This document shows, in pieces, positions 1 through 64,000 of a stretch of DNA of 64,000 nt. Position numbers and translations under genes: made by a program. Numbering within the stretch: the stretch's first letter is position 1; each line of letters starts with the position of its first letter. Below the pieces are notes generated by a model, which was not told where the DNA came from, did not search any database, and was given only the letters and a program-made list of their open reading frames with translations. Source of the DNA: Limosilactobacillus caccae (GTDB lineage Bacteria > Bacillota > Bacilli > Lactobacillales > Lactobacillaceae). The stretch covers positions 734,501 through 798,500 of the forward strand of contig NZ_FTOY01000011.1 of assembly GCF_900156885.1 (NCBI RefSeq). Reading direction: 5' to 3'.

Positions 1-2046
1 ATGATCAGGGTTATAGGTCTGGATAATTACCTGTCCCTGCTTATTAGCCCGGCCAGCCCGGCCACTGACCTGGCTAAGGAGGTCAAAAGTACGTTCACTT
101 GACCGAAAGTCTGGCAATCCTAAACCAGTATCGGCGTTTAAGACACCCACGAGGGTAACGTTGGGAAAGTCAAGGCCCTTGGCGATCATCTGGGTGCCCA
201 GGAGAATATCCGCCTGGTGTTGACCAAACTGCCGGAGAAGTTTCTCGTGCATCCCCTTCCGCCTGGTCGTATCAACGTCCATCCGAATTATCCGCGCTTG
301 TGGCAACAGTTGTTGTAACTCCTGCTCAACCTTTTCTGTTCCTGTCCCATAGTACCTAATCTGGCGGCTATGGCAGTTCGGACAGACTTGCGGGATTGGT
401 TCCTCATGCCCGCAATAGTGGCATTTCATCGTCCGTGTATCCATGTGGAGGGTCAGTGAAATATCACAATTAGGACACTTTAAGACTGCCCCACAGTCCC
501 GACACATCATAAACGAAGAAAAGCCCCGTCGGTTAAGCATCAAGATACTCTGTTCCCGCCGTTGTAGTCGTTGGTCAACTGCTTGTAAAAGCTCACGCGA
601 GAAATTGCTCTCGCCGTATTTTTTGACTTGTTCACGCATATCAACGACTTGAATTGGCGGAAGCGGTTGCTCGTTTACCCGGTGTGGCAAACTCAACAAC
701 TGATACACCTTTTTCACCGCCCGTGCCCGACTCTCAAGGCTAGGTGTCGCAGAGCCAAGGATTACTGGGGCATGGTGGTACTTTCCCCGCCATTTGGCAA
801 CCTCGCGCGCATGGTAGCGGGGTGACTCATCCTGCTTATAGCTGGCTTCATGTTCTTCATCGAGGATGATGATCCCAATCTTTTTTAGGGGAGCAAAGAC
901 AGCCGAGCGGGCCCCAACAACTACCTGAGCCTCGCCACGTTCAATCCGCCGCCACTCATCAAATCGTTCCCCATTCGATAGACTACTGTGTAAGACCGCC
1001 ATTTTCGAGCCAAAGCGGCTGCGCACCCGGTTGACAATCTGGGGGGTTAAGGAGATTTCTGGTACTAGCATTAATGCGGTCCTGCCCTGCGCTAATGCCG
1101 CCGCAATCGCCTGCAGGTATACCTCGGTCTTACCACTACCGGTTACCCCCTGCAAGAGAAAGGTTGGCGACTCCTGCTGGTCAATTGCACGGTCAATCGC
1201 CTGAACAGCAGCTGCCTGGTCATCATTGAGCGTCAATGGCTTTGCTAAGTGCTGGTCGTCTGGGGAAGGCGTTTGTCCCAGTGGCGTTCGGTAAACTTCC
1301 ACTGGCACCTTTTCTAACCAGCCTTTCTTTTGCCCCTGGTTAAAGGTAGCGGCCTTTAAGCCGGTCAACCGTTCGGCCTCTTTAAGCTTGACAACCTTTT
1401 CCCCAATCGTTTGCAGGTAGGAAAGCAACTTATTCTGAGCATGGGCGTTCGAATGAAGACCCAGGCGCTCGTCTTCTAACTGCTCAAAGGTAAGCCGGGA
1501 GCGGATCCCCGTGACCGTCTTTGCCCGGGCGCGGTCTTCAATCCGGTAATCAATTGCTACTTTCCCGGCCCGTTTAAGCTTTAGTAGTTGGCTGATAATT
1601 GCCGGCTGGTCTTGGACTGTACTCAAATCCAGCTCGTCTTTACCGTGAAAAATATCAAAGAAAACGTCCTCACTGACCTCGTCAATAATTCGCACAATCC
1701 GACTAGTCTTGGCCTTTAAGAGGTTCGGCAGCATCGTGTACAGACAGGAAATCCAAAAGGAGTAAGTTGTGTCAGCGAGCCACTTGCTAAGGGTCAATAG
1801 TTCACGATTAATCACTGGCTGCAGATCCATGACCGCTTGGATTGGCTTTAATTTACCATCATAATCAGTGGCCTGGTCCAAACCGACGACAAATCCCTGG
1901 ACAGTGCGGGACCCTTTGCCAAAGGGGACGACCACCCGGACCCCTAGCTGGATCTGCTTTTCAAGGGTCGCGGGAATCTGGTATGTATACGGCTGGTTTG
2001 TCTGCATTGTTGGAACATCAACGACTACTTGTGCCAACTCGGGCAT
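1..2046 (-). CDS. priA: Primosomal protein N' (replication restart helicase PriA), 3' end outside window
   Basis: Superfamily 2 DNA helicase that reloads the replisome at stalled forks. The first 682 codons run without a stop to the window edge, so roughly the last 120 residues of a usual ~800-residue PriA are missing. Seen in order: the N-terminal 3'-DNA-binding domain starting MPELAQVVVDVPT, Walker A GVTGSGKTEVYLQ (near 1090-1150), the DEEH Walker B box (near 860), and CxxC zinc-binding pairs such as CRDCG, CPNC, CHYCG and CPNC (near 360-510). The start ATG (2044-2046) directly abuts the coaBC stop, so the two are probably co-transcribed from gmk-rpoZ. Identification is firm; only the C-terminus is unseen. 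Confidence 0.97.
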   Translation of the reverse strand, partial: MPELAQVVVDVPTMQTNQPYTYQIPATLEKQIQLGVRVVVPFGKGSRTVQGFVVGLDQATDYDGKLKPIQAVMDLQPVINRELLTLSKWLADTTYSFWISCLYTMLPNLLKAKTSRIVRIIDEVSEDVFFDIFHGKDELDLSTVQDQPAIISQLLKLKRAGKVAIDYRIEDRARAKTVTGIRSRLTFEQLEDERLGLHSNAHAQNKLLSYLQTIGEKVVKLKEAERLTGLKAATFNQGQKKGWLEKVPVEVYRTPLGQTPSPDDQHLAKPLTLNDDQAAAVQAIDRAIDQQESPTFLLQGVTGSGKTEVYLQAIAAALAQGRTALMLVPEISLTPQIVNRVRSRFGSKMAVLHSSLSNGERFDEWRRIERGEAQVVVGARSAVFAPLKKIGIIILDEEHEASYKQDESPRYHAREVAKWRGKYHHAPVILGSATPSLESRARAVKKVYQLLSLPHRVNEQPLPPIQVVDMREQVKKYGESNFSRELLQAVDQRLQRREQSILMLNRRGFSSFMMCRDCGAVLKCPNCDISLTLHMDTRTMKCHYCGHEEPIPQVCPNCHSRQIRYYGTGTEKVEQELQQLLPQARIIRMDVDTTRRKGMHEKLLRQFGQHQADILLGTQMIAKGLDFPNVTLVGVLNADTGLGLPDFRSSERTFDLLSQVSGRAGRANKQGQVIIQTYNPDH

Positions 2047-3252
2047 CTAATCACCTTGCTTTAGTTTTGTCCTAATCAATTCAATTAACTTGCTTGCAAC
2101 CCGGTCCTTGCTCATCCGCGCCCACTTCACCGGCAGATGGGCTTTTTCAAGGATCGTCACTTCGTTAGTGGTACTGCCAAAGGCGCCGTTTACCCCGGCA
2201 ACACTATTGGCGACGATCAAGTCCGCATTCTTTGTTGCCAGCTTGTGGTCGGCATTTTTAAGCAGGTCGTTGGTCTCTGCTGCAAAACCGACAACCAGCT
2301 GATCAGCCCTCTTATGCTGGGCAACCGTCTTTAAGACGTCAGGAGTCTCCGTCAAGTGAATCGTTAAGTGGGGGTCATCAGCTTGTTTTTTAATCTTCTT
2401 AGTGGCGGGACTGACGGGCCGGTAATCAGCAACAGCGGCGGCCATTACAAGTACGTCTGCCTGCGAAAATTCATCCGTCAAAGTAGCTAGTAAATCTTCC
2501 GTACTAGTCACTGACCGAATAGTGATCGCTGGACTAGACGGTAACGGAACACTAACTTGACCCACAACAAGGGTTACCGTTGCTCCTGCCTGGGCTGCAG
2601 CCTTAGCAATCGCAATCCCCATTTTGCCAGAAGAGCGGTTACCGATAAAACGGACGGGGTCAATATCTTCCCTTGTTCCGCCAGCTGTAACAACTACCCT
2701 TTTGCCCGCTAATTGCTGGTGCTTATTTAACTGAGCTGCGACGAACTGGCAAATATCATCAGGAGCAGGCAGGCGCCCCTTTCCATCATAACCTTCTGCC
2801 AGCCGACCAGTCGCTGGGGTCATTACCGTCACCCCATCTTCTTCCAATTGTTTAAGGTTGCGCTGGGTTGCCGGGGCCATCCACATATGGTTATTCATCG
2901 CGGGAACCACTATTTTCGGCGCCGCGGTAGCTAACAGGGTCGTCGATACTGCATCATCAGCTAGCCCAGTAGCCATTTTTGCAATAATATTAGCAGTCGC
3001 AGGAACAACCACTGCCAGGTCTGCCCAGTCAGCCAGTTCAATGTGGGGGATTGGCGTAGCGTGTTCATCCCACAAGTCCGTAAGCACTGGTTCTTTTGTT
3101 AAGGCAAAGAGTGTCGCAGGTGAAATCAACTGACAGGCCGCATCAGTCATTCCAACCCGCACCGTGTGACCCATCTTTTGTAAACCCCGTACAACTTCAA
3201 TTCCCTTATAGGCAGCAATGCTCCCTGTAAGGTATACCGCAATTTTTGTCAT
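2047..3252 (-). CDS. coaBC: Bifunctional phosphopantothenoylcysteine decarboxylase / phosphopantothenate-cysteine ligase
   Basis: Two steps of coenzyme A synthesis: ligation of cysteine to 4'-phosphopantothenate (CoaB, C-terminal half) and FMN-dependent decarboxylation (CoaC, N-terminal ~180 residues). Visible motifs are the active-site His in [10 protein letters not shown], the PAMNNHMW substrate motif, and the CoaB signature [20 protein letters not shown] followed by KKIKK and VGFAAET. The CoaC clamp motif, which is ACGD-G-GRM in the E. coli enzyme, reads [10 protein letters not shown] here, so the usual Cys is Glu. Length (401 residues) is normal for a fusion enzyme. It sits between rpoZ and priA, a common Firmicutes order. 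Confidence 0.95.
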
Positions 3253-3357
3253 CCTTTCACCCCAACGAATTTATTTATCCATTTGATTATAGCATTTAAT
3301 CCCCGCCAGCTGAATTTTTAAGCCAACTCCTGACCTGCGTATTAACTTTAAAATAAT

Positions 3358-3381
3358 AAAGAGGCCGGTCTCCCAGCCTCA
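3358..3381 (-). terminator. Rho-independent terminator after rpoZ
   Basis: On the minus strand a GAGGC...GCCTC hairpin (3361-3380) is followed by a T-rich run (TTTATTATTTT). It lies just beyond the rpoZ stop. Some read-through would be needed if coaBC-priA share the gmk promoter. Confidence 0.7.
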
Positions 3382-3394
3382 ATGGTCATTAAAA

Positions 3395-3613
3395 TTAGTC
3401 TTGCAGGTCTTCAGTGTGGTCTGGGTCAATCGTCACCTTACCGGCAAGGATTTCTTCAAGCGCCTTCCCAACCGACTTGCTTGATTCATAGTGTTCAAGC
3501 AGTGGTGCGGCACCACCGTCTAGTTCGTTTGCCCGCTTACTTGCTAGCATAACGAGGGAATAACGTGAATCAATATGCTTTAACAATTCATCAACTGATG
3601 GAAATAGAATCAT
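3395..3613 (-). CDS. rpoZ: RNA polymerase omega subunit
   Basis: Small subunit that helps assemble and stabilise RNA polymerase by chaperoning beta'. The 72-residue protein starts [20 protein letters not shown] and contains the typical helix [11 protein letters not shown] followed by a variable acidic tail. It overlaps the end of gmk by four bases (ATGA), the standard gmk-rpoZ coupled pair of Firmicutes. Confidence 0.95.
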
Positions 3614-4230
3614 TTCTCTGAATCTCCTAACATTTCAAGATAACGTGGCATAACACGGTGGACACGGAGACGCTCACAGCGAATAATATCCTTGATCTTA
3701 GCTACTGCCCGTGGCACCTCATCGTTAACAACCGCGTAATCATAATTTTGCATCATCTGGATCTCACCGAATGCCTTATGAATCCGCTTATTGATAACAT
3801 CCATACTATCTGTACCGCGGTGGATCAACCGTTGCTTTAACTCATCAAGGTCTGGCGGGGTCAAGAAGATAAAGACGCCGTCAGGACACTTTGAGCGAAC
3901 TTGCATCGCACCGTTTACCTCAATCTCAAGGAAAACGTCTTTCCCGGAGTCCAATGTATCATTTACATATTTTAAAGGGGTACCGTAATAGTTGTCAACA
4001 TACTTTGCGTATTCCAACATTCCCCCAGTTTGAATGTGATGTTCAAATTCTTCTTTGCTGACGAAGAAGTAATCAACCCCATTTACCTCACCCGGGCGAG
4101 GCTTCCGGGTAGTCATTGAAATTGAGTACTGAAAGTCATTATCATTTGAATCAAAAATTGCCTTCCGTACGGTCCCTTTTCCTACACCTGATGGGCCAGA
4201 AAGAACAATTAGCATTCCACGATTTGCCAT
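3610..4230 (-). CDS. gmk: Guanylate kinase
   Basis: ATP-dependent phosphorylation of GMP to GDP, in nucleotide salvage and control of (p)ppGpp precursors. Walker A is GPSGVGKGT near residue 11; the GMP-binding region includes [19 protein letters not shown]; the lid carries RLIHRGTDS. At 206 residues it has the family's normal length. The gene opens the minus-strand gmk-rpoZ-coaBC-priA group; an upstream promoter must lie in 4231-4330, which it shares divergently with the small plus-strand gene. Confidence 0.96.
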
Positions 4231-4329
4231 TATAACGCTCCTATTTATTTTGTCGTATTACTACTATAATGCACTAGATTATTACTGAAATCAAGCAATG
4301 TAATCAAGAAATTAATTTTATATTTTCTC

Positions 4330-4358
4330 TTGCAATTCTGAACACCCGTTTGTATACT
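4330..4358 (+). promoter_or_regulatory. Sigma-A promoter for the 109-residue gene
   Basis: TTGCAA (4330-4335), a 17-bp spacer and TATACT (4353-4358) form a good vegetative promoter about 30 bp before the GGAGG of the next gene. Confidence 0.7.
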
Positions 4359-4390
4359 ATAATCACAAACAAACGTTCGGAGGCGCAATC

Positions 4391-4720
4391 ATGCAAATTG
4401 AACAAAAACCATTTTTTAAATTAACGCCACAAATTATCAGCAATAAGTTCCACCACTTATTCGATACCCCTACGACTAAGCACTACCCGGAGCTAATGCA
4501 AGCCCAGCCACTTTGCCAGCGACGCTTATTTTTAAAGCGAGCAATTACTGACAAGCTCAACGCAACCTTTCAGCTGACCCCCGTCACTGCTGAAGGCCAC
4601 CCGGTTAATGTTACTGGCAAGGTCTCCCAACTGGCGGACAGCAACCGTTACCTAATCGTCAATAAAAATGTTAATTATGTTGTGCGCTTTGACCAGATTA
4701 GGTACATCGCTAACCTCTAG
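4391..4720 (+). CDS. Conserved-looking hypothetical protein, 109 residues
   Basis: Not firmly recognised. It starts ATG after CGGAGG (spacing 7). The protein is basic and cytosolic with no membrane segment or signal. The C-terminal third (GKVSQLADSNRYLIV then NYVVRFDQIRYIANL) has a beta-strand pattern that distantly resembles the end of YolD-like proteins, but this is only a resemblance. It lies divergent from gmk on the host side of the older prophage scar, so it is probably a chromosomal gene. GC content matches host genes rather than the phage region that follows. Confidence 0.75.
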   Translation: MQIEQKPFFKLTPQIISNKFHHLFDTPTTKHYPELMQAQPLCQRRLFLKRAITDKLNATFQLTPVTAEGHPVNVTGKVSQLADSNRYLIVNKNVNYVVRFDQIRYIANL

Positions 4721-4774
4721 TAAAGGTGTAACAGATTAACAAGGTTTGATTGTCTATCAATATTTTCACCTCTT

Positions 4775-5700
4775 TCATAGATAATTGAATGGCGGATGAC
4801 AAGTAATTGTACAGTTTCCCTTTTTAGCTAGCTCACGATAGTCAATACCGCCCTGCTTTTCCTTCGCCTGAATTAAACCAGCTTTTTCCCAAGGGATAAA
4901 GCTGTGTTGTTCAATGTGCCATTCCTGCTTACCATCCCTGTCTTGATAGGGATACACGAAAGAAAGTGCAGTATTATCTGAGAACATTGAATAGTCAAAT
5001 CCGATATAAACGTCACGACCTCGAATGTCAAAGCTTGGAATAACGGCTCGCTCAATATCAGATAGCTTTAGATAGCTATTAGTAGCTTCTTGTAACCACA
5101 GATTAAGGTTCTTATTTTAGAAGTCATCGACCGTTCCGGTGAGCATATCAGCGTCATGTTTATCACGTAAACCATCCAAGAAAATATCATGCTGACTAGG
5201 TAATCCGAGCAGCGGGTTCGACTTAATCCACGTATCTTCCTTAAAAGTTTCGTCCAGGCTATCCTGATCCCAAATTAAACCTAACGTCCGGTCAGCTACT
5301 CGACTGAAATCTTGTTCCATGACTTGTTGAACCATTTTCTGCTCTTCATGAAACGGTACAGAAGGATCGGGATAAGAAGTCGAAATCTCAATGTATTGAT
5401 AATTAGGCACGTTAACTTGCCCGGAAACAATTTTCTTAGTTCCTTCACGTGACTTAATATTACCAACCTCATCAAAACCGCTGTCGTAAAGTGGCAAGAG
5501 TCATACTTACCAGCATTAAACGATAGCGGCCTAAGATTGTTATTAAATTTCCGCATTGAAATCCCGGTATGTTCATGAATTACCAGGTCATCTTCTTCAG
5601 CCAGTTTCTTAAAAGCTGGTTGCTGGTCAATAATACTCTTAATCATATTCGCAATATATCCGTATAGCTTCCCTGTTTGGTTGTCCGCAATACTGACAGA
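4775..5700 (-). pseudogene. Broken phage terminase large subunit (older prophage)
   Basis: Fragments in two frames form one decayed TerL. The upstream part (reading down from about 5680) contains ADNQTGKLYGYIANMIKSI and ends at FNAGKYDS; a frameshift near 5500 leads into the frame holding GFDEVGNIKSREGTKKIV and the typical ATPase/nuclease hinge WDQDSLDETF. An in-frame TAA at 5117-5119 then interrupts it (one base from AAA), and the same frame continues through RGRDVYIGFDYSMFSDN to 4775. The N-terminal ATPase part is missing by deletion. This terminase differs from the TerL at 30-33 kb, so it belonged to another phage. Confidence 0.85.
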
Positions 5701-5953
5701 TGTAATACGTTACCTTAGCTCTTGCCATTGCTTAGTTCGATAGAAGTTGTACTGGTCTGACTTAGTATTATTCCGATACCGTATTACTGTATTGTATTTG
5801 CGTTGATACTGTTTGCCACATTCTCTTGCCCATCGCTGTCTGTTTTGCTATGTATTCCGCTTCATTTTTAAAGTGCTTACTGCAATAGTGGTTAGGTAGC
5901 TGCACCATTGCATGGCACCCTGGTTGTCTGCAGTGTCTAAACCTTGGCATCAT
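5700..5953 (-). pseudogene. Broken HNH endonuclease (older prophage)
   Basis: The N-terminus MPRFRHCRQPGCHAMV followed by HYCSKHFKNEAEYIA is typical of the small phage HNH nuclease encoded beside terS. A one-base frameshift near 5835 moves the reading into QRWARECGKQYQRKYN and FYRTKQWQEL, after which a short ICQYCG can be read. The HNH core is then lost where the sequence runs straight into terminase remnants (about 5650-5710), so a deletion joined the two genes. Confidence 0.8.
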
Positions 5954-6002
5954 TACTCATCCCCTTTCATAACAAAGTACGTGTTAAATATGTATTTTTC
6001 TC

Positions 6003-6034
6003 TTAATACACGTATTAAACACGTGTATTATAAT
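6003..6034 (+). promoter_or_regulatory. hicAB promoter with inverted-repeat operator
   Basis: TATAAT at 6029-6034 is overlapped by the inverted repeat AATACACG (6005-6012) / CGTGTATT (6022-6029), with further ACGTGT half-sites upstream (near 5978). This is where a HicB repressor-antitoxin would be expected to bind. The -35 is poor, as is common when a repressor site overlaps it. Confidence 0.65.
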
Positions 6035-6058
6035 AAGTGTTGAAGGGAATTGAATCAT

Positions 6059-6229
6059 TTGGTACAACGTCGTAAGGTTGAAAAGAAATTCAAAGATAGC
6101 GGGTGGTACTTCGTTAGGCATGGTGGCAATCATGACATCTGGTCAAATGGTAAGATTAAAACTCAACGGCACCCAAAGTTCAATGACAAACTCTACAACG
6201 CTTTGATTAAAAAATTCAACCTAAAGTAA
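6059..6229 (+). CDS. hicA: HicA-type mRNA interferase toxin
   Basis: A 56-residue protein with the compact HicA fold signature: KKFKDSGWYFVRHGGNHDIW places the catalytic His in the RHGGNHD loop, followed by HPKFNDKLYNALIKKF. The family cleaves mRNA independently of ribosomes and is neutralised by HicB. The start is TTG at 6059, chosen because AAGGGA (6043-6048) lies about 10 bases upstream and no ATG is available. The gene precedes hicB with a 61-bp gap, the usual toxin-first order. Confidence 0.85.
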   Translation: MVQRRKVEKKFKDSGWYFVRHGGNHDIWSNGKIKTQRHPKFNDKLYNALIKKFNLK

Positions 6230-6290
6230 CAAAGGTAAGGCTCCTAGCCGAGTCTAGCTTTTGTGTGCCAAATTTGAAGGAGGAACACTT

Positions 6291-6677
6291 ATGGACGAAA
6301 TCAAAGTATTCCCAATCATCATTACTAAAAGCGAAGATAATACTGATCATCCTTATTTTGTTAAGATTCCTGATATTGATGGAATGACAGAAGGTAAATC
6401 AATTGCTGACGCGATGGAAATGGCAAAAGATTATATTGGTACTTACTCACTTGAAGATAAATTACCTGAATCTAATACTGACTTGCCAAAAGCTGAAGAT
6501 GGAGCAACTGTTACTCTGGTTACTGTTAATGTTTCTGAATATAAGCGCAAACATGATAACAAAGTAATCAAGAAAACTATTACCATTCCTAACTACTTAA
6601 ATGAATTAGGAAAAGAAAATGGTGTTAACTTTAGTGAAGTAATGACCACTGCACTAAAAGAAAAACTTAGTGTTTAA
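6291..6677 (+). CDS. hicB: HicB-type antitoxin
   Basis: 128 residues. The N-terminal partially degraded RNase H-like HicB domain reads FPIIITKSEDNTDHPYFVKI then DIDGMTEGKSIADAMEMAKD; the C-terminal part (TITIPNYLNELGKENGVNFS) looks like a ribbon-helix-helix DNA-binding domain that would repress the operon. ATG at 6291 is preferred over an upstream in-frame start because GAAGGAGGA lies six bases before it. Together with hicA this is a complete type II toxin-antitoxin pair, which may have kept this prophage scar from being lost. Confidence 0.85.
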   Translation: MDEIKVFPIIITKSEDNTDHPYFVKIPDIDGMTEGKSIADAMEMAKDYIGTYSLEDKLPESNTDLPKAEDGATVTLVTVNVSEYKRKHDNKVIKKTITIPNYLNELGKENGVNFSEVMTTALKEKLSV

Positions 6678-6736
6678 CTTTGTTGCTAGCCGACTCCAAA
6701 TAGTTTTATGGGGATGTTATAAATTTATGTACTAAA

Positions 6737-6764
6737 AAAGCGCCAACCGAAGTCAGCGCTAAGG
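6737..6764 (-). terminator. Terminator ending the 25-residue peptide transcript
   Basis: On the minus strand AGCGC-TGAC-TTCG-GTTG-GCGCT followed by six T. It lies four bases beyond the stop of the small minus-strand peptide gene. Confidence 0.8.
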
Positions 6765-6767
6765 TCA

Positions 6768-6845
6768 CTACTTGAGCAACCATTTAATTAGATGTTTAAT
6801 GTGCTTACTAGGCACAAACAATATGATAAGCCAAAAATGGCTCAT
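6768..6845 (-). CDS. Candidate type I toxin peptide, 25 residues (weakly Fst-like)
   Basis: The peptide reads MSHFWLIILFVPSKHI then KHLIKWLLK: a hydrophobic segment with a Pro and a C-terminal WL motif, loosely like the Fst/Ldr membrane toxins. Its Shine-Dalgarno GGGGG is folded into GGGG-TGAA-CCCC immediately before the ATG, as in Fst messages where translation is blocked by a 5' stem. The message would start near 6897, carries a repeat shared with the divergent RNA, and ends at a strong terminator. Function is inferred from architecture only. Confidence 0.5.
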   Translation of the reverse strand: MSHFWLIILFVPSKHIKHLIKWLLK

Positions 6846-6961
6846 GGGGTTCACCCCCAGTTGCACTTACAATTTGAGATTGGTGGTCTCGGAGTGCTTT
6901 CTTATTGTACCATAGAACTTTTATGTTATAATGTGAGTATCAATATGATAAGCCGGAGTGC
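6819..6961. repeat. Direct repeats shared by the divergent transcripts
   Basis: The 14-mer CAATATGATAAGCC occurs at 6819-6832 and 6941-6954, and GGAGTGC at 6891-6897 and 6955-6961. One copy of each lies in the minus-strand message and one at the 5' end of the plus-strand RNA, so the two RNAs can pair in trans although their genes do not overlap. Confidence 0.75.
6904..6932. promoter_or_regulatory. Fully overlapping divergent promoters
   Basis: Plus strand: TTGTAC (6905-6910), 16 bp, extended -10 TGT-TATAAT (TATAAT 6927-6932). Minus strand: TTATAA (6931-6926), 16 bp, extended -10 TGG-TACAAT (6909-6904). The -10 of each promoter is the -35 of the other, so polymerase can occupy only one direction at a time. 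Confidence 0.65.
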
Positions 6962-6964
6962 AAA

Positions 6965-7057
6965 ATGGAACCAGCTGGTTACTTGTTCCGTACCGGTAAA
7001 CTGGGTGCCTTAATCGGCATCCTTTTTAGTTTTAAATTCAATAATAAAAGACGGTAG
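6965..7057 (+). CDS. Small cationic peptide or antisense RNA of the divergent module, 30 residues
   Basis: ATG at 6965 follows GGAG with 7-base spacing and encodes MEPAGYLFRTGKLGALIGIL plus FSFKFNNKRR. The transcript would start near 6940 and has a GGTGCC...GGCATCC-TTTTT terminator inside the frame (about 7008-7027) and a second hairpin at about 7050-7075. It carries CAATATGATAAGCC and GGAGTGC, both also present in the toxin-like message region. Either this is the regulatory RNA of the opposite peptide, or it is itself the coding partner; the early terminator favours an RNA role. Confidence 0.4.
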   Translation: MEPAGYLFRTGKLGALIGILFSFKFNNKRR

Positions 7058-7090
7058 CGAATGCTATCGCCTTTTTTAATTATTTAATCT

Positions 7091-7381
7091 TTTGTATGTA
7101 CAAAAGAAAATGGGAAACCTGTAACTCCCAATTCGATTAAGTACTATGCAAGTAAAGTAACCGAGGAATTAGGTTTCCCATTTAATTTCCATAGTTTACG
7201 TCATACCCACGCAACTATGCTGCTAGAGGCAGGTGCATCACCTAAGGAAGTACAAGTTAGGCTAGGTCATACAAAGATTGAAACTACCCTTGATACTTAT
7301 GTCCATTTAACGAATCATAAGAAGCGAGAAACTGCCAATCTCTTTGACAACTTAACAAAGTTTAATATAAAAGAAAAGTAG
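7091..7381 (+). pseudogene. C-terminal fragment of a tyrosine integrase (older prophage)
   Basis: 97 codons read FVCTKENGKPVTPNSIKYYA onward with the catalytic HSLRHTHATMLLEAGA box, LGHTKIETTLDTY (nucleophilic Tyr) and a stop at 7379-7381. The first ~65 bases are identical to the same part of the intact integrase at 50-51 kb, then similarity becomes partial. The N-terminal two thirds are absent. The neighbouring sequence also contains a copy of the lepA attachment site, so the earlier prophage used the same site. Confidence 0.9.
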
Positions 7382-7511
7382 ACTAATATTCTACCTTTCC
7401 CTTAAAATCCCGCATAAGGGAAAATTAAGGGGAAACTAGTAAAATATTGGTCTACTTTGTGATTTTTAAAGATGTCAATTCCTATTACACCAACGTTTAC
7501 TTATCATCAAC

Positions 7512-7548
7512 TTGCTCATCGGTCTGCAAAACGGCCATAAAGGCAGCT
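7512..7548. other. Left attachment site (attL) with a duplicated lepA 3' end
   Basis: The 37 bp match 51494-51530 with one mismatch; the last 22 (7527-7548) are identical. On the minus strand it encodes a second lepA C-terminus (AAFMAVLQTDEQVDDK and stop at 7497-7499), with three substitutions relative to the intact lepA end. An upstream block (about 7447-7461, TGGTCTACTTTGTGA) is also repeated next to attR (from about 51430). Confidence 0.9.
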
Positions 7549-7586
7549 AATTGAATGGGTTATATTTAACGATTCCTAAAATACTT

Positions 7587-7638
7587 AATAAGAGCTTATA
7601 AGCCTTGGTAAATATGGACTTATAAGCTCTTATTTTTT
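7587..7638. terminator. Bidirectional terminator inside the left prophage end
   Basis: An 18-bp stem AATAAGAGCTTATAAGCC / GGACTTATAAGCTCTTATT with one mismatch, followed by TTTTTT on the plus strand and TATT on the minus. It insulates the prophage from the older scar. Confidence 0.8.
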
Positions 7639-7686
7639 ATATAGATTTCTATAATATTTTATGAATTTTCAGCAACATTTTGTTTA

Positions 7687-7706
7687 TGTGGGCATTTCGT
7701 GGGCAA
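7687..7706. repeat. Integrase arm-type repeats, left end
   Basis: Two direct copies of (T/C)GTGGGCA (7687-7694 and 7698-7706). The same octamer GTGGGCAA recurs five times beside attR, so these are likely arm sites for the integrase. Confidence 0.55.
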
Positions 7707-7725
7707 CTCTTAAAATAGTATTTCT

Positions 7726-8259
7726 TTAATCATTTTCATCATTATCATACGATACATGACTTACTGCTTTAGGAAATAGTTGGTCTTCAAGATACTCAGC
7801 TTCACATGGTTCTGTACTATCCTGATCCTTAGCATCATCATACGCTGAAGGATTATTTATTCTTGCATTTTCTAAAATATCTTTTTTACTAAAACTTAAG
7901 TCTTTAATATCAGCTACATTAAAGACATATTTATCATCATTATCTTTAATAGAAACTTGAGATACATTTGGATTAAGTTTTGTCTTTTTCACAGCCAAAA
8001 TAGCATGATAGTAATAAAATCCACTAGCATATATTTCTTGACGATCAGGCAATTTTATATTAACCTTCAGCATTCCATTCCTATTATCAAGTTTAACATG
8101 ATAATACTCTTCATCTCCATCATTACCAACACTATCAAAATATTTTTCCAAATTTTCTTTATATAGTCCAACGTTACTATCAGCCTTTACCACAATACCT
8201 AAATTAAATAAAAGAAATCCTAACATAATTGCTAAAATAAATTTTATATATTTTTTCAT
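7726..8259 (-). CDS. Secreted accessory protein of unknown function
   Basis: Not recognised. The N-terminus MKKYIKFILAIMLGFLLF with VVKADS is a classic Sec signal peptide with an Ala-x-Ala-like cleavage region, without a lipobox Cys at the junction. The mature part is acidic, mixed alpha/beta, with a single Cys near the end. I prefer the fifth-codon ATG (8259), which follows GGTGAT; an ATG at 8271 is possible. It lies outside the lysis cassette, between its terminator and attL, the usual place for lysogenic-conversion genes, and is much more AT-rich than the lysis genes. Confidence 0.7.
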   Translation of the reverse strand: MKKYIKFILAIMLGFLLFNLGIVVKADSNVGLYKENLEKYFDSVGNDGDEEYYHVKLDNRNGMLKVNIKLPDRQEIYASGFYYYHAILAVKKTKLNPNVSQVSIKDNDDKYVFNVADIKDLSFSKKDILENARINNPSAYDDAKDQDSTEPCEAEYLEDQLFPKAVSHVSYDNDEND

Positions 8260-8301
8260 ATACATCACCATATTTATCTTAACAAATTCATAATACTAGA
8301 A

Positions 8302-8355
8302 AAAGTCCTAGTAGTTAGTCACAGTTTCTTAGAACTGCAGCAACTACTAGGACTA
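8302..8355 (-). terminator. Terminator of the late/lysis operon
   Basis: On the minus strand GTCCTAGTAGTT...AACTACTAGGAC (12-bp stem) followed by TTTTTC, directly after the endolysin stop. Confidence 0.85.
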
Positions 8356-8360
8356 ATAAT

Positions 8361-9467
8361 TTAAATCTGAATTGTTTGGCCAACATAAATTACATTAGGA
8401 TTTGAGATTCCATTCTTTTGTGCTAATGCTTGCCAAGTTGTATGGAATACACTAGCAATTCCACTTAATGTGTCACCTGCCTTGATCGTATAAGCATTAG
8501 ATTGGCCATTACCAGCTAAGTAAATCTTTTGACCGACATAGATCACATTCGGGTTAGCGATATGATTGCGGCTTACTAAGTCAGATACCGTTGTACCAAA
8601 CTTAGTCGCAATTCCGGACAAGGTATCGCCTGCTTGAACGAAGTAAGTATTTTCAGTTGTTGGTTGTCCGGTTACCTTGAGGACTTGACCGACTTGGATC
8701 ATATTTGGATTACCGATGCTGTTGATAGCAGCAAGGTTTTGGTAAGTGGTGCCGTACTTAGTGGCGATGGCGGATAGCGTGTCACCTGGTTGGACGATGT
8801 AGGTTCCGCTTGCTGGATGGCCGACGTGTTGAACCGGCTGGGGTTCTGGAATAACAACTTGCGGAACATTACCTGATACAGAACCCGTCGTAAAGGCACC
8901 GTCAAAGTCCAAGCTAGTATCAATACCCATGATACCGTGATCTGAGTATTGCCATGCAGCGGCATTATCAATACCAAGTTCAGTCACACCATAACCGGCA
9001 ATCCAAATCTTTCGGGAGCCGAATCCATGAGAATTAAGCGTGTCACCAGTAAAGAAACTTTTCATGGAATAGATACCAGTATTCTTGTAACCTAATGCTT
9101 CGACTTCTTGAAGGAATGCTAAGGAAGCAGACTGATAATCAGCTGCAGAATGAACTTCTGCATCATCAATCATGAGAGTATCGTCATACATACCGAACTG
9201 CCGGGCAATTTTAACGAAGAAACGGGCTTCATTTTGTGCATCGCCAACAGAAGTATAACGGGCAAAATGGTAACAAGATACTCGTAAACCGACTGCAAGG
9301 GCATTACGGATTTGAGCTGCTGCACGCGGGTTAACGTAAGCAGAACCGTCTTCGGATCCTTCCGTTAACTTAACAACAACACCTAATGCCCCCTGATTTT
9401 TAGCAGTTTGGAAAAAGGCAACGGTATCTGGTTGGTAGCTCGAAACATCAATAAATTGATTACGCAT
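8361..9467 (-). CDS. Endolysin: GH25 muramidase with three LysM domains
   Basis: 368 residues. Residues 1-190 form a glycoside hydrolase family 25 domain: the early Asp in FIDVSSYQ (D7), VVKLTEG, and the acidic DDAEV box at 101-105 that holds the catalytic residues. Three LysM peptidoglycan-binding modules follow at about 220-264, 272-316 and 323-368, each with the YxVxxGDTLSxIA pattern. It has no signal peptide, so export depends on the holin encoded just upstream. It cleaves the MurNAc-GlcNAc bond at the end of the lytic cycle. The gene is the last of the late operon. Confidence 0.95.
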
Positions 9468-9469
9468 AA

Positions 9470-9901
9470 TTATTTATCCTCCTTCATTGGATCGATTGCA
9501 GTTGCTTGGCCGGCTGGAATAGCGGCTGTTTTAGTAGGTTGTGCTTGTTGTAATGTCGGATCAACGGTTGGTGTCAAGGACGACTTTTCATAAGCTGATT
9601 GAACAAGCGTTTCAATAGCATTAAGGTCAATGTTCTTAATACCCTGCTTTTGAAGAGCCTGTTGAACAATATCCGTTGCTTGATGGAACTTCTCATGACC
9701 TGCCATATCTTTGCCAACTAAGGAAGCAACTGCATCATCTGCAAGTTGTGCAGCACATGACCAAGCGGCACGAGATGTTGCAGTTTTAGCATGGATGACT
9801 TTGGCGTGAATAAATGATTGACTCTGTTTTAAGGCAAAATAAAAGACCGTTGAGATAACGGCCGTCATGATATAGGTTGGAATTGCGTTAATGATATTCA
9901 T
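9470..9901 (-). CDS. Phage holin, LL-H (superfamily 6) type
   Basis: 143 residues. One N-terminal membrane segment ([18 protein letters not shown]), then a long amphipathic region and a Pro/Thr-rich tail, as in the Lactobacillus phage LL-H holin group. I take ATG at 9901, preceded by GAGGAG (spacing 6); the longer frame to 10084 overlaps the upstream gene and encodes Ile/Met-rich nonsense. The start overlaps the upstream gene by 14 bases, so the two are translationally coupled. The protein would open the membrane to release the muramidase. Confidence 0.85.
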
Positions 9902-10199
9902 TTGTTTTCTCCTCCAAGTTTGTAATTCTTCGTTCGTGATCTTGCAACTGCTCATCATGATGGATAAAGTGCTTATCTCCATCTTCAAAGCGTTTATTAG
10001 CATGTTTATGCCATTCATTCCAGTCTTCAATGTTCTTATTAAGCTTTTGAAGATTCTGATTAATCGGATTAAGGACTTTATCAATTAGGTTGCCAATTAA
10101 CTTATGCGCCCCGCCAAATACTGCTGTGCCAATCACAAGAATGGATCCCCACTCGGCCCAACTAAGACTGAGAAATGAATGGATTGTAAAGATGTGCAT
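9888..10199 (-). CDS. Small membrane-anchored coiled-coil protein of the lysis cassette
   Basis: 103 residues: one membrane segment (WGSILVIGTAVFGGAHKLIG) followed by a charged, heptad-rich helix ending in HHDEQLQDHERRITNLEEK. Proteins of this design (XhlA-like) often precede the holin in Gram-positive phages and may be a second holin component. GAGG lies close before the start. It is not recognised beyond that. Confidence 0.7.
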   Translation of the reverse strand: MHIFTIHSFLSLSWAEWGSILVIGTAVFGGAHKLIGNLIDKVLNPINQNLQKLNKNIEDWNEWHKHANKRFEDGDKHFIHHDEQLQDHERRITNLEEKTNEYH

Positions 10200-10226
10200 T
10201 GTGCGTTGTCACCTCCTTGAGGGTAA

Positions 10227-10250
10227 AATAAAAACGCCCTATATAGGACG
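10227..10250 (-). terminator. Terminator between accessory and lysis genes
   Basis: CGTCCTATATAGGGCG hairpin followed by TTTTTATTTT on the minus strand. It separates the 195-residue accessory gene from the lysis genes. Confidence 0.7.
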
Positions 10251-10255
10251 ACGCA

Positions 10256-10843
10256 TTATTGATTTGATTCTCTTTTTCTAACGATTCTCATTATTTCGTT
10301 ATCCTTAAGCATCTCCGCGTATGCTTTGCCGAGCATTGGAGTATCTTCTTTTAAGTTATTTAACATTGAATAAATGACATAAATCGTATTCTCTTTGTCT
10401 TCATTGTACAAAAAATCTTTATAGATAAACATACTTATTTTCGTAAAAATATTATGTACTATTTCTTCTTGAACAACAGGTTCGACATCATTCGCTATTA
10501 GTTTTTGAACATCTAATTCAATAGAGTCTTGAATTTTTGTTAACCACTCAATATCTTGAGATCTCAGCTTAAAGTATGCTTTGTCTTGCTTCTGTTTAAG
10601 AGCGTCAACTTCACTTTTTAATTTTTGTAAACTACTGAGATCATATTTTTCAGCAATTTTCTGTATGGTTTCTGTTCTTAATTGATTCAATTTTTTATCA
10701 TTTATTTTCCATTGAATGATTCCAAAAATAGCAAGAGCTAGCGTAATTACTAGAGTAATAATTCCTAAATAGTTACTGTTCTGCTCCTCTATTATATCTA
10801 CCAATTTATCGTTCATAGCTGACTCACTTATTAAAATAATCAT
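10256..10843 (-). CDS. Accessory membrane/coiled-coil protein, 195 residues
   Basis: Not recognised. One membrane segment near residues 25-45 (LGIITLVITLALAIFGIIQW), then a Lys/Leu-rich coiled coil (to about residue 110) and an acidic helical C-terminus. AGGAG lies 12 bases before the ATG; an internal ATG (MNDKLVD) is an alternative start. With the two following genes it forms an AT-rich block inserted between tail-tip and lysis genes. None of the three looks structural. Confidence 0.6.
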   Translation of the reverse strand: MIILISESAMNDKLVDIIEEQNSNYLGIITLVITLALAIFGIIQWKINDKKLNQLRTETIQKIAEKYDLSSLQKLKSEVDALKQKQDKAYFKLRSQDIEWLTKIQDSIELDVQKLIANDVEPVVQEEIVHNIFTKISMFIYKDFLYNEDKENTIYVIYSMLNNLKEDTPMLGKAYAEMLKDNEIMRIVRKRESNQ

Positions 10844-10858
10844 GACACAGTTTTTCTC

Positions 10859-11356
10859 CTAATAGATTTCTTTTTTCTTCATACAGAAAATATTATTTTT
10901 AACATATTCAACAAGACCATTAGTTTCCATTCTTTTACTAATTTCATTGTTTGAATTTTTAATTTTGATTAAAATCAAATTAATATATTTAAACGTCCGT
11001 ATAATAGTAAAGGATTTTGAATACTGCAAGATATAGTTAATGTTTACTTGAAGTATATCAATATCATCCTCAGTTAAGGAAAGATCTTGATTCCACTTTT
11101 GGCTATTACGAAATACGTTTACCGCTTTTCTTAACTCCTTTATTCTATTTTGCTCAATCCGTCTTGCAAATTTTCTCTCTTTTGTAGCTACTTGAAAGTT
11201 GAAAACAGTCATCAGAAATGTACTCACTGAAACTATAGTAGCAAATATTGCTCCAGCATTTTGAAATAATTGCTCATGATATAAGCACACCATATATCCT
11301 ATTATAAAAATAACAAGTGTATAGCAAATTAGTACCAATTTATCTCTCGATTGCAT
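10859..11356 (-). CDS. Accessory membrane protein, about 165 residues
   Basis: Not recognised. Two N-terminal membrane segments (LICYTLVIFIIGYMVCLY and GAIFATIVSVSTFLMTVF) followed by a basic segment (KERKFARRIEQNRIKELR) and a cytosolic helical domain. ATG at 11356 has AAGGGA eight bases upstream; a GTG codon immediately before it is in frame. It has the shape of a small membrane sensor or exclusion protein, but that is only a guess from topology. Confidence 0.6.
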   Translation of the reverse strand: MQSRDKLVLICYTLVIFIIGYMVCLYHEQLFQNAGAIFATIVSVSTFLMTVFNFQVATKERKFARRIEQNRIKELRKAVNVFRNSQKWNQDLSLTEDDIDILQVNINYILQYSKSFTIIRTFKYINLILIKIKNSNNEISKRMETNGLVEYVKNNIFCMKKKEIY

Positions 11357-11436
11357 CACACGTTTCCCTTTCTTAATTTAATAACAGAAAATATATTACT
11401 GGATTTTAGGTATGTTAACAATAGCCGCCCATAACA

Positions 11437-11465
11437 AAAGCCTCACTCAAACGAGCGGGGCTTTT
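11437..11465. terminator. Bidirectional terminator
   Basis: AAAGCC-TCACTC-AAAC-GAGCGG-GGCTTTT hairpin with A-run and T-run on the two sides, between two accessory genes. Confidence 0.7.
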
Positions 11466-11507
11466 ATTATGTACTGTGTATTTCTACGGCGACTATGATG
11501 TTTTCTA

Positions 11508-12152
11508 TTAAGCTGTTTTGTTCTGCAACTCTTTCAATTGCAATTCAAAGAAATTCCTTACTAAATCGACAAAATTGCTTAATTCTACAGATGGAATTGG
11601 TTCTAACTTGGAATAATGTTTTTCCATAACTAAAATTTTCAATAAAATTTCTCGTTCAGCTGTATTTTCGTCATGAAATAAATATAAACGAATTAAAGTA
11701 ATTTGTTCCTGGATATCATTGATACTTTTCTCTAATTCTTGGATATCATTTTGGTTCTCAGCGATTTGTTTTTTAGCGTCTTCTATACTTTTTATATTAT
11801 TTAATCGCTCAGAGCTTGTGTTTTTCTTTGTCTTCTCTATTTTTCTGTTAATAATAGTGCAATTTCTTACAAATTTAGCAATTAATTTTCTTGTTTCATT
11901 CCACCAATCTAATTGACTTTGATAAAAAAGCTTTTCATCTTTTTGCATTTGCGCAATCTCCCTCTGCGTTTGGATCGTAGCTTCATTATTCTTGCGTTGT
12001 ACTTTTAATGACTCTTTAGTGTTTTTATTTTGAAAATAAGCTGTGATACTATAACCAATTAGGCTCACTACTCCTGATACAAGAGCGGCAATTAGGCCAC
12101 TATATATCACTGCTGAATTACTAGAAGATGCATGGCTAACTAACAATATCAT
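11508..12152 (-). CDS. Accessory membrane-anchored coiled-coil protein, 214 residues
   Basis: Not recognised. One N-terminal membrane segment (SGLIAALVSGVVSLIGYSIT), then a long coiled coil with NEATIQTQREIAQMQKDEK and NQNDIQELEKSINDIQEQ, and a helical C-terminus. This layout (single span plus long cytosolic coil) occurs in phage superinfection-exclusion and some abortive-infection proteins, without a diagnostic motif here. The gene is flanked by its own terminator, as expected for a moron. Confidence 0.6.
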   Translation of the reverse strand: MILLVSHASSSNSAVIYSGLIAALVSGVVSLIGYSITAYFQNKNTKESLKVQRKNNEATIQTQREIAQMQKDEKLFYQSQLDWWNETRKLIAKFVRNCTIINRKIEKTKKNTSSERLNNIKSIEDAKKQIAENQNDIQELEKSINDIQEQITLIRLYLFHDENTAEREILLKILVMEKHYSKLEPIPSVELSNFVDLVRNFFELQLKELQNKTA

Positions 12153-12202
12153 ATAATCTACCCCTCAATATTTAATAGGTAAATTATACCTTTAGTTATT
12201 TA

Positions 12203-12304
12203 TTACTCAAAGTTGGAATTCAAAATGTCAATAACGGCCCCCCCATAATATTTTAGGCCACTAAACGGTGATTTAGCAGCCTTAGTTGTAGATTTTGCTG
12301 TCAT
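12203..12304 (-). CDS. Small phage protein, 33 residues
   Basis: ATG at 12304 follows GGGAG (spacing about 10) and encodes MTAKSTTKAAKSPFSGLKYY with a short tail. It directly follows the XkdX-like gene. No family is recognised, and it may be a decayed remnant. Confidence 0.35.
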   Translation of the reverse strand: MTAKSTTKAAKSPFSGLKYYGGAVIDILNSNFE

Positions 12305-12307
12305 AAT

Positions 12308-12469
12308 CTATGCTCCCATCGTGGTTTCAATATTATAGTCTTGACCTGTTACCGTCTTATAGTCTTCTTTGCTGATAGCCCCACACTGAACATAAACTTT
12401 GTAGAAATTGACATCATGATTTCCCCAGTCATTCCAAAACATTTGTAGCATTTGTAATTGCGTCATCAT
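12308..12469 (-). CDS. XkdX-like small tail protein
   Basis: 53 residues. WNDWGNHDVNFYKVYVQCGA followed by ISKEDYKTVTGQDY is the XkdX pattern (aromatic start, then a helix beginning I-x-x-E-x-Y/F). Such proteins sit between tail-fibre and holin genes in Gram-positive siphophages. The start overlaps the preceding stop (ATGA). Confidence 0.7.
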   Translation of the reverse strand: MMTQLQMLQMFWNDWGNHDVNFYKVYVQCGAISKEDYKTVTGQDYNIETTMGA

Positions 12470-12783
12470 TGTTGAACTTCCTCCTTTGACTTAGCGATGG
12501 CTTGTTGCTGATTAGTCTGCATGAACATTTGTTGCAACTGCTTAATTTGATTTGCTTGTTGTATATTTGCAGCTTGAAGTTTAGCGTTGGTTTGATTTTG
12601 TTGCATAACAGTACTTTGTAGCAAAGTGATTTGTTGTGATTGCTGCATCAATAACCGTTCTGTTGGTGATTGGCTATGAATAATCTCTGGCTGAGCTAAC
12701 AATTCACATGCTTGTAACTCATAATTGTCATTAACTTCCAAATGATGAATACCAGTTTCATCTACTCTATATATCGCTTTCAT
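12466..12783 (-). CDS. Tail-tip accessory protein with Gln-rich coiled coil
   Basis: 105 residues from ATG 12783 (AGGTGAT six bases upstream; an in-frame ATG at 12792 is less well placed). The N-terminus MKAIYRVDETGIHHLEVNDN is a beta-rich cap; the rest is a Gln/Asn-rich heptad coiled coil (QQSQQITLLQSTVMQQNQ). It overlaps the XkdX gene by four bases. Specific role unknown. Confidence 0.65.
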   Translation of the reverse strand: MKAIYRVDETGIHHLEVNDNYELQACELLAQPEIIHSQSPTERLLMQQSQQITLLQSTVMQQNQTNAKLQAANIQQANQIKQLQQMFMQTNQQQAIAKSKEEVQQ

Positions 12784-12793
12784 TTCAATCACC

Positions 12794-13729
12794 TCAAACT
12801 TGAACCCAAAGATTTCCTACTCGCAAGAATTCAACCGCTTCATTAACCTGACACTTGTAATCAGTGCTTCCTTTCATAACAAGGTGATTATCTCCAGCAC
12901 TGTCAAGATTACCAGCATGATGGAAAGTAATTGGATTCCAGCAAACGCAAACTAATCGCCGGCCGTTTTGATATTGATAATCAGTTGCTGGAGCAATCGT
13001 CGCAATTGTTCGATCCTGACCATTGGTTGCCAGCACTACATAGGATTGATAAGGATCAAGTACGACTAGATCATTTGTAGAATTATCTGCGGCATAATTG
13101 GAATAGCTTTGAACGGATGCATAACCCGAAGAATGCTGATTCATCATATCTTGATGGCTGATATTTTTACGTGCCATTCCAGCAAACAGCGCATTAACTC
13201 GTGAGTAACCATTGTAATGAATATTAGCTACTTTGTCATAATTTGCCTGTGTATTACTATCTAAATATGTTTGAAAGAAGGTCGGTTGAAGATCAACCGC
13301 ACTAATCCCATCACGTGTCTCTATCCAAAGTTCAACTTCAAATTCAACGGTCTCACTTCGAGAAGTACGAGTCCAGAATACATAAAATTTATAAAATTCA
13401 GAAGTATCATAAAACCCTGTTAATGACTTAGTACCAATATTAACAGCAAGGTGGTCTGGTTTATCAAAATATGCTGAAATATAAACATCACTGACGTTAT
13501 GAACCATATTATCATCACCGTTTGCACACCGTAAAGCAAGTGTAAATCGACGAACCTTACGATCGGTCTGACTGACAATCTGCGTTGGGTCGTTTTGCAA
13601 TTTTAGTGAACCAAGATAAGTACAGTTATTCTCATCAAACGCTGGGGTTGTGTAGACCTTGTAATGATCATATTGAGGTAACAGATTTGTATTAGGCCCA
13701 AGCGTATCACTTGTATAATTCGTTGACAT
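12794..13729 (-). CDS. Putative baseplate/receptor-binding structural protein
   Basis: 311 residues, mostly beta with many aromatic residues (DKPDHLAVNIGTKSLTGFYD, YQSYVVLATNGQDRTIATIA) and no membrane segment. It follows the BppU-like gene with a one-base overlap. Position and composition suggest a tail-tip or receptor-binding component, but no family was recognised. Confidence 0.6.
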   Translation of the reverse strand: MSTNYTSDTLGPNTNLLPQYDHYKVYTTPAFDENNCTYLGSLKLQNDPTQIVSQTDRKVRRFTLALRCANGDDNMVHNVSDVYISAYFDKPDHLAVNIGTKSLTGFYDTSEFYKFYVFWTRTSRSETVEFEVELWIETRDGISAVDLQPTFFQTYLDSNTQANYDKVANIHYNGYSRVNALFAGMARKNISHQDMMNQHSSGYASVQSYSNYAADNSTNDLVVLDPYQSYVVLATNGQDRTIATIAPATDYQYQNGRRLVCVCWNPITFHHAGNLDSAGDNHLVMKGSTDYKCQVNEAVEFLRVGNLWVQV

Positions 13730-15519
13730 TAAATAATACCCCCTTCAATTGAAGATTTGAAAATATTTTCCGCTGGAGAAAGATTCGTAACGTCTTGGGC
13801 TTCGTCAAAAAAGTTAAACGGCTTTCCAGCGTGCCACCAGGCAAAGCCAATAATATTCTTATCTTCTTTTAAGAAGTCGAACATCGCTTTCATTAGAAAG
13901 GCAGTTACTTCATAATCATTAGCACCATTAGCGGAATTAAAATCATCTGGTACTAGTTTAGTTAATCCCTTAATCGTTGGAATACAGCCCGTTTCCGTCA
14001 TAATTGCATTCTTATTATACTTTTCACAGGCTTGGTCAATGCAAGAAGCAATGTTAGTCCCATCAAGGGTGTTAGAGAACGATTGAACTAAGTAACTTGT
14101 AGTTAGCTTATCGCTATAATCGTCAATGATGTAACCCGGATATACATTCAAGCCAATTAAATCAAGATACTTTAGTAATTTAGTATGCTCATCATCCACA
14201 ATTTCAAAACCCATATATGCCGCTGTTAGTAATAGATGAGGATACTTAGCTCGAATGCTCTCAATAATAGTCCGCCAATAATCAAGATACTTATTTTGTG
14301 TTAGCAAATATTGTTCAGTTTCAATACATAGAATAGGAACATTATTTTCATCGCAAACTGCTGCATACTTCATTAGAATTGCTCCCCAGGCATTAAAGAA
14401 ACCTGAAATATCGCTTGGCATATACTCTGCTCGATAGAAGTTGTCCCAATAATCAATTCCTAAGTGCGGCTTAATCATTGTAATTGGGACATTATATTGC
14501 TTACTCCAAACAATAGCTTGCTGCAATTGCTTGCCGTCACTCTTTTGAGGGTTTGAATCGTTCTTATCAGTTATCCCCACCATATCAACAACAGACATCG
14601 TAGCGTGAATTGCTTGCAGATGTTTGACTTGATTTTCAGTTATAGTGCTATTTCGACCGTTTGGATCAGTTGTCACAGTTACCATCTTGTACTGCAAAAG
14701 CCCCGCATTATTGCGCCCCATTTGACGAATTGCTTCAACCGAATTGGATAAATCAGCAATTTTCTTATTTATATCAGCAAGTTTAGAATCAATTAACTCA
14801 GAGAATTTATCCAAATCTGCTTGGGTAAGTAGATTGTTTTGCTTAATCTTCTCAATCAATTGTTGAAGCATTGTTTGCTCAGTTGTTAGAGTAGTCTTAA
14901 CATCTGTACCTAACTGTGTTAATTGCTCGACAGCATCGTTAAGCCGTTTAGCTGCTGTTTCATATAATGCTTGAGTATCAGCCTTGAATTTCTTTTCTCC
15001 GTCAAGCAATTGATTAAGGATGTCATTAAAAGGATTAATGTAGTCTGCCGGCACCATATCAGCAAAAACGAAATCTTCTAAGACAGATAAGTCAAACTCT
15101 AATGTTGCGATGCACTTATAATCAGACAATCTAATCAAGCGGAAATAAGCCTGCTTGTATGCACCAGCAACCGCAAAGGCTTGCACTGGGAATGTATAAC
15201 GGAAACGCCCATGTAAGCCATCAACGACCACTGAACTATTATCAATAACACGATACGACTGTTGCTTCCCATCAAATGGTGTTCGTCCACAAAATTGGAG
15301 AATATAGCCAGTTATATCAAATGGTTCGTTGTCCTTCCCTTGTTGGATATTTACGAAAGTTTGCCGTAAATTGTCCATCTGCAATCGTCCTTGAACCCAA
15401 TTATTACTTTGAACATTTACACCAGAACCATTGCCAAACGTTAATTCAAAGTCTTTAAGCGACTGGGGTTTTAAGGGTTCACGGCGATCTTCTGTTAAAT
15501 TAAAAGTTAATTCCATCAT
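13729..15519 (-). CDS. BppU-like upper baseplate protein fused to a TIM-barrel glycosidase-like domain
   Basis: About 596 residues in three parts. Residues 1-150 resemble the BppU N-terminal domain (LTFNLTEDRREPLKPQSLKD, then FVFADMVPADYINPFNDIL). A coiled coil runs to about 280. The C-terminal half reads as a TIM barrel: LGIDYWDNFYRAEYMPSDI, VPILCIETEQY (Glu near 402) and NAIMTETGC (Glu near 512), the spacing of a retaining glycosidase acid/nucleophile pair, ending FAWWHAGKPF. I chose ATG 15519 because GGGGTGATAGG precedes it. It may trim wall polysaccharide during adsorption. Confidence 0.75.
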   Translation of the reverse strand: MMELTFNLTEDRREPLKPQSLKDFELTFGNGSGVNVQSNNWVQGRLQMDNLRQTFVNIQQGKDNEPFDITGYILQFCGRTPFDGKQQSYRVIDNSSVVVDGLHGRFRYTFPVQAFAVAGAYKQAYFRLIRLSDYKCIATLEFDLSVLEDFVFADMVPADYINPFNDILNQLLDGEKKFKADTQALYETAAKRLNDAVEQLTQLGTDVKTTLTTEQTMLQQLIEKIKQNNLLTQADLDKFSELIDSKLADINKKIADLSNSVEAIRQMGRNNAGLLQYKMVTVTTDPNGRNSTITENQVKHLQAIHATMSVVDMVGITDKNDSNPQKSDGKQLQQAIVWSKQYNVPITMIKPHLGIDYWDNFYRAEYMPSDISGFFNAWGAILMKYAAVCDENNVPILCIETEQYLLTQNKYLDYWRTIIESIRAKYPHLLLTAAYMGFEIVDDEHTKLLKYLDLIGLNVYPGYIIDDYSDKLTTSYLVQSFSNTLDGTNIASCIDQACEKYNKNAIMTETGCIPTIKGLTKLVPDDFNSANGANDYEVTAFLMKAMFDFLKEDKNIIGFAWWHAGKPFNFFDEAQDVTNLSPAENIFKSSIEGGII

Positions 15520-15527
15520 TTTTCCTA

Positions 15528-15899
15528 TCACCCCTTAATAATACTTTTTATTAAATCTTTCATTTGCGTGTCTTTTAATGCTTCGGTTAGCATGGTTACA
15601 AAAGTTGAGCCATCAGAACCCCAAGAAACACGTTCAGCTTTATGGTCCATATAAGACTTCGCCTCTTCAACTTCATCTCGTGTAGCACGAGTTTGTTCAA
15701 TTTTTCTGCACCGATCGTTAACACTATCAATCCGGCCGCTGAGCTTATTATCCGCACTATCACGGTCTCGAACCTCATTGTTAACTTTTTTATCTAAATC
15801 ATTGATAGCTTGCTCAATAGCTTCAAAATTCTCAACCATCTGCTCTCTAAATAATTTGCCACTATTCATTGAGAGGTCATCTGTATGTAACTCTTTCAA
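15528..15899 (-). CDS. Small baseplate coiled-coil protein
   Basis: About 123 residues: a helical, charged coiled coil (FEAIEQAINDLDKKVNNEVR) followed by a short globular end (VSWGSDGSTFVTMLTEALKD). TTG at 15899 sits seven bases after AGGTGA; the longer frame opens at a TTG at 15917. It lies between the tail lysozyme and BppU-like genes, the normal place of such linkers in Lactobacillales phages. Confidence 0.65.
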   Translation of the reverse strand: MKELHTDDLSMNSGKLFREQMVENFEAIEQAINDLDKKVNNEVRDRDSADNKLSGRIDSVNDRCRKIEQTRATRDEVEEAKSYMDHKAERVSWGSDGSTFVTMLTEALKDTQMKDLIKSIIKG

Positions 15900-15929
15900 A
15901 AAATCATCACCTTTCAAGAATAACTATTT

Positions 15930-18473
15930 TCACTTCAAACTACCCCAATCCGTCACTCTATAACCTAGGTTTACCTGGGCCCGTGATACGTATGCTTTAC
16001 CCGAACCGGAAACATCGAAAATTAATCTTCCTTTAGTAGTGCCGGCTGGAATTTTAATGTTGACTGTGCCGGCAGATTGCCAAGCGCCGTTATTGACGAT
16101 ATAGACAACATTCGACTTGCCGGCAGAACTGCCATCGCTCTTTAAGAATTCAACATAAGTAGTGGCAGAAATTGAATTATCAGTCACACTTAACTTAGCC
16201 ATGAGACGACTTGAGATGGAGGAGACACCGTTGAGATTAAATTCATTGCTTCTGAGAGTGCCTTGTTCAATCTCGATTACTGGACTATCATTATATTTTT
16301 CGCTGGAAGCAGTTCCGCCGGTCATCGTAGTTACTAAATTATGCTGACCATTTTGCATCCAGTAAATATTCTGGTCCACAGCCTCCATATTCTTATCTGT
16401 CTCTTTCTTATCATTTACGACTTGCGTTAATGATTTAGATTGCTGATCCATGCTATTTGCTAATCCACTAATCCGAAGTCGTTGTTCTTCAAGAGCTTCT
16501 TGCAGGCGTTTAGCTTTCTGGTTTTGATAATCTAAAATAGTCGTTTTTGAATTATTTAACGTAATCTGGTTATCCTGTCCCTTGGCTTCCGGATAAATCG
16601 TATAGCCAACAGTTTTATAACTACCTGAATATTTATCACGCGCAAGCACCCTTAGAATTTCACCAGCAACAGGTATAAATGAATTTCCCTGGAGTGTAAC
16701 TTCAATATTTAAATCCGGATCAGGTTTGAGAGTAGTTAAGGCATATTTACGCATTGCATCTGCATCTTGAAATCTTTCATCAACAAGATCAGGTCCAGGA
16801 TGTTCTCCCCATTCGTCAATTGACTTTTGATCAACTACCATAAACGGTTGGAAGTAATACTCTTCTTGTGATTCTGTAGTTGTATCATTTCCGACAGTAT
16901 CATTAGTTTCTTTACCACCGATACCATCACGAATAACTTGTAAGGGATCAAGCCACGTTCCATCATTTGACCAGGCACTTTTCAAGGCAGTCATTAAATT
17001 CTTTTGCTTAGTAATTCCAATATGAAGATGGCTAGTATCACGGTGGCCAATAACATCCCCCGTTTTAACTTCTTGCCCAACTTGAACAGTAATATCGCCT
17101 CGATTCAAAAATGCTTCCTGGTAGCAAATTAAATAATCATTCGACACAATAGTTATATAGTTTTCCAATCCAGCAATATATCCAATATCCTGGACTTTCC
17201 CACCATGAATCGCATGAACATCGCGCCCAGGATGATCGACAGAACCAAAATCAAGGCCATCATGAAAACCATTAGTTCGCCCTACTCCATCTTGAGGGTG
17301 TGTTCCAAAAGTTTGCCCCAATGAAAAATGACCTTCTCCAACATCTGGAAAAGGCCATCCCCACGAATTAGGTGGTGAAATGATCAATTTATCTTTCGTA
17401 ATTGGAGCGCCATGTGGACTCCAACCAGTAACACCGTTAATTTGTCCTAGTGCATTAGGAATATTGAAAAACGCAACTAATGTATCAAAGCCATGTTTAA
17501 CATTAGTATATGGTTCTCGACAATAATAATTAAAAGTCTGTTGCTTAAATTGAAGTAATCCAAGTGCTGGTCCTGTACCGTCTCCATCTGGGTCAGCTCC
17601 AGGTTGTTGAGCATCTTGCCGGCCGCTTGATTCATGTTGAATTTGTGCCCGTAAAACATTAAGTTGCTGAGCATTCGGTTTTATTCCATAAAGACTAGCA
17701 GCATACTGAATAACTGGTGTCCAATCACCATTAACTGGCTCAGTTGGCCCATTAGCATTAGTTCCACCTGTTCCAGTATAAACAGTGTGCTGAACTTCAT
17801 GCTTACCACCCACACAACGAATCATATTAATAATTGATTGACTGTCCCGAGTAGTTTTAACTGACTTTGCATCCCTGGGAAAATCAATTACTCGGCCATT
17901 ATCCTTATAGAACTCATCTTCTGAATAAACTCGTATCTTCTTGTTATCCGGATATATAACTGCACTTGGCCATAACTCAGTAATCTTACTAAGCATCTCT
18001 TTACCACTGCCGCTATCGAACTTAGAAGTTGACTGCTTATCAAAATTACCATGAACTTCATAGCTAAAACCTAGCTTATTGCCATCAATCCATGCCTTTA
18101 GTAAGTCCTCAACTCCATACGACTGATCTTTACTAGCATTGCTATCCTGATTGTTATTTAAGGTAAGGTCACTTCGTTTATAAATTCGACTAATCTCATT
18201 ATAGACATGCCAAGCAGTGATATTTTTCGTATTAGTATCAAAGTTTTCAACACAATTTTTTACAATATATTCCTGTCCCTCAAGCACAATCGAACTTTCA
18301 ACATCTAATGGATCATACAATGCTGAATCGTAATCAAATACTGAAAAAGTCAATTGAAAGGTCGAATTCTTAGACCACTCGCTTTGCATTGTTGGCCAGA
18401 GAATAATGTCTCCGATTGGCTCCTTAGTTGTCTCTTTATGAGGTGTCATCAATACTAAACTAATTGTCCTCAC
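15930..18473 (-). CDS. Tail-associated lysin: tail hub protein with SLT-like and M23 peptidase domains
   Basis: 847 residues. The N-terminal ~230 residues are a prophage tail/hub domain. Around residue 280, IQHESSGR followed by GLLQFKQQTF resembles a lytic transglycosylase (catalytic Glu in HESSG). An M23 zinc endopeptidase follows, with HDGLDFGS near 404 and HLHIG near 482 giving the Hx3D...HxH ligands. A second hub part (DPDLNIEVTLQGNSFIPVAG) and a C-terminal beta-sandwich (about 730-847) complete it. It would open peptidoglycan during DNA entry. The frame opens at a GTG that overlaps the Shine-Dalgarno; the real start may be an ATT or the ATG at residue 9. Confidence 0.85.
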   Translation of the reverse strand: MRTISLVLMTPHKETTKEPIGDIILWPTMQSEWSKNSTFQLTFSVFDYDSALYDPLDVESSIVLEGQEYIVKNCVENFDTNTKNITAWHVYNEISRIYKRSDLTLNNNQDSNASKDQSYGVEDLLKAWIDGNKLGFSYEVHGNFDKQSTSKFDSGSGKEMLSKITELWPSAVIYPDNKKIRVYSEDEFYKDNGRVIDFPRDAKSVKTTRDSQSIINMIRCVGGKHEVQHTVYTGTGGTNANGPTEPVNGDWTPVIQYAASLYGIKPNAQQLNVLRAQIQHESSGRQDAQQPGADPDGDGTGPALGLLQFKQQTFNYYCREPYTNVKHGFDTLVAFFNIPNALGQINGVTGWSPHGAPITKDKLIISPPNSWGWPFPDVGEGHFSLGQTFGTHPQDGVGRTNGFHDGLDFGSVDHPGRDVHAIHGGKVQDIGYIAGLENYITIVSNDYLICYQEAFLNRGDITVQVGQEVKTGDVIGHRDTSHLHIGITKQKNLMTALKSAWSNDGTWLDPLQVIRDGIGGKETNDTVGNDTTTESQEEYYFQPFMVVDQKSIDEWGEHPGPDLVDERFQDADAMRKYALTTLKPDPDLNIEVTLQGNSFIPVAGEILRVLARDKYSGSYKTVGYTIYPEAKGQDNQITLNNSKTTILDYQNQKAKRLQEALEEQRLRISGLANSMDQQSKSLTQVVNDKKETDKNMEAVDQNIYWMQNGQHNLVTTMTGGTASSEKYNDSPVIEIEQGTLRSNEFNLNGVSSISSRLMAKLSVTDNSISATTYVEFLKSDGSSAGKSNVVYIVNNGAWQSAGTVNIKIPAGTTKGRLIFDVSGSGKAYVSRAQVNLGYRVTDWGSLK

Positions 18474-18476
18474 CTC

Positions 18477-19319
18477 CTAACCAAGATACATAAATGGGAA
18501 ACTGAATGTAATTTCCAAATCATCTGCACCAGTAACTTCAAAGTCATTCTTTCCAGGCGCTAAAGTAATATACCCATAATCGGTATTGGCACTGTCTGGG
18601 TTATTATTCTTAAATGTTCGCCGTCCCTTTAGCAAGAGAGTATCGTTTCCAGATAGATTTTGATTGTACGTCCAAGAAGTATTAGTAGTTGTATTCTTTA
18701 CTGTGAATTTTCCACCATTATGCTTAATAGTAATTTTTAGATCATGACGCTGTTCAACAGGATCGATTGTAATATCACTATCGTTAAGGATAGAAAACTT
18801 ATTCTGGCCTTTGAAATGGTATGAAGGAGTTTCCTCATCCATGTTCATATTCAAGTCTAAGAAATCCTCATCTTTCATCTCATCCGTATGCAATTTACTA
18901 AATCGCATTCCGCTTGGATTTTCAAAAGGCACTTCAAACGTACAATAGTTAACTTCTTCTGGTTCGCTTTTAATCTCAAAGGAACTAGCCCGACAGTAAC
19001 GGACAATATCCGGCTCAACTCCTGTTCTTAACCTAAAGATTCCTTTTTGTGCAAAAACGCGATAAATCTCATGCTTTGCCATCTTAAAATCTTTTCGATC
19101 AAAGAACTGCAATAAGAACTTAGCGGTGATCGTCGTTTGGCCATAACGGGAATAACTCCAAATTTGACCATCTTGTTGGGAATCATCACGATAATTATTA
19201 ATAACACTAGGCGATTCAGTTAAGCCAAGAAAAGTTAAGTGGTCAGTAATATCTGTGCTGGCCACTTCTTTTTGATCATCAATTTTAATGTAAAGAATGT
19301 TTACAGCGATTACGACCAC
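18477..19319 (-). CDS. Distal tail protein (Dit family)
   Basis: 280 residues. The N-terminal domain (DITDHLTFLGLTESP, TITAKFLLQFFDRKDFKMAK, GIFRLRTGVEPDIVRYCRA) is characteristic of siphophage Dit, which forms the hexameric hub between tail tube and baseplate. The C-terminus is galectin-like with NDFEVTGADDLEITFSFPF. The frame opens with GTG at 19317-19319 immediately after AGGAG, too close to serve; an ATC nine bases later has the correct spacing. Located between the tape measure and tail lysin as usual. Confidence 0.85.
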   Translation of the reverse strand: MVVIAVNILYIKIDDQKEVASTDITDHLTFLGLTESPSVINNYRDDSQQDGQIWSYSRYGQTTITAKFLLQFFDRKDFKMAKHEIYRVFAQKGIFRLRTGVEPDIVRYCRASSFEIKSEPEEVNYCTFEVPFENPSGMRFSKLHTDEMKDEDFLDLNMNMDEETPSYHFKGQNKFSILNDSDITIDPVEQRHDLKITIKHNGGKFTVKNTTTNTSWTYNQNLSGNDTLLLKGRRTFKNNNPDSANTDYGYITLAPGKNDFEVTGADDLEITFSFPFMYLG

Positions 19320-19322
19320 CTC

Positions 19323-22300
19323 CTAAAGATGCTGATTATCAAATAATGCTTGATCAGTTCCTTCAATCCCATAAAACTGGTTCTTATCAAAGGCACCGGC
19401 TTTAATTGCAGAAAGTTGAGCTGCGTTTAAGCCCAGCATTGTCCCAAAGCGGTTGAGCATCTGGTCCATCCGGTCTAACATCTCTTTTTGCATTCCGTTA
19501 TTACTTTGGCCACCGTTATTGTAATTATTTACAACTTGGGTGCTTTGCATATTAGGCTTGAAGTTAGTTAATACAGAAACAGCATCATCAGTACCATTAG
19601 CATATTGTGGTAAGTGCTTAAACATCTTAGCAGTATCGCTAGCTTTAACAACTTTTGTTCCTCGTGGTGCTGGAAAGACTACATTACGCCCATAAGGAAT
19701 AAATGGTGTTTCACCTGGGAATTGAACTAACTCACGAAAGACGGGGCCAGGTTGATCATTAACTTCCATCAATCCACCTTTATGGTAATTAGTTCCCTGA
19801 GCATGCTTTGATTTATGAAAAATAACATTAACTGTTTTCTCAATAGTATTAGGTATACTCATAAAATTATGGATTGCATCAAGTGCTGTTTTAATTGGCC
19901 CAGAAGCTTTATCATTAGCTTTTGCAATTTTTGCTGGTCCCGTATTTGATCCAGCAAAAGCATTTACACCATTGCGAGCACTATACATTGGTCCAGAGGC
20001 ACTATCAATTCCTTGTGCATTTTTAGGACTACCTGGGTTTGAGTTAGCAAATACATTAACACCACCAGTAGCATTTCTCATTGGTCCACTAGCATTATCA
20101 ACGGCTAAAGCATTTTTAGGAGCGCCAGGGTTAGCACGTTGCCAAGCAAGAATTGCATCATTAGCAGCCTTTAAGTTTCCACTGGCTCTATCTTCTGCAA
20201 CAATTTGCTTAACTGCACTTGCTGGCATTCCTTTCCAAAGATTGTACTTTGAAATTAATTCCCCTAATTGGCCGGAACCTTTGGCATTAACAATGGCTTC
20301 TTGTTGTTTAGGCGATAATCGATTCCATCGTCCGATCTTATTCAAAGCATCCATTACATCAGCAGTTCCTTTAGTTGTTACTAATGCTTGCTGTTGCTTA
20401 AATGTAAGATTATTCCATTGGTTAGCCTGTACTAATGCATCAACTAATTGTGGTGTCCCCTTAGCGTCAATAATCGCTTCCTGTTGTTTTAAGGTTAAAT
20501 TATTCCACTGTCCGGAACTTTGTAATGCTTCATAAATTGGCTTAGTTGCCTTATTGGTAATTACTGCTTCCTGTTGCTTCAATGACAAAGAATTCCATGC
20601 ACCTGATTCAAGCAGAATGTCGGCCATTTCTTGTTTACCCTTAGCTTTAACAATAGCTTCCTTGGTTTGAAGATCAAGGTCATTCCATTCACCAGACTTT
20701 TCTAATGCTTGAACAATTGTTTCACTAAAACCATCCTTCAACCAAGCCTTTTGTTCTTTCCAGGACATTTTGTCCCATTTACCATTTTCAATAAGAGCAG
20801 CAGCCACCATTTGTTGGGCATTGGTACTTAACTTTCCTTCCTTTTTAAGTAGCTTGATTTGGTTCCATTGGTCTTTAGAATTAACAGCTTTGTTAACCTC
20901 TTCTTGAGCGTTCGTACGGACCTTACCAGTTTTAGGGTCGAAAACTAAGTCGTTCCACATATCAGCCGCCTTTTTTGCTTTTCCACCTAACTTTGTGGTA
21001 TCAACAGCTAAACTTTTAAGATTTGTTTCAGCGGCTTTAGTCTGTCGTTTAATTTCATCAACACCGTCAGAATAACTAAGCCCCATGCTTTTAAGATCAT
21101 CTTTTATTAACTTGGTACTCTCACCATTGGCACGCGCTAAACGAATATATTCAGCCGCTGCTTTATCGGTATAATCAGTCAATGCTTTTTTATTAGCTTT
21201 CATACCTGCCTTATATAAAGCAGTACCCTTACCATAACGCTTAGCTAAAATATCTGACTGTTTTTTATACTGCTCCTGCATATCAGCTGTTTCACTTGTT
21301 ATGTCGCCTAAAGCATTTGACCGCTGTTGTAGTGACATATGCTTTATATCATTATTTAGAACAGCCATTGCTTTAGCACGTTTATCTCCACTTAATTTCA
21401 AAACTTTCATTTCGTCATTAAGCATTGCTTGCTGATTATTTTTCAGCATAACTCTTTGGCTATCATCTAGTTCTGAAATTTTTTTATTGTGATTGGATAA
21501 AATTGTTTGAACCTTCTGATTAGCGCTATCCGCATCTTGTACATAGGCATTATATTGATCTTTTTCTTTCTTCAATTCTTTATCAATCGCTGAAGAAACA
21601 TCAGGAGATAAGCCCTTCTCAGCTTTTTTTGCATTGCTGAAGTGCTCTTTAGCGCTATTTTCAATATTAGAAAATTCTTTATCAAAATCATCAGCCAGCT
21701 TCTTAGTTGAAGTGGATGCAGCAACATCCATATCCGTAAGGGTTGCTTGAATACCTTGAGATGTAGATTTCATTTTACTTAAGGCTTTATCAGCAACTGC
21801 TCCAACATCAGAACCCCAACGGTTAGTCCGTTGAGCAGATGCAACAGCTTTCTTTCCCCATAGCTCCCAAACGGTAATTCCGCCAGCAATTGCTAAAGTA
21901 GCAACCCCGGCAACTGCAGCAATAGTCCCTAATGATGCACCGGCAACCGCAGTAGCAGCACCTGCTTCACCTGCAGCTACACTTGTTCCTCTTAAGGCAA
22001 CGGTTGCAGCACCAACGCCATTAGCTGCCTGAACTGCACGACCACCGGCACCTGTCATAGTTGTTCCAAACTTAGTAGCTTGAAAGGTTGATTTTGAAAA
22101 AGCTGAACCGATTACATCTAAGCTACTGGCACCAAGCTTTGCAGCTGTCACTGCACGACCAATCCCTGCATTGAATTTCATAAATCCAAGCGCCGTTTTT
22201 CCAACACCACTGCTAAGCTTACCTAGAATTAAGAATAATGGTCCAGCACCAGCAGTAAATAGAGTAATTCCAACAATTGCTTTCTGCACTGCTGGTGAAA

Positions 22301-23816
22301 GTTCACCAAAGCTATGAGCAAGCTTAGAAACATCTTGAACCAGTGGAATAACTGCAGGTAGAACATATTTAGCCATATCCATTCCAGCATTAGTTAAAGA
22401 CTCTTTAAAAATCGCTAATTGTGCTTTAGGAGATTTAAGATTCTTTTGTGATAAATCACCAATATAATCTCGCTTAGTTGCATTCTGAACTTCCTTATTT
22501 AATTCTTTCAGCCGGTTAGCATTTTCAGTTAAAATTGCACCAGCCTGTTGACCAGTCGTTCCGAATAAGGCATGAAAAATGTCATTCTTTTCATCACCAG
22601 TTTTACCCTTCATATGGCTATTTAATGTCTTAAAGATAGCTGACATCGACTTCAGCTTCCCGCTCTTTGTCAAAAAGTCTTTAGTCGTTAAGTTAATACT
22701 TGCTAAGGCTTTTTGACCGTTTGCAGTTGGCGTAACTAATGAATTAATAACCTTCCGTAATCCAGTGCCAGCTTTATCAGCTTCAAGACCGTTATTAGAA
22801 AGAATACCCATTGCGCTAGCAGTTTCAGATAAAGTAAATCCTGCTTGGTGAGCGGTTGAACCAACATAAGACATCCCCACACCTAGTGATTGAAAATCAG
22901 TTGAAGTTGCGTCGGCAGCATAGGCCAATTCATTTAACGTCTTAGTAGATCGTCGTTGCATGACTGCAGCGTTCTTGATCGGTCGGCCGGCCTTGTCGGT
23001 TGCCAAGCCGAATGATTCCATCGTTTGAGAGGCAACATTGATTACATCATTGAAATCATCCCCGGTGGCCACGGATGCCTTAAGCTCATTCCGCATGACT
23101 CCGATTGCCGCTTTAGAGGTGTAACCACGTTTTACCAAGTCTTGGTACCCAGCGGCGATCTTTTGCTGACTAACACCATACTCGTCAGAATACTTCCGTG
23201 CATCCGCGGTCATCTTCTTATAGGCATAGTTAGTTTCAGCGGCAGATTCTCCAGAGGTCCGGATAACATTTTTAGTCTTGAGCATCTGATCTTGGAAATC
23301 AACTAACTTCTTTGCAGAATAAACTAATCCCGCTGCAATTGGAGCTGTTAAATAAGTCGACATCCCACGGCCAATACCTGACATTTTAGAACCAATACTA
23401 GTAGTTACATTACCAAAGTGTTGTGCGCGATTTGCTAATTGTGTCCACTTGTTCGATTGTAATTCAATATCGCGATTAAGTGCCTGCATTCTTCCTTGAA
23501 GTCGTTGGATATCCGCAGACGTTTTAGCATACTGTTTAGCGGCATTTGACCGCGCCACTTCGCTATTTTTCATGTTGTCCATTATTCTTTTGGACTGTTG
23601 CAGTTGTGCGTTATAGTTACGCATTTGCTGACTCATCGTTGCGTACGTGGCTCGCATATTATTAATACTATTACTTGAACCTTTAATCGCTGCCTCTTGG
23701 GCTCGTAGAGCATTGGCTGTCGCTTTGATCTGTGACTTTAACACCTTTGCCCTTGCCGTAAACGGATCAATATCCAAACTAACAGTTGCTGCCAAATGTC
23801 CTAATGATTGAGCCAT
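19323..23816 (-). CDS. Tape measure protein
   Basis: 1497 residues, which by the usual ruler relation predicts a tail of roughly 200 nm. Residues 1-130 are coiled coil; about 190-560 is the TP901-type core (YGVSQQKIAAGYQDLVKRGY, LFGTTGQQAGAILTENANRL). A Gly/Ala-rich hydrophobic stretch lies near 600-660. Residues ~950-1190 hold tandem ~32-residue repeats built on W(N/K)xL(T/S)xKQQEA, and ~1205-1310 a second repeat built on NASGPM. No lytic domain is seen. It is encoded downstream of the gpG/gpGT pair, as normal. Confidence 0.95.
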   Translation of the reverse strand: MAQSLGHLAATVSLDIDPFTARAKVLKSQIKATANALRAQEAAIKGSSNSINNMRATYATMSQQMRNYNAQLQQSKRIMDNMKNSEVARSNAAKQYAKTSADIQRLQGRMQALNRDIELQSNKWTQLANRAQHFGNVTTSIGSKMSGIGRGMSTYLTAPIAAGLVYSAKKLVDFQDQMLKTKNVIRTSGESAAETNYAYKKMTADARKYSDEYGVSQQKIAAGYQDLVKRGYTSKAAIGVMRNELKASVATGDDFNDVINVASQTMESFGLATDKAGRPIKNAAVMQRRSTKTLNELAYAADATSTDFQSLGVGMSYVGSTAHQAGFTLSETASAMGILSNNGLEADKAGTGLRKVINSLVTPTANGQKALASINLTTKDFLTKSGKLKSMSAIFKTLNSHMKGKTGDEKNDIFHALFGTTGQQAGAILTENANRLKELNKEVQNATKRDYIGDLSQKNLKSPKAQLAIFKESLTNAGMDMAKYVLPAVIPLVQDVSKLAHSFGELSPAVQKAIVGITLFTAGAGPLFLILGKLSSGVGKTALGFMKFNAGIGRAVTAAKLGASSLDVIGSAFSKSTFQATKFGTTMTGAGGRAVQAANGVGAATVALRGTSVAAGEAGAATAVAGASLGTIAAVAGVATLAIAGGITVWELWGKKAVASAQRTNRWGSDVGAVADKALSKMKSTSQGIQATLTDMDVAASTSTKKLADDFDKEFSNIENSAKEHFSNAKKAEKGLSPDVSSAIDKELKKEKDQYNAYVQDADSANQKVQTILSNHNKKISELDDSQRVMLKNNQQAMLNDEMKVLKLSGDKRAKAMAVLNNDIKHMSLQQRSNALGDITSETADMQEQYKKQSDILAKRYGKGTALYKAGMKANKKALTDYTDKAAAEYIRLARANGESTKLIKDDLKSMGLSYSDGVDEIKRQTKAAETNLKSLAVDTTKLGGKAKKAADMWNDLVFDPKTGKVRTNAQEEVNKAVNSKDQWNQIKLLKKEGKLSTNAQQMVAAALIENGKWDKMSWKEQKAWLKDGFSETIVQALEKSGEWNDLDLQTKEAIVKAKGKQEMADILLESGAWNSLSLKQQEAVITNKATKPIYEALQSSGQWNNLTLKQQEAIIDAKGTPQLVDALVQANQWNNLTFKQQQALVTTKGTADVMDALNKIGRWNRLSPKQQEAIVNAKGSGQLGELISKYNLWKGMPASAVKQIVAEDRASGNLKAANDAILAWQRANPGAPKNALAVDNASGPMRNATGGVNVFANSNPGSPKNAQGIDSASGPMYSARNGVNAFAGSNTGPAKIAKANDKASGPIKTALDAIHNFMSIPNTIEKTVNVIFHKSKHAQGTNYHKGGLMEVNDQPGPVFRELVQFPGETPFIPYGRNVVFPAPRGTKVVKASDTAKMFKHLPQYANGTDDAVSVLTNFKPNMQSTQVVNNYNNGGQSNNGMQKEMLDRMDQMLNRFGTMLGLNAAQLSAIKAGAFDKNQFYGIEGTDQALFDNQHL

Positions 23817-23837
23817 TATTCAACCTCCTTCCTTTTC

Positions 23838-24358
23838 CTAGAACAAGAATGGGAATGCTTTATCAATAGTTGTCTGTTTTTCTTCAAAGACATAATCCAT
23901 TAATTTCAAATCAGCAAGTGTGAGCTTACTAATTTCATTCCACGTATAACCTTGACTGATTTGATTCTTAATAAAATCGCTGAGACTCTTGATTGAATCA
24001 TCAATCATCTCAACGGTTATTTTTTTGCTGACTTTTTGGCTTTATTATCTTCTTCCGCATTGTAGCCAAGTGTTAAATTAACCGCTGTAACCATTTGATT
24101 AAAACCGTCAACAGCGCTAACACCTTTCAAGATGTCATCTTTGGTTAAACCTTGTCCCCAGAAACGTGAAGCAAATTCAGCATAGAGGTCCATTCGTTTA
24201 GTATTTTGCTCATCCGTTGGACCTTTATCTCCACCAAACATTTCAGTTTCAAGTCGTTGAATTTTTAATGCGTCTAGCAAATTCTCCAACATTGGCGGAC
24301 GTTTCCGTTCATAGTCGGAATCCTTACCTTCTAGTTGAACTTTTAATTTTAATGGCAT
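23838..24358 (-). CDS. Tail assembly chaperone gpGT, -1 frameshift product
   Basis: Reading the gpG frame to the A-run at 24020-24026 and slipping back one base continues with ITVEMIDDSIKSLSDFIKNQ and ends at the TAG at 23838-23840, adding about 59 residues. This is the lambda-type G/GT arrangement: GT binds both tape measure and tail-tube protein. The 200-bp space before the tape measure gene is otherwise empty, which supports the extension being real. Confidence 0.85.
24017..24358 (-). CDS. Tail assembly chaperone gpG
   Basis: 113 residues; starts MPLKLKVQLEGKDSDYERKR, helical, acidic, with FASRFWGQGLTKDDILKGVS, ending in a Lys-rich tail encoded by the slippery region. It coats the tape measure protein during tail assembly. 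It is the zero-frame product of the G/GT gene; most ribosomes should stop here. Confidence 0.85.
   Translation of the reverse strand: MPLKLKVQLEGKDSDYERKRPPMLENLLDALKIQRLETEMFGGDKGPTDEQNTKRMDLYAEFASRFWGQGLTKDDILKGVSAVDGFNQMVTAVNLTLGYNAEEDNKAKKSAKK
24020..24026 (-). promoter_or_regulatory. Programmed -1 frameshift site
   Basis: The minus strand reads GCA AAA AAA TAA, so the heptamer A-AAA-AAA lies directly before the gpG stop codon. This is a classical slippery sequence; the next codons in the -1 frame give the gpT extension. Confidence 0.85.
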
Positions 24359-24410
24359 TCCTATCTCCTCCTTATCGTCTCACTTAACTCGTCTCTGTCC
24401 AATTAATTAT

Positions 24411-25040
24411 TTATCCGTGATCAACAACAGTTCCTGACTTAGTACCATCTGCATCAGTTGGAGGAACTACTGGAGCGGTTTCCCCAAAGACCATTTTATG
24501 GAACTTAGTAAAATCAAATCCCTCATTATCTTCCCGACCGATTAAAAGAATGGTTCCAGTATCTGCATCCCCACGCGGAACAAAATTACCTTCGATTTCA
24601 TCGGCCTCTGGGTCTGGTGCCCCATCTTGGGTTTTAGTAGAAATACCAGGTAGAGAGAACATTCCCTTGGTTAAACCAACCCAGCAATGTTTTCCATTAG
24701 AAAGCTTTGTCCGGAACATTGTGGCCACATAATTTGGCACAAGGTTCTTAGTATAAACTTCTGTACCATCTTGAATATCAATCCCATAGAAATCTTTCTT
24801 CATTTGGGAATCAACATCATAAATATTGATTGTCTCCTTAGCTTCCGTAATTCCACCAGATAGAACCAAATATGGTCCATCATCAGCGGCTAACGTTTTT
24901 AATTCATTAGTTAGCTCAAGCTTCACTTCGCTTAATCCACTAATTTTACGGGTATCTTTAATTTTTTCATTTTCATCTAGTACCCCATATTCAAAATTAG
25001 AGGCCCCAAACTTAGCAACTTTTGCATTTGGTGTTCCCAT
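24411..25040 (-). CDS. Major tail (tube) protein
   Basis: 209 residues of the phi13-type tail tube family: MGTPNAKVAKFGASNFEYGV, then SGLSEVKLELTNELKTLAAD and PNYVATMFRTKLSNGKHCWV. It polymerises around the tape measure. Its start overlaps the end of the tail-completion gene at base 25040. No Ig-like C-terminal extension is seen. Confidence 0.85.
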   Translation of the reverse strand: MGTPNAKVAKFGASNFEYGVLDENEKIKDTRKISGLSEVKLELTNELKTLAADDGPYLVLSGGITEAKETINIYDVDSQMKKDFYGIDIQDGTEVYTKNLVPNYVATMFRTKLSNGKHCWVGLTKGMFSLPGISTKTQDGAPDPEADEIEGNFVPRGDADTGTILLIGREDNEGFDFTKFHKMVFGETAPVVPPTDADGTKSGTVVDHG

Positions 25041-25459
25041 TAAATATCATTCCTTTCTTCAAACCCTTCAAAGTTGGCCGTAACCATTATGCAATTATCC
25101 AAGTCCGGATCCGGATAAGAATTCTTGTAGTAACGTTCAAAGCCATGACTGTGGAGGATTTCATATATTCGTTCTTGAATATCCATTAGCCGGTCATCAT
25201 TCTCTTCACGAATCCAAAAATCAACTTGTACACGTGGGTATTCAAAAAAGCGAGCATCGTCACTATAGATCGCATCATCCCCAGGTATGGGAGTAATCCG
25301 AATCCACGGTGCTGAACTCGCTTTAATAAATGGATCATCAGGCGTACTAGTAAAAATTGGAACATATGATAATTTATCTTGTCGCAACTCATCCATCATT
25401 GTGACTAAGCGTTCATCATTCGTCAGATAATCGGCTACTTGTATCTCCGGAGTTTTCAT
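25040..25459 (-). CDS. Tail completion / neck protein (DUF3168-like)
   Basis: 139 residues, alpha/beta, with IQERIYEILHSHGFERYYKN and WIRITPIPGD. By position (after the HK97 gp10-like gene, before the tail tube) and pattern it is the tail-terminator type protein that closes the tail top. Overlaps the preceding gene by four bases. Confidence 0.7.
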   Translation of the reverse strand: MKTPEIQVADYLTNDERLVTMMDELRQDKLSYVPIFTSTPDDPFIKASSAPWIRITPIPGDDAIYSDDARFFEYPRVQVDFWIREENDDRLMDIQERIYEILHSHGFERYYKNSYPDPDLDNCIMVTANFEGFEERNDI

Positions 25460-25830
25460 ACTTTCAAGTCCTCAATATATTTAGCAAGTATCTCTTTTTT
25501 AGATTGTGCCCGTGCTTTTTCAATAAAGTGCTGTGGATGTTGCTTAGAAGTTCCTGCATTAGGAAAGTGAGCAATCCAACCTTTTTCTTTGTCATAACCA
25601 ACATCCATTGAATAATCACCATCACTAGTTTTCAAATTACCGTGTTTGGTATGTTCAGCTAAGGGGGTCATATTAGAGTGATCACCACTCTTTGCAACTG
25701 GAGTAACTTCTTTTAATTTTTCTTGAAAGACTTTAGCACCATCACGGGTTGCTTTTCGTGCTTTCTTTTCTTCCGTCTTTTCAAGTTTATTTAAGTTAGC
25801 AATTAACTCTGTTTCACCGGTCACTGCCAT
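25456..25830 (-). CDS. HK97 gp10-like head-tail protein
   Basis: 124 residues: TELIANLNKLEKTEEKKARK, KVFQEKLKEVTPVAKSG, and the conserved AHFPNAGTSKQHPQHFIEKA (the GT(S/A)xxxxxxF motif of the gp10 family). It forms part of the head-tail neck. Overlaps its neighbours on both sides. Confidence 0.85.
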   Translation of the reverse strand: MAVTGETELIANLNKLEKTEEKKARKATRDGAKVFQEKLKEVTPVAKSGDHSNMTPLAEHTKHGNLKTSDGDYSMDVGYDKEKGWIAHFPNAGTSKQHPQHFIEKARAQSKKEILAKYIEDLKV

Positions 25831-26167
25831 TTTGGATAACCTCCTGGGCAGTAATTTTAGTTAGATCTCGCTTTGCATAATCAGGATCCATCCCCGTGAT
25901 TTTATACCATTTTCCTCGCCAGTTAATTAACCAATTCGATTGAATTTCCTTACGAGTTTTGAAGGCAATCAAAAACGTGGGTGATTCTTTTCTGAACCCC
26001 ACGTTTGAACTGTTTTGGACAAATTCACGGACTGACAGCTTAGGAACTTCTGACCACACGGTAAATTCCTTAATTTTCTGATCCTTGATTGGTCGATGGG
26101 TTTCCGGATTGATCCCCATTTGAACTGAGTAAAATGTTATCCGTTCCGTCATGTTCCGTAGTTTCAT
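25814..26167 (-). CDS. Head closure protein (SPP1 gp16-like)
   Basis: 117 residues: MTERITFYSVQMGINPETH, then VWSEVPKLSVREFVQ and the beta pair WLINWRGKWYKITGMDPDY typical of phage head-tail adaptors that plug the portal. ATG 26167 has GAGGTGA about nine bases upstream; this gives an unusually long 98-base overlap with the connector gene, and starts further in are possible. Confidence 0.8.
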   Translation of the reverse strand: MKLRNMTERITFYSVQMGINPETHRPIKDQKIKEFTVWSEVPKLSVREFVQNSSNVGFRKESPTFLIAFKTRKEIQSNWLINWRGKWYKITGMDPDYAKRDLTKITAQEVIQNGSDR

Positions 26168-26483
26168 CGGTATTCACCTCACTACTTATTTGATTGATAA
26201 GTCCATCAATTCCTGATGAAAGAACTGGCCGGTAACTATCTGCAGTAATTCCTCGTTCATAGAAGTCCTCTTTCACCTGCTTCATGAGAGCAATTTTGAA
26301 TCGCGGTTCGTCAGAGTAGTCAGCAGGCTTACTCTCCCATTTAATTGCCCTTGCAATCATCAATGCGGCAGCATCAACAATTATTTTAAGAATTTCATCA
26401 TCAAAGTCCTGGTCAATTTTGCAGTAGTTTTTTAGATTGGCAAAGAATTGTTCATCACTCGAGAAAGTGTGGTCTGTTTCCAT
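26070..26483 (-). CDS. Head-tail connector protein (gp6-like)
   Basis: 137 residues, helical: DEQFFANLKNYCKIDQDFDD, EILKIIVDAAALMIARAIKW, FKIALMKQVKEDFYERG, the DNA-packaging connector pattern of HK97 gp6. The C-terminus is low-complexity Ser/Asn/Gly. ATG 26483 follows AGGTGAG; the frame extends to a GTG at 26492. Confidence 0.8.
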   Translation of the reverse strand: METDHTFSSDEQFFANLKNYCKIDQDFDDEILKIIVDAAALMIARAIKWESKPADYSDEPRFKIALMKQVKEDFYERGITADSYRPVLSSGIDGLINQISSEVNTDETTEHDGTDNILLSSNGDQSGNPSTNQGSEN

Positions 26484-26484
26484 C

Positions 26485-26634
26485 CTACTCACCTAGCTTT
26501 GCTAACAGTTGATCCTTAGTATCGGTTGAAGTATAGGCAATTCCATGATCATCTAAGTACTTTTTGATTGTGTCTACCGTATCAGCACTAGTCGGTTTAA
26601 CGTCCGCCCCGTTGTCGGACGGCGTTATTTTGAC
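26485..26634 (-). CDS. HeH/LEM-type domain frame without a start codon (possible capsid frameshift extension)
   Basis: Fifty codons in the -1 frame relative to the capsid gene read TPSDNGADVKPTSADTV and IKKYLDDHGIAYTSTDTKDQ LLAKLGE, a HeH helix-extended-helix domain. Upstream there is no ATG, GTG or TTG in this frame before it enters the capsid coding region, and it overlaps the capsid end (TCA AAA TAA). It is either produced by -1 frameshifting at the capsid stop, uses a rare start, or is a remnant. Confidence 0.5.
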   Translation of the reverse strand, partial: VKITPSDNGADVKPTSADTVDTIKKYLDDHGIAYTSTDTKDQLLAKLGE

Positions 26635-27767
26635 GCTGCTGATGGACCAGTAACAAAGTAACCAGCGTTTTCATCGGCCTTCTTCACATCTAAACGAAGA
26701 ACCGCTTGGAGATATTGACCATAAATGTCATTATCAACCCACCGTACCTGGAGATCTTTTCGATTTGCTAAAATAATTGCACGGTATGGATCACCAACAA
26801 AGGCATGAGCTTCACCCTTTGCTCCAAATAAGTCATCTTCAATTACAGCAACGTTGATTCCAGAGACCGCTTTACCAGACGGACTAGAAATACTATCTTG
26901 AAGTAAGTAACGTCCATTCTTATCTTTCAATGTATCAAGCCAGTTGTAGAAGCTTTGGCTAGCAATAATCATCTTATTGTAAGCCACATCTAAATCGACA
27001 TTCCAAATTTTCTTTAGGTCATCGATTGCATTAGAGCCATCAACGGTCTTAGCTGAAAATCCCTTAAAAATTGTAGCAATAGCCGCATTCTTTGTATTTA
27101 AGGATTGTTCTTTTGCGTTTCGAGCAACTAATCCAGTTAAATCAATTGCTGAATCATCAATCGATTCTTGTGAAATAGGAATTGCTCCACGATAGGTCTC
27201 AATTTGCCATGCTACCTTAAGAAATTCAGGTTTTTGAAGATCAGGATTCTTTGCAAGTTCTTCAACAGTATGCATTTGAGCAGTTGCCTTTTTAAGAATT
27301 GGATAACTACCAGAAGCAGTTGTGGCGTTAAATACTTGAACAAATTGGCTAAGATCAGTTACTGTTTTAATTTCATTTTCAGGATTGTAAATGATTGATT
27401 CAGGAATAGTAACGCTTGCGTCTGAAGAAGTAATTCCAGTAGTACCATCACGATGTTCTTGGTGAAGATATGCATTGAAATTACGTTTTTCTTCATTTTC
27501 GTCCTCGTTATTTTGGGAACGCTTATGAGGATCTGGAGCTGGATTACCCTTAGCTGCTTTACGGTAAAGCTTAAGGTCATCTTCAATACTCCGAACTTCC
27601 TTTTCAGCAGCTTCAATTTCAGAACGTAATGACTTAGCTCGTGTTAAGTCTTCATCAGTTGTGTCTTCATTTGAGAGTAGTTGGCGCATTTCATTAGTTT
27701 TTTCGTTAATTAATGTTCGCTTACCTTCTTTTTGAGCAAGCAATTCTTTAATTTTTTCGCGAAACAT
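26625..27767 (-). CDS. HK97-type major capsid protein
   Basis: 380 residues. About 110 N-terminal residues form the coiled-coil delta scaffold (LLAQKEGKRTLINEKTNEMR, EIEAAEKEVRSIEDDLKLYR) that the prohead protease removes. The mature part begins around the TGITSSDASVTIPE segment and contains AYNKMIIASQSFYNWLDTLK and VAVIEDDLFGAKGEAHAFVG, typical of the HK97 fold. Encoded one base after the protease stop. Confidence 0.92.
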   Translation of the reverse strand: MFREKIKELLAQKEGKRTLINEKTNEMRQLLSNEDTTDEDLTRAKSLRSEIEAAEKEVRSIEDDLKLYRKAAKGNPAPDPHKRSQNNEDENEEKRNFNAYLHQEHRDGTTGITSSDASVTIPESIIYNPENEIKTVTDLSQFVQVFNATTASGSYPILKKATAQMHTVEELAKNPDLQKPEFLKVAWQIETYRGAIPISQESIDDSAIDLTGLVARNAKEQSLNTKNAAIATIFKGFSAKTVDGSNAIDDLKKIWNVDLDVAYNKMIIASQSFYNWLDTLKDKNGRYLLQDSISSPSGKAVSGINVAVIEDDLFGAKGEAHAFVGDPYRAIILANRKDLQVRWVDNDIYGQYLQAVLRLDVKKADENAGYFVTGPSAASK

Positions 27768-28421
27768 TTAATTTCCTCCTTCTAGTGTCTTCAATAATTC
27801 TTGTCGTTCTAATTCACGTAACATCTTTTTACGTTTCTGGTCAGTAGCATCTCTATTTTCTTTGCTTTGCATCTGCTTAACCATATTGATTGAACGCTGA
27901 CCAACTTGAACTTCTGTATCAGGATAAGCAGGTGTCGTAACTACTGATACATCGAACAAACGCTCAATTTGTCGAATAGTGCGTTCATAATCAACTCCAT
28001 CCTGGTCAGATTCTTCCCAATCTTGGGCCTCATCTGTATTGGCCACCGTAAAAGCAAAGCTGCATTGATTAATAACGCCTGCCTTGATATTGGCGATCAA
28101 ATCACGGGCAAATGATGTATCAGTTGGCTTAACAGTGAATTTCAAGCCAATTGCATCAGAAGATAAAGTCAGATTCACCCCTGATCGTCCCAATACCTGG
28201 TTAGGATCATGATTGATCGTTGCCACTACATTTGACATATCAGCATCATCGAACGCTCCTGGAGCAATTTGCTCAATAAAACGAGTAAAGCCACCCAAAA
28301 CTTCGGATGGCTTATTGTATTTGGCTGCATAACCTTCAATTACTGGTTCATCATCTTCATCAGTTGCCGTTCTCATCTGAATTGGCATCATTAACTGTCG
28401 AGTTTCCAAGTCGCTTGTCAT
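27768..28421 (-). CDS. HK97-type prohead protease
   Basis: 217 residues from ATG 28421 (GGGAGGTGG before it; a longer frame to 28475 lacks a ribosome site). EGYAAKYNKPSEVLGGFTRF, INHDPNQVLGRS (the catalytic His in NHD) and KAGVINQCSFAFTV (the Ser of the S78 family in QCSFAF) define the U35/S78 protease that trims the capsid delta domain during maturation. The start overlaps the portal gene by about 62 bases. Confidence 0.9.
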   Translation of the reverse strand: MTSDLETRQLMMPIQMRTATDEDDEPVIEGYAAKYNKPSEVLGGFTRFIEQIAPGAFDDADMSNVVATINHDPNQVLGRSGVNLTLSSDAIGLKFTVKPTDTSFARDLIANIKAGVINQCSFAFTVANTDEAQDWEESDQDGVDYERTIRQIERLFDVSVVTTPAYPDTEVQVGQRSINMVKQMQSKENRDATDQKRKKMLRELERQELLKTLEGGN

Positions 28422-29619
28422 CGATTCCACCTCCCTTCGCTGTTGATTGTTTCTGATACTCTTCTTTTTTATCAAGGAAGACAGTATTCAAAGTTGATTG
28501 GAAGCGATCTAAGTCTGGATTATCAGATTTGACTAATCCCATCCGAACTCGTCCCTCATTAGGAGTAATAACGTTATTCGTAACTCCTTTTTGTACATCA
28601 TCCATCGACATCCCCGTTTCTTTGCGAGTATCAAATTCAATGTGGCAGTTATGACGTTGCCGATCAGTCAGCATTGTCATTTCCAGGTTACTTGCAATCG
28701 GCTTGAAGTAATAAGGTAAATCAGAAGTAATGAAGTCTTCATTTAATTGTTTAATCGATTGGTTAGGACTATTAACTGCTAATTTATATGCCGGAATATG
28801 CAACGCTTTGGCAATTTGAGCAGTTGAATAGTTGTTGCTATTAATTAGTTGCAAAACATTAGTGTCAACTTCAATTGGTGAATATTCAAATCGATCATCA
28901 ATAATAATGGGACTACCTGCATTACTATTACGTTGGGAATATTCAAAATCTTTTCGTGTTTTAAGCCGCGCTTCCGGACTTAACTTACCCTTAGCTTTTA
29001 GCAATCCACCTTTAAGACCTGATTTAAAGAACCGCCGTAATGTTTTAATTCCATCATCCTGTAACCCAATCTCATCAGCCAAAGACAACAATGGCGACCG
29101 GCCATGAATACCATCGTAGGTAAAGAACATAAAATGAATTACATCTTCAGCCGGCACAACGATTGTTTGACCACCGCCTTTTTGATTGATGGGTGTAAAT
29201 TCGTACTTAATATTCATTACATCAGAATCATCAATATAGGTTTGCGATGGTGGAAAATATTGTATTTCTAACGGTGCTTTTGTATGAGGATCACGAATTA
29301 TCCGTGAAAAACCATCCCCTGTTAGAATCGCATTAACTGTCATTAGGAAACGCCAATGATAAGCAGATAACATATCGTTTGGGTGCTTATTCAGCAAATA
29401 ATCAACACTTTTGATATTCTTTACCGCATTCTTATCATCATCCAAAATGACAATCGGAAATCGGGCCACATTACTAGCAACATGAGAGACTGCAGTTAGC
29501 ACATCAGAGTTTCTAAGAGCACCGATTCCACTATAAGATGGCATATTGCTAAACCCAGGAAGAATTCCCTTATCGATATAATCTTGTGCCCAGTCGCGTT
29601 TCTCGGTATGGAATAACAC
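28360..29619 (-). CDS. Portal protein (HK97 gp3 family)
   Basis: 419 residues: the N-terminal wing AHVASNVARFPIVILDD-like region, then NAILTGDGFSRIIRDPHTKA, PLLSLADEIGLQDDGIKTLR and KALHIPAYKLAVNSPNQSIK, all typical of the dodecameric portal through which DNA is packaged. Start is GTG at 29619 after GGGGGTGAAG. Ends inside the protease gene. Confidence 0.93.
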   Translation of the reverse strand: MLFHTEKRDWAQDYIDKGILPGFSNMPSYSGIGALRNSDVLTAVSHVASNVARFPIVILDDDKNAVKNIKSVDYLLNKHPNDMLSAYHWRFLMTVNAILTGDGFSRIIRDPHTKAPLEIQYFPPSQTYIDDSDVMNIKYEFTPINQKGGGQTIVVPAEDVIHFMFFTYDGIHGRSPLLSLADEIGLQDDGIKTLRRFFKSGLKGGLLKAKGKLSPEARLKTRKDFEYSQRNSNAGSPIIIDDRFEYSPIEVDTNVLQLINSNNYSTAQIAKALHIPAYKLAVNSPNQSIKQLNEDFITSDLPYYFKPIASNLEMTMLTDRQRHNCHIEFDTRKETGMSMDDVQKGVTNNVITPNEGRVRMGLVKSDNPDLDRFQSTLNTVFLDKKEEYQKQSTAKGGGIDDKRLGNSTVNDANSDENGN

Positions 29620-29625
29620 TCAACT

Positions 29626-29781
29626 TCACCCCCTTTCATAAGAGATAAAAGCCATTACGAATAATTCAATTGAGATAATCAACAAGCCAATCTTCGTGGA
29701 AAATAAAAAGCCTGTAACTGCTAAACAGATACAAGCTAATAAAAATAGGAGAATTGGTTCATTTAGTTTCCAGAATTTCAT
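29626..29781 (-). CDS. Small two-span membrane protein between terL and portal (DUF1056-like)
   Basis: 51 residues: MKFWKLNEPILLFLLACICL, a second span IGLLIISIELFVMAFI and a short end. A protein of this size, topology and position is a standard companion in Lactobacillales HK97-type phages; function unknown. Its ATG overlaps the preceding stop region and its stop precedes the portal GTG by a few bases. Confidence 0.7.
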   Translation of the reverse strand: MKFWKLNEPILLFLLACICLAVTGFLFSTKIGLLIISIELFVMAFISYERG

Positions 29782-30160
29782 TTAATTCACCTGCAGTCTT
29801 ATCCCTAAGTGCGACTCGTTCTTTAGTAAGACAAATATTAATCTTGAACGTTGAAATATATGTCATTAGTTCTTTAACGGGAAGTAATTGTATTGCCGAA
29901 GTATCTACTTCTAATTCGTCTACCTTTTCAATACCATCAGCAATTTCTGGGTAAATGTAATGGTACACTTCATCGTTAATATATATAAGGCAATTAAATT
30001 GTTGAACGGTAATAGCTCCATAGTATGAAGTAAGCACATGAATGTCGCGGTTCATTCTTTTATGGGATTCCTTACTATTGGCACACAAAATATATTTATC
30101 ATATTTTTCCTCAGTCTGATTAATAAGTCTGATACCTCCACTAAAATCCGAAGTCATCAT
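29759..30160 (-). CDS. Hypothetical phage protein between terminase and portal
   Basis: About 133 residues. Not recognised. It starts at an ATG pair (30160/30157) nine bases after GAGG, overlapping the end of terL. Alpha/beta, soluble: RMNRDIHVLTSYYGAITVQQ, YPEIADGIEKVDELEVD, TYISTFKINICLTKERVA. It could be a packaging accessory or an inserted host-takeover gene. Confidence 0.6.
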   Translation of the reverse strand: MMTSDFSGGIRLINQTEEKYDKYILCANSKESHKRMNRDIHVLTSYYGAITVQQFNCLIYINDEVYHYIYPEIADGIEKVDELEVDTSAIQLLPVKELMTYISTFKINICLTKERVALRDKTAGELNEILETK

Positions 30161-31719
30161 TAAACACATCCTCATCTGTTAAATAATCATCAATGTTTTC
30201 ACGAAAACAAATTGCATAGGCATCAAGTAAAGCATCAGCAGCATCAATCTTATTTGAATAACGGTTCTTATCAATCCGCACACCATTATTATCTGATTTA
30301 AGAATTGCGTTAGCCATTGCACCAGTTAAAATTTCATTACCAGAATGACGAATTCGTTTATCTAAAACGTCATCCCTAAATTGTTTAGTCGGCATTGAAA
30401 GAGTTATCGTTCCTTGTCGAACAGATATTTGTTGCCATTCTGGGTGTCCCTTTTCAATCTGTGTTAATAAGGTTCCGTATTGAGCTGGGTCATAGCAAAT
30501 AGCCTGAACATCAAGGTTATGTTCTCTGACAAATCCATCTAACCATTCATAAACTCGCTCAACATCAATTACCCCTGACTCAAGTTTCGTAATTTCACAT
30601 TGGCCCATCCCCTGTAATCGGACATAATCTAGCCGGTCTGCTTTAATCTTGGCTTCCAAACCATACTTAGTCCCAACAAAGGCATAAGAATTAGCATACC
30701 AATACCCTTCTTGCGGAATTAGCCAGCTAATGGCATATAAGTCAGAAGATTTACCAACGTCAATTCCAAACCAAACCCGTTGTCCATCAATGTCAATTGG
30801 ATCAATTTGCGCTGCATTCCAAGTATCTATATCCATATAACTATCCTCTTCGGCTTGTCGCCACATATTAAAATTCTTAACTAGAACAGAATTCTTTGTT
30901 CCTTTCTGTTTAGCTTCTTTCCACCGCTTTGCTAAATACCCATATACTTGGTCTTGTAAAGCTGGGACACTCAGTATTGGATTAGATTTAATCCAGGTAC
31001 TTTTATCATCAACTTCTGATACATTATCTTGTTCAGCAATGTAGGCAAAATAAGTATCATCAGTAATTTCACCTTTCAAAACCTTCGTCGCATAGGGATA
31101 TTCAATTGTATGCATTGGAACATTCAAGTCAAAGCCGGCTGTTGAAATAATCATAATAAGTGAGTTATGAAGTAAAGCCTGACCGGATTCTAGTAATTCC
31201 ATCATTTCAGTGGTCTTACTTGCAGCATACTCGTCCAGGATTCCAACATGAGGTTCAAAACCATCAACCGTTCCAGTTTCCTTAGAAAGAGAACGAACAT
31301 AAGAATAATCATCTAAGTTACTAATAAGGTCACGGTTAACCTTTGTTCCACGTTTTGTATCACCATCACTAGAACGTAGAGCATTCAAGCGTTTCTTAAT
31401 CATATTAAAAACGATATTCGCTTGCTTTTTGTCGTTAGCAGTACAAAATATTTGCCGAGAGAATTCGGGTGAGTTACCCATCAAGAACTCATACAATGCA
31501 ATTCCGGAAATAAGAATCGACTTACCATTCTTTCGAGCCATTGATAGCATTCCTTTACTAAAGCGTCGTTCAGATGGTTTATCCTTCTTCCACCAGCCAT
31601 ACATATTTGCAATGATGAACCGCTGAAAATCTGCTAAAGGATATGCTCGCATTGTTTTTGGATCTGGAAGTATCTCCATGAATTGAATAACTTTATTAGC
31701 TCGTTCATTATCATAAAAG
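30141..31719 (-). pseudogene. terL: Terminase large subunit, main (3') part, interrupted by an IS
   Basis: Packaging motor ATPase plus nuclease. The visible 525 codons contain the ATPase motor (SMARKNGKSILISGIALYEF as Walker A-like, PHVGILDEYAASKT as Walker B with DE) and the nuclease part (VWFGIDVGKSSDLYAISWLI, ADALLDAYAICF). The first ~45 codons are separated by the IS. Joining 33376-33243 to 31716 downward after removing the IS and one AAG copy restores one frame of about 569 residues, so there is no second lesion. The phage cannot package DNA as it stands. Confidence 0.9.
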
Positions 31720-31776
31720 TGAAGTGCCCTACAATTGTTAGACAAAAGTCTAATGATTGTGGAGGCACTTTTTTGT

Positions 31777-32310
31777 ATGACCAAATATAAAGCGGAACTG
31801 AAAGCCCAAATCGTCCATGAATACCTTTCAACCTCTCAAAGTACTTATGATTTAAGTAAAAAATATAAAATTAGTGAACGACGTATCGCTGAATGGGTAC
31901 AAAGATACCAGCTGAGCGGTGTCGACGCACTTAAAAAACGTCAACACAAACGAACATTCACCACTGATTTTAAATTAAATGTGATAGACTACTACCAAAC
32001 TCATGAGGAATCAATGGCTGAAGTAGCGTCTCGATTTGATATTTTAGTAGCTCAAATCTCTACTTGGCGCTCACAATTTGCGCGAGACGGCATTACAGCC
32101 TTGAAGCCTCACCCGAAAGGTAGGCCGTCTAAAGTGAAACATACTAAGAAGCAGGTTCGTCAACTCGCCAATAAAAGTGAGTTAGAACGATTGAAGGAAG
32201 AATTAGCGAAGAAAAATCAAGAACTTTACGATACCAAGTTGGAGCGGGATATCTTAAAAAAATCGCTGTCCCTGTTCGGACCCTCAAAGCCAGAAAGAAA
32301 ACCCAAATAG
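31777..32310 (+). CDS. IS3-family transposase OrfA (helix-turn-helix subunit)
   Basis: 177 residues. Two HTH units (STYDLSKKYKISERRIAEWV and ESMAEVASRFDILVAQISTW) that bind the IS ends, followed by a coiled-coil oligomerisation helix (NKSELERLKEELAKKNQELY). Start ATG 31777. The run of seven A at 32256-32262 (TTA AAA AAA TCG) is the expected -1 frameshift site producing the OrfAB fusion transposase. Confidence 0.93.
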   Translation: MTKYKAELKAQIVHEYLSTSQSTYDLSKKYKISERRIAEWVQRYQLSGVDALKKRQHKRTFTTDFKLNVIDYYQTHEESMAEVASRFDILVAQISTWRSQFARDGITALKPHPKGRPSKVKHTKKQVRQLANKSELERLKEELAKKNQELYDTKLERDILKKSLSLFGPSKPERKPK

Positions 32311-33206
32311 TGGATCAGATCAGGGACGATCAATCGCAACGCCCAAAGAAACAACGTTATAAGGTTGGCGATATTCTCAAAGCTATCGAACTGCCCAAGG
32401 CAACCTATCATGATGAACGTAACCGAATCGCTAATCATCATGATAAATATACTGAAGTAAAGAAAGTGATTCTTCAAATCGCGCAGCGATTTCAGTTTCG
32501 CGGGCGTTGGATCGCGGGCTATCGTCGTATTCAAATGGAACTAGATAAATTAGGAATACACTTGTCTGGTGATACGATTCGCAAGTTAATGCACGAATTA
32601 AACATTCAAGTAAGTTTATATAATCGCCATCGTAATGGTAAATATTCATCTTATCAGGGTACGATTGGTAAAATTGCGGATAATAAATTGAAACAAAAAT
32701 TCAATGAGAAACGACCTTACCGTGTTATCCATACTGATGTAACACAGGTTCGCTTAGCAGATCGTCAATGGGCTTACATCTCAGTAATGATTGATGAAGC
32801 TAGTCAAGAAATTCTGGCCCTTCAGATTAGCAATAGCCCGAATAAGGATCTAATTACACGAACACTAAAAGAATTAATTAACAATTTACCTGATGCCGCT
32901 CACCCAATCATTCATTCAGATCAAGGGTGGCACTATCAGTTAGGTTACTATACCCAAAAATTAGCCGAGCATCAGTTTATTCAAAGCATGTCGCGCAAAG
33001 GAAACTGCTTAGATAACGCACCAGTTGAAAGTTTCTTTCACTTATTCAAGACTGAATTACTGGCTGGTTTCCCACCATGTAAAGACATCGCGGAATTAAC
33101 CGAGCTTGCGCAAAAATATGTAGAGTATTTTAACAATGTCAGAATAACCTTAAAAACAAAAGGCATGACTCCAGTTGAATACCGGAATCACACCTTAGTA
33201 GCTTAA
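32310..33206 (+). CDS. IS3-family transposase OrfB (DDE integrase core)
   Basis: 298 residues from GTG 32310, in the -1 frame relative to OrfA. The HTH_21-like segment RFQFRGRWIAGYRRIQMELD precedes the rve core with catalytic VIHTDVTQV (first Asp), PIIHSDQGWHYQ (second Asp) and NAPVESFFHLFK (Glu). The frame is complete, so the element may be active. Confidence 0.95.
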   Translation: MDQIRDDQSQRPKKQRYKVGDILKAIELPKATYHDERNRIANHHDKYTEVKKVILQIAQRFQFRGRWIAGYRRIQMELDKLGIHLSGDTIRKLMHELNIQVSLYNRHRNGKYSSYQGTIGKIADNKLKQKFNEKRPYRVIHTDVTQVRLADRQWAYISVMIDEASQEILALQISNSPNKDLITRTLKELINNLPDAAHPIIHSDQGWHYQLGYYTQKLAEHQFIQSMSRKGNCLDNAPVESFFHLFKTELLAGFPPCKDIAELTELAQKYVEYFNNVRITLKTKGMTPVEYRNHTLVA

Positions 33207-33242
33207 TAATTTAATTTTGTCTAACTTTTGTCTTGCACTTCA

Positions 33243-33376
33243 AAGTATTCAAAGTCATCATTATCCGCTTTTTTAAGGTCATTTAAGTATCTTTTTGCAG
33301 CTAAAATCACCTTTTTACCAGCAATTATTTTGCCAGCCACGACCTTTTCAGCATAATCTTTAGCGTAATTCATCAT
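33243..33376 (-). pseudogene. terL: Terminase large subunit, 5' fragment cut off by the IS
   Basis: The minus strand reads MMNYAKDYAEKVVAGKIIAG and continues ADNDDFEYF to the IS boundary. Its ATG overlaps the terS stop (ATGA). In frame with the downstream part once the IS and one target duplicate are removed. Confidence 0.88.
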
Positions 33377-33840
33377 GAAATCCTAAACTTATCACGCAAG
33401 GATTGATGCTCTTCCTTGTCGGTTTGTGGCATATTCATCTGCAGACGTGAATTAACATTAAGTCCAAGATCAGATGCAAGGCCTTTGATTGCCCTAGTCG
33501 CTTTATCAATCGTCTTAATTGCATTATTGATTTTAGCAATGTTCTTTCTTTTCTTGGACTGTTCCTTATTTAATTGAACGGAAGCATCTTTATAAATGCT
33601 GTACCAAGTACAATACAGTTCAAGTTCGCTCCGGTCCAAGTTACGCAATGGCAGTTTTCCGATAGAACCAATAATTCGCCGATATTCCGCTTTGGCCACT
33701 TTATCTAAATGTGCCGGCGGAGTCTTTTGTAACTCAGGTAAACCATCAGCAGCCATAAATTCTGCCTTATATTTTGCTTCTTGTTCAACCACTCTAAGGT
33801 GGCCCGTTGACTGTGATAATAATTTTTGCTTTCTTGCCAA
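33373..33840 (-). CDS. terS: Terminase small subunit
   Basis: About 155 residues, helical: GLPELQKTPPAHLDKVAKAE, PLRNLDRSELELYCTWYSIY, TIDKATRAIKGLASDLGLNV, the P27-type terminase small subunit that recognises the packaging site. The frame opens at GTG 33849, but that overlaps GGAGGTGAG; TTG at 33840 has ideal spacing, so I take it as the start. It overlaps terL by four bases. Confidence 0.88.
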   Translation of the reverse strand: MARKQKLLSQSTGHLRVVEQEAKYKAEFMAADGLPELQKTPPAHLDKVAKAEYRRIIGSIGKLPLRNLDRSELELYCTWYSIYKDASVQLNKEQSKKRKNIAKINNAIKTIDKATRAIKGLASDLGLNVNSRLQMNMPQTDKEEHQSLRDKFRIS

Positions 33841-33867
33841 AAAGCTCACCTCCGTGCTATGATAAAA

Positions 33868-33917
33868 GCATCAAGAAACGCATATCCTCAAGCTTTTAAC
33901 AGCTTGGGGATTTTTTA
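33868..33917 (+). ncRNA. Short plus-strand RNA opposite the terS leader
   Basis: Extended -10 TGC-TATGAT (TATGAT 33858-33863) overlaps the terS ribosome-binding region. About 48 nt later lies a 9-bp hairpin TCCTCAAGC...GCTTGGGGA followed by TTTTTT (33885-33916). It would give a very short, stable RNA directed against the operon's polarity. Confidence 0.45.
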
Positions 33918-34023
33918 GTATCTGGCCAAAAAATGAAAAATTGTTGGAATTTATCGTGCAAAAAAGTCGATGTGCGTTCCAGCGTTTTGAAAAATCTAAC
34001 CCCCGTTCAAAATGAAGGGGGGC

Positions 34024-34881
34024 TTATCCATTCTTGACGACCCGGTAGCCGGTAAAATCAGCCGTTTTGAAGCCGTTCAAAATCTTCTGAAATGAAATTT
34101 GTTCTTTCCGTTCACGTAATCGTTCCTCACAGACGTTTGGATCAGTCATGATAACAATATGATTGATTCGATGATAGTTACTAAGCAATGTATCAATCCG
34201 CTTATCTGGTAATGTCTTAATGATCCAAACATTATTGAATGTCTGTTCTGCCTTTAGCTTTCGTAACATCTGGTCAAAGAATAGTGTAATGTAATCGTGG
34301 ATATCGTGATTGCTTTGTTGCATTGGTAAACCAGATAACGCATGCATTAACTCATCATAATCATAAATAAGATCATGCTCAGTCATGTGTCGCTTTACAT
34401 ATGTTGTCTTACCACTTGCAGGCAAACCACAAACAATATTGATATTCATATAACGTTCCAATCCTTTATGATGTTTCATCCATTCACGTTTCGTTTTAAT
34501 CTTATGACATCCCCGACAGAGTGATTGTAAATTGTCATCGTTAAGTCGATCATTCCAATCGTCCTTGCTGGGGATGATATGGTCAACCAGTTCTGCATCC
34601 ATTCCACAACGCTGACACAATCCATAATCACGTTCAAGTATCTCTTGTCGCTTATGCTTCCATTCTGTTGAGTGATAGAACTTAACGTAATCATTCTCTT
34701 CAACATTACGATGAAAGTTATATGCTTTGTCGTTATCCTTGCGAACTACCTTGTCATAGGATACTAGTGTTGGCTTCCCATTGACAAAGGCTAGCTTGGT
34801 TGGTTTCAATATACTCATCCCCTTTCTGATATATGTATGGCCGTAAAGATCTTTGTTGCAGTAAAGGCGCTTGGCTCGCAA
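34024..34881 (-). CDS. HNH endonuclease fused to a P-loop NTPase
   Basis: About 285 residues. An HNH nuclease occupies roughly 70-140: GLCQRCG and CRGCH zinc knuckles flank ELVDHIIPSKDDWNDRLND. A P-loop domain follows, with INIVCGLPASGKTTYVKRHM (Walker A) and IVIMTDPNVCEERLRERKEQ, similar to AAA_33/polynucleotide-kinase-like phage enzymes. Start choices: TTG 34881 after AAGGAGG (spacing 10), or ATG 34815 close after AAAGGGG. HNH proteins beside TerS often assist packaging cleavage; the fused ATPase is less usual. Confidence 0.8.
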   Translation of the reverse strand: MRAKRLYCNKDLYGHTYIRKGMSILKPTKLAFVNGKPTLVSYDKVVRKDNDKAYNFHRNVEENDYVKFYHSTEWKHKRQEILERDYGLCQRCGMDAELVDHIIPSKDDWNDRLNDDNLQSLCRGCHKIKTKREWMKHHKGLERYMNINIVCGLPASGKTTYVKRHMTEHDLIYDYDELMHALSGLPMQQSNHDIHDYITLFFDQMLRKLKAEQTFNNVWIIKTLPDKRIDTLLSNYHRINHIVIMTDPNVCEERLRERKEQISFQKILNGFKTADFTGYRVVKNG

Positions 34882-34907
34882 GAGGCAAGAGCCTCCTTGG
34901 GGTCAGC

Positions 34908-34970
34908 TTACTTCTTGACCTCAATTAAAATAAGTAATAGGATTAATAGAGTAAAGTTTAAGTTATTCAT
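34908..34970 (-). CDS. Hydrophobic 20-residue peptide, candidate type I toxin
   Basis: The peptide MNNLNFTLLILLLILIEVKK is almost all membrane-inserting with a basic end. Its GAGGAGGTGATT Shine-Dalgarno is sequestered in a perfect 12-bp hairpin (34973-35009). The other strand of that hairpin is a terminator. Size, topology and SD sequestration fit type I toxins; no family assigned. Confidence 0.5.
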   Translation of the reverse strand: MNNLNFTLLILLLILIEVKK

Positions 34971-35017
34971 TGGGAATCACCTCCTCACAATTTACTTGGG
35001 AGGTGATTCCTATTTTT
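34971..35017 (+). terminator. Terminator on plus strand doubling as SD-sequestering hairpin on minus strand
   Basis: GGAATCACCTCC...GGAGGTGATTCC then TATTTTTT on the plus strand. A plus-strand RNA ending here would be antisense to the whole 20-residue peptide gene. A weak extended -10 TGA-TATATG lies at 34827-34835, so the promoter is uncertain. Confidence 0.65.
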
Positions 35018-35102
35018 TGTTACCTAGCCGACCCCAAATAGTTTTATGGGGATGCTTTTATGTTGAGTGCAAAATAAAAGACGGTAGCCATTTTCTATCG
35101 CC

Positions 35103-35273
35103 TTAATCATCTAATCTTTTATGTATTAGTTCGTCTAATTCTTTCAAGTCGTCATCAGTAGCCAAATCACGGATAAACTTACGAGCGTATGAACGGTAAC
35201 GATATATCCGGTTCTTATCCTTGTTCTTATCGTCCCACTTCTTCTTGGCCCTTTGTTGTGCTTCACTAACCAT
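35103..35273 (-). CDS. Small basic protein, 56 residues (paralogue of the 59-residue protein)
   Basis: MVSEAQQRAKKKWDDKNKDK then RIYRYRSYARKFIRDLATDD and a short acidic helix. It is about 60 percent alike to the protein at 35728-35907. The length, basic centre and helical end suggest a ribbon-helix-helix or similar DNA-binding fold, but this is inference. It is encoded immediately downstream of a hydrophobic peptide gene, as is its paralogue. Confidence 0.65.
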   Translation of the reverse strand: MVSEAQQRAKKKWDDKNKDKNRIYRYRSYARKFIRDLATDDDLKELDELIHKRLDD

Positions 35274-35309
35274 AATATCGACCTTCTAACATTAATATGG
35301 TATACTGTA

Positions 35310-35402
35310 TATGCAAAAGGACAAGAGCTGCTACCTCTCGTCCCTTTGCGATCCGGAAAAACGAGTTTGCTGGCTAACCGCTATTTGCGATTAGCTTTTT
35401 TT
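35310..35402 (+). ncRNA. Candidate antisense RNA converging on the 40-residue peptide gene
   Basis: Extended -10 TGG-TATACT (35301-35306) starts an RNA that folds into GCAAAAGGACAAGAG...CTCTCGTCCCTTTGC, then ends at GCTAA-CCGC-TATT-TGCG-ATTAGC with seven T (about 35372-35401). Its 3' end overlaps the last 22 bases of the peptide gene, a tail-to-tail arrangement like txpA/RatA and bsrG/SR4 of Bacillus. Confidence 0.5.
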
Positions 35403-35503
35403 ATTATCGCATATGCAATTGCAAAGTTGATACTTGCAATTGATATTGCTACGAGAGCATTAACGATAACTGCATCCTCATATTTCCAGATATACTCTTT
35501 CAT
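35381..35503 (-). CDS. Hydrophobic 40-residue peptide, candidate type I toxin
   Basis: MKEYIWKYEDAVIVNALVAI then SIASINFAIAYAIIKKANRK: one membrane span and a basic tail. GGAGG lies 12 bases before this ATG, while an overlapping out-of-frame ATG with better spacing would give only a nine-residue leader, so translation may be coupled. The message has a ~100-base structured leader and overlaps an antisense RNA at its 3' end. Confidence 0.5.
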   Translation of the reverse strand: MKEYIWKYEDAVIVNALVAISIASINFAIAYAIIKKANRK

Positions 35504-35598
35504 CCATTGAACTCGCCTCCATCCGGATAGAAAGGCTGTCGCCGGATCGCTGTAGAATATTGATAAGGTCGCGACTCCTTACCTCATCTACATCTATC

Positions 35599-35627
35599 AT
35601 TATACCTTATTAACATATAAACAACAA
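35599..35627 (-). promoter_or_regulatory. Promoter of the 40-residue peptide message
   Basis: Minus strand TTGTTG (35627-35622), 17 bp, TATAAT (35604-35599). Between it and the peptide lies a leader with CCGGAT...ATCCGG-type pairing (near 35521-35548). Confidence 0.6.
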
Positions 35628-35658
35628 TAGAAAAACAAATCTTTTTGAGTATAAATTT

Positions 35659-35692
35659 AGCCGGCAAGCGTTGACCTGTCGGCTTTTTATTT
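35659..35692 (+). terminator. Terminator, copy 1 of an exact duplicate
   Basis: AGCCGGCAAGCGTTGACCTG then TCGGCT and a T-run; the same 35 bases recur at about 36285-36319. It would end a plus-strand transcript; no gene is visible on that strand. Confidence 0.6.
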
Positions 35693-35698
35693 GCGGAA

Positions 35699-35729
35699 TA
35701 AAAGACGGTAGCCAATCAGCTATCGTCTT
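35699..35729 (-). terminator. Terminator after the 59-residue gene
   Basis: Minus strand AAGACGATAGC...GCTACCGTCTTTTATT. A related hairpin (GACGGTAGC) recurs near 7050 and 35080, linking the peptide modules. Confidence 0.65.
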
Positions 35730-35907
35730 AACTTAACCTCTCATCAATCATCTTGCGTAGTTCTAATAAATCATCCTGGCTTGCAATATCTCGTACATAC
35801 TTACGAGCATATGAACGGTAACGGTAAACACGCTGCTTATCTTTATTTTTATCGTTCCATTTCTTGGCTGCCTTTAATTGTGCTTCGCTTGTTTTATTTT
35901 CTGCCAT
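35728..35907 (-). CDS. Small basic protein, 59 residues
   Basis: MAENKTSEAQLKAAKKWNDK then QRVYRYRSYARKYVRDIASQ. ATG 35907 follows AGGTGAG; an upstream GTG is in frame. Paralogue of the 56-residue protein at 35103-35273. Likely a small nucleic-acid-binding protein; a regulatory role for the neighbouring peptide genes is conceivable but unproven. Confidence 0.65.
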   Translation of the reverse strand: MAENKTSEAQLKAAKKWNDKNKDKQRVYRYRSYARKYVRDIASQDDLLELRKMIDERLS

Positions 35908-35916
35908 GTCACTCAC

Positions 35917-36003
35917 CTACTTTAATATCCAAGTGGCAATACAAATAATAATAGCTAAAATAGAAAGCACAATTGAAATGTTATCCTTAGTTTCTCTTTT
36001 CAT
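35917..36003 (-). CDS. Hydrophobic 28-residue peptide
   Basis: MKRETKDNISIVLSILAIII then CIATWILK: charged start, single membrane span. No strong Shine-Dalgarno is visible. It lies between the next peptide upstream and the 59-residue gene, all minus strand. Confidence 0.45.
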   Translation of the reverse strand: MKRETKDNISIVLSILAIIICIATWILK

Positions 36004-36037
36004 AACAGGCAAGACTAGAACATGGTATAATTTATAT

Positions 36038-36166
36038 ACACCTAAACAAGGGCTTTGTTGGAACCCTTGCTGGTGTCAGATTACTTAAATAAGAACGTCA
36101 AGATGGATATTATGAAGCTTGCAATGCTGAGATAAAATTTAATATCTTCTCGACGTTCTTTTTGTA
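36038..36166 (+). ncRNA. Candidate antisense RNA covering the basic/hydrophobic peptide gene
   Basis: Extended -10 TGG-TATAAT (36026-36031) precedes a 5' hairpin (ACACC-N4-CAAGGG...CCCTTG-N2-GGTGT). A long stem AGAACGTC...GACGTTCT with TTTTT then ends the RNA near 36166. It would be complementary to nearly all of the peptide gene at 36081-36191. Confidence 0.5.
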
Positions 36167-36191
36167 ATCTCTTACGTCTATCTGTTCTAAT
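36081..36191 (-). CDS. Basic/hydrophobic peptide, 28-36 residues, no standard start codon
   Basis: The frame encodes RTDRRKRLQKERREDIKFYL then SIASFIISILTFLFK and a stop at 36081: basic start and membrane span, the typical toxin layout. A strong promoter gives a message starting near 36207. GGGAGGG lies eight bases before ATT (36191); the only standard start codon is a GTG at 36209, at the very 5' end of the RNA. The start codon is therefore unresolved. Confidence 0.4.
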   Translation of the reverse strand: MRTDRRKRLQKERREDIKFYLSIASFIISILTFLFK

Positions 36192-36214
36192 CTTTATCCC
36201 TCCCTTCACTTATT

Positions 36215-36243
36215 ATAATACTACGTTAGTAACGTATAGTCAA
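36215..36243 (-). promoter_or_regulatory. Strong promoter with internal palindrome
   Basis: TTGACT (36243-36238), 17 bp, TATTAT (36220-36215). The spacer contains the inverted repeat ACGTT-ACT-AACGT. Both boxes are identical to those of the Cro promoter at 46846-46874, but the operator differs. Confidence 0.7.
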
Positions 36244-36284
36244 GCAAATTAGGGATAAAATTCATGTATTTTTGTGTACTTTAA

Positions 36285-36319
36285 AAGCCGGCAAGCGTTG
36301 ACCTGTCGGCTTTTTATTT
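36285..36319 (+). terminator. Terminator, copy 2 of an exact duplicate
   Basis: Same hairpin and T-run as 35659-35692. The exact identity suggests recent duplication of a small module. Confidence 0.6.
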
Positions 36320-36348
36320 GAATTTTTCAACCAACTATAACCTAAATT

Positions 36349-36906
36349 CTAAATATAGTAGATATTAGTTGTACCTATTTGCTTAGCATCTTTTTTTTCA
36401 AAAATTAAGTCCTGTTTCGATAATCTTGTAATTATTATATTACCATCACCAAAAGAGTAAATATGATAACCAACTGCAATTAGCATTACATTATAATATA
36501 CTGCATTATTCCCTACAAAATATATACCTTCTATAATAATTAGTATTAAATTCATAATAATTGACGGCAAACTTTCAGGTTTTAACGAAAGTATAGGAAT
36601 AATATATGTTACAAAATAATTTAATACATCTGAATCTTTTAGAACATAATTATCTACTTTAACACTCTTATTTTTTAATCTAGCTTGTTTTTTTAATAGA
36701 CAAAGCCAGAAAACCAAAATCAATAAAGATACTATTGTTAGTATAATCAATACCCACCAAAAAACCGGATTAAGCTTCCATGCCTTTTTAAATTCAGTTA
36801 AAGTAAACTTTTTTAAATTTGATAAAAAAATCATTATAAAAATTGGGATATAAGATGAAACAAATAATACCCATCTAAATACCAAATCAGGCATCTTGCT
36901 AATCAT
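36349..36906 (-). CDS. kwaA: KwaA-like membrane subunit of a Kiwa defence system
   Basis: 185 residues with four predicted spans: VLFVSSYIPIFIMIFLS, VFWWVLIILTIVSLLILVFW, VTYIIPILSL, and a long hydrophobic region from IMNLILIIIEGIYFV to MLIAVGYHIYSF, then a soluble end (IIITRLSKQDLIFEKKDAK). In Kiwa, KwaA is the four-span membrane sensor that recruits KwaB. Assignment rests on topology plus the adjacent DUF4868 gene. It starts three bases after the kwaB stop, so the two are co-translated; the order (kwaB first) is the reverse of the E. coli system. Confidence 0.75.
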   Translation of the reverse strand: MISKMPDLVFRWVLFVSSYIPIFIMIFLSNLKKFTLTEFKKAWKLNPVFWWVLIILTIVSLLILVFWLCLLKKQARLKNKSVKVDNYVLKDSDVLNYFVTYIIPILSLKPESLPSIIMNLILIIIEGIYFVGNNAVYYNVMLIAVGYHIYSFGDGNIIITRLSKQDLIFEKKDAKQIGTTNIYYI

Positions 36907-36908
36907 TA

Positions 36909-37832
36909 TTATCGCCTCTTATCCATACCTTTATGTTTCCCAATTAACGTTTGATAATACGCATCCTGCATTAAACCTATGAACGATGCAACCTGACTTT
37001 CTCCACGGAAGACTAGCTTGTCACCTGCCTCATTAAATTTAATATCTAAATTAAAGTCATTAATTACCTTTTTAGTAGCATCTAAGTCTTCCAAAAATAA
37101 TGCTGCATCATTTTTCCCTTTACTCAGCTTTGCGAGTCTTTTGACATAGCTTTGATTATCTAAAGCTTCTTCCCTCAGTTTGTCAAAATTCTCAATTTTA
37201 TCGGCTAATTTTGTATTACTTAGTACAGACTTAGCCTTCTCAACAAATTTACTACGAAGATTAAAGATTCTTTCAAAAGAAATATGTTGAAAAATATAAA
37301 TATCCTCTTCATCCATAATAAAGTCAATATATTCATCTGTTGCAAGCATGTCACTATTTTTTAGTTTTTGAAACGTTCCAGCATTTAGGTAACCTATAAA
37401 TCCCTTCTTGAAACTTTTAAACTTTTTTGTTCGTCTAAAAACTAGCAGAGATTTTAATTCACCATTCTTATCTTTATATGGAAATTCATAAATAAAACAG
37501 TTAAAACTATCATTATTAAAATTAAATTTTTGAAGTGGCTTATCCAAAGCTTCTTTTAATGTACTAATCGGTTTTACTGATTTAACTTTAGCTTTTTCTA
37601 CAACATTATCAAGCGTTCCAGTTGGATTATACTGAGCTTGAGGGCACCCTTCATACCTAGTTAGTTCATCTTGCGCAATAGATTGAAGCTGCTGCTTGAA
37701 AGTATTCCCAATTGTTGGGTTTACTACACTATAGCCTCTTCCTTTTATACTATTAACATTGTGAACCATATAAAGATTCACATCATCTGAATCAACTTTT
37801 TTAACAACGTCTAGCATCTCATCAAGATTCAT
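36909..37832 (-). CDS. kwaB: KwaB-like (DUF4868) effector of a Kiwa defence system
   Basis: 307 residues from ATG 37832 (GGGAG eight bases before). The sequence has the DUF4868 pattern: INSIKGRGYS-like start, LKSLLVFRRTKKFKSFKKGF, EYIDFIMDEEDIYIFQHISF, ERIFNLRSKFVEKAKSVL, and the C-terminal KLVFRGESQVASFIGLMQDA. KwaB binds invading DNA at the membrane with KwaA. The pair is AT-rich and lies between the structured RNA and the peptide modules, outside any structural block, as expected for a cargo defence locus. Confidence 0.82.
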   Translation of the reverse strand: MNLDEMLDVVKKVDSDDVNLYMVHNVNSIKGRGYSVVNPTIGNTFKQQLQSIAQDELTRYEGCPQAQYNPTGTLDNVVEKAKVKSVKPISTLKEALDKPLQKFNFNNDSFNCFIYEFPYKDKNGELKSLLVFRRTKKFKSFKKGFIGYLNAGTFQKLKNSDMLATDEYIDFIMDEEDIYIFQHISFERIFNLRSKFVEKAKSVLSNTKLADKIENFDKLREEALDNQSYVKRLAKLSKGKNDAALFLEDLDATKKVINDFNLDIKFNEAGDKLVFRGESQVASFIGLMQDAYYQTLIGKHKGMDKRR

Positions 37833-37872
37833 ATCATTCTCTCCCAATTTATTATTTCATTATCATTTTACC

Positions 37873-38630
37873 AAAAAAAAGAGAGCAACTAAGCTCTCTA
37901 AATGAAATAATATCGGGATATAGTTTAGCGTCATCGCGGACAATAGCTAAGAGACAGATTCGAACTGTACTTTTGTCACACAAGACTGAGTAATGTGTGC
38001 CCACCGTGGATCTTAGCTAGCAATGTGACCCGTTTACATTGCTATATACCATAATTATCAATGTACGGGTGAAGAAGGAGCTGCAAAATTTACCTCCTTT
38101 CTTCTGATAATCATGATATAAAAACTTAGTAGGGCTTTGCACCCATACAGCCTTGAAGCCTAAGTATAATCAGGACCACACAATCACCGCACCCGGTCGT
38201 AGTTTTCCGCCTACTCCTGTAACAGTATTGCTGTCCATTCATACGGTAATCCTTTAGCCGCTGAGTTAGATTACGTACTCTTCTGCTGATCACAGCACGG
38301 TTGCTACGAGACTATCAGAGTAGCATGTAAATTTAATGATAAAGGAGATCTTCCAATCTTCCAAAACGCACAAACCAAATTTAATCGTTACCGTAAATTT
38401 ATTTTTGAAGTTAATGATAGTCTCAACGTGGATTATGGGGCTCAGACCCATCAGTCAGTCAAACATCTGATCCACACTCAAGCTTAACAAGAGATCCCGT
38501 GTGGTATTAAGCATAGAAATCTCTTTCCTTAAAGCCAGAATCCTAAATTTGAGTAGTTAAAGGCTTGCTCAGGCACAATTGGGGGTCACAAGGCTACATC
38601 GCTAACCTTCCGACAATATCATTTTCGCAC
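37873..38630 (-). ncRNA. Large ornate non-coding RNA (GOLLD/ROOL-like) with tRNA-like 3' domain
   Basis: No credible frame exists in about 800 bp. The minus strand folds extensively. Ends pair with each other: AAATGA (38624-38619)/TCATTT (37905-37900) and TTAGCG/CGCTAA (38600-38607 with 37923-37930). A hairpin at 38302-38325 has a 12-base loop, ten of which are complementary to 38415-38424 (pseudoknot). A 12-bp hairpin lies at 38028-38070. A tRNA-like domain has a 9-bp acceptor-like stem (38011-38019 with 37944-37952) and a TTCGAAT T-loop (37958-37964). A perfect terminator ends it (GAGAGC...GCTCTC, T8; 37873-37898). Size, prophage setting and host group match GOLLD; ROOL is the alternative. 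Confidence 0.7.
37900..38019 (-). tRNA. tRNA-like domain inside the large ncRNA, probably not a functional tRNA
   Basis: Acceptor GCTAAGA/TCTTAGC, T-arm ACAG-TTCGAAT-CTGT, and a CACACA/TGTGTG anticodon-like stem. However the middle loop has 11 bases, the D-arm is minimal (CCACGGTGG), and no CCA is encoded. It resembles the tRNA or tRNA-like parts reported with GOLLD RNAs. Confidence 0.45.
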
Positions 38631-38647
38631 TTAAAAACGGTCTTGAA

Positions 38648-38676
38648 GTTCACTCATAGTTCACTGTTTGTTCACT
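38648..38676. promoter_or_regulatory. Three GTTCACT repeats at exact 11-bp spacing, upstream of the large ncRNA
   Basis: GTTCACT at 38648-38654, 38659-38665 and 38670-38676. They overlap the last codons of the ArpU-like gene and end about 20-40 bp before the inferred 5' end of the ncRNA. Helical phasing suggests cooperative binding by an activator, perhaps the late regulator itself. Confidence 0.6.
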
Positions 38677-39123
38677 TTTTTCGTTCTTGTATGCATGAAG
38701 GTCTTCTAGTAAGTCAGCATCCCCGAGCAAACTAGTATATCTTTCCAGCGTATCCGCAAACTCACTACAAGCAATTTTTAAGTAATGATAATAGCGTGTT
38801 TTCTCATAACCAATCTGATTAGCTACTTCCCAATCTTTTTTATTTTCAATAAACTTAGCAATTAATATTCGCCTACTTCTAAGACTGCATGCGTTGAGTG
38901 CTTGAGCGATTGTCTCAACCAAGAGATGGTAATTAGCAACTTTAACCATTTGATTTTCCATCGAATTACCAGTGGCACTTGCTCTTGGCATTCCGTCAAT
39001 TTGTGGGGATGTTAGCTTGATTCCTCCACCTGCTAAGCGACATAAGCGTGCATATTCGTCCTTGAAGAAGTAACGAACATTGTCAGTAGTTCCGTCAACA
39101 TCTAATTCTTTCAAAAGCCCCAC
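38650..39123 (-). CDS. ArpU-like late transcriptional regulator
   Basis: 157 residues. ArpU/RinA-type proteins activate phage late operons and are encoded just before the packaging genes. Here VETIAQALNACSLRSRRILI, AKFIENKKDWEVANQIGYEK and TRYYHYLKIACSEFADTLER match a sigma-factor region-4-like HTH. I prefer GTG 39123 (GGGGAGAG eight bases upstream) to the ATG at 39141, which lies before that ribosome site. Confidence 0.82.
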   Translation of the reverse strand: MGLLKELDVDGTTDNVRYFFKDEYARLCRLAGGGIKLTSPQIDGMPRASATGNSMENQMVKVANYHLLVETIAQALNACSLRSRRILIAKFIENKKDWEVANQIGYEKTRYYHYLKIACSEFADTLERYTSLLGDADLLEDLHAYKNEKSEQTVNYE

Positions 39124-39158
39124 TTTTAGCACTCTCCCCATTTTGATATAATATTTAT

Positions 39159-39204
39159 GTTTGATAATTTGAAGGAGCGTGCCATTACTGTGGTGCGCTT
39201 TTTT
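39159..39204 (+). ncRNA. Short plus-strand RNA opposite the ArpU leader
   Basis: Extended -10 TGA-TATAAT (TATAAT 39147-39152), then about 45 nt ending in GCGTGCCA...TGGTGCGC with six T (39177-39204). It stops just short of the 3' end of a 24-residue peptide gene on the other strand. Confidence 0.45.
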
Positions 39205-39206
39205 AT

Positions 39207-39281
39207 TTAGTATCTAGATAATACTAGAACAATAATCAATGACACTACCGAAAAGATTAATGCAAAAGATTGAAGATTCAT
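39207..39281 (-). CDS. Hydrophobic 24-residue peptide
   Basis: MNLQSFALIFSVVSLIIVLV then LSRY: one membrane span. ATG overlaps the preceding stop (TAATG). Its stop adjoins the terminator of the short plus-strand RNA, the same tail-to-tail pattern as the 40-residue peptide. Confidence 0.45.
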   Translation of the reverse strand: MNLQSFALIFSVVSLIIVLVLSRY

Positions 39282-39493
39282 TATTGCTCATCCCTCAGAT
39301 AAATAATTCTTGCATCCAAGCTTTCTAAATAAGCTTGCATTAACCTTAGCTGTGCATTTAGCATTGTTAATTCTAATGGGGATGAAAGCTTTGGTCCCTC
39401 TTTAACAATAAATTGAGCTAATCGGTCGATCTTGCCTAACAGATACTTTCGCTCCTTTGATAATTGCTGAAGTACTTTTCGTTTACTTGTCAT
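39281..39493 (-). CDS. Hypothetical helical phage protein, 70 residues
   Basis: Not recognised. Two helices in coiled-coil register (KVLQQLSKERKYLLGKIDRL and LTMLNAQLRLMQAYLESLDA). Encoded in the run of small genes between replication functions and the late regulator. Confidence 0.6.
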   Translation of the reverse strand: MTSKRKVLQQLSKERKYLLGKIDRLAQFIVKEGPKLSSPLELTMLNAQLRLMQAYLESLDARIIYLRDEQ

Positions 39494-39617
39494 TGTATTT
39501 CCTCACTTGATTAGTTCGCCGTTCCTCAAAGTTTGCTTGTTTTATCGATAGGACAGTTCCCAAGATAAAACCAACCGTAAAAATTAGGACGGCGCTGATA
39601 ATTAATAGTTCCGTCAT
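39483..39617 (-). CDS. Small single-span membrane protein, 44 residues
   Basis: MTELLIISAVLIFTVGFILG followed by a basic cytosolic end (QANFEERRTNQVRKYNDK). Overlaps the next gene by eleven bases. Common filler type in siphophage early operons; function unknown. Confidence 0.55.
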   Translation of the reverse strand: MTELLIISAVLIFTVGFILGTVLSIKQANFEERRTNQVRKYNDK

Positions 39618-39622
39618 TTATT

Positions 39623-39859
39623 TCATCCCCTCTTCTGCTTTTCCTCAACTTTTCTCAATTCCCAATAAAGTGAAGAATTAGCTAACCAGTGTTTTTTGCC
39701 ACGATACTTTGTCCCCTTGTAGAAGGGTAGCTCAAATCTTCTTGCTTGGTCTTTCATCATTAAATGATTAATCCAATACACTTTTCTTCTCTCATCGCTC
39801 TTCATTAATTTTTGATACTCAACAAGGATTTTATGTAAAGTTCGTCGATTAATCTTCAT
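39623..39859 (-). CDS. Hypothetical basic phage protein, 78 residues
   Basis: Not recognised. Basic, helical: MKINRRTLHKILVEYQKLMK, then HLMMKDQARRFELPFYKG and a Trp/Tyr-rich end. Possibly nucleic-acid binding by composition. Confidence 0.6.
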   Translation of the reverse strand: MKINRRTLHKILVEYQKLMKSDERRKVYWINHLMMKDQARRFELPFYKGTKYRGKKHWLANSSLYWELRKVEEKQKRG

Positions 39860-39873
39860 GGTTTACTTCCTCA

Positions 39874-40053
39874 TTAACCAATAGCAACGAGTTTAGCCAT
39901 ATCATCGTAGTTAATTCTGAAATGCTCTAAGTGGCCAAGATTAAATCGAGTAACAATAATCTTGTCACCATAAAGAGATTGATTAATAATCTCCCTGGTA
40001 GTTTCTCGTACTGATAATTTAAGACCGTTATGAAAAATTATTTGTGTCTGCAT
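39874..40053 (-). CDS. Hypothetical phage protein, 59 residues
   Basis: MQTQIIFHNGLKLSVRETTR then EIINQSLYGDKIIVTRFNLG and FRINYDDMAKLVAIG: a small beta-rich protein with the look of a compact Sm-like or Ig-like sheet. Start codon overlaps the upstream stop (TAATG). Not assigned. Confidence 0.55.
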   Translation of the reverse strand: MQTQIIFHNGLKLSVRETTREIINQSLYGDKIIVTRFNLGHLEHFRINYDDMAKLVAIG

Positions 40054-40799
40054 TAAGCAATCACCGGATACTTAATCTCGCCAAATGTTTCTTGTTCTAG
40101 TTGCTGAATATATCGTTTAATATTATTCTTTGCTTCCACTTGCCATTGGTTGTTATCAGCCATGAATAATGCTGATTGCATCCCCTCACGCATCCGGAAG
40201 ATAAATTTACTTGCTGGCTGATCAACTTCCTGGAATGTCCGGAAAGGAATTAACTTAACGGGATTAGGAACTTTCACTTCATCAACGCTAGCAACACCAG
40301 AATTGATTTGAACACTTTGGCTTACACCATCATCAGTTTGTTGGTGAATGCTTTCATCACGAAGATTGCTAACAACTTTCAAAATGATATTCCGGTCATC
40401 ATTCTCCTCAAAATGTGACTGCAGCATAATGATCATGCTTTCCTGGTCTAAGTAACTTTCTAAGTCAAGACTATCAACTACTGCCCGAACCTCAGCGAAA
40501 CAAGGACGTTGACCACCTTTCGCTAAGTTTCCAATTACCTCAACCTTAGTCGGACTAACCACATGGATTTTTAGTGCATCGTTAATTGACGATCCTTCAC
40601 TTTCCAACCACTCGATCAAGCTAGTTAATTGGTCCAGTTGGAGGGGATGAGCAATGATCGGATCATTAAGTAAAGCTGCATCCCCATCATGATCAAGAAG
40701 ATACTGCCGGCCGTTTAAGCCTGTAATGAGCTGATTGCCATTAGCATCATTTATGAGTTGTTCAAATTGGGTTAATTCACTGTTAATCTTAGTTTCCAT
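40053..40799 (-). CDS. Phage protein, possibly DUF2303 family
   Basis: 248 residues. LNGRQYLLDHDGDAALLNDP, then ALKIHVVSPTKVEVIGNLAK, MIIMLQSHFEENDDRNIILK and VKLIPFRTFQEVDQPASKFI. The pattern and its partner gene recall the DUF2303 proteins of phage recombination/replication regions; this is a recognition-level call. Two-gene unit with the next entry (three-base gap). Confidence 0.5.
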   Translation of the reverse strand: METKINSELTQFEQLINDANGNQLITGLNGRQYLLDHDGDAALLNDPIIAHPLQLDQLTSLIEWLESEGSSINDALKIHVVSPTKVEVIGNLAKGGQRPCFAEVRAVVDSLDLESYLDQESMIIMLQSHFEENDDRNIILKVVSNLRDESIHQQTDDGVSQSVQINSGVASVDEVKVPNPVKLIPFRTFQEVDQPASKFIFRMREGMQSALFMADNNQWQVEAKNNIKRYIQQLEQETFGEIKYPVIA

Positions 40800-40802
40800 A
40801 AG

Positions 40803-41228
40803 TTAGTTCTCCTTCTTTTGCAAATCAATAACCTTACGTTTCTCTTCTTTCTCCACTTCTTCTACTGGTTCGCCAGTGTCTGTCTTAGCCTTACCATCAT
40901 CTGGATCGATGTAAGTTTGACCTTTAACTCCTGACTTCAACTCGTTAACGTGAACCTTACCGTTAATATCACGGCCTAAAAGCATCGTAGTTGGTACTCC
41001 CACTTCTGGAGCAAGGGTGGTCTTAACTTCAACCGTGACATCTGAGGCATCCCGTTTTTCATTGGGAGCTAAGGTGATGTTAAGTTGCACCTTCCGCTTT
41101 TTAGTTGGGTCCGTATTAGGATCAAGGATATTATCTGCTACTTGTTGCAACGCACGGTTGAGTTTAACTTGTACCCCCCCATCTGCAATTTCTGATAAAT
41201 CAAAATTAATAGCTTTCTTCTTACTCAT
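40803..41228 (-). CDS. Phage 'replication terminator protein'-type hypothetical
   Basis: 141 residues: INFDLSEIADGGVQVKLNRA, LQQVADNILDPNTDPTKKRK, then LNITLAPNEKRDASDVTVEV and the charged end. Proteins with this LNRAL...NI.DPNTD..KKRKV arrangement are often annotated 'replication terminator protein' in Firmicutes phages, a name without experimental basis here. Confidence 0.55.
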   Translation of the reverse strand: MSKKKAINFDLSEIADGGVQVKLNRALQQVADNILDPNTDPTKKRKVQLNITLAPNEKRDASDVTVEVKTTLAPEVGVPTTMLLGRDINGKVHVNELKSGVKGQTYIDPDDGKAKTDTGEPVEEVEKEEKRKVIDLQKKEN

Positions 41229-41243
41229 AACACTCGATCTCCT

Positions 41244-41690
41244 TTACAATGCGCGTCGTTGAAGCTTAATAAATGGCAATTTACCCATTACATCAATTGT
41301 CTCATCATAGGTGAATGCCTTAGCTTCTGAGCGTTCTTGTGTGACTGAAAAGTTAATATTTACGCCTTGGTATTGAGTATTAACTCCAGGGACCTCTTTT
41401 AGGTAACGTGGGGATGCTGCATAGCTGCCACCTACTTCTAGGCAATACATTGGCTTATCCCGTTCATCTAATTCAGTTAAGGAATACTCCATCACAACCT
41501 TAGCAATCTTTTTTTGAACCGACTTAGATAATTTAGGACGGCCATACATCTGAAACCGGCCTACTCTTGTTTGACTTACTCTTGCTACTTCGTAATAGTC
41601 AATCATTACCATCAGTGCGTCTTCGATCTTACTTTGTTTCAAATTCAAGCCAAATTCAGCCATTTTATTTCTAAATTCTGATGTTTCCAT
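41244..41690 (-). CDS. Hypothetical phage protein, 148 residues
   Basis: Not recognised. Alpha/beta: SKIEDALMVMIDYYEVARVS, QKKIAKVVMEYSLTELDERD, GVNINFSVTQERSEAKAFTY. Part of the minus-strand early operon. Confidence 0.6.
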   Translation of the reverse strand: METSEFRNKMAEFGLNLKQSKIEDALMVMIDYYEVARVSQTRVGRFQMYGRPKLSKSVQKKIAKVVMEYSLTELDERDKPMYCLEVGGSYAASPRYLKEVPGVNTQYQGVNINFSVTQERSEAKAFTYDETIDVMGKLPFIKLQRRAL

Positions 41691-41694
41691 TTTC

Positions 41695-41883
41695 TTATTT
41701 CTCCTCGCTTACCTTTTTTCTAAATTTAAGTATTTCTTGTAGCCGCCAATCATCAGCCGGCAAAAGTTCTTCTGCTCTCAGCCGACTGTATTTCCAAAAT
41801 TCCCCGTCAAATGTGTGGTAATTTTCTAGTTCATCAAGGGCATCACTTAATTTGTCTGTTATGAAATCAGTCAAACTTATCAA
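41695..41883 (-). CDS. Hypothetical phage protein, 62 residues
   Basis: Not recognised. Acidic, helical: ITDKLSDALDELENYHTFDG then SRLRAEELLPADDWRLQEIL. Overlaps the methylase-like gene by 17 bases. Confidence 0.55.
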   Translation of the reverse strand: MISLTDFITDKLSDALDELENYHTFDGEFWKYSRLRAEELLPADDWRLQEILKFRKKVSEEK

Positions 41884-42529
41884 CCCATTCGGAAATGTTA
41901 TAAAGCTCTTTTAGCTCCGTAGTGTGGGGCATTTTGATAACTCCACTAAACGCTAAAAAGTCACCTGTATCATTGCAAATAAAATAAACATCCTTTGCCT
42001 TCCTGCTTAACGAATCACATTGGATTGCTACTCCATTCATCCCCCTAATTGCCATATTGAATAGCAAGAAGGGAATTGCTCTATCGGACATTTCTTCTGC
42101 CTGATACCAATAAGCTCTAGGGTCATAAGTAAAGATTGACAAGAATTTTAAGTTAGGATCAGCATGTAATGGATTACCAACCCGATCATTTGTACAGTCA
42201 TCCCACCAGCGCTTGATTAAAATTCCACCTGTCCCTGCAGCTACCTCGAAATAGTGGCCATTAGATTTATCGCTATCAACTAAGCTATTAAGCAAGGTCG
42301 CAATGCTATCAGGGGTAAAATCCTGCTTCTTGCTTTTCCGTTCAGCTTGCTCATCTTCAAAATATTCATGGAACCAGTCAAACTTTAGGTCCGTTGAAAC
42401 TTCTAGGAACTTCTTAAAGACTTCTGGACGCTTTTGATCATCAAGCATTAGCTGCAGCATTCTTTCCGGAGCCTTATATGACTCGTCAATTTCTAACAGC
42501 TTATTAACGGTTTTTGTATCAAACTGCAT
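41867..42529 (-). CDS. N6-adenine methyltransferase-like protein with degenerate catalytic motif
   Basis: 220 residues. KKQDFTPDSIATLLNSL and FEVAAGTGGILIKRWW are the region before motif I and motif I of HsdM-like DNA methylases. Where (N/D)PP(Y/F) is expected I find only VYFICNDTGDFLAFSG, so the catalytic motif IV seems absent. It may be a SAM-binding protein without methylase activity, or an inhibitor of host restriction. Lies next to the broken recombinase. Confidence 0.65.
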   Translation of the reverse strand: MQFDTKTVNKLLEIDESYKAPERMLQLMLDDQKRPEVFKKFLEVSTDLKFDWFHEYFEDEQAERKSKKQDFTPDSIATLLNSLVDSDKSNGHYFEVAAGTGGILIKRWWDDCTNDRVGNPLHADPNLKFLSIFTYDPRAYWYQAEEMSDRAIPFLLFNMAIRGMNGVAIQCDSLSRKAKDVYFICNDTGDFLAFSGVIKMPHTTELKELYNISEWVDKFD

Positions 42530-42538
42530 TATTCCACC

Positions 42539-43525
42539 TCAAATCCCTGTCATTACAGACATAATCTTGTTGTTATCCTCGTTTGCTAGCTTGTCTAGCA
42601 GGTGGATATAGACACGTTGGGTTGTTTCTGTATTGCCGTGGCCTAACCGTTTAGCAACACTTTGAATTGAAACACGGTTAGCAATTAGCAGGGATGCATG
42701 AGTATGACGCAAACCATGAACTGAAATTGGTGGTACTCCCGCCTGGTCACACATTTCCTTTAACTCTTTATTAAACACTGAATTATAAATGTGATTACCA
42801 CCTCGGGTATTAGTACGAGAGTCACTAGCATACTAATGAGCCCAGATTGACTCATCTTCATTTACCCCATCCAGGTGGCGTTGTAAGTCAGTTAATGCCT
42901 TAAAATCAATTAGGATTTGCCTAACAGAATACTTGTTCTTAGTCGGCATAAAGTCCCCAGGTTTAACTTGAGAGTAATCTATTTTCTTGTAGTTCAGTGT
43001 CTTATTGACGTAAATAGACATGTTATTCATATCAACATCAGCTGGAGTAAGGCCAAGAACCTCAGCAAATCGCAAGCCAGTACGTAACGTAAAATCAAAG
43101 AAGTCACCATATCCGCTTTGATCAGCATTAAAGACTTGTTCAAGTTTATGAACCTCATCCATTTCTAGCCACTTCTTAAGCTTCTTTTTCTTCTTAACTT
43201 GAGAGGTAATACGAATCTTGTAGCATGGATCACGGGAAATCCATCCCTCATAGACCGCATCTCTGATTGGTGCTTCTAGTAAGCGATAGAAATTACGAAC
43301 AGTTACTTTTTCATGCGTTTGTCCATAAGCATTGATGAGCTTTTGTATATCAGCTCGGGTTATTTTATCTAGCATTAGATCTGGAGCAAGTTTCTTAATT
43401 TGTTTACCTGTCAAAATATATCTTTGGTAAGTAACATCACGGACATCCCCGTATTTGTAGGTTTCATACCATTCCTTGTAATACTTCCAGAACTTAATAG
43501 CTCTCTTTTTTCCAACTTGTACCAT
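42539..43525 (-). pseudogene. Second tyrosine recombinase, interrupted by one in-frame amber codon
   Basis: Read continuously, 42539-43525 encodes a ~328-residue integrase: core-binding domain (TYKYGDVRDVTYQRYILTGK), catalytic Arg in FTLRTGLRFAEVLGL, HGLRHTHASLL, LGHGNTETTQRVYIHLLD. A TAG at 42833-42835 lies between NEDESIWAH and YASDSRTNT in the same frame, with no other lesion. It is located inside the early/replication operon, far from the attachment site, so it was not the lysogeny integrase; it may derive from an inserted element or serve another recombination. Confidence 0.85.
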
Positions 43526-43531
43526 CGATGC

Positions 43532-44440
43532 TTATTCCCCCAGATGATAAACAGGAATCTTAGGCTTAGCACCAGTAACAACAACTGACTTACCGTTATA
43601 AACATCATTATCATGTTGAACAGCCGCAAGATTAGTTAATCCCTGTTGCTGATAACGATTTAAGATCGAACGTAAGTATGCAAATGTTGGACGATCAGCA
43701 TTCTCAAACATGGAAGTGATGGCAAATGCTACTACATCACGACCAAGTTCATTCACGAACGCTTTTAATTCGTTTTGTGATTTTGGGGATGCGAGCTTTT
43801 TATAATATGAATTAAGAGTAGTACTAGTAGTAGTATTTAAATTATCTTTACTCTTACTTAACTTAACTCTATCCTTACCTAACCTAACCTGAGGATCCAT
43901 TTCGGTTCCATTCTGGTTCCAATTTGGTTCCATGGGGTTAAAGCCTTGTCCCTGTTGAGGTTGAGAGTTTTCATTTGAAATTTGCTTTTTATTTTTGGAA
44001 CCACTTTGGATACAGTTTGGTTCCATTTTGTCTCCATCTTGGATACATTCTGGAGACATTTCGGTTCCAACTTGGTTCCGTTCTGGTTCCAAATCGGATA
44101 CAAATTGGTACCGTTTATTCTTATCAAGACCAATTAATTTCATATCGTCGGTATAAATTGTCGGGGTATATCGATCCTTTTTAACATAGTTGGAAACTAA
44201 CCAATCCTTAATAACGACTACGCCATCATCAAAGACAATTAAATAGTCCTTCTCAACCAATGCCTTTAGATCATCTTCACTAGCGCCAATCATGCGTTTA
44301 ATTGACTTGGGATTGCCAACAAAACCGTCATCATCAGCATTCATCCCCAAATGGAAGTAAAGTGATTGAGCGGTAAGCCCCATATCAAGAAACTTATCTG
44401 TCTCAGTAACCTTCTGACTAAACATTCTGCGTTGTGCCAT
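43532..44440 (-). CDS. Phage replication initiation protein (replisome organiser type)
   Basis: 302 residues. N-terminal winged-helix DNA-binding domain (VTETDKFLDMGLTAQSLYFH, DGFVGNPKSIKRMIGASEDD, LIVFDDGVVVIKDWLVSNYV). A low-complexity middle (about 110-190) is encoded by the iteron array. The C-terminal domain KLASPKSQNELKAFVNELGR, VVAFAITSMFENADRPTFAY, LRSILNRYQQQGL is DnaD-like. Such proteins bind an origin within their own gene and load the host helicase. No separate helicase-loader gene is seen nearby. Confidence 0.82.
   Translation of the reverse strand: MAQRRMFSQKVTETDKFLDMGLTAQSLYFHLGMNADDDGFVGNPKSIKRMIGASEDDLKALVEKDYLIVFDDGVVVIKDWLVSNYVKKDRYTPTIYTDDMKLIGLDKNKRYQFVSDLEPERNQVGTEMSPECIQDGDKMEPNCIQSGSKNKKQISNENSQPQQGQGFNPMEPNWNQNGTEMDPQVRLGKDRVKLSKSKDNLNTTTSTTLNSYYKKLASPKSQNELKAFVNELGRDVVAFAITSMFENADRPTFAYLRSILNRYQQQGLTNLAAVQHDNDVYNGKSVVVTGAKPKIPVYHLGE
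43899..44112. other. Candidate phage replication origin: 14 iterons of 11 bp
   Basis: Three contiguous iterons at 43899-43931 (ATTTCGGTTCC, ATTCTGGTTCC, AATTTGGTTCC) and eleven contiguous at 43992-44112, consensus ANTTNGG(T/A)(T/A)(C/A)C. They lie within the replication protein gene, the usual origin position in lambda- and TP901-1-type phages. Confidence 0.8.
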
Positions 44441-44452
44441 TTTGTAACCCCC

Positions 44453-44668
44453 CTAGTTGTCCTGGTAAATCTGCTTAACCAATTCATCGAAGTCTTGATA
44501 TTTGCTTATGCGTTTGAGGTGGTAAGCAATATCCTTAGCTAACTTTAGATGATGGCTGTAAGTTTCAGCGTGCTTAAATTGATCGCATAAATTACAAATA
44601 AAAATAGCTTGATCAATCACATTGTTAGCAAGTTTTTCAACTTTTACTGCAGTATCTTTTTCTGACAT
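44453..44668 (-). CDS. Hypothetical phage protein, 71 residues
   Basis: Not recognised. All-helical: DTAVKVEKLANNVIDQAIFI, CNLCDQFKHAETYSHHLKLA, RISKYQDFDELVKQIY. Its start region is overlapped by the extended -10 of a plus-strand short RNA. Confidence 0.6.
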   Translation of the reverse strand: MSEKDTAVKVEKLANNVIDQAIFICNLCDQFKHAETYSHHLKLAKDIAYHLKRISKYQDFDELVKQIYQDN

Positions 44669-44684
44669 ATGTTATAATCTCCTT

Positions 44685-44748
44685 GTAGATTTCTTATCCA
44701 GTTAATTGGATTATTTAGCATCGGTGTCGTCAGCATCGGTGCTTTTTT
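44685..44748 (+). ncRNA. Short plus-strand RNA, 3' end antisense to a membrane protein gene
   Basis: Extended -10 TGT-TATAAT (TATAAT 44673-44678). About 60 nt later AGCATCGGTG...CATCGGTGCT and six T (44717-44748) form a 10-bp terminator. The RNA overlaps the last ~38 bases of the minus-strand gene 44711-44890. Confidence 0.45.
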
Positions 44749-44890
44749 CGTTTGACCACCACTCTTGGGGTGTATCAGCTAAACAAGCCCACAAGAGAAT
44801 TAAAGCTGAAAATAAAGCAAATGGAACATTCGCATTAAACAGACTAATCATCATCGCAATTGTGCTTGCTACTGCAATTAAAGTAATCAT
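44711..44890 (-). CDS. Small membrane protein, 59 residues
   Basis: MITLIAVASTIAMMISLFNA then VPFALFSALILLWACLADTP: two membrane spans and an acidic C-terminus (STDADDTDAK) whose coding sequence forms the antisense terminator hairpin. Function unknown. Confidence 0.55.
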   Translation of the reverse strand: MITLIAVASTIAMMISLFNANVPFALFSALILLWACLADTPQEWWSNEKSTDADDTDAK

Positions 44891-45090
44891 TTAACTTTCT
44901 CCTTTCGTGCTACTTTGCCAAACTTAACTAAGTTCTCAAAGTAACGAACCTGCGTCCATACATAATCATCGGTAGGTTGCCCACCACTAAGGAAGTGCCA
45001 GCCAAGGCGATAAAGAATATCATCAATCGCTTCAAGAGGAAAATCGTATTCCTCCATTAATTCGCGAAGACGCTTGGTACCATCTTTCAT
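44887..45090 (-). CDS. Hypothetical phage protein, 67 residues
   Basis: Not recognised. Acidic/basic mixed helical: RLRELMEEYDFPLEAIDDIL, YRLGWHFLSGGQPTDDYVWT. Overlaps both neighbours by four bases, so firmly inside the early operon. Confidence 0.6.
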   Translation of the reverse strand: MKDGTKRLRELMEEYDFPLEAIDDILYRLGWHFLSGGQPTDDYVWTQVRYFENLVKFGKVARKEKVK

Positions 45091-45224
45091 CTGAACATCC
45101 GCTTTCTGTTATGCTTTCCGCGATACTTCTTCTGGAATACTTGTTCATGGCGGATGCCAATGCTGTAAATAGCAGCAAAGGCAAAACACCCAAGAATTAC
45201 TAAATACGGCCACACATTATTCAT
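45087..45224 (-). CDS. Small single-span membrane protein, 45 residues
   Basis: MNNVWPYLVILGCFAFAAIY followed by a strongly basic tail (HEQVFQKKY, GKHNRKRMFR). Overlaps the next gene by four bases. Confidence 0.55.
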   Translation of the reverse strand: MNNVWPYLVILGCFAFAAIYSIGIRHEQVFQKKYRGKHNRKRMFR

Positions 45225-45227
45225 CTC

Positions 45228-45509
45228 CTATAGATGGACGATCTTTTCGTCCTTAACTTCATGCTCTCGCTTGGCTTGTTCGAGAGCATCCTCAATTGAT
45301 TCTTGACTATCAGTCCACTTACTAATGAACCGATCTAATTCCCACTTAGGATACTTTCTTGCACCTAAATCTAAAGAATTGATGAAGCCATACTTACGCA
45401 GATCAGCTAATGTACTATTATTGATTCGTAAATACTTAGCAGCTTCTCGTTCCATAAGCATTGGTGAATTAATTTCTTCCCTTGTTCTCATAGTTTCTCT
45501 TGTTTTCAT
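45228..45509 (-). CDS. Excisionase/MerR-like helix-turn-helix protein
   Basis: 93 residues. MLMEREAAKYLRINNSTLAD followed by LRKYGFINSLDLGARKYPKW is the HTH_17/excisionase pattern (helix, turn, helix, then a wing with YPKWELD). GGAGGG lies nine bases upstream within the duplicated promoter block. It may be the phage Xis or an early regulator. Confidence 0.7.
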   Translation of the reverse strand: MKTRETMRTREEINSPMLMEREAAKYLRINNSTLADLRKYGFINSLDLGARKYPKWELDRFISKWTDSQESIEDALEQAKREHEVKDEKIVHL

Positions 45510-45510
45510 A

Positions 45511-45568
45511 ATTGCTACCCTCCTTTCATCGTCTGCTATACTTAATTCATCCCCTACAAAGGAGGTGA
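45511..45568. promoter_or_regulatory. Bidirectional promoter block, copy 1
   Basis: 58 bp, nearly identical to 46017-46075. Plus strand: extended -10 TGC-TATACT and AGGAGGTGA. Minus strand: GGAGGGTAGCAAT serving the excisionase-like gene. Confidence 0.7.
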
Positions 45569-45573
45569 AACTA

Positions 45574-45777
45574 ATGTCACGACCTTCTAATGAACAAATT
45601 GCTCATGATATGGCAATGGCCTTTATTCAGGCTGATCTAAGTTCTATGAGTGGTAACGAGCGACTTGAAGAAATCGAAGCAATTAAAGATGATGCTGATC
45701 CAGCCAAACCAAATACATCGACAATCATCGATAACTTCAATCGCTATTACCAAATCATTCTTAAAGATCTTCGGTAA
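45574..45777 (+). CDS. Small acidic protein on the opposite strand, 67 residues
   Basis: MSRPSNEQIAHDMAMAFIQA, then SMSGNERLEEIEAIKDDADP and FNRYYQIILKDLR: acidic, helical, no family recognised. AGGAGGTGA lies six bases before the ATG, so translation is expected. It is one of two plus-strand genes embedded in a minus-strand operon, each under a copy of the same promoter block, and it converges with the next minus-strand gene (17-base overlap). Confidence 0.7.
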   Translation: MSRPSNEQIAHDMAMAFIQADLSSMSGNERLEEIEAIKDDADPAKPNTSTIIDNFNRYYQIILKDLR

Positions 45778-46018
45778 TTCTTTTAACTTTCTCAAGATAT
45801 GCTTTCCTGTCAAATGATGGGAAACGTTCACGTAAATAACTTGTATCACTTGCAATTTGATGAAGCTGTTCTTTGCTACCGCTAATAGCATTGAGCAGCT
45901 TTTTAATAAGCTTTTCCTGTCGCTTTGTTAGCTTCTTATAGAAAGCCAACTCAGATTGAAGAATACTCAGCCTTTCTTTATCTGATTGGATTTTTTCTTT
46001 TTGCTTATCTTTCACCAT
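45761..46018 (-). CDS. Hypothetical coiled-coil phage protein, 85 residues
   Basis: MVKDKQKEKIQSDKERLSIL then KLTKRQEKLIKKLLNAI and EQLHQIASDTSYLRERF. ATG 46018 uses GGAGGG of promoter block copy 2; the longer frame upstream reads through promoter sequence and is discounted. Not recognised. Confidence 0.6.
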   Translation of the reverse strand: MVKDKQKEKIQSDKERLSILQSELAFYKKLTKRQEKLIKKLLNAISGSKEQLHQIASDTSYLRERFPSFDRKAYLEKVKRITEDL

Positions 46019-46075
46019 TGCTACCCTCCTTTCATCGTCTGCTATACTTAACTCATCCCCTACAAAGGGGGGTGA
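46017..46075. promoter_or_regulatory. Bidirectional promoter block, copy 2
   Basis: Differs from copy 1 by one substitution and one inserted G in the plus-strand ribosome site (GGGGGGTGA). A third, partial copy of its minus-strand ribosome site is at 46558-46571. Confidence 0.7.
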
Positions 46076-46081
46076 GCACAA

Positions 46082-46357
46082 ATGATCAAAATAACCTTCG
46101 CAGACGGTACTGTTAAAACAATTAATGAATCAACAAAGATCGTCGCTTGGAAAGCTGCAGATGGGGTTATCAATAAAACACCCTTTTATAGAGAAATGGC
46201 TTTTGAGGGCTCCTATAACGACGGAACCGAAATTGCAACTAAAGATCCTTTAAATGGCATTAGCGGACTAATTGGATCAACAGACTGGTTCTCCATCGGA
46301 AAAGATAGAACTCTTTACAAGACATCTGCTGTAGTAAAACTAGAACTTATTGATTAA
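46082..46357 (+). CDS. Small beta-rich protein on the opposite strand, 91 residues
   Basis: MIKITFADGTVKTINESTKI, then AADGVINKTPFYREMAFEG, KDPLNGISGLIGSTDWFSIG and SAVVKLELID. Soluble, beta-rich, no family recognised. Strong ribosome site. Tail-to-tail overlap of 11 bases with the following minus-strand gene. Size, strand switching and shared promoter resemble anti-defence or anti-repressor cargo, but nothing in the sequence proves this. Confidence 0.7.
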   Translation: MIKITFADGTVKTINESTKIVAWKAADGVINKTPFYREMAFEGSYNDGTEIATKDPLNGISGLIGSTDWFSIGKDRTLYKTSAVVKLELID

Positions 46358-46559
46358 GCGCAATTTGCTCCAATCGCTTAACCATTAAGAATATAAACTC
46401 GTGTGTTTCTGGCTTAGCTGTATTGGCTAGTTGTTCTTGAAGAAATGCGCGAGCTTTTTTATTACTATCAAATTCATCCAGAAGTTCAATAGCATAGTCA
46501 TTGATTAATTTGTCGTAACTTTCAGATGCTTTCTTAAAATTATTTATGTTGTCCATCAT
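46347..46559 (-). CDS. Hypothetical phage protein, 70 residues
   Basis: Not recognised. Helical, acidic: NNFKKASESYDKLINDYAIE, LLDEFDSNKKARAFLQEQLA, FIFLMVKRLEQIAL. GGAGGG precedes the start. A TATAACTTTAAGTT repressor-like operator lies just upstream (46574-46587), so CI or Cro probably controls it. Confidence 0.6.
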   Translation of the reverse strand: MMDNINNFKKASESYDKLINDYAIELLDEFDSNKKARAFLQEQLANTAKPETHEFIFLMVKRLEQIALNQ

Positions 46560-46589
46560 TGCTACCCTCCTAGCACCGTTTGTATAACT

Positions 46590-46820
46590 TTAAGTTGACT
46601 TACGACCAAAATTAATAACCTCTATAGGAATAGAGTAAATCGTAGAAAAACCTTGGCCAAATCCAGGTGGGGTTTGCTGCGGATTTTCTTCATATTTCAT
46701 AACACGTTGTCTTGAAATTTTCATACCAAAATACTTACTAAGTTCCTTTGCAGCTTCGCCTTGCGTCATATTTGCATTAATACGAGCTGCTCTCAATGAA
46801 ATACGTGTACTATTCGGCAT
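46590..46820 (-). CDS. Cro-like repressor
   Basis: 76 residues from ATG 46820 (GGGGG seven bases before). XRE helix-turn-helix: SLRAARINANMTQGEAAKEL followed by GMKISRQRVMKYEENP. Divergent from CI, first gene of the early minus-strand operon, hence Cro position. The C-terminal YSIPIEVINF may form the dimer strand. Confidence 0.8.
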   Translation of the reverse strand: MPNSTRISLRAARINANMTQGEAAKELSKYFGMKISRQRVMKYEENPQQTPPGFGQGFSTIYSIPIEVINFGRKST

Positions 46821-46845
46821 TTCTTTTCCCCCTTTCTTCATCAAT

Positions 46846-46940
46846 ATAATAATCTAACTTAAAGTTATAGTCAACTCTTTTTTATATTTTTATATAACTT
46901 TACGTTTATTTAGATAACCAAAAGTTATATAATCAGATTA
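46846..46940. promoter_or_regulatory. Genetic switch: PR-like promoter and operators
   Basis: Minus-strand TTGACT (46874-46869), 17 bp, TATTAT (46851-46846), with operator AACTTAAAGTTAT in the spacer. Further copies of TATAACTTTA(A/C)GTT lie near 46898-46911, with a partial AAAAGTTATA near 46920-46929 next to a -10-like TATAAT for cI. Confidence 0.75.
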
Positions 46941-46955
46941 AAGGGGTGGAACTCT

Positions 46956-47618
46956 ATGGTTGAAAACACGATAGCCTCTCAATTAAAAAGACTAAGAAAA
47001 AGTAGAGGTTGGACACAAACACAATTAGCAGATAAATTATCTGTTTCTAAACAAACTATCTCTAACTGGGAAACTGGTACAAAAGTCCCTCGCATGGGAT
47101 CATTACAAAATTTAGCTGATCTATTTCATGTGAAAATTGGTGAAATAACTAATGCATCAATTATCAAAGAAGAGACTCAGAGTCACTTACCAACTAATAT
47201 CGTCTACCCGCTAGGAGATGATTTTGAGCGTATCAGCATTCCCCTCATTGGTGAGATTGCCTGTGGGGACCCTATCACAGCCGAAGAAAATATTGAAGGC
47301 TACGTTGAAGAGATTTTTGAAAAGCCTGTTCCAAAAGGCAATCTCTTTGCTCTACGTTGTAAAGGCAAAAGTATGGAACCAACCATTCATGATGGATCAA
47401 TTGTAACCATCAGAGAACAACCCACAGTGGAAGACGGTGAAATCGCCGCTGTCCTTGTTGATGGTGATAATGAAGCAACTCTGAAAAGAGTTAAACATCA
47501 AGGAAATCTTACTATGCTAATGCCAGATAATAAAGAATTCGACCCAATTATCTTAGATAAAGATAATCCAGGCCGAATTGTTGGTAAGGCTGTTCACATT
47601 TCATGGAGTATTAAATAA
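46956..47618 (+). CDS. CI-like repressor with LexA/S24 autoprotease domain
   Basis: 220 residues. N-terminal XRE HTH (SRGWTQTQLADKLSVSKQTI, NWETGTKVPRMG). C-terminal S24 domain with the catalytic Ser in CKGKSMEPTIHDGS and Lys in NEATLKRVKH. The likely cleavage point is the IACGDP segment (Ala-Cys instead of the usual Ala-Gly). Holds lysogeny and is expected to self-cleave after RecA activation. Confidence 0.92.
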   Translation: MVENTIASQLKRLRKSRGWTQTQLADKLSVSKQTISNWETGTKVPRMGSLQNLADLFHVKIGEITNASIIKEETQSHLPTNIVYPLGDDFERISIPLIGEIACGDPITAEENIEGYVEEIFEKPVPKGNLFALRCKGKSMEPTIHDGSIVTIREQPTVEDGEIAAVLVDGDNEATLKRVKHQGNLTMLMPDNKEFDPIILDKDNPGRIVGKAVHISWSIK

Positions 47619-47680
47619 TAATTTACGTCCAAATACTGATCGACGTTAAAAGCTGTTATTTATATTAGGGAGGAAAACTT

Positions 47681-48322
47681 ATGACTGTTTTAGCTGCCAT
47701 AAGCACACTTTTTTATGTTGTTACATTTCTAGCCGTTTTAGTTTTAGTAGGTTTCTTAATAACTTTACTAGTCGGAAAGCTATCAAAAAATATTAAAACT
47801 AAGAAAGTTGGAAAAATCGGATCTTTAATCACTGTTTTAGTTGCAGTGTTAGCATTAATAATTGCTGGTATAACAGATGCGAGTTACCGACAAGTAGCAA
47901 CAAAACATAATCAGAGATTCGATTACTACGCTCAAAAATATGAGGTGCTTTATATAAAAACAGCTAAAAAAGCAGAAGAAATTGGTAACTCAGAAACTGA
48001 AAAATGGTCAGATGCTATCGACAATAGTGATAGTGCAGATGATTTTGATGTAGATGAAACTATTACTGATGCAGTGGTAGACAATGCAGGCGATATCGCT
48101 GATATAGATGCGAATATGAAAAAAATTAAAGAATATACTGAAGGAATGAAGGAGAACGAGACTCCAGATAGGAGCTTTGCTAAATATAATAAGTCATATA
48201 AAGAACTTAAAAATCTGACTAATTTAGTTACGTCTCCTTCAGGTAGTTATAACAGCTTTTCTGATAGTTTTAATAAATATGATACTTCTGCAGCTAACGC
48301 TTATAAAGATTTGAATCAGTAA
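47681..48322 (+). CDS. Membrane protein of the lysogeny module, 213 residues
   Basis: Not recognised. Two N-terminal spans (FYVVTFLAVLVLVGFLITLL and GSLITVLVAVLALIIAGI) and a soluble acidic helical domain. Preceded by GGGAGG. Expressed with cI in the lysogen by position; a superinfection-exclusion role is plausible from location and topology only. Confidence 0.65.
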   Translation: MTVLAAISTLFYVVTFLAVLVLVGFLITLLVGKLSKNIKTKKVGKIGSLITVLVAVLALIIAGITDASYRQVATKHNQRFDYYAQKYEVLYIKTAKKAEEIGNSETEKWSDAIDNSDSADDFDVDETITDAVVDNAGDIADIDANMKKIKEYTEGMKENETPDRSFAKYNKSYKELKNLTNLVTSPSGSYNSFSDSFNKYDTSAANAYKDLNQ

Positions 48323-48354
48323 TAAATTACCGTGACTGATGGGAGTGATGAATA

Positions 48355-48528
48355 ATGAAGAAAGAAACAGATTTTCGCATTTATTTATGTGACATTGCAG
48401 GTTCATTACTTCAAGGTGGTCCTCTTGAGCTAGAAGGAAATACTTACGTTGGTGATGAAGCCCGGAAAAAGGGAATGCAGATTGTCGATCTCATTCGTGT
48501 GTTAGATGTTTATTTTAAGGGCAAATAG
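48355..48528 (+). CDS. Hypothetical lysogeny-module protein, 57 residues
   Basis: MKKETDFRIYLCDIAGSLLQ then ELEGNTYVGDEARKKGMQIV. GGGAGTGATG precedes it. Not recognised. Confidence 0.6.
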   Translation: MKKETDFRIYLCDIAGSLLQGGPLELEGNTYVGDEARKKGMQIVDLIRVLDVYFKGK

Positions 48529-48545
48529 TTGAGGGGAGTTACTTA

Positions 48546-48689
48546 ATGAATAAAAAATCTACTGCAAATAGTAACAACCAATCTAAGATAGAAACTATCC
48601 ACGCCTCAATTGACCCAAAAGCAACTGAGGAAGAACGTAAAGAGATTATTAAATGGATTGAGAATCTAAAGAAGCAGAAGCAGAAATAA
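48546..48689 (+). CDS. Hypothetical lysogeny-module protein, 47 residues
   Basis: MNKKSTANSNNQSKIETIHA followed by EERKEIIKWIENLKKQKQK. GAGGGGAG lies about nine bases before the ATG. Not recognised. Confidence 0.55.
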   Translation: MNKKSTANSNNQSKIETIHASIDPKATEEERKEIIKWIENLKKQKQK

Positions 48690-48777
48690 ATTTAAGCCAA
48701 GGATTATCCTTTTTAGATTTAATACTTTATCTATAGCTATAAATAATCTTTAGTTTCTTGACATTTATATATAATCA

Positions 48778-48864
48778 AGTATCATGAGTGTATAAGCTGA
48801 AAATCCCGCTAACTAAGCAGGACAAAAACACCTCATGATACTGAAGTATTGTGAGGTGTTTTTT
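48778..48864 (+). ncRNA. AbiF-associated structured leader RNA
   Basis: AGTATCATGAG (48778-48788) can pair with CTCATGATACT (48832-48842), enclosing a small TCC-GCT/AGC-GGA hairpin. Alternatively, the second strand forms a terminator with GTATTGTGAGGTGT and six T (48828-48864). The abi Shine-Dalgarno GAGG (48853-48856) lies in that stem. Upstream are TTGACA and TATAAT elements, though not at standard spacing. Structured RNAs in front of abiF-type genes are an established motif. Confidence 0.7.
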
Positions 48865-48865
48865 G

Positions 48866-50035
48866 TTGGGCAAAAAGCTAAAGCAGGTAAAGTTTCTTAC
48901 ATATGAACAAATGGTAGATAACCTAAAAAATAAAAATTTAAGTATTTCAGATAAGAAACTAGCAATTGAACTAATTAAAGCTCGTGGATATTATAATCTT
49001 GTAAATAGATATAAAAATCATATTTATAATTCTGACAGGCACTATCCTAATCATACCCATTTAACTGATTTGTATTTATTTCAGGTAATGGAATCAGATC
49101 TTCAAGATATATTATTTCAAGCAACAATTAATTTTGAACACAGATTTAAAGAGGCAATGGCCCATTCCCTTTCGAAAGAATTTGGAATTGGCGAAGCAGA
49201 TTATCTTGATCCCTTGAAATATAAACGCAGAAAACGTAATAAAGCTATTAGTATAACAGCATTTTTACTAGATATTGCCTATCATACTGATAAAAATCCA
49301 ACTAGATATTATCGTAGAAGGTATGACTGTATTCCGCCTTGGATTCTTATTAACAATGTAACTTTAGGTCAAGTCAGGATGTGGTTTTCAATCTTTAATT
49401 CAAAAATGACAAGTACTGTTGTTTCTGAAATGTTACCAATTGATACATATCCGTCACAGATTATAGTTGGTAATTCCGGTGTTGGTTCTCTTGCATTAAG
49501 ACAAATGCGAATGAAATCAAGGCCAGGAGAGTACCGTGATATATTCGGCTTTTTTCATGACCAAAGTGCTGAAGAAGTAAAAAAGTTAGAAGACGAATAT
49601 CAAAAAGATTTCGATAATATAATTAATTTATTCAAAAACATGTTAAGTATTATTCATGATTTTAGAAATAATTTAGCTCACGGAAATGGTCTCTTTGATT
49701 TTAAGTCAAACTCCTCTTTACTTTTGACTCCTTTAAGACTTTTTGCATCAACGTCAGTAATTACCAATCAAGAGTTTAACAGTAGATTTGGTAAAAATGA
49801 TTTGCTATCTTTTATGATTTCGTTAATACTAACTCTTGATAAATACGACTCACTTAATCTAATTAAGCACCTAAGAGACTGGAGAAATAATAATAATTCC
49901 ACACCTGAGAGAAGCAATGCACTTAATCTTTTCCTAAAAGGATTAAACCTACCTACAAACTTCATAAGTAGACTAGAACATATAAATATAGAGTTAACAC
50001 ACGAGCAATATCGACACCGAATGCAACTATTTTAA
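48866..50035 (+). CDS. AbiD/AbiF-type (Abi_2) abortive infection protein, HEPN domain
   Basis: About 389 residues. LTYEQMVDNLKNKNLSISDK, IELIKARGYYNLVNRYKNHI and FQVMESDLQDILFQATINFE are the Abi_2 start. HDFRNNLAHGNGLF contains the Rx4H catalytic motif of HEPN ribonucleases; NNVTLGQVRMWFSIF is also typical. It would kill or arrest the cell when an invading phage perturbs its control. Start is TTG 48866 (or 48863), nine bases after GAGG; the GTG at 48851 lies inside the hairpin and is unlikely. Confidence 0.88.
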   Translation: MGKKLKQVKFLTYEQMVDNLKNKNLSISDKKLAIELIKARGYYNLVNRYKNHIYNSDRHYPNHTHLTDLYLFQVMESDLQDILFQATINFEHRFKEAMAHSLSKEFGIGEADYLDPLKYKRRKRNKAISITAFLLDIAYHTDKNPTRYYRRRYDCIPPWILINNVTLGQVRMWFSIFNSKMTSTVVSEMLPIDTYPSQIIVGNSGVGSLALRQMRMKSRPGEYRDIFGFFHDQSAEEVKKLEDEYQKDFDNIINLFKNMLSIIHDFRNNLAHGNGLFDFKSNSSLLLTPLRLFASTSVITNQEFNSRFGKNDLLSFMISLILTLDKYDSLNLIKHLRDWRNNNNSTPERSNALNLFLKGLNLPTNFISRLEHINIELTHEQYRHRMQLF

Positions 50036-50053
50036 ATATAGCTTACTAATTAA

Positions 50054-50150
50054 ATAAAACCTCAATGATCCAACTTTGGCCGGCTGATCATTGAGGTAAG
50101 TGTTGAGATACCAGGGGTGGAGTACACCCTCAGCATGTTTTTATTATAAC
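50054..50150. ncRNA. Two hairpins between abi and integrase, possible terminator or small RNA
   Basis: CCTCAATGATC...GATCATTGAGG (50060-50095, with TTTTATTT on the minus strand) is followed by GGGTG-GAGTA-CACCC and a T-run on the plus strand (50113-50144). They terminate both directions; a ~90-nt RNA covering both hairpins is possible. Confidence 0.5.
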
Positions 50151-50166
50151 AGAAAGGAGTTTTACT

Positions 50167-51327
50167 ATGAATGGTAATGTTAGAAAGCGTGGTAAAAAAT
50201 GGTACTACCGCTTTGATATTGCTGACAAAGACGGAAAAAGGCGACAATACGAACGAGTCGGAGGCGATTCTTACAAGGAAGCAATGCACCGATTACGCGT
50301 TGCTTTAGAGCTTTATGAAAATACAGGAGCAGTTACCAATACTGATAAGATTTCAACTCATGATTACTTTGAATTTTGGTATGACAATTATGTTAAGACT
50401 AACTTATCTAAAAACACTCAACTGAATTATCGGCATGTTTTAGATAAATATGTGCAACCTACCCTCGGAATTTATCAATTATCTAAAGTCACCCCAGAAT
50501 TAATTCAAAAGACTATTAATAAGATCGCAGACTCTACCGAATATAAACCTGATCATACACAACTACATGGCCATACTGTCGAAATTATTCTTATGGTTAT
50601 CAAGGAAGGTTTTCGACAAGCGGTACATCCCTGGCATATTCTTACTCAATCACCTGCAGAATACGTCCGGCAGCCAAAATATAACCATCCTAAAACTACA
50701 CGAGAAGATCTAAAAATTATTACCCTACAACAATTTAATCAACTTTTAGAGCAATTTCCTCTTGGCCACCCATTTCACCTTCCCCTTTTAATCAGCTTTT
50801 ATACTGGAATGAGACGTGGAGAAGTAGCCGGTCTTGAATGGGATAATGTTAGTTTACCAGATGCTGAAATTAATGTTACTCAGCAAATGAAACAATATTC
50901 CAAAACTGATGTTCGACTTGGAAAATTAAAAACAGCCGCCAGTTATCGAACAATTGCAATCGGTGATCAACTTATCCATGCGCTTAAAGTTCAGCGGCGA
51001 TTACAAAATGAAAATCGTTTACGATATGGTAAAAATTACCATGAATCTAACTTTGTATGTACAAAAGAAAATGGGAAACCTGTAACTCCCAATTCGATTA
51101 AGTACTATGCAAGTACCGTCACTAAAGAGCTAGGTTTCCCATTTAATTTCCATAGTTTGCGTCATACCCACGCAACCATGTTACTAGAAGCGGGTGCATC
51201 TGCTAAAGAGGTCCAAGTACGATTGGGCCATAACAAAATTGCCACCACTCTAGATACCTATGTCCATCTTAGCAATAAGAAGAAACATCAAACAGCAAAT
51301 CTATTTGATCAAATAGCTAAAATGTAA
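50167..51327 (+). CDS. int: Prophage tyrosine integrase
   Basis: 386 residues. AP2-like N-terminal arm-binding domain (GNVRKRGKKWYYRFDIADKD), SAM-like core-binding domain (YFEFWYDNYVKTNLSKNTQL), and catalytic domain with Arg in SFYTGMRRGEVAGLEW, HSLRHTHATML, and LGHNKIATTLDTYVHL (nucleophilic Tyr). It stands next to attR and is oriented toward it, as usual. Its last third is nearly identical in DNA to the older fragment at 7091-7381. Confidence 0.95.
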   Translation: MNGNVRKRGKKWYYRFDIADKDGKRRQYERVGGDSYKEAMHRLRVALELYENTGAVTNTDKISTHDYFEFWYDNYVKTNLSKNTQLNYRHVLDKYVQPTLGIYQLSKVTPELIQKTINKIADSTEYKPDHTQLHGHTVEIILMVIKEGFRQAVHPWHILTQSPAEYVRQPKYNHPKTTREDLKIITLQQFNQLLEQFPLGHPFHLPLLISFYTGMRRGEVAGLEWDNVSLPDAEINVTQQMKQYSKTDVRLGKLKTAASYRTIAIGDQLIHALKVQRRLQNENRLRYGKNYHESNFVCTKENGKPVTPNSIKYYASTVTKELGFPFNFHSLRHTHATMLLEAGASAKEVQVRLGHNKIATTLDTYVHLSNKKKHQTANLFDQIAKM

Positions 51328-51331
51328 AATC

Positions 51332-51405
51332 TTGCCCACCATTTGCCCACAAAGTATCTTACGTCTTGCCCACGAAGGTACTTCATGTGGGCAAATGGTG
51401 GGCAA
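51332..51405. repeat. Integrase arm-type repeats, right end
   Basis: TTGCCCAC at 51332-51339, 51343-51350 and 51366-51373, and the inverse GTGGGCAA at 51387-51394 and 51398-51405. Same octamer as on the left end (7687-7706). Confidence 0.65.
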
Positions 51406-51478
51406 AACACTTTAATTGGTATATAAATTGGTCTACTTTGTGAAATCCAGCAAGTTAGAAATGCCTTTACATCAATAT

Positions 51479-53314
51479 TTACTTTTCATCCAATTGCTCA
51501 TCGGTCTTCAAAACGGCCATAAAGGCAGCTTGTGGAATCTCAACTTTTCCAACGGCCTTCATCCGTTTCTTACCACGCTTCTGCTTTTCCAATAACTTAG
51601 CACGCCGGTCGGGGTCCCCCGTGTGGATCCGGGCGGTAACGTCTTTCCGGTAAGCCTTGATATTTGTCCGCGCGATGATCTTTGAGCCAATTGCCGCTTG
51701 AATTGGAATTTCAAAGTTTTGCCGGGGGATAATCTTCTTTAGTTTAGAAGTGATCTCCCGTCCCCGCTCAGCAGCGAAGTCCTTGTGGGCAATAAAGCTT
51801 AACGCATCGACCTTGTCCCCATTTAAGAGGATGTCAATCTTAACCAGGTTGCTTGGCTTGTAATCATCAACTTCGTAGTCCATGGAAGCATAGCCACGGG
51901 TTGAACTCTTTAGTTTATCAAAGAAGTCAAAGATGATTTCTGACAATGGCACATGGTAAATCACGTTTACCCGGGTGTCACTCAGGTATTCCATCGTTTC
52001 AAAGATTCCCCGTTTCCGTTGGCATAACTCCATGACTGGTCCGACATAGTCATTCGGGACCATGATTGATGCCTTGACATATGGTTCCTTAATCGCCTTA
52101 ATCGAAGAAGCATCGGGCATTTCTGCCGGGTTTTCCACCTCAACCGTGCTCCCATCAGCCAGCTCAACGTGGTAGGTTACTGATGGTGCAGTTGTAATTA
52201 AGTCAAGGTTAAATTCTCGCTCTAACCGTTCTTGAACAACATCCATGTGCAGTAATCCTAAGAAACCACAACGAAAACCAAAGCCCAACGCCTGGGAACT
52301 TTCGGGCTCAAAAACCAGCGCCGCATCATTTAATTGCAGCTTCTCTAACGCCTCCCGCAGGTCGTTAAACTTTGCATTGTCAGTTGGGTAAAGACCCGCG
52401 TAAACCATCGGCGTCATCTGCCGGTAACCCTCTAATGGCTTAGCAGTAGGGTTTGTCGCGCTTGTGACCGTATCACCGACCCGGGTATCCTTGATATCCT
52501 TAATCGCTGCGGTGATGTAACCAACATCACCAGCCATTAAAACATCCCGTGCTAATGGTTTTGGTGAGTTGATCCCCACTTCTGCCACCTCGTATTCAGT
52601 CCCACTGTTCATTAACTTAATCCGGTCACCCTTTTTTACGGTCCCTTCAAAGATCCGTACACTAAGGACAACCCCCCGGTAGTCATCATACTTAGAATCA
52701 AAGATCAATGCCTTTAAGGGAGCCGTCAAGTCACCGGTCGGGGCTGGAACATCCTGGACGATCTTTTCTAGGACCTGGTCAACTCCCATCCCCGTCTTTG
52801 CACTGATATCAACGGCATCCTCAGTATCGAGGCCAATCTCATCTTCAATCTGCTTCTTTGTCCCGTCAGGATCAGCGGATGGCAAGTCAATCTTATTAAT
52901 AACCGGGAGAATCTCCAGATCATTATCCAGTGCCAGGTAGACGTTCGCGAGGGTCTGCGCTTCCACCCCCTGGGTCGCGTCAACAACTAAGACTGCGCCT
53001 TCACAGGCCGCCAGCGACCGGGAAACTTCATACGAAAAGTCGACGTGACCGGGCGTATCAATCAAGTGAAAAATGTAGTCCTGTCCATCCTTAGCATGGT
53101 AAGTTAAGGCAACAGCATTTAGTTTAATTGTAATTCCCCGTTCACGCTCAAGGGGCATATCATCAAGGATCTGGTTTTTCATCTCCCGCTTGCTGATAGA
53201 ATCCGTCATCTCTAAGATACGGTCTGCAAGGGTCGATTTCCCATGGTCAATGTGCGCCACAATCGAAAAATTACGAATGTGTTTCTGGCGCTCTTTCATT
53301 TCTTCTAAGTTCAT
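51479..53314 (-). CDS. lepA: Elongation factor 4 (back-translocating GTPase)
   Basis: 611 residues, normal length. G-domain motifs [10 protein letters not shown] (G1), DTPGH (G3) and NKIDL (G4); the C-terminal LepA domain ends with [20 protein letters not shown]. It remobilises stalled ribosomes. The final ~17 codons come from the prophage attachment site and read [16 protein letters not shown], so the protein remains complete. Minus strand, downstream of dnaJ. Confidence 0.97.
51494..51530. other. Right attachment site (attR), inside the lepA 3' end
   Basis: Match to 7512-7548 with one mismatch; identical core 51509-51530. The prophage supplies the last codons of lepA, so the host gene stays intact. 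Confidence 0.9.
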
Positions 53315-53404
53315 GCATAAGACTCACTTTCAACGAATATTCTTTTAATAGTATACCAAATCAGTCCCGCTAATGGAAAGGGAGGCGGTTGGCAAAGAAG
53401 CTAA

Positions 53405-53453
53405 AAAACTAGGGGCCGGAAAGAAACTATTTTTCTTTCCGGCCCCTAGTTTT
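53405..53453. terminator. Perfect 19-bp inverted repeat, bidirectional terminator
   Basis: AAAACTAGGGGCCGGAAAG (53405-53423) and its exact complement (53435-53453), with TTTT on both sides. Lies between dnaJ and lepA. Confidence 0.8.
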
Positions 53454-53479
53454 ATCTCCAAATATTACACAGTAATCGC

Positions 53480-53585
53480 GGGAAAAAAGCGAGCCCCTCA
53501 AGGGTAACTACGGACAAACGTCGGCCCGTGCCGTGCCAACGTCCGTCCTAGGTTACCCCACCGGGGCTCCGAGAAGCTTTTTCCC
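53480..53585 (-). terminator. Very long hairpin after dnaJ
   Basis: About 106 bp fold almost completely on themselves: outer GGGAAAAA/TTTTTCCC, GAGCCCC/GGGGCTC, GGGTAAC/GTTACCC, ACGGAC/GTCCGT, CGT-GGC/GCC-ACG. The minus strand has a T6 run after the stem, so it can terminate the heat-shock operon. It is much longer than ordinary terminators. Confidence 0.75.
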
Positions 53586-53593
53586 AGCTTGTT

Positions 53594-54742
53594 TTATTTA
53601 TCTTCAAAAGCGTCTTTCAGCTTATCGAGCACGCTCTTCTTAACACCTTTCACGTCTTCACCACTAGCAGCCGCAAAAGCTAACATGGCTTCCCGTTGCC
53701 GCTTGTTTAAGCTCTTTGGTGTCTTCACATGGACAGTTACGTGTTCATCACCATTACCATTGCCGTTGAGGTGGGGAACACCTTTGCCACGTAAGCGGAA
53801 GTTGGTTTCTGATTGCGTACCAGCTGGAATCTTAAGGTTAACATCACCATGGACGGTCTTAACCTTCACCTCATCCCCCAGGGCTGCTTGTGCAAATGAG
53901 ATATCACGGTCAACGTAGATCGTTGAGCCATCACGCTTAAAGTCGCGGCTTGGGGTTACCCGGAAGACAATGTATAAGTCCCCGGCAGGGCCGCCGTTTT
54001 CACCAGCATCCCCCTGGTTTTGTAACCGCATCTGCTGACCATCGTCAACACCTGCCGGCACCTTAACTTCTAGCTCATGCCGCTCATGAACGTGGCCAGC
54101 CCCATGACAGGTCTGACACTTATCTTCTGGCTTAACGATCTTCCCGGTCCCGTGACATTCTGGACAAGTCGTCTGCGTCTGCATATTGCCCAGTGGGGTC
54201 TGCCGAACATTGACAACCACCCCACTACCGTGACAACGAGAACAAGTAACTGGTGACTTGCCCGGCTTTGCTCCGGTCCCGTGACAAGTTTTACACTCGG
54301 CATCCCGATCGTACTTGATTGTGGTCGTCTTGCCAAAAACTGCATCCATAAACTTAAGGGTCATGGAGTACTGCAAGTCACGGCCAGGCCGGGGCGCCGT
54401 CGGGTCCTGACGAGAACGACCACCGCCACCAAAGAACTGGCTAAAGATGTCATCAAAGCCACCGCCAAAGCCTTGACTGTAGCCTTGACCACCGCCAAAG
54501 CCACCAAAACCTTGGCCCGCTTGTGGACCAGCAGAACCAAATTGGTCATACTGGGCCCGCTTTTGACTATCGCTTAGTGTTTCATAAGCTTCATTGATCT
54601 TTTTAAACTTCTCTTCAGCGCCTGGCTCGTGGTTAACATCAGGGTGATACTTCGCTGCTAACCGCCGGTATGCACGCTTAATGTCAGACTCGGAGGCATC
54701 CTTTGAGATACCTAAAACGTCGTAGTAATCTTGTTCTGCCAT
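53594..54742 (-). CDS. dnaJ: Co-chaperone DnaJ
   Basis: 382 residues. J domain ([20 protein letters not shown], with HPD in AKYHPDVN), a Gly-rich linker, and four CxxCxGxG zinc repeats ([32 protein letters not shown]), then the substrate-binding C-terminal domain. It stimulates DnaK ATPase. Last gene of the hrcA-grpE-dnaK-dnaJ order. Confidence 0.97.
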
Positions 54743-54869
54743 ATAAATACCTCGCTAATTTAATGCTTGTTTAGTTATACCACAGGCAGTAATCGAAAGT
54801 AAAAGCCAAAGTCCTCATTTGCTTGGCCTTTGGCTTTTACATTACATCTTAAGACTGTTATATTATCGA

Positions 54870-56744
54870 CTACTTTTGGTCGTCTGGTGTAACATCCTTA
54901 AAGTCACCATCAACGGTGTTGTCATCATTGCCATTACCGTTGTTTTGACCATTGTCGTTCGGGTTACCACCAGGTTGGCCGTTAGCAGCACCGCCTTGCG
55001 CACCTTGCGCTTGTTGGTAAAGCTTGACAGAAAGGTCTTGGATAACCTTGTTTAAGGCATCCTTCTTTGCCTTCATGTCGTCTAAGTTGCCGCTTTCCTT
55101 GGCCTTCTTCAAGTCATCACGGGCGCTTTCAGCCTTCTTGATGTCGTCTTCAGGAACCTTACCCTTGACTTCCTTTAAGGTCTTGTCGACTTGGAAGAGT
55201 TCTTGGTCAACTTCGTTCTTCAAGTCAACTTCTTCCTTCTTCTTCTTGTCGGCTTCGGCGTGCTCTTCAGCATCCTTCTTCATCCGTTCGATTTCTTCAT
55301 CACTCAAGCCGGAGTTAGACTTGATCGTGATGTTTTGCTTCTTGTGAGTACCTTGATCTTCGGCAGAAACGTTAACAATCCCGTTCTTGTCAATATCAAA
55401 GGTAACCTTGATTTGAGGAACACCACGAGGGGCAGCTGGAATGTCTGTCAGTTGGAAGTTACCTAAGGTCTTGTTATCAGCAGCCATTGGCCGTTCACCT
55501 TGGAGAACGTGGATGTCAACAGCTGGTTGGTTATCAGCCGCCGTTGAGAAGATTTGACTCTTGGAAGTTGGGATGGTCGTGTTCCGGTCAATCAACTTAG
55601 TGAAGACCCCACCCATGGTTTCAATCCCAAGGGAAAGTGGCGTAACATCAAGTAAGACAACGTCCTTAACATCACCAGTAAGAACCCCACCTTGAACAGC
55701 AGCACCAAGGGCAACCGCTTCATCAGGGTTGATGGAGTGGTTAGGTTCCTTGCCAGTTAATTCCTTAACCATTTCTTGAACAGCAGGAATCCGGGTTGAA
55801 CCACCGTTTAAGATAATTTCATCAATATCATCAAATGAAAGGTCAGCATCCTTCAACGCATTTAATACTGGTTGCTTTGTCCGTTCAACCAAGTCATTAG
55901 TTAATTGGTTGAATTGTGCCCGTGTCAACGTCTTTTCCAAGTGGAGCGGGCCATTTTCACCAGCAGAGATGAATGGTAAGCTGATTTGGGCTTCTTGAAC
56001 ACCAGACAAGTCCTTCTTAGCCTTTTCCGCAGCGTCCTTCAACCGTTGAAGAGCCATCTTGTCTTGAGATAAGTCAACCCCATGTTCTTCCTTGAAGCCT
56101 TCAACTAACCAGTCGATGATCTTTTGGTCAAAGTCATCCCCACCTAAGTGCGTATCACCGTTAGTAGAGAGTACTTGGAAGACCCCGTCACCTAATTCAA
56201 GGATGGAAACATCGAAAGTACCACCACCAAGGTCGTAAACAAGAATCTTTTCGTCTTTATCTTGCTTGTCCAAACCATAGGCAAGTGATGAAGCAGTCGG
56301 TTCGTTGATAATCCGCTTAACATCTAAGCCGGCAATCTTACCAGCATCCTTAGTAGCTTGCCGTTGGGCATCATTGAAGTAAGCAGGAACCGTAATAACG
56401 GCCTTGTCCACTGTATCACCAATGTAATCTTCCGCGTACTTCTTCAAGTATTGCAAAATCATTGCGGAAATTTCTTGAGGAGTGTACTTCTTGCCATCTA
56501 CTTCAACGGTGTATCCGGCTTCACCCATGTGACTCTTGATTGATGAAATCGTGTTGGGGTTAGTGATTGCTTGCCGCTTAGCGACTTCCCCAACTTGGGT
56601 TTCACCATTCTTAAATGATACGACAGAAGGAGTAGTCCGACTACCTTCTGGGTTAGTGATGATCTTTGGTTCGTTACCTTCCATAACGGCAACCGCGGAG
56701 TTAGTAGTACCTAAGTCAATACCAATAATCTTATTACTTGCCAT
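54870..56744 (-). CDS. dnaK: Chaperone DnaK (Hsp70)
   Basis: 624 residues. [18 protein letters not shown] (phosphate loop), [33 protein letters not shown], the substrate domain from [13 protein letters not shown] and a Gly/Asn/Gln-rich disordered tail. ATP-driven protein folding. Follows grpE by 25 bases and is controlled by the upstream CIRCE. Confidence 0.98.
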
Positions 56745-56769
56745 ATTTTATTCCCTCTCTTATTTAGAA

Positions 56770-57321
56770 TTATTGAGCTACGATAACCATTGCTGGCCGT
56801 AGTACGCGGTCCTTCAACTGGTAACCAGCTTGGAGGACTTTAACAACTGTTTCAGGCTTTTGTCCCTCTTCAACCGGAACTGTCTGTACTGCCTGGTGAA
56901 GGGTCGGATCAAACGGCTTATCTAGCGCTTCAATCTCAGTAATCTCATGGTCATCAAAGGCCTTTACTAAGCCATCATGAACCATCTGGATCCCCTTTTT
57001 CAGTTGTTTACCATTTTCATCTGAAACGTCAATTGCTAATGCCCGCTTAAGGTTATCAAGCACTGGCAACATTTCTTTTGCCAGATCTTGACCGTCATAC
57101 TTCAAGAGCTGTGCTCGTTCCTTATTAAAACGGGTCGTCATATTTTGAATTTCCGCTGCAGCGCGTAAATATTTATCATCTTTATCTGCCAGTTGCTCTT
57201 TTAAGTCCGCAACTTGCTTTTCTAATTCAGCAGTCTTATCAACTTTTTTCTTTGGCGCATCATCTTTCGCTGGTGCTTCCTGCTTTTTTGCTTTTTGCTG
57301 ATTTTCTTTTTCCTTGGCCAA
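56770..57321 (-). CDS. grpE: Nucleotide exchange factor GrpE
   Basis: 183 residues. Charged N-terminal tail, long dimerisation coiled coil (TAELEKQVADLKEQLADKDD), AAEIQNMTTRFNKERAQLLK, and the beta domain FDPTLHQAVQTVPVEEGQ / VLQAGYQLKDRVLRPAMVIV. Exchanges ADP for ATP on DnaK. Twelve bases after hrcA. Confidence 0.97.
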   Translation of the reverse strand: MAKEKENQQKAKKQEAPAKDDAPKKKVDKTAELEKQVADLKEQLADKDDKYLRAAAEIQNMTTRFNKERAQLLKYDGQDLAKEMLPVLDNLKRALAIDVSDENGKQLKKGIQMVHDGLVKAFDDHEITEIEALDKPFDPTLHQAVQTVPVEEGQKPETVVKVLQAGYQLKDRVLRPAMVIVAQ

Positions 57322-57333
57322 TTAACTCGCCTC

Positions 57334-58386
57334 CTATGAATCGTAATAGTGACGGTAGAAATCAAGCAACCGCTTTGCTAATTCCTGACGAAAGGCATTA
57401 ACAATCCCGATTGTCCGTGAATAAGGCATCCTCGTTGGCCCCAAAACAGCAATAATTCCTTTGCCGTATTGTTCCACATTGTAACTAGCAGTAATCAAAC
57501 TATAGTCGTCAAGGAGCTTATTGCTTGAAATTTCCTGACCGATTTTAACCTTAACTCCATTATCAGGAGCATCACTGGCCTCCAGCAGGCTCGACAGATT
57601 ATCATTTTGATCAAGCAAGCCGTATAGTGCCTGGATTGCGTGCGGATCATGATTGTTGGAAAAGTCGAGAATATTAAGTCGACCACCGACAAAGAACCGC
57701 TCGCGAGCCGCCTGGGACAAGATATCGTCAAATATATCAAGGAAGCCGTCCGGACTATGCATATAATGGACGACCCGCAGTGGGATATCGTCTTTTAAGC
57801 GCTTAATGACCGTCGTCAATGGTAGCCCCACCAGTTGGTCATTAATCATCCGGATGACCGCCTGCATTGCATCGGTATCAAGGTCCCGCGGTAATGTGAA
57901 CGACTGGCTCTCGACTTCCCCACTATCCGTAACCAAAATGGCAATGACCTTCTGATTACCAAGGGGGACAACCCGGAACCCACTCAAGCGAACATCTTCT
58001 TGTTCCGGCTTTAGTGTGAATGCCGTGTATGAAGTTAAGTTTGATAGGATATCTGCGGAGTGTGATACAATCTCGTCAATCTTTTGAAAACCCGTGCCCA
58101 AAGAATTTTGGATAACCACCAGGTCATTATCAGTAACCGCCTGCGGATCCAAGAGGTTATCGACATAGTAGCGGTACCCCTTCTTTGATGGTACCCGGCC
58201 AGATGAGGAGTGCTCTTTTAAGATCAAACCATTTTTCTCTAAAACAGCCATCTCATTGCGCACTGTCGCTGAACTAACCTTAAACGGTAACTTTTCAGCT
58301 AAGTGTTTTGACCCAACAGGTTGACCAGTTGACGTGTATTGACGTACAATCGCTTGCAGAATCTTCTTTTGTCGTTGTGTTAGCAT
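57334..58386 (-). CDS. hrcA: Heat-shock repressor HrcA
   Basis: 350 residues from ATG 58386 (AAAGGGGAAGTG upstream; the longer frame begins inside the CIRCE and is discounted). Winged helix (MLTQRQKKILQAIVRQYTST, VSSATVRNEMAVLEKNG), then the GAF-like and dimerisation domains ending FRQELAKRLLDFYRHYYDS. Binds CIRCE and represses this operon until GroEL is titrated by stress. Confidence 0.96.
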   Translation of the reverse strand: MLTQRQKKILQAIVRQYTSTGQPVGSKHLAEKLPFKVSSATVRNEMAVLEKNGLILKEHSSSGRVPSKKGYRYYVDNLLDPQAVTDNDLVVIQNSLGTGFQKIDEIVSHSADILSNLTSYTAFTLKPEQEDVRLSGFRVVPLGNQKVIAILVTDSGEVESQSFTLPRDLDTDAMQAVIRMINDQLVGLPLTTVIKRLKDDIPLRVVHYMHSPDGFLDIFDDILSQAARERFFVGGRLNILDFSNNHDPHAIQALYGLLDQNDNLSSLLEASDAPDNGVKVKIGQEISSNKLLDDYSLITASYNVEQYGKGIIAVLGPTRMPYSRTIGIVNAFRQELAKRLLDFYRHYYDS

Positions 58387-58403
58387 GAATATCACTTCCC
58401 CTT

Positions 58404-58430
58404 TTAGCACTCATTAGGGTCAAGTGCTAA
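58404..58430. promoter_or_regulatory. CIRCE operator
   Basis: TTAGCACTC-N9-AAGTGCTAA; one mismatch (first base of the right arm A for G) to the consensus. It lies directly upstream of hrcA and downstream of its promoter. Confidence 0.95.
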
Positions 58431-58441
58431 ACACACTGTAT

Positions 58442-58470
58442 AATATACCAAGGACCATCCTAAAAGTCAA
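58442..58470 (-). promoter_or_regulatory. Sigma-A promoter of the hrcA operon
   Basis: Minus strand TTGACT (58470-58465), 17 bp, TATATT (58447-58442), about 15 bp ahead of CIRCE. Confidence 0.8.
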
Positions 58471-58505
58471 GAAACGTCAAAGATTTTAAAGGAGTTTTTT
58501 CAACA

Positions 58506-58877
58506 ATGAAACACAAGGAACAACGGTACGTTCAACCGCACAATGCGGAGGAAGCAATGCTGTTAATTCAAAAACTATTTAATAAGTACCGTAATGCCCC
58601 CCTGACTGACAAGCTACTTGAGTACCACAATAACCTCGTCTACCGCCTCCAATCAGACATTAAAGCAGCGGCGGAAAAAGAGGGGAATCCGAACCGCCTC
58701 AAAGACCTTGATACCATGACCAAGGTTATGCGCAATTGGACAACCCTCCGCCTCAATGGCAAGCCCTTCAACGGTAAGATGCGCCATTTTAAATTTGTTA
58801 AGGACGGCGGATTTAAGTTTGAGCGCAATATCCATAAGATCAACCAAACAACTAGTCACCGGGGGAGTCGACATTAA
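58506..58877 (+). CDS. Conserved-looking hypothetical protein, 123 residues
   Basis: Not recognised. Basic, helical: EEAMLLIQKLFNKYRNAPLT, DKLLEYHNNLVYRLQSDIKA, LDTMTKVMRNWTTLRLNGKP. AAAGGAG lies about nine bases before the ATG. Chromosomal by base composition, divergent from hrcA and convergent with ribF. Possibly RNA-binding by composition only. Confidence 0.75.
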   Translation: MKHKEQRYVQPHNAEEAMLLIQKLFNKYRNAPLTDKLLEYHNNLVYRLQSDIKAAAEKEGNPNRLKDLDTMTKVMRNWTTLRLNGKPFNGKMRHFKFVKDGGFKFERNIHKINQTTSHRGSRH

Positions 58878-58921
58878 AAAAGACCGCCAATGGTTAAAAG
58901 CCATTAGCAGTCTTTTTTATT
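58876..58921. terminator. Bidirectional terminator between convergent genes
   Basis: AAAGAC(C)GC-AATGG...CCATT-GC-GTCTTTTTT: A-run before, T-run after. Confidence 0.85.
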
Positions 58922-58931
58922 TGGGTGCCAA

Positions 58932-59900
58932 CTACTGCAAGTCATAGTGAACCGTCGTTAGTTCACGCAAATCTTGCCGGGAATGTTGCTCATCTTTTCT
59001 CATCTGCGCAACGAGCTCGTCAGCGCCCGCAAACTTTTCTTCGCCCCGCAGATACTTATACCAGCGCACCTTAACTTGTTCACCGTATACCATTCGGTGA
59101 AAGTCAAAGAGGTAAATTTCAACTGTCAATTGGTTGGTATCACCAAAGGTAATATTATGGCCCACACTCGCCATCCCCTCGTACCAGTGATCACCAATCT
59201 TAACCGTGACCGCATAGACCCCAATTTTAGGAATTCGTTCTTCTGCAGGATGTTCAACGTTAATCGTCGGAAAGCCAAGCGTCCGCCCGCGCGCCAGCCC
59301 ATGCACAACAAGGCCAGTCGTCTGGTAGACATAGCCCAGGGCATGATTAGCCGCCGTTACGTTACCGTCATCAATTAGTCGCCGGATTTCCCGGGAGCCA
59401 ATCTTAATCTCACTATTTTCTTCTGTTAATTTGGGAACCGCAACGACTTCAAAACGGCCCTGCGCGTACTTTGGCAATAATTCCATTGACGCAATCTCTG
59501 CTGGCCCATATGTATGGTCAAAACCGGCAACTACTACCGTCGCATGGAAGTTAACCAGGTACTGGTCAACAAAGTTTTGGGGCGTTAGATTAGCAAAGGC
59601 CGAGGTAAAACTTGTTAAATAAACAAGGTCAACCCCTAATTGCTCAAGTAGGTCCAATTTCCGTGCAGTCGTTGATAGGTACTTAAAGCCGCCCTCGTAC
59701 TGGCGATAAACAACCCCGGGGGCGTGGTCATAAGTCAATACTGCTAACGGCAGTCCCCGTTGCGCAGCGATCTCTTTTGCCCGTAAAATCACTGCCTGGT
59801 GCCCACGGTGGACACCATCAAAGAAGCCCATCGCTAGCACAACTTGCCCTGCTGGAATTAATTCTTTTTTTAATGGATGGCGAATTTTAATGACTCGCAA
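58932..59900 (-). CDS. ribF: Bifunctional riboflavin kinase / FAD synthetase
   Basis: 322 residues. N-terminal FMN adenylyltransferase domain (VVLAMGFFDGVHRGHQAVIL, VVAGFDHTYGP, GSREIRRLIDDGNV), C-terminal riboflavin kinase (RGRTLGFPTINVEHP, YEGMASVGHNITFG). Converts riboflavin to FMN and FAD. Follows truB by 14 bases in the infB operon tail. Confidence 0.96.
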   Translation of the reverse strand: MRVIKIRHPLKKELIPAGQVVLAMGFFDGVHRGHQAVILRAKEIAAQRGLPLAVLTYDHAPGVVYRQYEGGFKYLSTTARKLDLLEQLGVDLVYLTSFTSAFANLTPQNFVDQYLVNFHATVVVAGFDHTYGPAEIASMELLPKYAQGRFEVVAVPKLTEENSEIKIGSREIRRLIDDGNVTAANHALGYVYQTTGLVVHGLARGRTLGFPTINVEHPAEERIPKIGVYAVTVKIGDHWYEGMASVGHNITFGDTNQLTVEIYLFDFHRMVYGEQVKVRWYKYLRGEEKFAGADELVAQMRKDEQHSRQDLRELTTVHYDLQ

Positions 59901-59914
59901 CTACTCCACACTCC

Positions 59915-60820
59915 TTATTTAACCGCGAACATTTTTGTCGGCTTGTATACCTGATCTTTTTGGTCAAAGTGATACAAGGCCTTTACTTGCCCATCAAATG
60001 ATAACACAATTTCGCGTTCACTTGTATCAAGTTCGCTCGAAGACAACCATCCCCCATTTTGCACTTTCTTCCACGTAGCGGCGCGAAGTTCCTGGTGCGG
60101 GTAATTTTGCAAAGCATAATCGAGGGGATAAAGATATTGCTTAAGGGTCTGATTGGCAACCGCATCTTGGACATCCGTTAAGCTCAATGTCTGTTCCAGA
60201 GTAAAGCCGCCACTCTTTAGCCTGGTCAAAATGCTCATTACCCCGGGATAGCCTAGCTGATTAGCAAGGTCGACGACTAAGGTCCGGATATAGGTTCCCT
60301 TGCTACATTCAACATTGAACCGCACCCGTTGCTGTTTCTTAGCCGAATCATACTTTGTACTGAGTAATTCAAATTTACTAATCGTGACTGTCCGCCGCGG
60401 CCGCTCCACCTTTTCACCAGCCCGCGCATATTCATAAAGCTTCTTACCATTTACCTTGACGGCAGAATACATCGGTGGAATCTGGGTAATTTCACCAGTC
60501 ATTTTCGCCATCGCATTGCTAATCGCCTGCGCGGCAATTGGCTGGTCAACTGGTTTTTCAGCAACCGTTTCGCCTTCTAGGTCCTGGGTGGTTGTCGCAA
60601 AGCCAATCACGAGTTCCCCCTGGTATTGCTTGCCCGACTGCATCAGGTAATCAACTACCTTCGTCGCATTTCCCACGCAAATCGGCAACACCCCGGCAAC
60701 CGCAGGATCAAGTGTCCCAGAGTGACCGATCTTTTTCGTCTTTAATATTTGTCGTAAGCGGCTGACACAGGCAAAGCTGGTCATCCCCCGTTCTTTATAT
60801 AAAGGAATAATTCCGTCCAT
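59915..60820 (-). CDS. truB: tRNA pseudouridine-55 synthase
   Basis: 301 residues. DGIIPLYKERGMTSFACVSR, catalytic Asp in GHSGTLDPAVAGVL, YQGELVIGFATTTQDLEGE, and RFNVECSKGTYIRTLVVDLA. Makes pseudouridine in the T-loop. The TruB-RibF pair is standard in Firmicutes. Confidence 0.97.
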   Translation of the reverse strand: MDGIIPLYKERGMTSFACVSRLRQILKTKKIGHSGTLDPAVAGVLPICVGNATKVVDYLMQSGKQYQGELVIGFATTTQDLEGETVAEKPVDQPIAAQAISNAMAKMTGEITQIPPMYSAVKVNGKKLYEYARAGEKVERPRRTVTISKFELLSTKYDSAKKQQRVRFNVECSKGTYIRTLVVDLANQLGYPGVMSILTRLKSGGFTLEQTLSLTDVQDAVANQTLKQYLYPLDYALQNYPHQELRAATWKKVQNGGWLSSSELDTSEREIVLSFDGQVKALYHFDQKDQVYKPTKMFAVK

Positions 60821-60833
60821 TATTGTTCCTCCA

Positions 60834-60871
60834 AAAAAGCTGGGAAGAAATCATTTCTCCACCAGCTTTTT
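60834..60871 (-). terminator. Terminator between rbfA and truB
   Basis: AAAAAGCTGG...CCAGCTTTTTT on the minus strand. Some transcripts of the infB-rbfA operon would stop here. Confidence 0.75.
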
Positions 60872-60878
60872 AACTTAG

Positions 60879-61238
60879 TTATTTTTCTTTTCGGTGTAAT
60901 TCGTTAATTAATTGGTCAATCCGGCTACCATAGGCAACTGATGGATCCTTAACGAATTTAATCTCTGGTGTCTTAAAGATGTTCAGCCGGGCCCCTAATT
61001 CACTCCGAATCAACCCGGTTGCCTTATCTAAACCAGCTTGAGCTTTTTCACCATCAGAGGCGAGATCAGACAATAAACTGTAATAAATAGTTGCTTGTTG
61101 AAGGTCACCGGTAACGTCAACACCTGTAATCGTGATTCCTTGTACACGGGGGTCACGAACCCGCTTTAACAAGATCTCATCAACATCACGTTGAATCTCT
61201 TGCGCTAAGCGGTCAACCCGATATTGTTTACTTGCCAT
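60879..61238 (-). CDS. rbfA: Ribosome-binding factor A
   Basis: 119 residues: YRVDRLAQEIQRDVDEILLK, DPRVQGITITGVDVTGDLQQ, ATIYYSLLSD, and PEIKFVKDPSVAYGSRIDQL (KH-like fold). Matures the 30S subunit and aids cold growth. Seventeen bases after infB. Confidence 0.96.
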   Translation of the reverse strand: MASKQYRVDRLAQEIQRDVDEILLKRVRDPRVQGITITGVDVTGDLQQATIYYSLLSDLASDGEKAQAGLDKATGLIRSELGARLNIFKTPEIKFVKDPSVAYGSRIDQLINELHRKEK

Positions 61239-61255
61239 TTATCTTTCTCCTCAGT

Positions 61256-63535
61256 TTACTTAACCGGAACTTCTTTCATCTTGTAGGCTTCGATAACATC
61301 CATTTCCTTAATGTCGTTGTAGTTTTCAATTGTCAAACCACATTCAAAGCCCTGCTTAACTTCCTTAACGTCATCCTTGAAACGCTTAAGACTACCGAGT
61401 TCACCTTCATAGATAACAACTCCGTCACGAACTAAGCGGACCTTAGAATCACGGGTAATCTTACCAGAGGTAACCATTCCCCCAGCAATCGTCCCGACCT
61501 TTGAAGCCTTGTAGATTTGACGAACTTCAACTTGTCCGATTGTCTCTTCCTTGTAAACCGGTTCAAGCATCCCCTTCATCGCATCTTCAACTTCTTCAAT
61601 GGCATCATAGATAACCCGGTGAAGACGAATATCGATGTTGCTGGAATCAGCCATGCTCTTCGCAACAGCAGTTGGCCGCACGTTGAATCCAATAATAACA
61701 GCGTTTGATGCTTCTGCTAATGTTACGTCGCTCTGGTTAATTGCCCCAACAGCTTGGTGGATAATATCAACCCGGACACCATCAACCTTGATCTTTTGCA
61801 AGCTCTGACTAAGGGCTTCCACTGATCCTTGTACATCGGCCTTGATGATGATTGGCAAGGTCTTCATTTCACCCTTCTTCATCGTTGCAAAGAGGTTGTC
61901 CAAGGTAACATGGGAGGTCTTTTGCCGTTCTTTATCTTGGGCCCGCTTTGCCCGTGCTTCACCAGCTGCCCGGGCAGTCTTTTCGTCATCAAAGACAACG
62001 AACCGGTCACCGGCTTCTGGAACGTCATTTAACCCGGTAATTTCGACTGGTGTTGATGGCGTTGCTTCCTTAATCCGGCGACCATTTTCATTGGTCATCG
62101 TCCGCACACGGCCGAAGGTATTACCAACAACAATTGGGTCACCGACATGGAGCGTCCCTTGTTGAACAAGGACAGTGGCAACCGAACCACGACCCTGGTC
62201 AAGCCGAGCTTCAACAACGGAACCAGCAGCGTTTTGGTCTGGGTTGGCCTTTAATTCGAGCATTTCTGCTTGCAGAAGAATCATGTCGAGCAATTCGTCG
62301 AGGTTCTTACCAAACTTGGCAGAAATCTTTACAAAGATTGTGTCCCCACCCCAATCTTCGGGGATCAGGTTGTACTTCGCTAATTCTTCAGTTACCCGGT
62401 CAGGGTTAGCCCCTGGCTTATCAATCTTGTTAACCGCAACGATAATTGGCGTCTTGGCTGCTTGGGCGTGGTGGATAGCTTCGACTGTCTGTGGCATTAC
62501 CCCGTCATCAGCAGCAACCACTAAGACCGTAATGTCGGTGATATTTGCCCCACGCGCCCGCATTTCAGTAAAGGCCGCGTGTCCCGGCGTATCAAGGAAG
62601 GTGATTAACTGGTCGTTGTAGTGGACTTGGTAAGCACCGATTTCCTGCGTAATTCCCCCTGCTTCGTGTTCCGTAACGTGGGAGTGACGAAGCTTATCAA
62701 GCAAGGTCGTCTTACCGTGGTCAACGTGACCCATCACAGTAACAACCGCTGGCCGAGAAACTTGGTTTTCAGTATTATTTTGTTCGTCTTCAAACATCTT
62801 GTCGATATCAGAAACATCAACTTCAACCTTTTCCTTAGCTTCGATGCCGTAATCAGTTGCCAACAGTTCAATCGTATCCTTGTCAAGGGATTGGTTTTGG
62901 TTAATCATTACCCCTAACATGAAGAGCTTCTTAACAATTTCCGCTGGGGAACGGTGCAAAATCTTACCCAGGTCTTGTGCGTTCATCCCATCAGAATATT
63001 CGAGCACTTCTGGAAGCGGCTTGTCCTTACGCTGTGTTGGTTGCTTATGAACAACTTCTTTCATCCGCTTATTCTTATTGTGCTTCTTGTTCTTTTTATT
63101 CTTCTTGTTAAAACGCTTGCCGTTTCGATCATTGTTGTTTAAGCTGCCACCAAAACGACCGCCCTTGTTATTGTTACGGTGTTGGTTGTTGTTCTTCTCA
63201 CCATTGTTAGCTTGACGATCGTTTTTCTTTTGTGGCCGCTCATTTTGCACCTTCTCGTGGTGCTTTTCATGACTTTGCCCATTGTCATGGTGGTTACCAT
63301 GATTCTTTTGCGGATGTTGTTGGCCACCCTGATGGTTCTTTGCTTGCCCTGCTTGCTTCTTCGCTGGTTGTTGTCCACCACCGTTAACAAGCTTGCGTAA
63401 CTTTTGGGCCTGTTCTGGTGTCACTGAAGACATGTGGCTCTTAACTTCCATCCCTTGTTGGTTAGCAACATTAACTAAGTCCTTGCTAGGCATCTTTAAT
63501 TCCTTAGCTAATTCATAAATACGTTCCTTAGCCAT
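61256..63535 (-). CDS. infB: Translation initiation factor IF-2
   Basis: 759 residues. N-terminal IF2_N ([20 protein letters not shown]), a His/Lys/Asn-rich low-complexity linker (about 55-170), a second IF2_N, and the G domain with [27 protein letters not shown] and NKIDKP, then domains II-IV ending [20 protein letters not shown]. Delivers fMet-tRNA to the 30S subunit. Confidence 0.98.
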
Positions 63536-63548
63536 ATGCTCACGCTCC

Positions 63549-63860
63549 TTAATCCATTGTTAGTAGTTCCTCAAACTTTCTTGCAAAACCTGATTGCATC
63601 ACACAAAAAACGGTTCTTGATTGTCCCGTTGCCTGACTGAGCTGGTCTTTAGTATAAGCTGTCGAAAAAGGAATTCCATAAAATTTACACTTATCGGTAA
63701 TCTTTTTGGCACTAGCCTTTCCGGCATCCGCAGCTAAAAACACAAACTTTGCCTGTTGAGTTTGAATATTTTTGATTACAATTCCTTCACCACTCTGCAG
63801 CTGACGTGCACGACGCGCTAAGCCGAGGAGGTTTAAGACTTGCTGATTATTTTTGATCAT
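63549..63860 (-). CDS. ylxQ: L7Ae/L30e-type RNA-binding protein YlxQ
   Basis: 103 residues from ATG 63860 (the longer frame to 63899 reads the other frame of ylxR). [40 protein letters not shown] and [20 protein letters not shown] match the kink-turn-binding L7Ae fold. Overlaps ylxR by 14 bases, conserved nusA-ylxR-ylxQ-infB order. Confidence 0.9.
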
Positions 63861-64000
63861 TGCCAAATAGTTCTTGCCGGGCTTGTAAGTGGTCGGCATA
63901 CTTGATTAGTTCATCATAAAATGAATCATCAAGTTTGATGTGAAAGGCCTTTTCAAAGGTCTTTTCCTTCTTGGCCCGCTTTGCAATATCAACATCAACC
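63847..64000 (-). CDS. ylxR: YlxR/RnpM C-terminal part, cut by the window edge
   Basis: Fifty codons read VDVDIAKRAKKEKTFEKAFH, then DSFYDELIKYADHLQARQEL and a TAA at 63849-63847. This is the usual YlxR end; the RNA-binding start lies outside. The family has been shown to modulate RNase P. Confidence 0.85.
   Translation of the reverse strand, partial: VDVDIAKRAKKEKTFEKAFHIKLDDSFYDELIKYADHLQARQELFGNDQK

Follow-up and report, generated by a model that had tools for sequence, protein, structure and literature searches.

An extended Lacto-phage-1 RNA behind an ArpU-family gene in a Limosilactobacillus caccae prophage, a candidate counterpart of GOLLD and ROOL

A structured RNA of about 740 nt surrounds the Lacto-phage-1 core

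A prophage of Limosilactobacillus caccae encodes a structured RNA of approximately 740 nt on the minus strand, at about 37873-38612 of the 64,000-nt stretch of DNA analyzed here (the window). While the 81-nt core of this RNA is already known to Rfam as Lacto-phage-1 (RF03004), the larger RNA is a large ornate phage RNA, and the best reading of the data is that it is analogous to GOLLD and ROOL, yet unrelated to them in sequence. The architecture of the RNA (Table 1) is well supported; its expression, processing and function are what we infer from that architecture and its setting.

The extent of the RNA, about 38612-37873, follows from a promoter-like box at 38621-38607 and a terminator at 37899-37880, with the start at about 38612 being a prediction. 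An earlier note, made from the letters of the window, had described roughly 760 nt without a reading frame, and this description held: with a minimum ORF length of 50 aa, 37873-38630 contains three frames, all on the minus strand, of 50, 53 and 55 aa, and none of these three inner ORFs has a Pfam match at E<=0.01. An ORF of 56 aa on the opposite strand overlaps the 5' edge of the RNA and lay outside the Pfam scan of the inner ORFs. The stretch has a more stable fold than any of 20 shuffled versions (z -3.0), and a helix joining its two ends is possible.

Among Rfam models, RF03004 provided the sole match above gathering score in the whole window (93.2 bits against a gathering score of 50), full-length over model positions 1-81 and spanning about a tenth of the RNA. 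The Rfam model comprises 81 positions with three short hairpins, and the pseudoknot partner, the three tRNA-like domains, the promoter and the terminator described below all lie outside it. The earlier note had pointed to the models for GOLLD (RF02032) and ROOL (RF03087). Neither the GOLLD model, which represents a conserved 3' domain, nor that of ROOL gave a match in 37800-38700 with E<=5; a scan of 18 RF03004 loci, including that of the window, was equally negative for both at E<=0.05. This leaves RF03004 as the one good match, and membership in either family was rejected on these results. Four sub-threshold matches in 37800-38700 (E<=5) were all to eukaryotic RNA families and resemble chance hits. 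ARAGORN detected no tRNA gene in the window and RF00005 was likewise without a match at gathering score; identity as a tRNA gene was rejected on the negative ARAGORN result.

Lacto-phage-1 was reportedly described in a paper of 2017. A literature search by the name Lacto-phage-1 found no paper, and in the literature searched, which did not include that 2017 paper, the larger RNA, its pseudoknot, its tRNA-like modules and the late slot discussed below are undescribed.

Table 1. Features of the RNA locus, listed from 5' to 3' along the minus strand in window coordinates (TLS, tRNA-like element)
Feature	Position	Strand	Remarks
ArpU-family late transcription activator gene	38650..39141	-	directly upstream of the RNA
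GTGAAC three times, 11-bp period, at the arpU 3' end	38648..38675	-	proposed activator sites
Promoter-like box TGATATTGTCGGAAG	38607..38621	-	similar box in relatives
Degenerate copy of 27-nt phage pseudoknot motif	38550..38576	-	first stem weak by eye
TLS1, tRNA-like domain that has an acceptor stem, a T-arm and a short D-like arm but lacks an anticodon arm	38427..38476	-	2 bases 5' of the pseudoknot strand
Long-range pseudoknot (10 bp), 5' strand	38415..38424	-	exact complement of 38308-38317
Lacto-phage-1 (RF03004) core: hairpin 1, hairpin 2, H-type pseudoknot	38246..38324	-	93.2 bits
Hairpin-1 loop, 3' strand of long-range pseudoknot	38308..38317	-	pairs with 38415-38424
Hairpin 2	38297-38293/38288-38284	-	126/135 pairs
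H-type pseudoknot, S1 and S2	38280-38277/38266-38263 with 38274-38269/38251-38246	-	S1 107/108, S2 162/162 pairs
Conserved module GGAC...GTTACAGGAGTAGGCGGAAAACTACGACCGGGTGCGG...GTCC	38173..38236	-	alignment and scan; absent or replaced in L002, L007, L008, L009, L067
TLS2, small tRNA-like element	38124..38165	-	acceptor ACTTAG/CTAAGT, T-loop TGCAAAG; consensus fold
Long hairpin	38043..38120	-	consensus fold, nine loci (8 distinct rows)
Hairpin AGCAATGT/ACATTGCT	38019..38042	-	compensated in relatives as AGCAGTGC/GCACTGCT; consensus fold
TLS3, tRNA-like element of 72 nt, TTCGAAT T-loop	37946..38017	-	TLS scan, consensus fold
Possible end-to-end helix, 3' strand	37923..37930	-	partner 38600-38607, 7/8 pairs by eye
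Intrinsic terminator AGAGAGCTTAGTTGCTCTCT and T-run	37873..37899	-	stem 37899-37880, T-run to 37873

Relatives of the RNA and the loci compared

Within the genus, 16 of 50 genomes contain RF03004 (13 above cut-off); in the family it was found in 8 of 396 genomes (7 above cut-off), representing 1 of 40 genera, and in the order in 1 of 295 genomes, which was the window's own. The exact core pattern recovered 15 viral stretches together with three genome records (Limosilactobacillus balticus, L. caviae and a Lactobacillus sp.). In many loci the likeness reaches far past the 81-nt core, and the phage genes around the Lacto-phage-1 loci include ArpU and terminase neighbors.

Removal of near-duplicates left 27 loci for the pair counts, repeats, box and terminators, and 26 for later alignments and the first scan for tRNA-like elements. 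Close relatives are still present among the 27 loci, and double-changed cells in the counts below are to be read as sequences rather than as independent events. Four loci from one genome (L028, L036, L057 and L058) did not enter the pair counts, on account of in-place inversions of gene-sized segments, as shown for L058; L028 and L036 were retained in the 36-locus partner search and the first alignment. In L057 and L058, despite these inversions, the gene order and the RNA are as in the relatives (from an alignment for L058, from the strand of ArpU alone for L057), and the inversions are probably an artefact of the record.

Covariation supports two pseudoknots in and around the core

The pseudoknot of 10 bp that had been proposed between a loop and an upstream strand is exact in the window and recurs in the relatives. 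Of 36 loci, 33 have a complement of the hairpin-1 loop (TGATAGTCTC in the window) with at most one mismatch at a distance of 57-127 nt on the upstream side, and in the three loci without a partner (L012, L013 and L018) fewer than 90 nt of upstream sequence are present. Loop and partner vary together, the combinations being TGATAGTCTC/GAGACTATCA, TGCTAGTCTC/GAGACTAGCA and TCATCATCTC/GAGATGATGA. In the 27 loci, 269 of 270 pairs are formed, compared to a maximum of 262 in 500 shuffles, and both sides have changed at 4 of 10 positions (10 cells); a partner search that admits at most one mismatch is biased toward pairing, and the constant site of the partner behind TLS1 serves as the control.

Within the core, the two stems of the H-type pseudoknot form 107 of 108 pairs (S1; shuffle maximum 101) and 162 of 162 pairs (S2; shuffle maximum 153, with both sides changed at 4 of the 6 positions), and hairpin 2 forms 126 of 135 pairs against a shuffle maximum of 119, all across the 27 loci. 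Hairpin 1 was left out of the pair counts. The structure line of RF03004 holds hairpins 1 and 2 and S1, without S2 and without the long-range pairing.

tRNA-like elements within the RNA

The acceptor stem of TLS1, the tRNA-like domain just upstream of the core, forms 150 of 150 pairs in 25 loci, with a shuffle maximum of 127 and double changes at all 6 of 6 positions (24 cells); for this count the strands were read manually in 25 of the 27 loci and verified by a script, L008 having no TLS1 by eye and L011 not having been entered. Two or three bases separate the end of TLS1 from the pseudoknot strand in 24 of the 25 loci, and the exception, L007, carries an insert. The compensatory changes in the pseudoknots and in TLS1 answer the covariation check on homologous prophages that the earlier note had suggested. 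Its picture of a prophage RNA that is large and ornate, is associated with tRNAs and contains a long-range pseudoknot was right, and the helices covary. The tRNA-like domain with a TTCGAAT loop that it had recognized is TLS3, an element of 72 nt at 38017-37946.

Real tRNAs are present in or near the RNA in several relatives, and in L033 a real tRNA-Arg starts at the place that corresponds to TLS2. A strict scan for a 7-bp acceptor, T-arm and T-loop detected 24 elements in the 26 Lacto-phage-1 loci, some of which are real tRNAs, compared to 0.43 expected from dinucleotide shuffles. CCA follows the acceptor directly in none of 51 listed tRNA-like elements, and TT falls within the first four bases of the trailer in 44 of the 51; comparable trailers follow 18 of 28 examined host tRNAs, out of 41 tRNAs in the genome (all by our own count). 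A loose script for the letters CCA around the tRNA end scored 6 of 28 tRNAs of the host and 4 of 22 from phage slots, mostly acceptor letters when inspected by eye. In Firmicutes, CCA-less tRNAs with such trailers are substrates of RNase Z, and the tRNA-like elements here may be cut as well.

Mitochondrial transcripts are punctuated by tRNAs, and tmRNA carries a tRNA-like domain. In the window, too, tRNA-shaped elements are possible cut marks for RNase P and RNase Z in a putative processing pathway, but unlike those of mitochondrial transcripts and tmRNA, they flank structured RNA in a phage transcript.

The 3' half and the terminator

The 3' halves of the RNA vary widely between relatives. 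For the window's type, which contains TLS2, two hairpins and TLS3, a consensus fold of nine loci (8 distinct rows) has 524 of 526 cells paired and double changes at 6 positions (13 cells), as judged on its own source alignment and without shuffles. This consensus fold of nine loci supports the 3' helices among the several long hairpins that had been noted. The terminator seen in the window was confirmed as intrinsic, with its stem at 37899-37880 and its T-run to 37873; among the 27 loci, 22 have a terminator-like site ahead of the first following ORF of 120 aa or more and 5 have none, in a count made without a chance control.

An ArpU-family gene, repeats and a promoter-like box precede the RNA

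The gene directly upstream matches the ArpU-family model TIGR01637 with 77 bits (cut-off 43.1) and the transcriptional activators of phrog_248 with an E of 9e-35. When TIGR01637 was applied to nine upstream ORFs (from the window, six other Lacto-phage-1 loci, one GOLLD locus and one ROOL locus), three scored above the cut-off; four of the remaining six matched below it (E<=5.2e-6) and two were unmatched, one of which (L045) matches phrog_248.

Within the window, GTGAACNNNNNGTGAAC with at most two mismatches, a pattern not rare by chance, was found at the 3' end of arpU alone, and both matches are exact. Summed over the 27 loci, the repeat score is 244 at lag 11 and 209 at lag 22, compared to 4-29 for the remaining lags between 6 and 21. 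In 24 of 27 loci the top-scoring lag is 11 or 22, the exceptions being L004, L066 and L067, and by eye the repeat motif varies with the type of activator. Downstream of the repeats, 23 of the 27 loci have a box like TGGTATTGTCGAAAG with no more than 4 mismatches in 15, as counted without a chance control; in L007, L032, L034 and L067 the best match lies elsewhere.

The repeats at the arpU 3' end are analogous to those of two late promoters covered in PMC13123087. In the staphylococcal phage phi13, the gene for the late regulator Ltr is reported to carry in its 3' end four repeats that the late promoter requires, and the paper cites the Alt protein of TP901-1 as binding four direct repeats (PMC13123087). 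Unlike the setting in the window with its RNA, the terms 'non-coding' and 'ncRNA' were searched for in that paper without a hit (PMC13123087).

In one locus each, GOLLD and ROOL occupy the same slot

According to PMC12286853, GOLLD is a large RNA of phages and prophages whose expression goes up on phage induction, and both GOLLD and ROOL form RNA cages whose purpose is unknown. The earlier note had taken the RNA of the window for a member or a divergent relative of these families. While the absence of a model match removes the family assignment, the setting is shared: the place behind an ArpU-family gene is taken by GOLLD in L044 and by ROOL in L064. In each, the RNA comes after the ArpU-family gene (TIGR01637 49.9 bits in L044; 34.2 bits, below cut-off, in L064) and, by eye, after 11-bp repeats and a promoter-like box, and both are accompanied by tRNAs, which stand ahead of the GOLLD in L044 and directly after the ROOL in L064. 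The slot is shared by 1 of 4 ROOL loci and 1 of 2 GOLLD loci; unlike the RNA of the window, the other three ROOLs are not behind ArpU, and the second GOLLD is cut by a contig end. The 5' end of the L064 ROOL has a tRNA-like element and a GACC..GTC..AAACT motif in common with the RNA of the window.

We also noticed that this motif, in its 27-nt form GACC-YRRGYA-MGTC-NNN-AAACT-RCYYA, is present in at least 120 phage stretches (viral contigs L089-L208), compared to 5 for the reversed pattern, with further copies at 38550-38576 of the window (degenerate) and at the ROOL 5' end in L064. Among the matches listed for a looser form, 118 distinct copies were present, with 6/6 pairs in the second stem in 61, 5/6 in 49, and compensatory types. 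When 66 copies were tested, 46 were not within an ORF of 80 aa or more, and the median distance is 39 nt after the upstream ORF. Rfam at E<=2 returned no family at the motif in 20 loci.

The slot of phage JNU_P5 contains, by eye, an ArpU-like gene, repeats and two tRNA-like elements, one of which scores as a tRNA, but no core, and the scanned stretch has no Lacto-phage-1 match at gathering score. This phage was the sole match to the RNA in the phage collection, and the match is confined to the 3' end (query 717-799).

TIGR01637 was found in 56 of 151 Lactobacillaceae genomes, and the best 30 loci, the window's among them, were analyzed. Within 1 kb behind these 30 ArpU genes there are 27 tRNA-like elements in 18 loci and none in the other 12, compared to 0.9 expected from plain shuffles in a scan that covered all DNA, not just intergenic DNA, and counted real tRNAs (ARAGORN, 6 of 30 loci). 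The repeat signal in these loci is 102 at lag 11, 75 at lag 22 and at most 18 elsewhere. At gathering score, RF03004 was found in the window's locus alone among the 30, and GOLLD and ROOL in none of them. Behind other ArpU genes (L217, L223, L226, L227 and L234), we observed series of small tRNA-like elements with, by eye, hairpins between them and no Rfam match other than tRNA; these series are candidates for further unnamed late RNAs.

tRNA-shaped elements also stand at the ends of some known RNAs of this kind. A tRNA or tRNA-like element starts 6-18 nt past the GOLLD 3' end in 10 of 31 GOLLD-like viral loci (distinct, some of them near relatives, and defined by motif rather than by the RF02032 model); 21 of the 31 have none within 30 nt, and one locus beyond the 10 has one within 300 nt. 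In L042 a tRNA-Lys begins at 2041, the ROOL model match having ended at 2035, and in L044 the GOLLD match ends at 259 with a tRNA match from 252. These arrangements suggest that tRNA-shaped elements may set the RNA ends in part of the GOLLD/ROOL-type RNAs. This is not a general rule, because 20 of the 31 GOLLD-like loci have no such element within 300 nt downstream and a stricter two-motif filter gave two loci, 0/2 with an adjacent tRNA; the looser filter was chosen after that result.

Proposed role of the RNA and alternative explanations

Sequence supports the structure of the RNA, its conservation and its placement downstream of a repeat-bearing activator gene and ahead of a terminator, and on balance we favor the view that this is a late-phase prophage non-coding RNA of about 740 nt, induced by ArpU, punctuated by tRNA-like elements and structural, which does the job of GOLLD or ROOL. 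ArpU would switch the RNA on after induction, and host RNase P and RNase Z would cut at the tRNA-like elements, with cuts at TLS1 and TLS2 freeing a core of about 260 nt that starts UUGAGACUAUC, plus 3' pieces. The RNA would then accumulate as a structural, possibly oligomeric, late RNA, taking over in its phage what GOLLD or ROOL does in related phages; that it might oligomerize is pure analogy. If a third RNA, unrelated in sequence to the other two, sits in one regulatory slot, function would be marked by the slot rather than by the sequence, and a shared slot would fix the time of action, that of the first late-phase product. In this way, a small Rfam entry grows into a large RNA whose promoter, ends and modules can be tested.

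A wider reading, which we put forward tentatively, is that ArpU-type Lactobacillaceae phages open late transcription with an RNA slot, in which interchangeable RNAs (extended Lacto-phage-1, GOLLD, ROOL and others yet unnamed) stand between punctuation elements that lack an anticodon arm and set the mature ends through RNase P and RNase Z. If true, such a punctuated slot would give a simple and testable reason for the frequent neighborhood of GOLLD or ROOL and tRNAs.

The strongest rival to a structural late RNA, though an unlikely one, is a cis-acting leader of the late operon, that is, an attenuator or antitermination element that lets polymerase pass the terminator into the terminase genes. 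Such a leader would fit an RNA that is the first element after the predicted ArpU promoter, shares its strand with the terminase genes and is separated from them by a terminator, but other genes, varying among prophages, lie between the RNA and the terminase, and a leader has no need of such size, of several tRNA-like elements or of replacement by GOLLD or ROOL in the slot. We regard it as distinctly improbable that the slot is a tRNA array in which phage tRNAs decay, the RNA having little function besides carrying them. Although some relatives have real tRNAs there and the 3' halves diverge widely, TLS1 lacks an anticodon arm and still keeps every acceptor pair, each of the six positions having changed on both sides, and covariation is seen in the core pseudoknots as well; this covariation of TLS1 and core implies selection on structure rather than decay.

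The remaining explanations are far less probable. There is a slim chance that the conserved element acts as DNA, for packaging or recombination, as its location upstream of the terminase genes would allow; against this, the compensatory changes preserve RNA pairing, G-T pairs included, and a terminator stands at the end. Descent from GOLLD or ROOL, as a divergent member, is if anything slightly more doubtful still: slot, size and tRNA association are in common, as are the tRNA-like element and motif at the 5' end of the L064 ROOL, but the family models are without a match at the thresholds given above and the shared motif is a widespread phage element. A decayed protein gene, which the earlier note had named as a possible refutation, was rejected and has practically no standing: nothing was found in its favor, the three inner ORFs have no Pfam match, and it is the helices that covary.

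Other features of the prophage

Directly behind the RNA is a Kiwa defense pair, KwaB and KwaA, at 36349-37847 on the minus strand (PADLOC E 1e-104 for KwaB, below the cut-off of the NCBIfam model, and 1e-74 for KwaA). Kiwa-like pairs are also found after the JNU_P5 slot, as cargo, and near ROOL in L062. An insertion sequence with two ORFs, at 31735-33206 on the plus strand, carries transposase and integrase-core domains and is presumably IS3-like. It lies inside the large terminase gene, whose start is at 33221-33376, as judged by likeness to relatives, and whose remainder is at 30141-31784; given this interruption, the prophage is probably defective. A tyrosine integrase split between two ORFs, at 42539-43525 on the minus strand, is located in the middle of the prophage.
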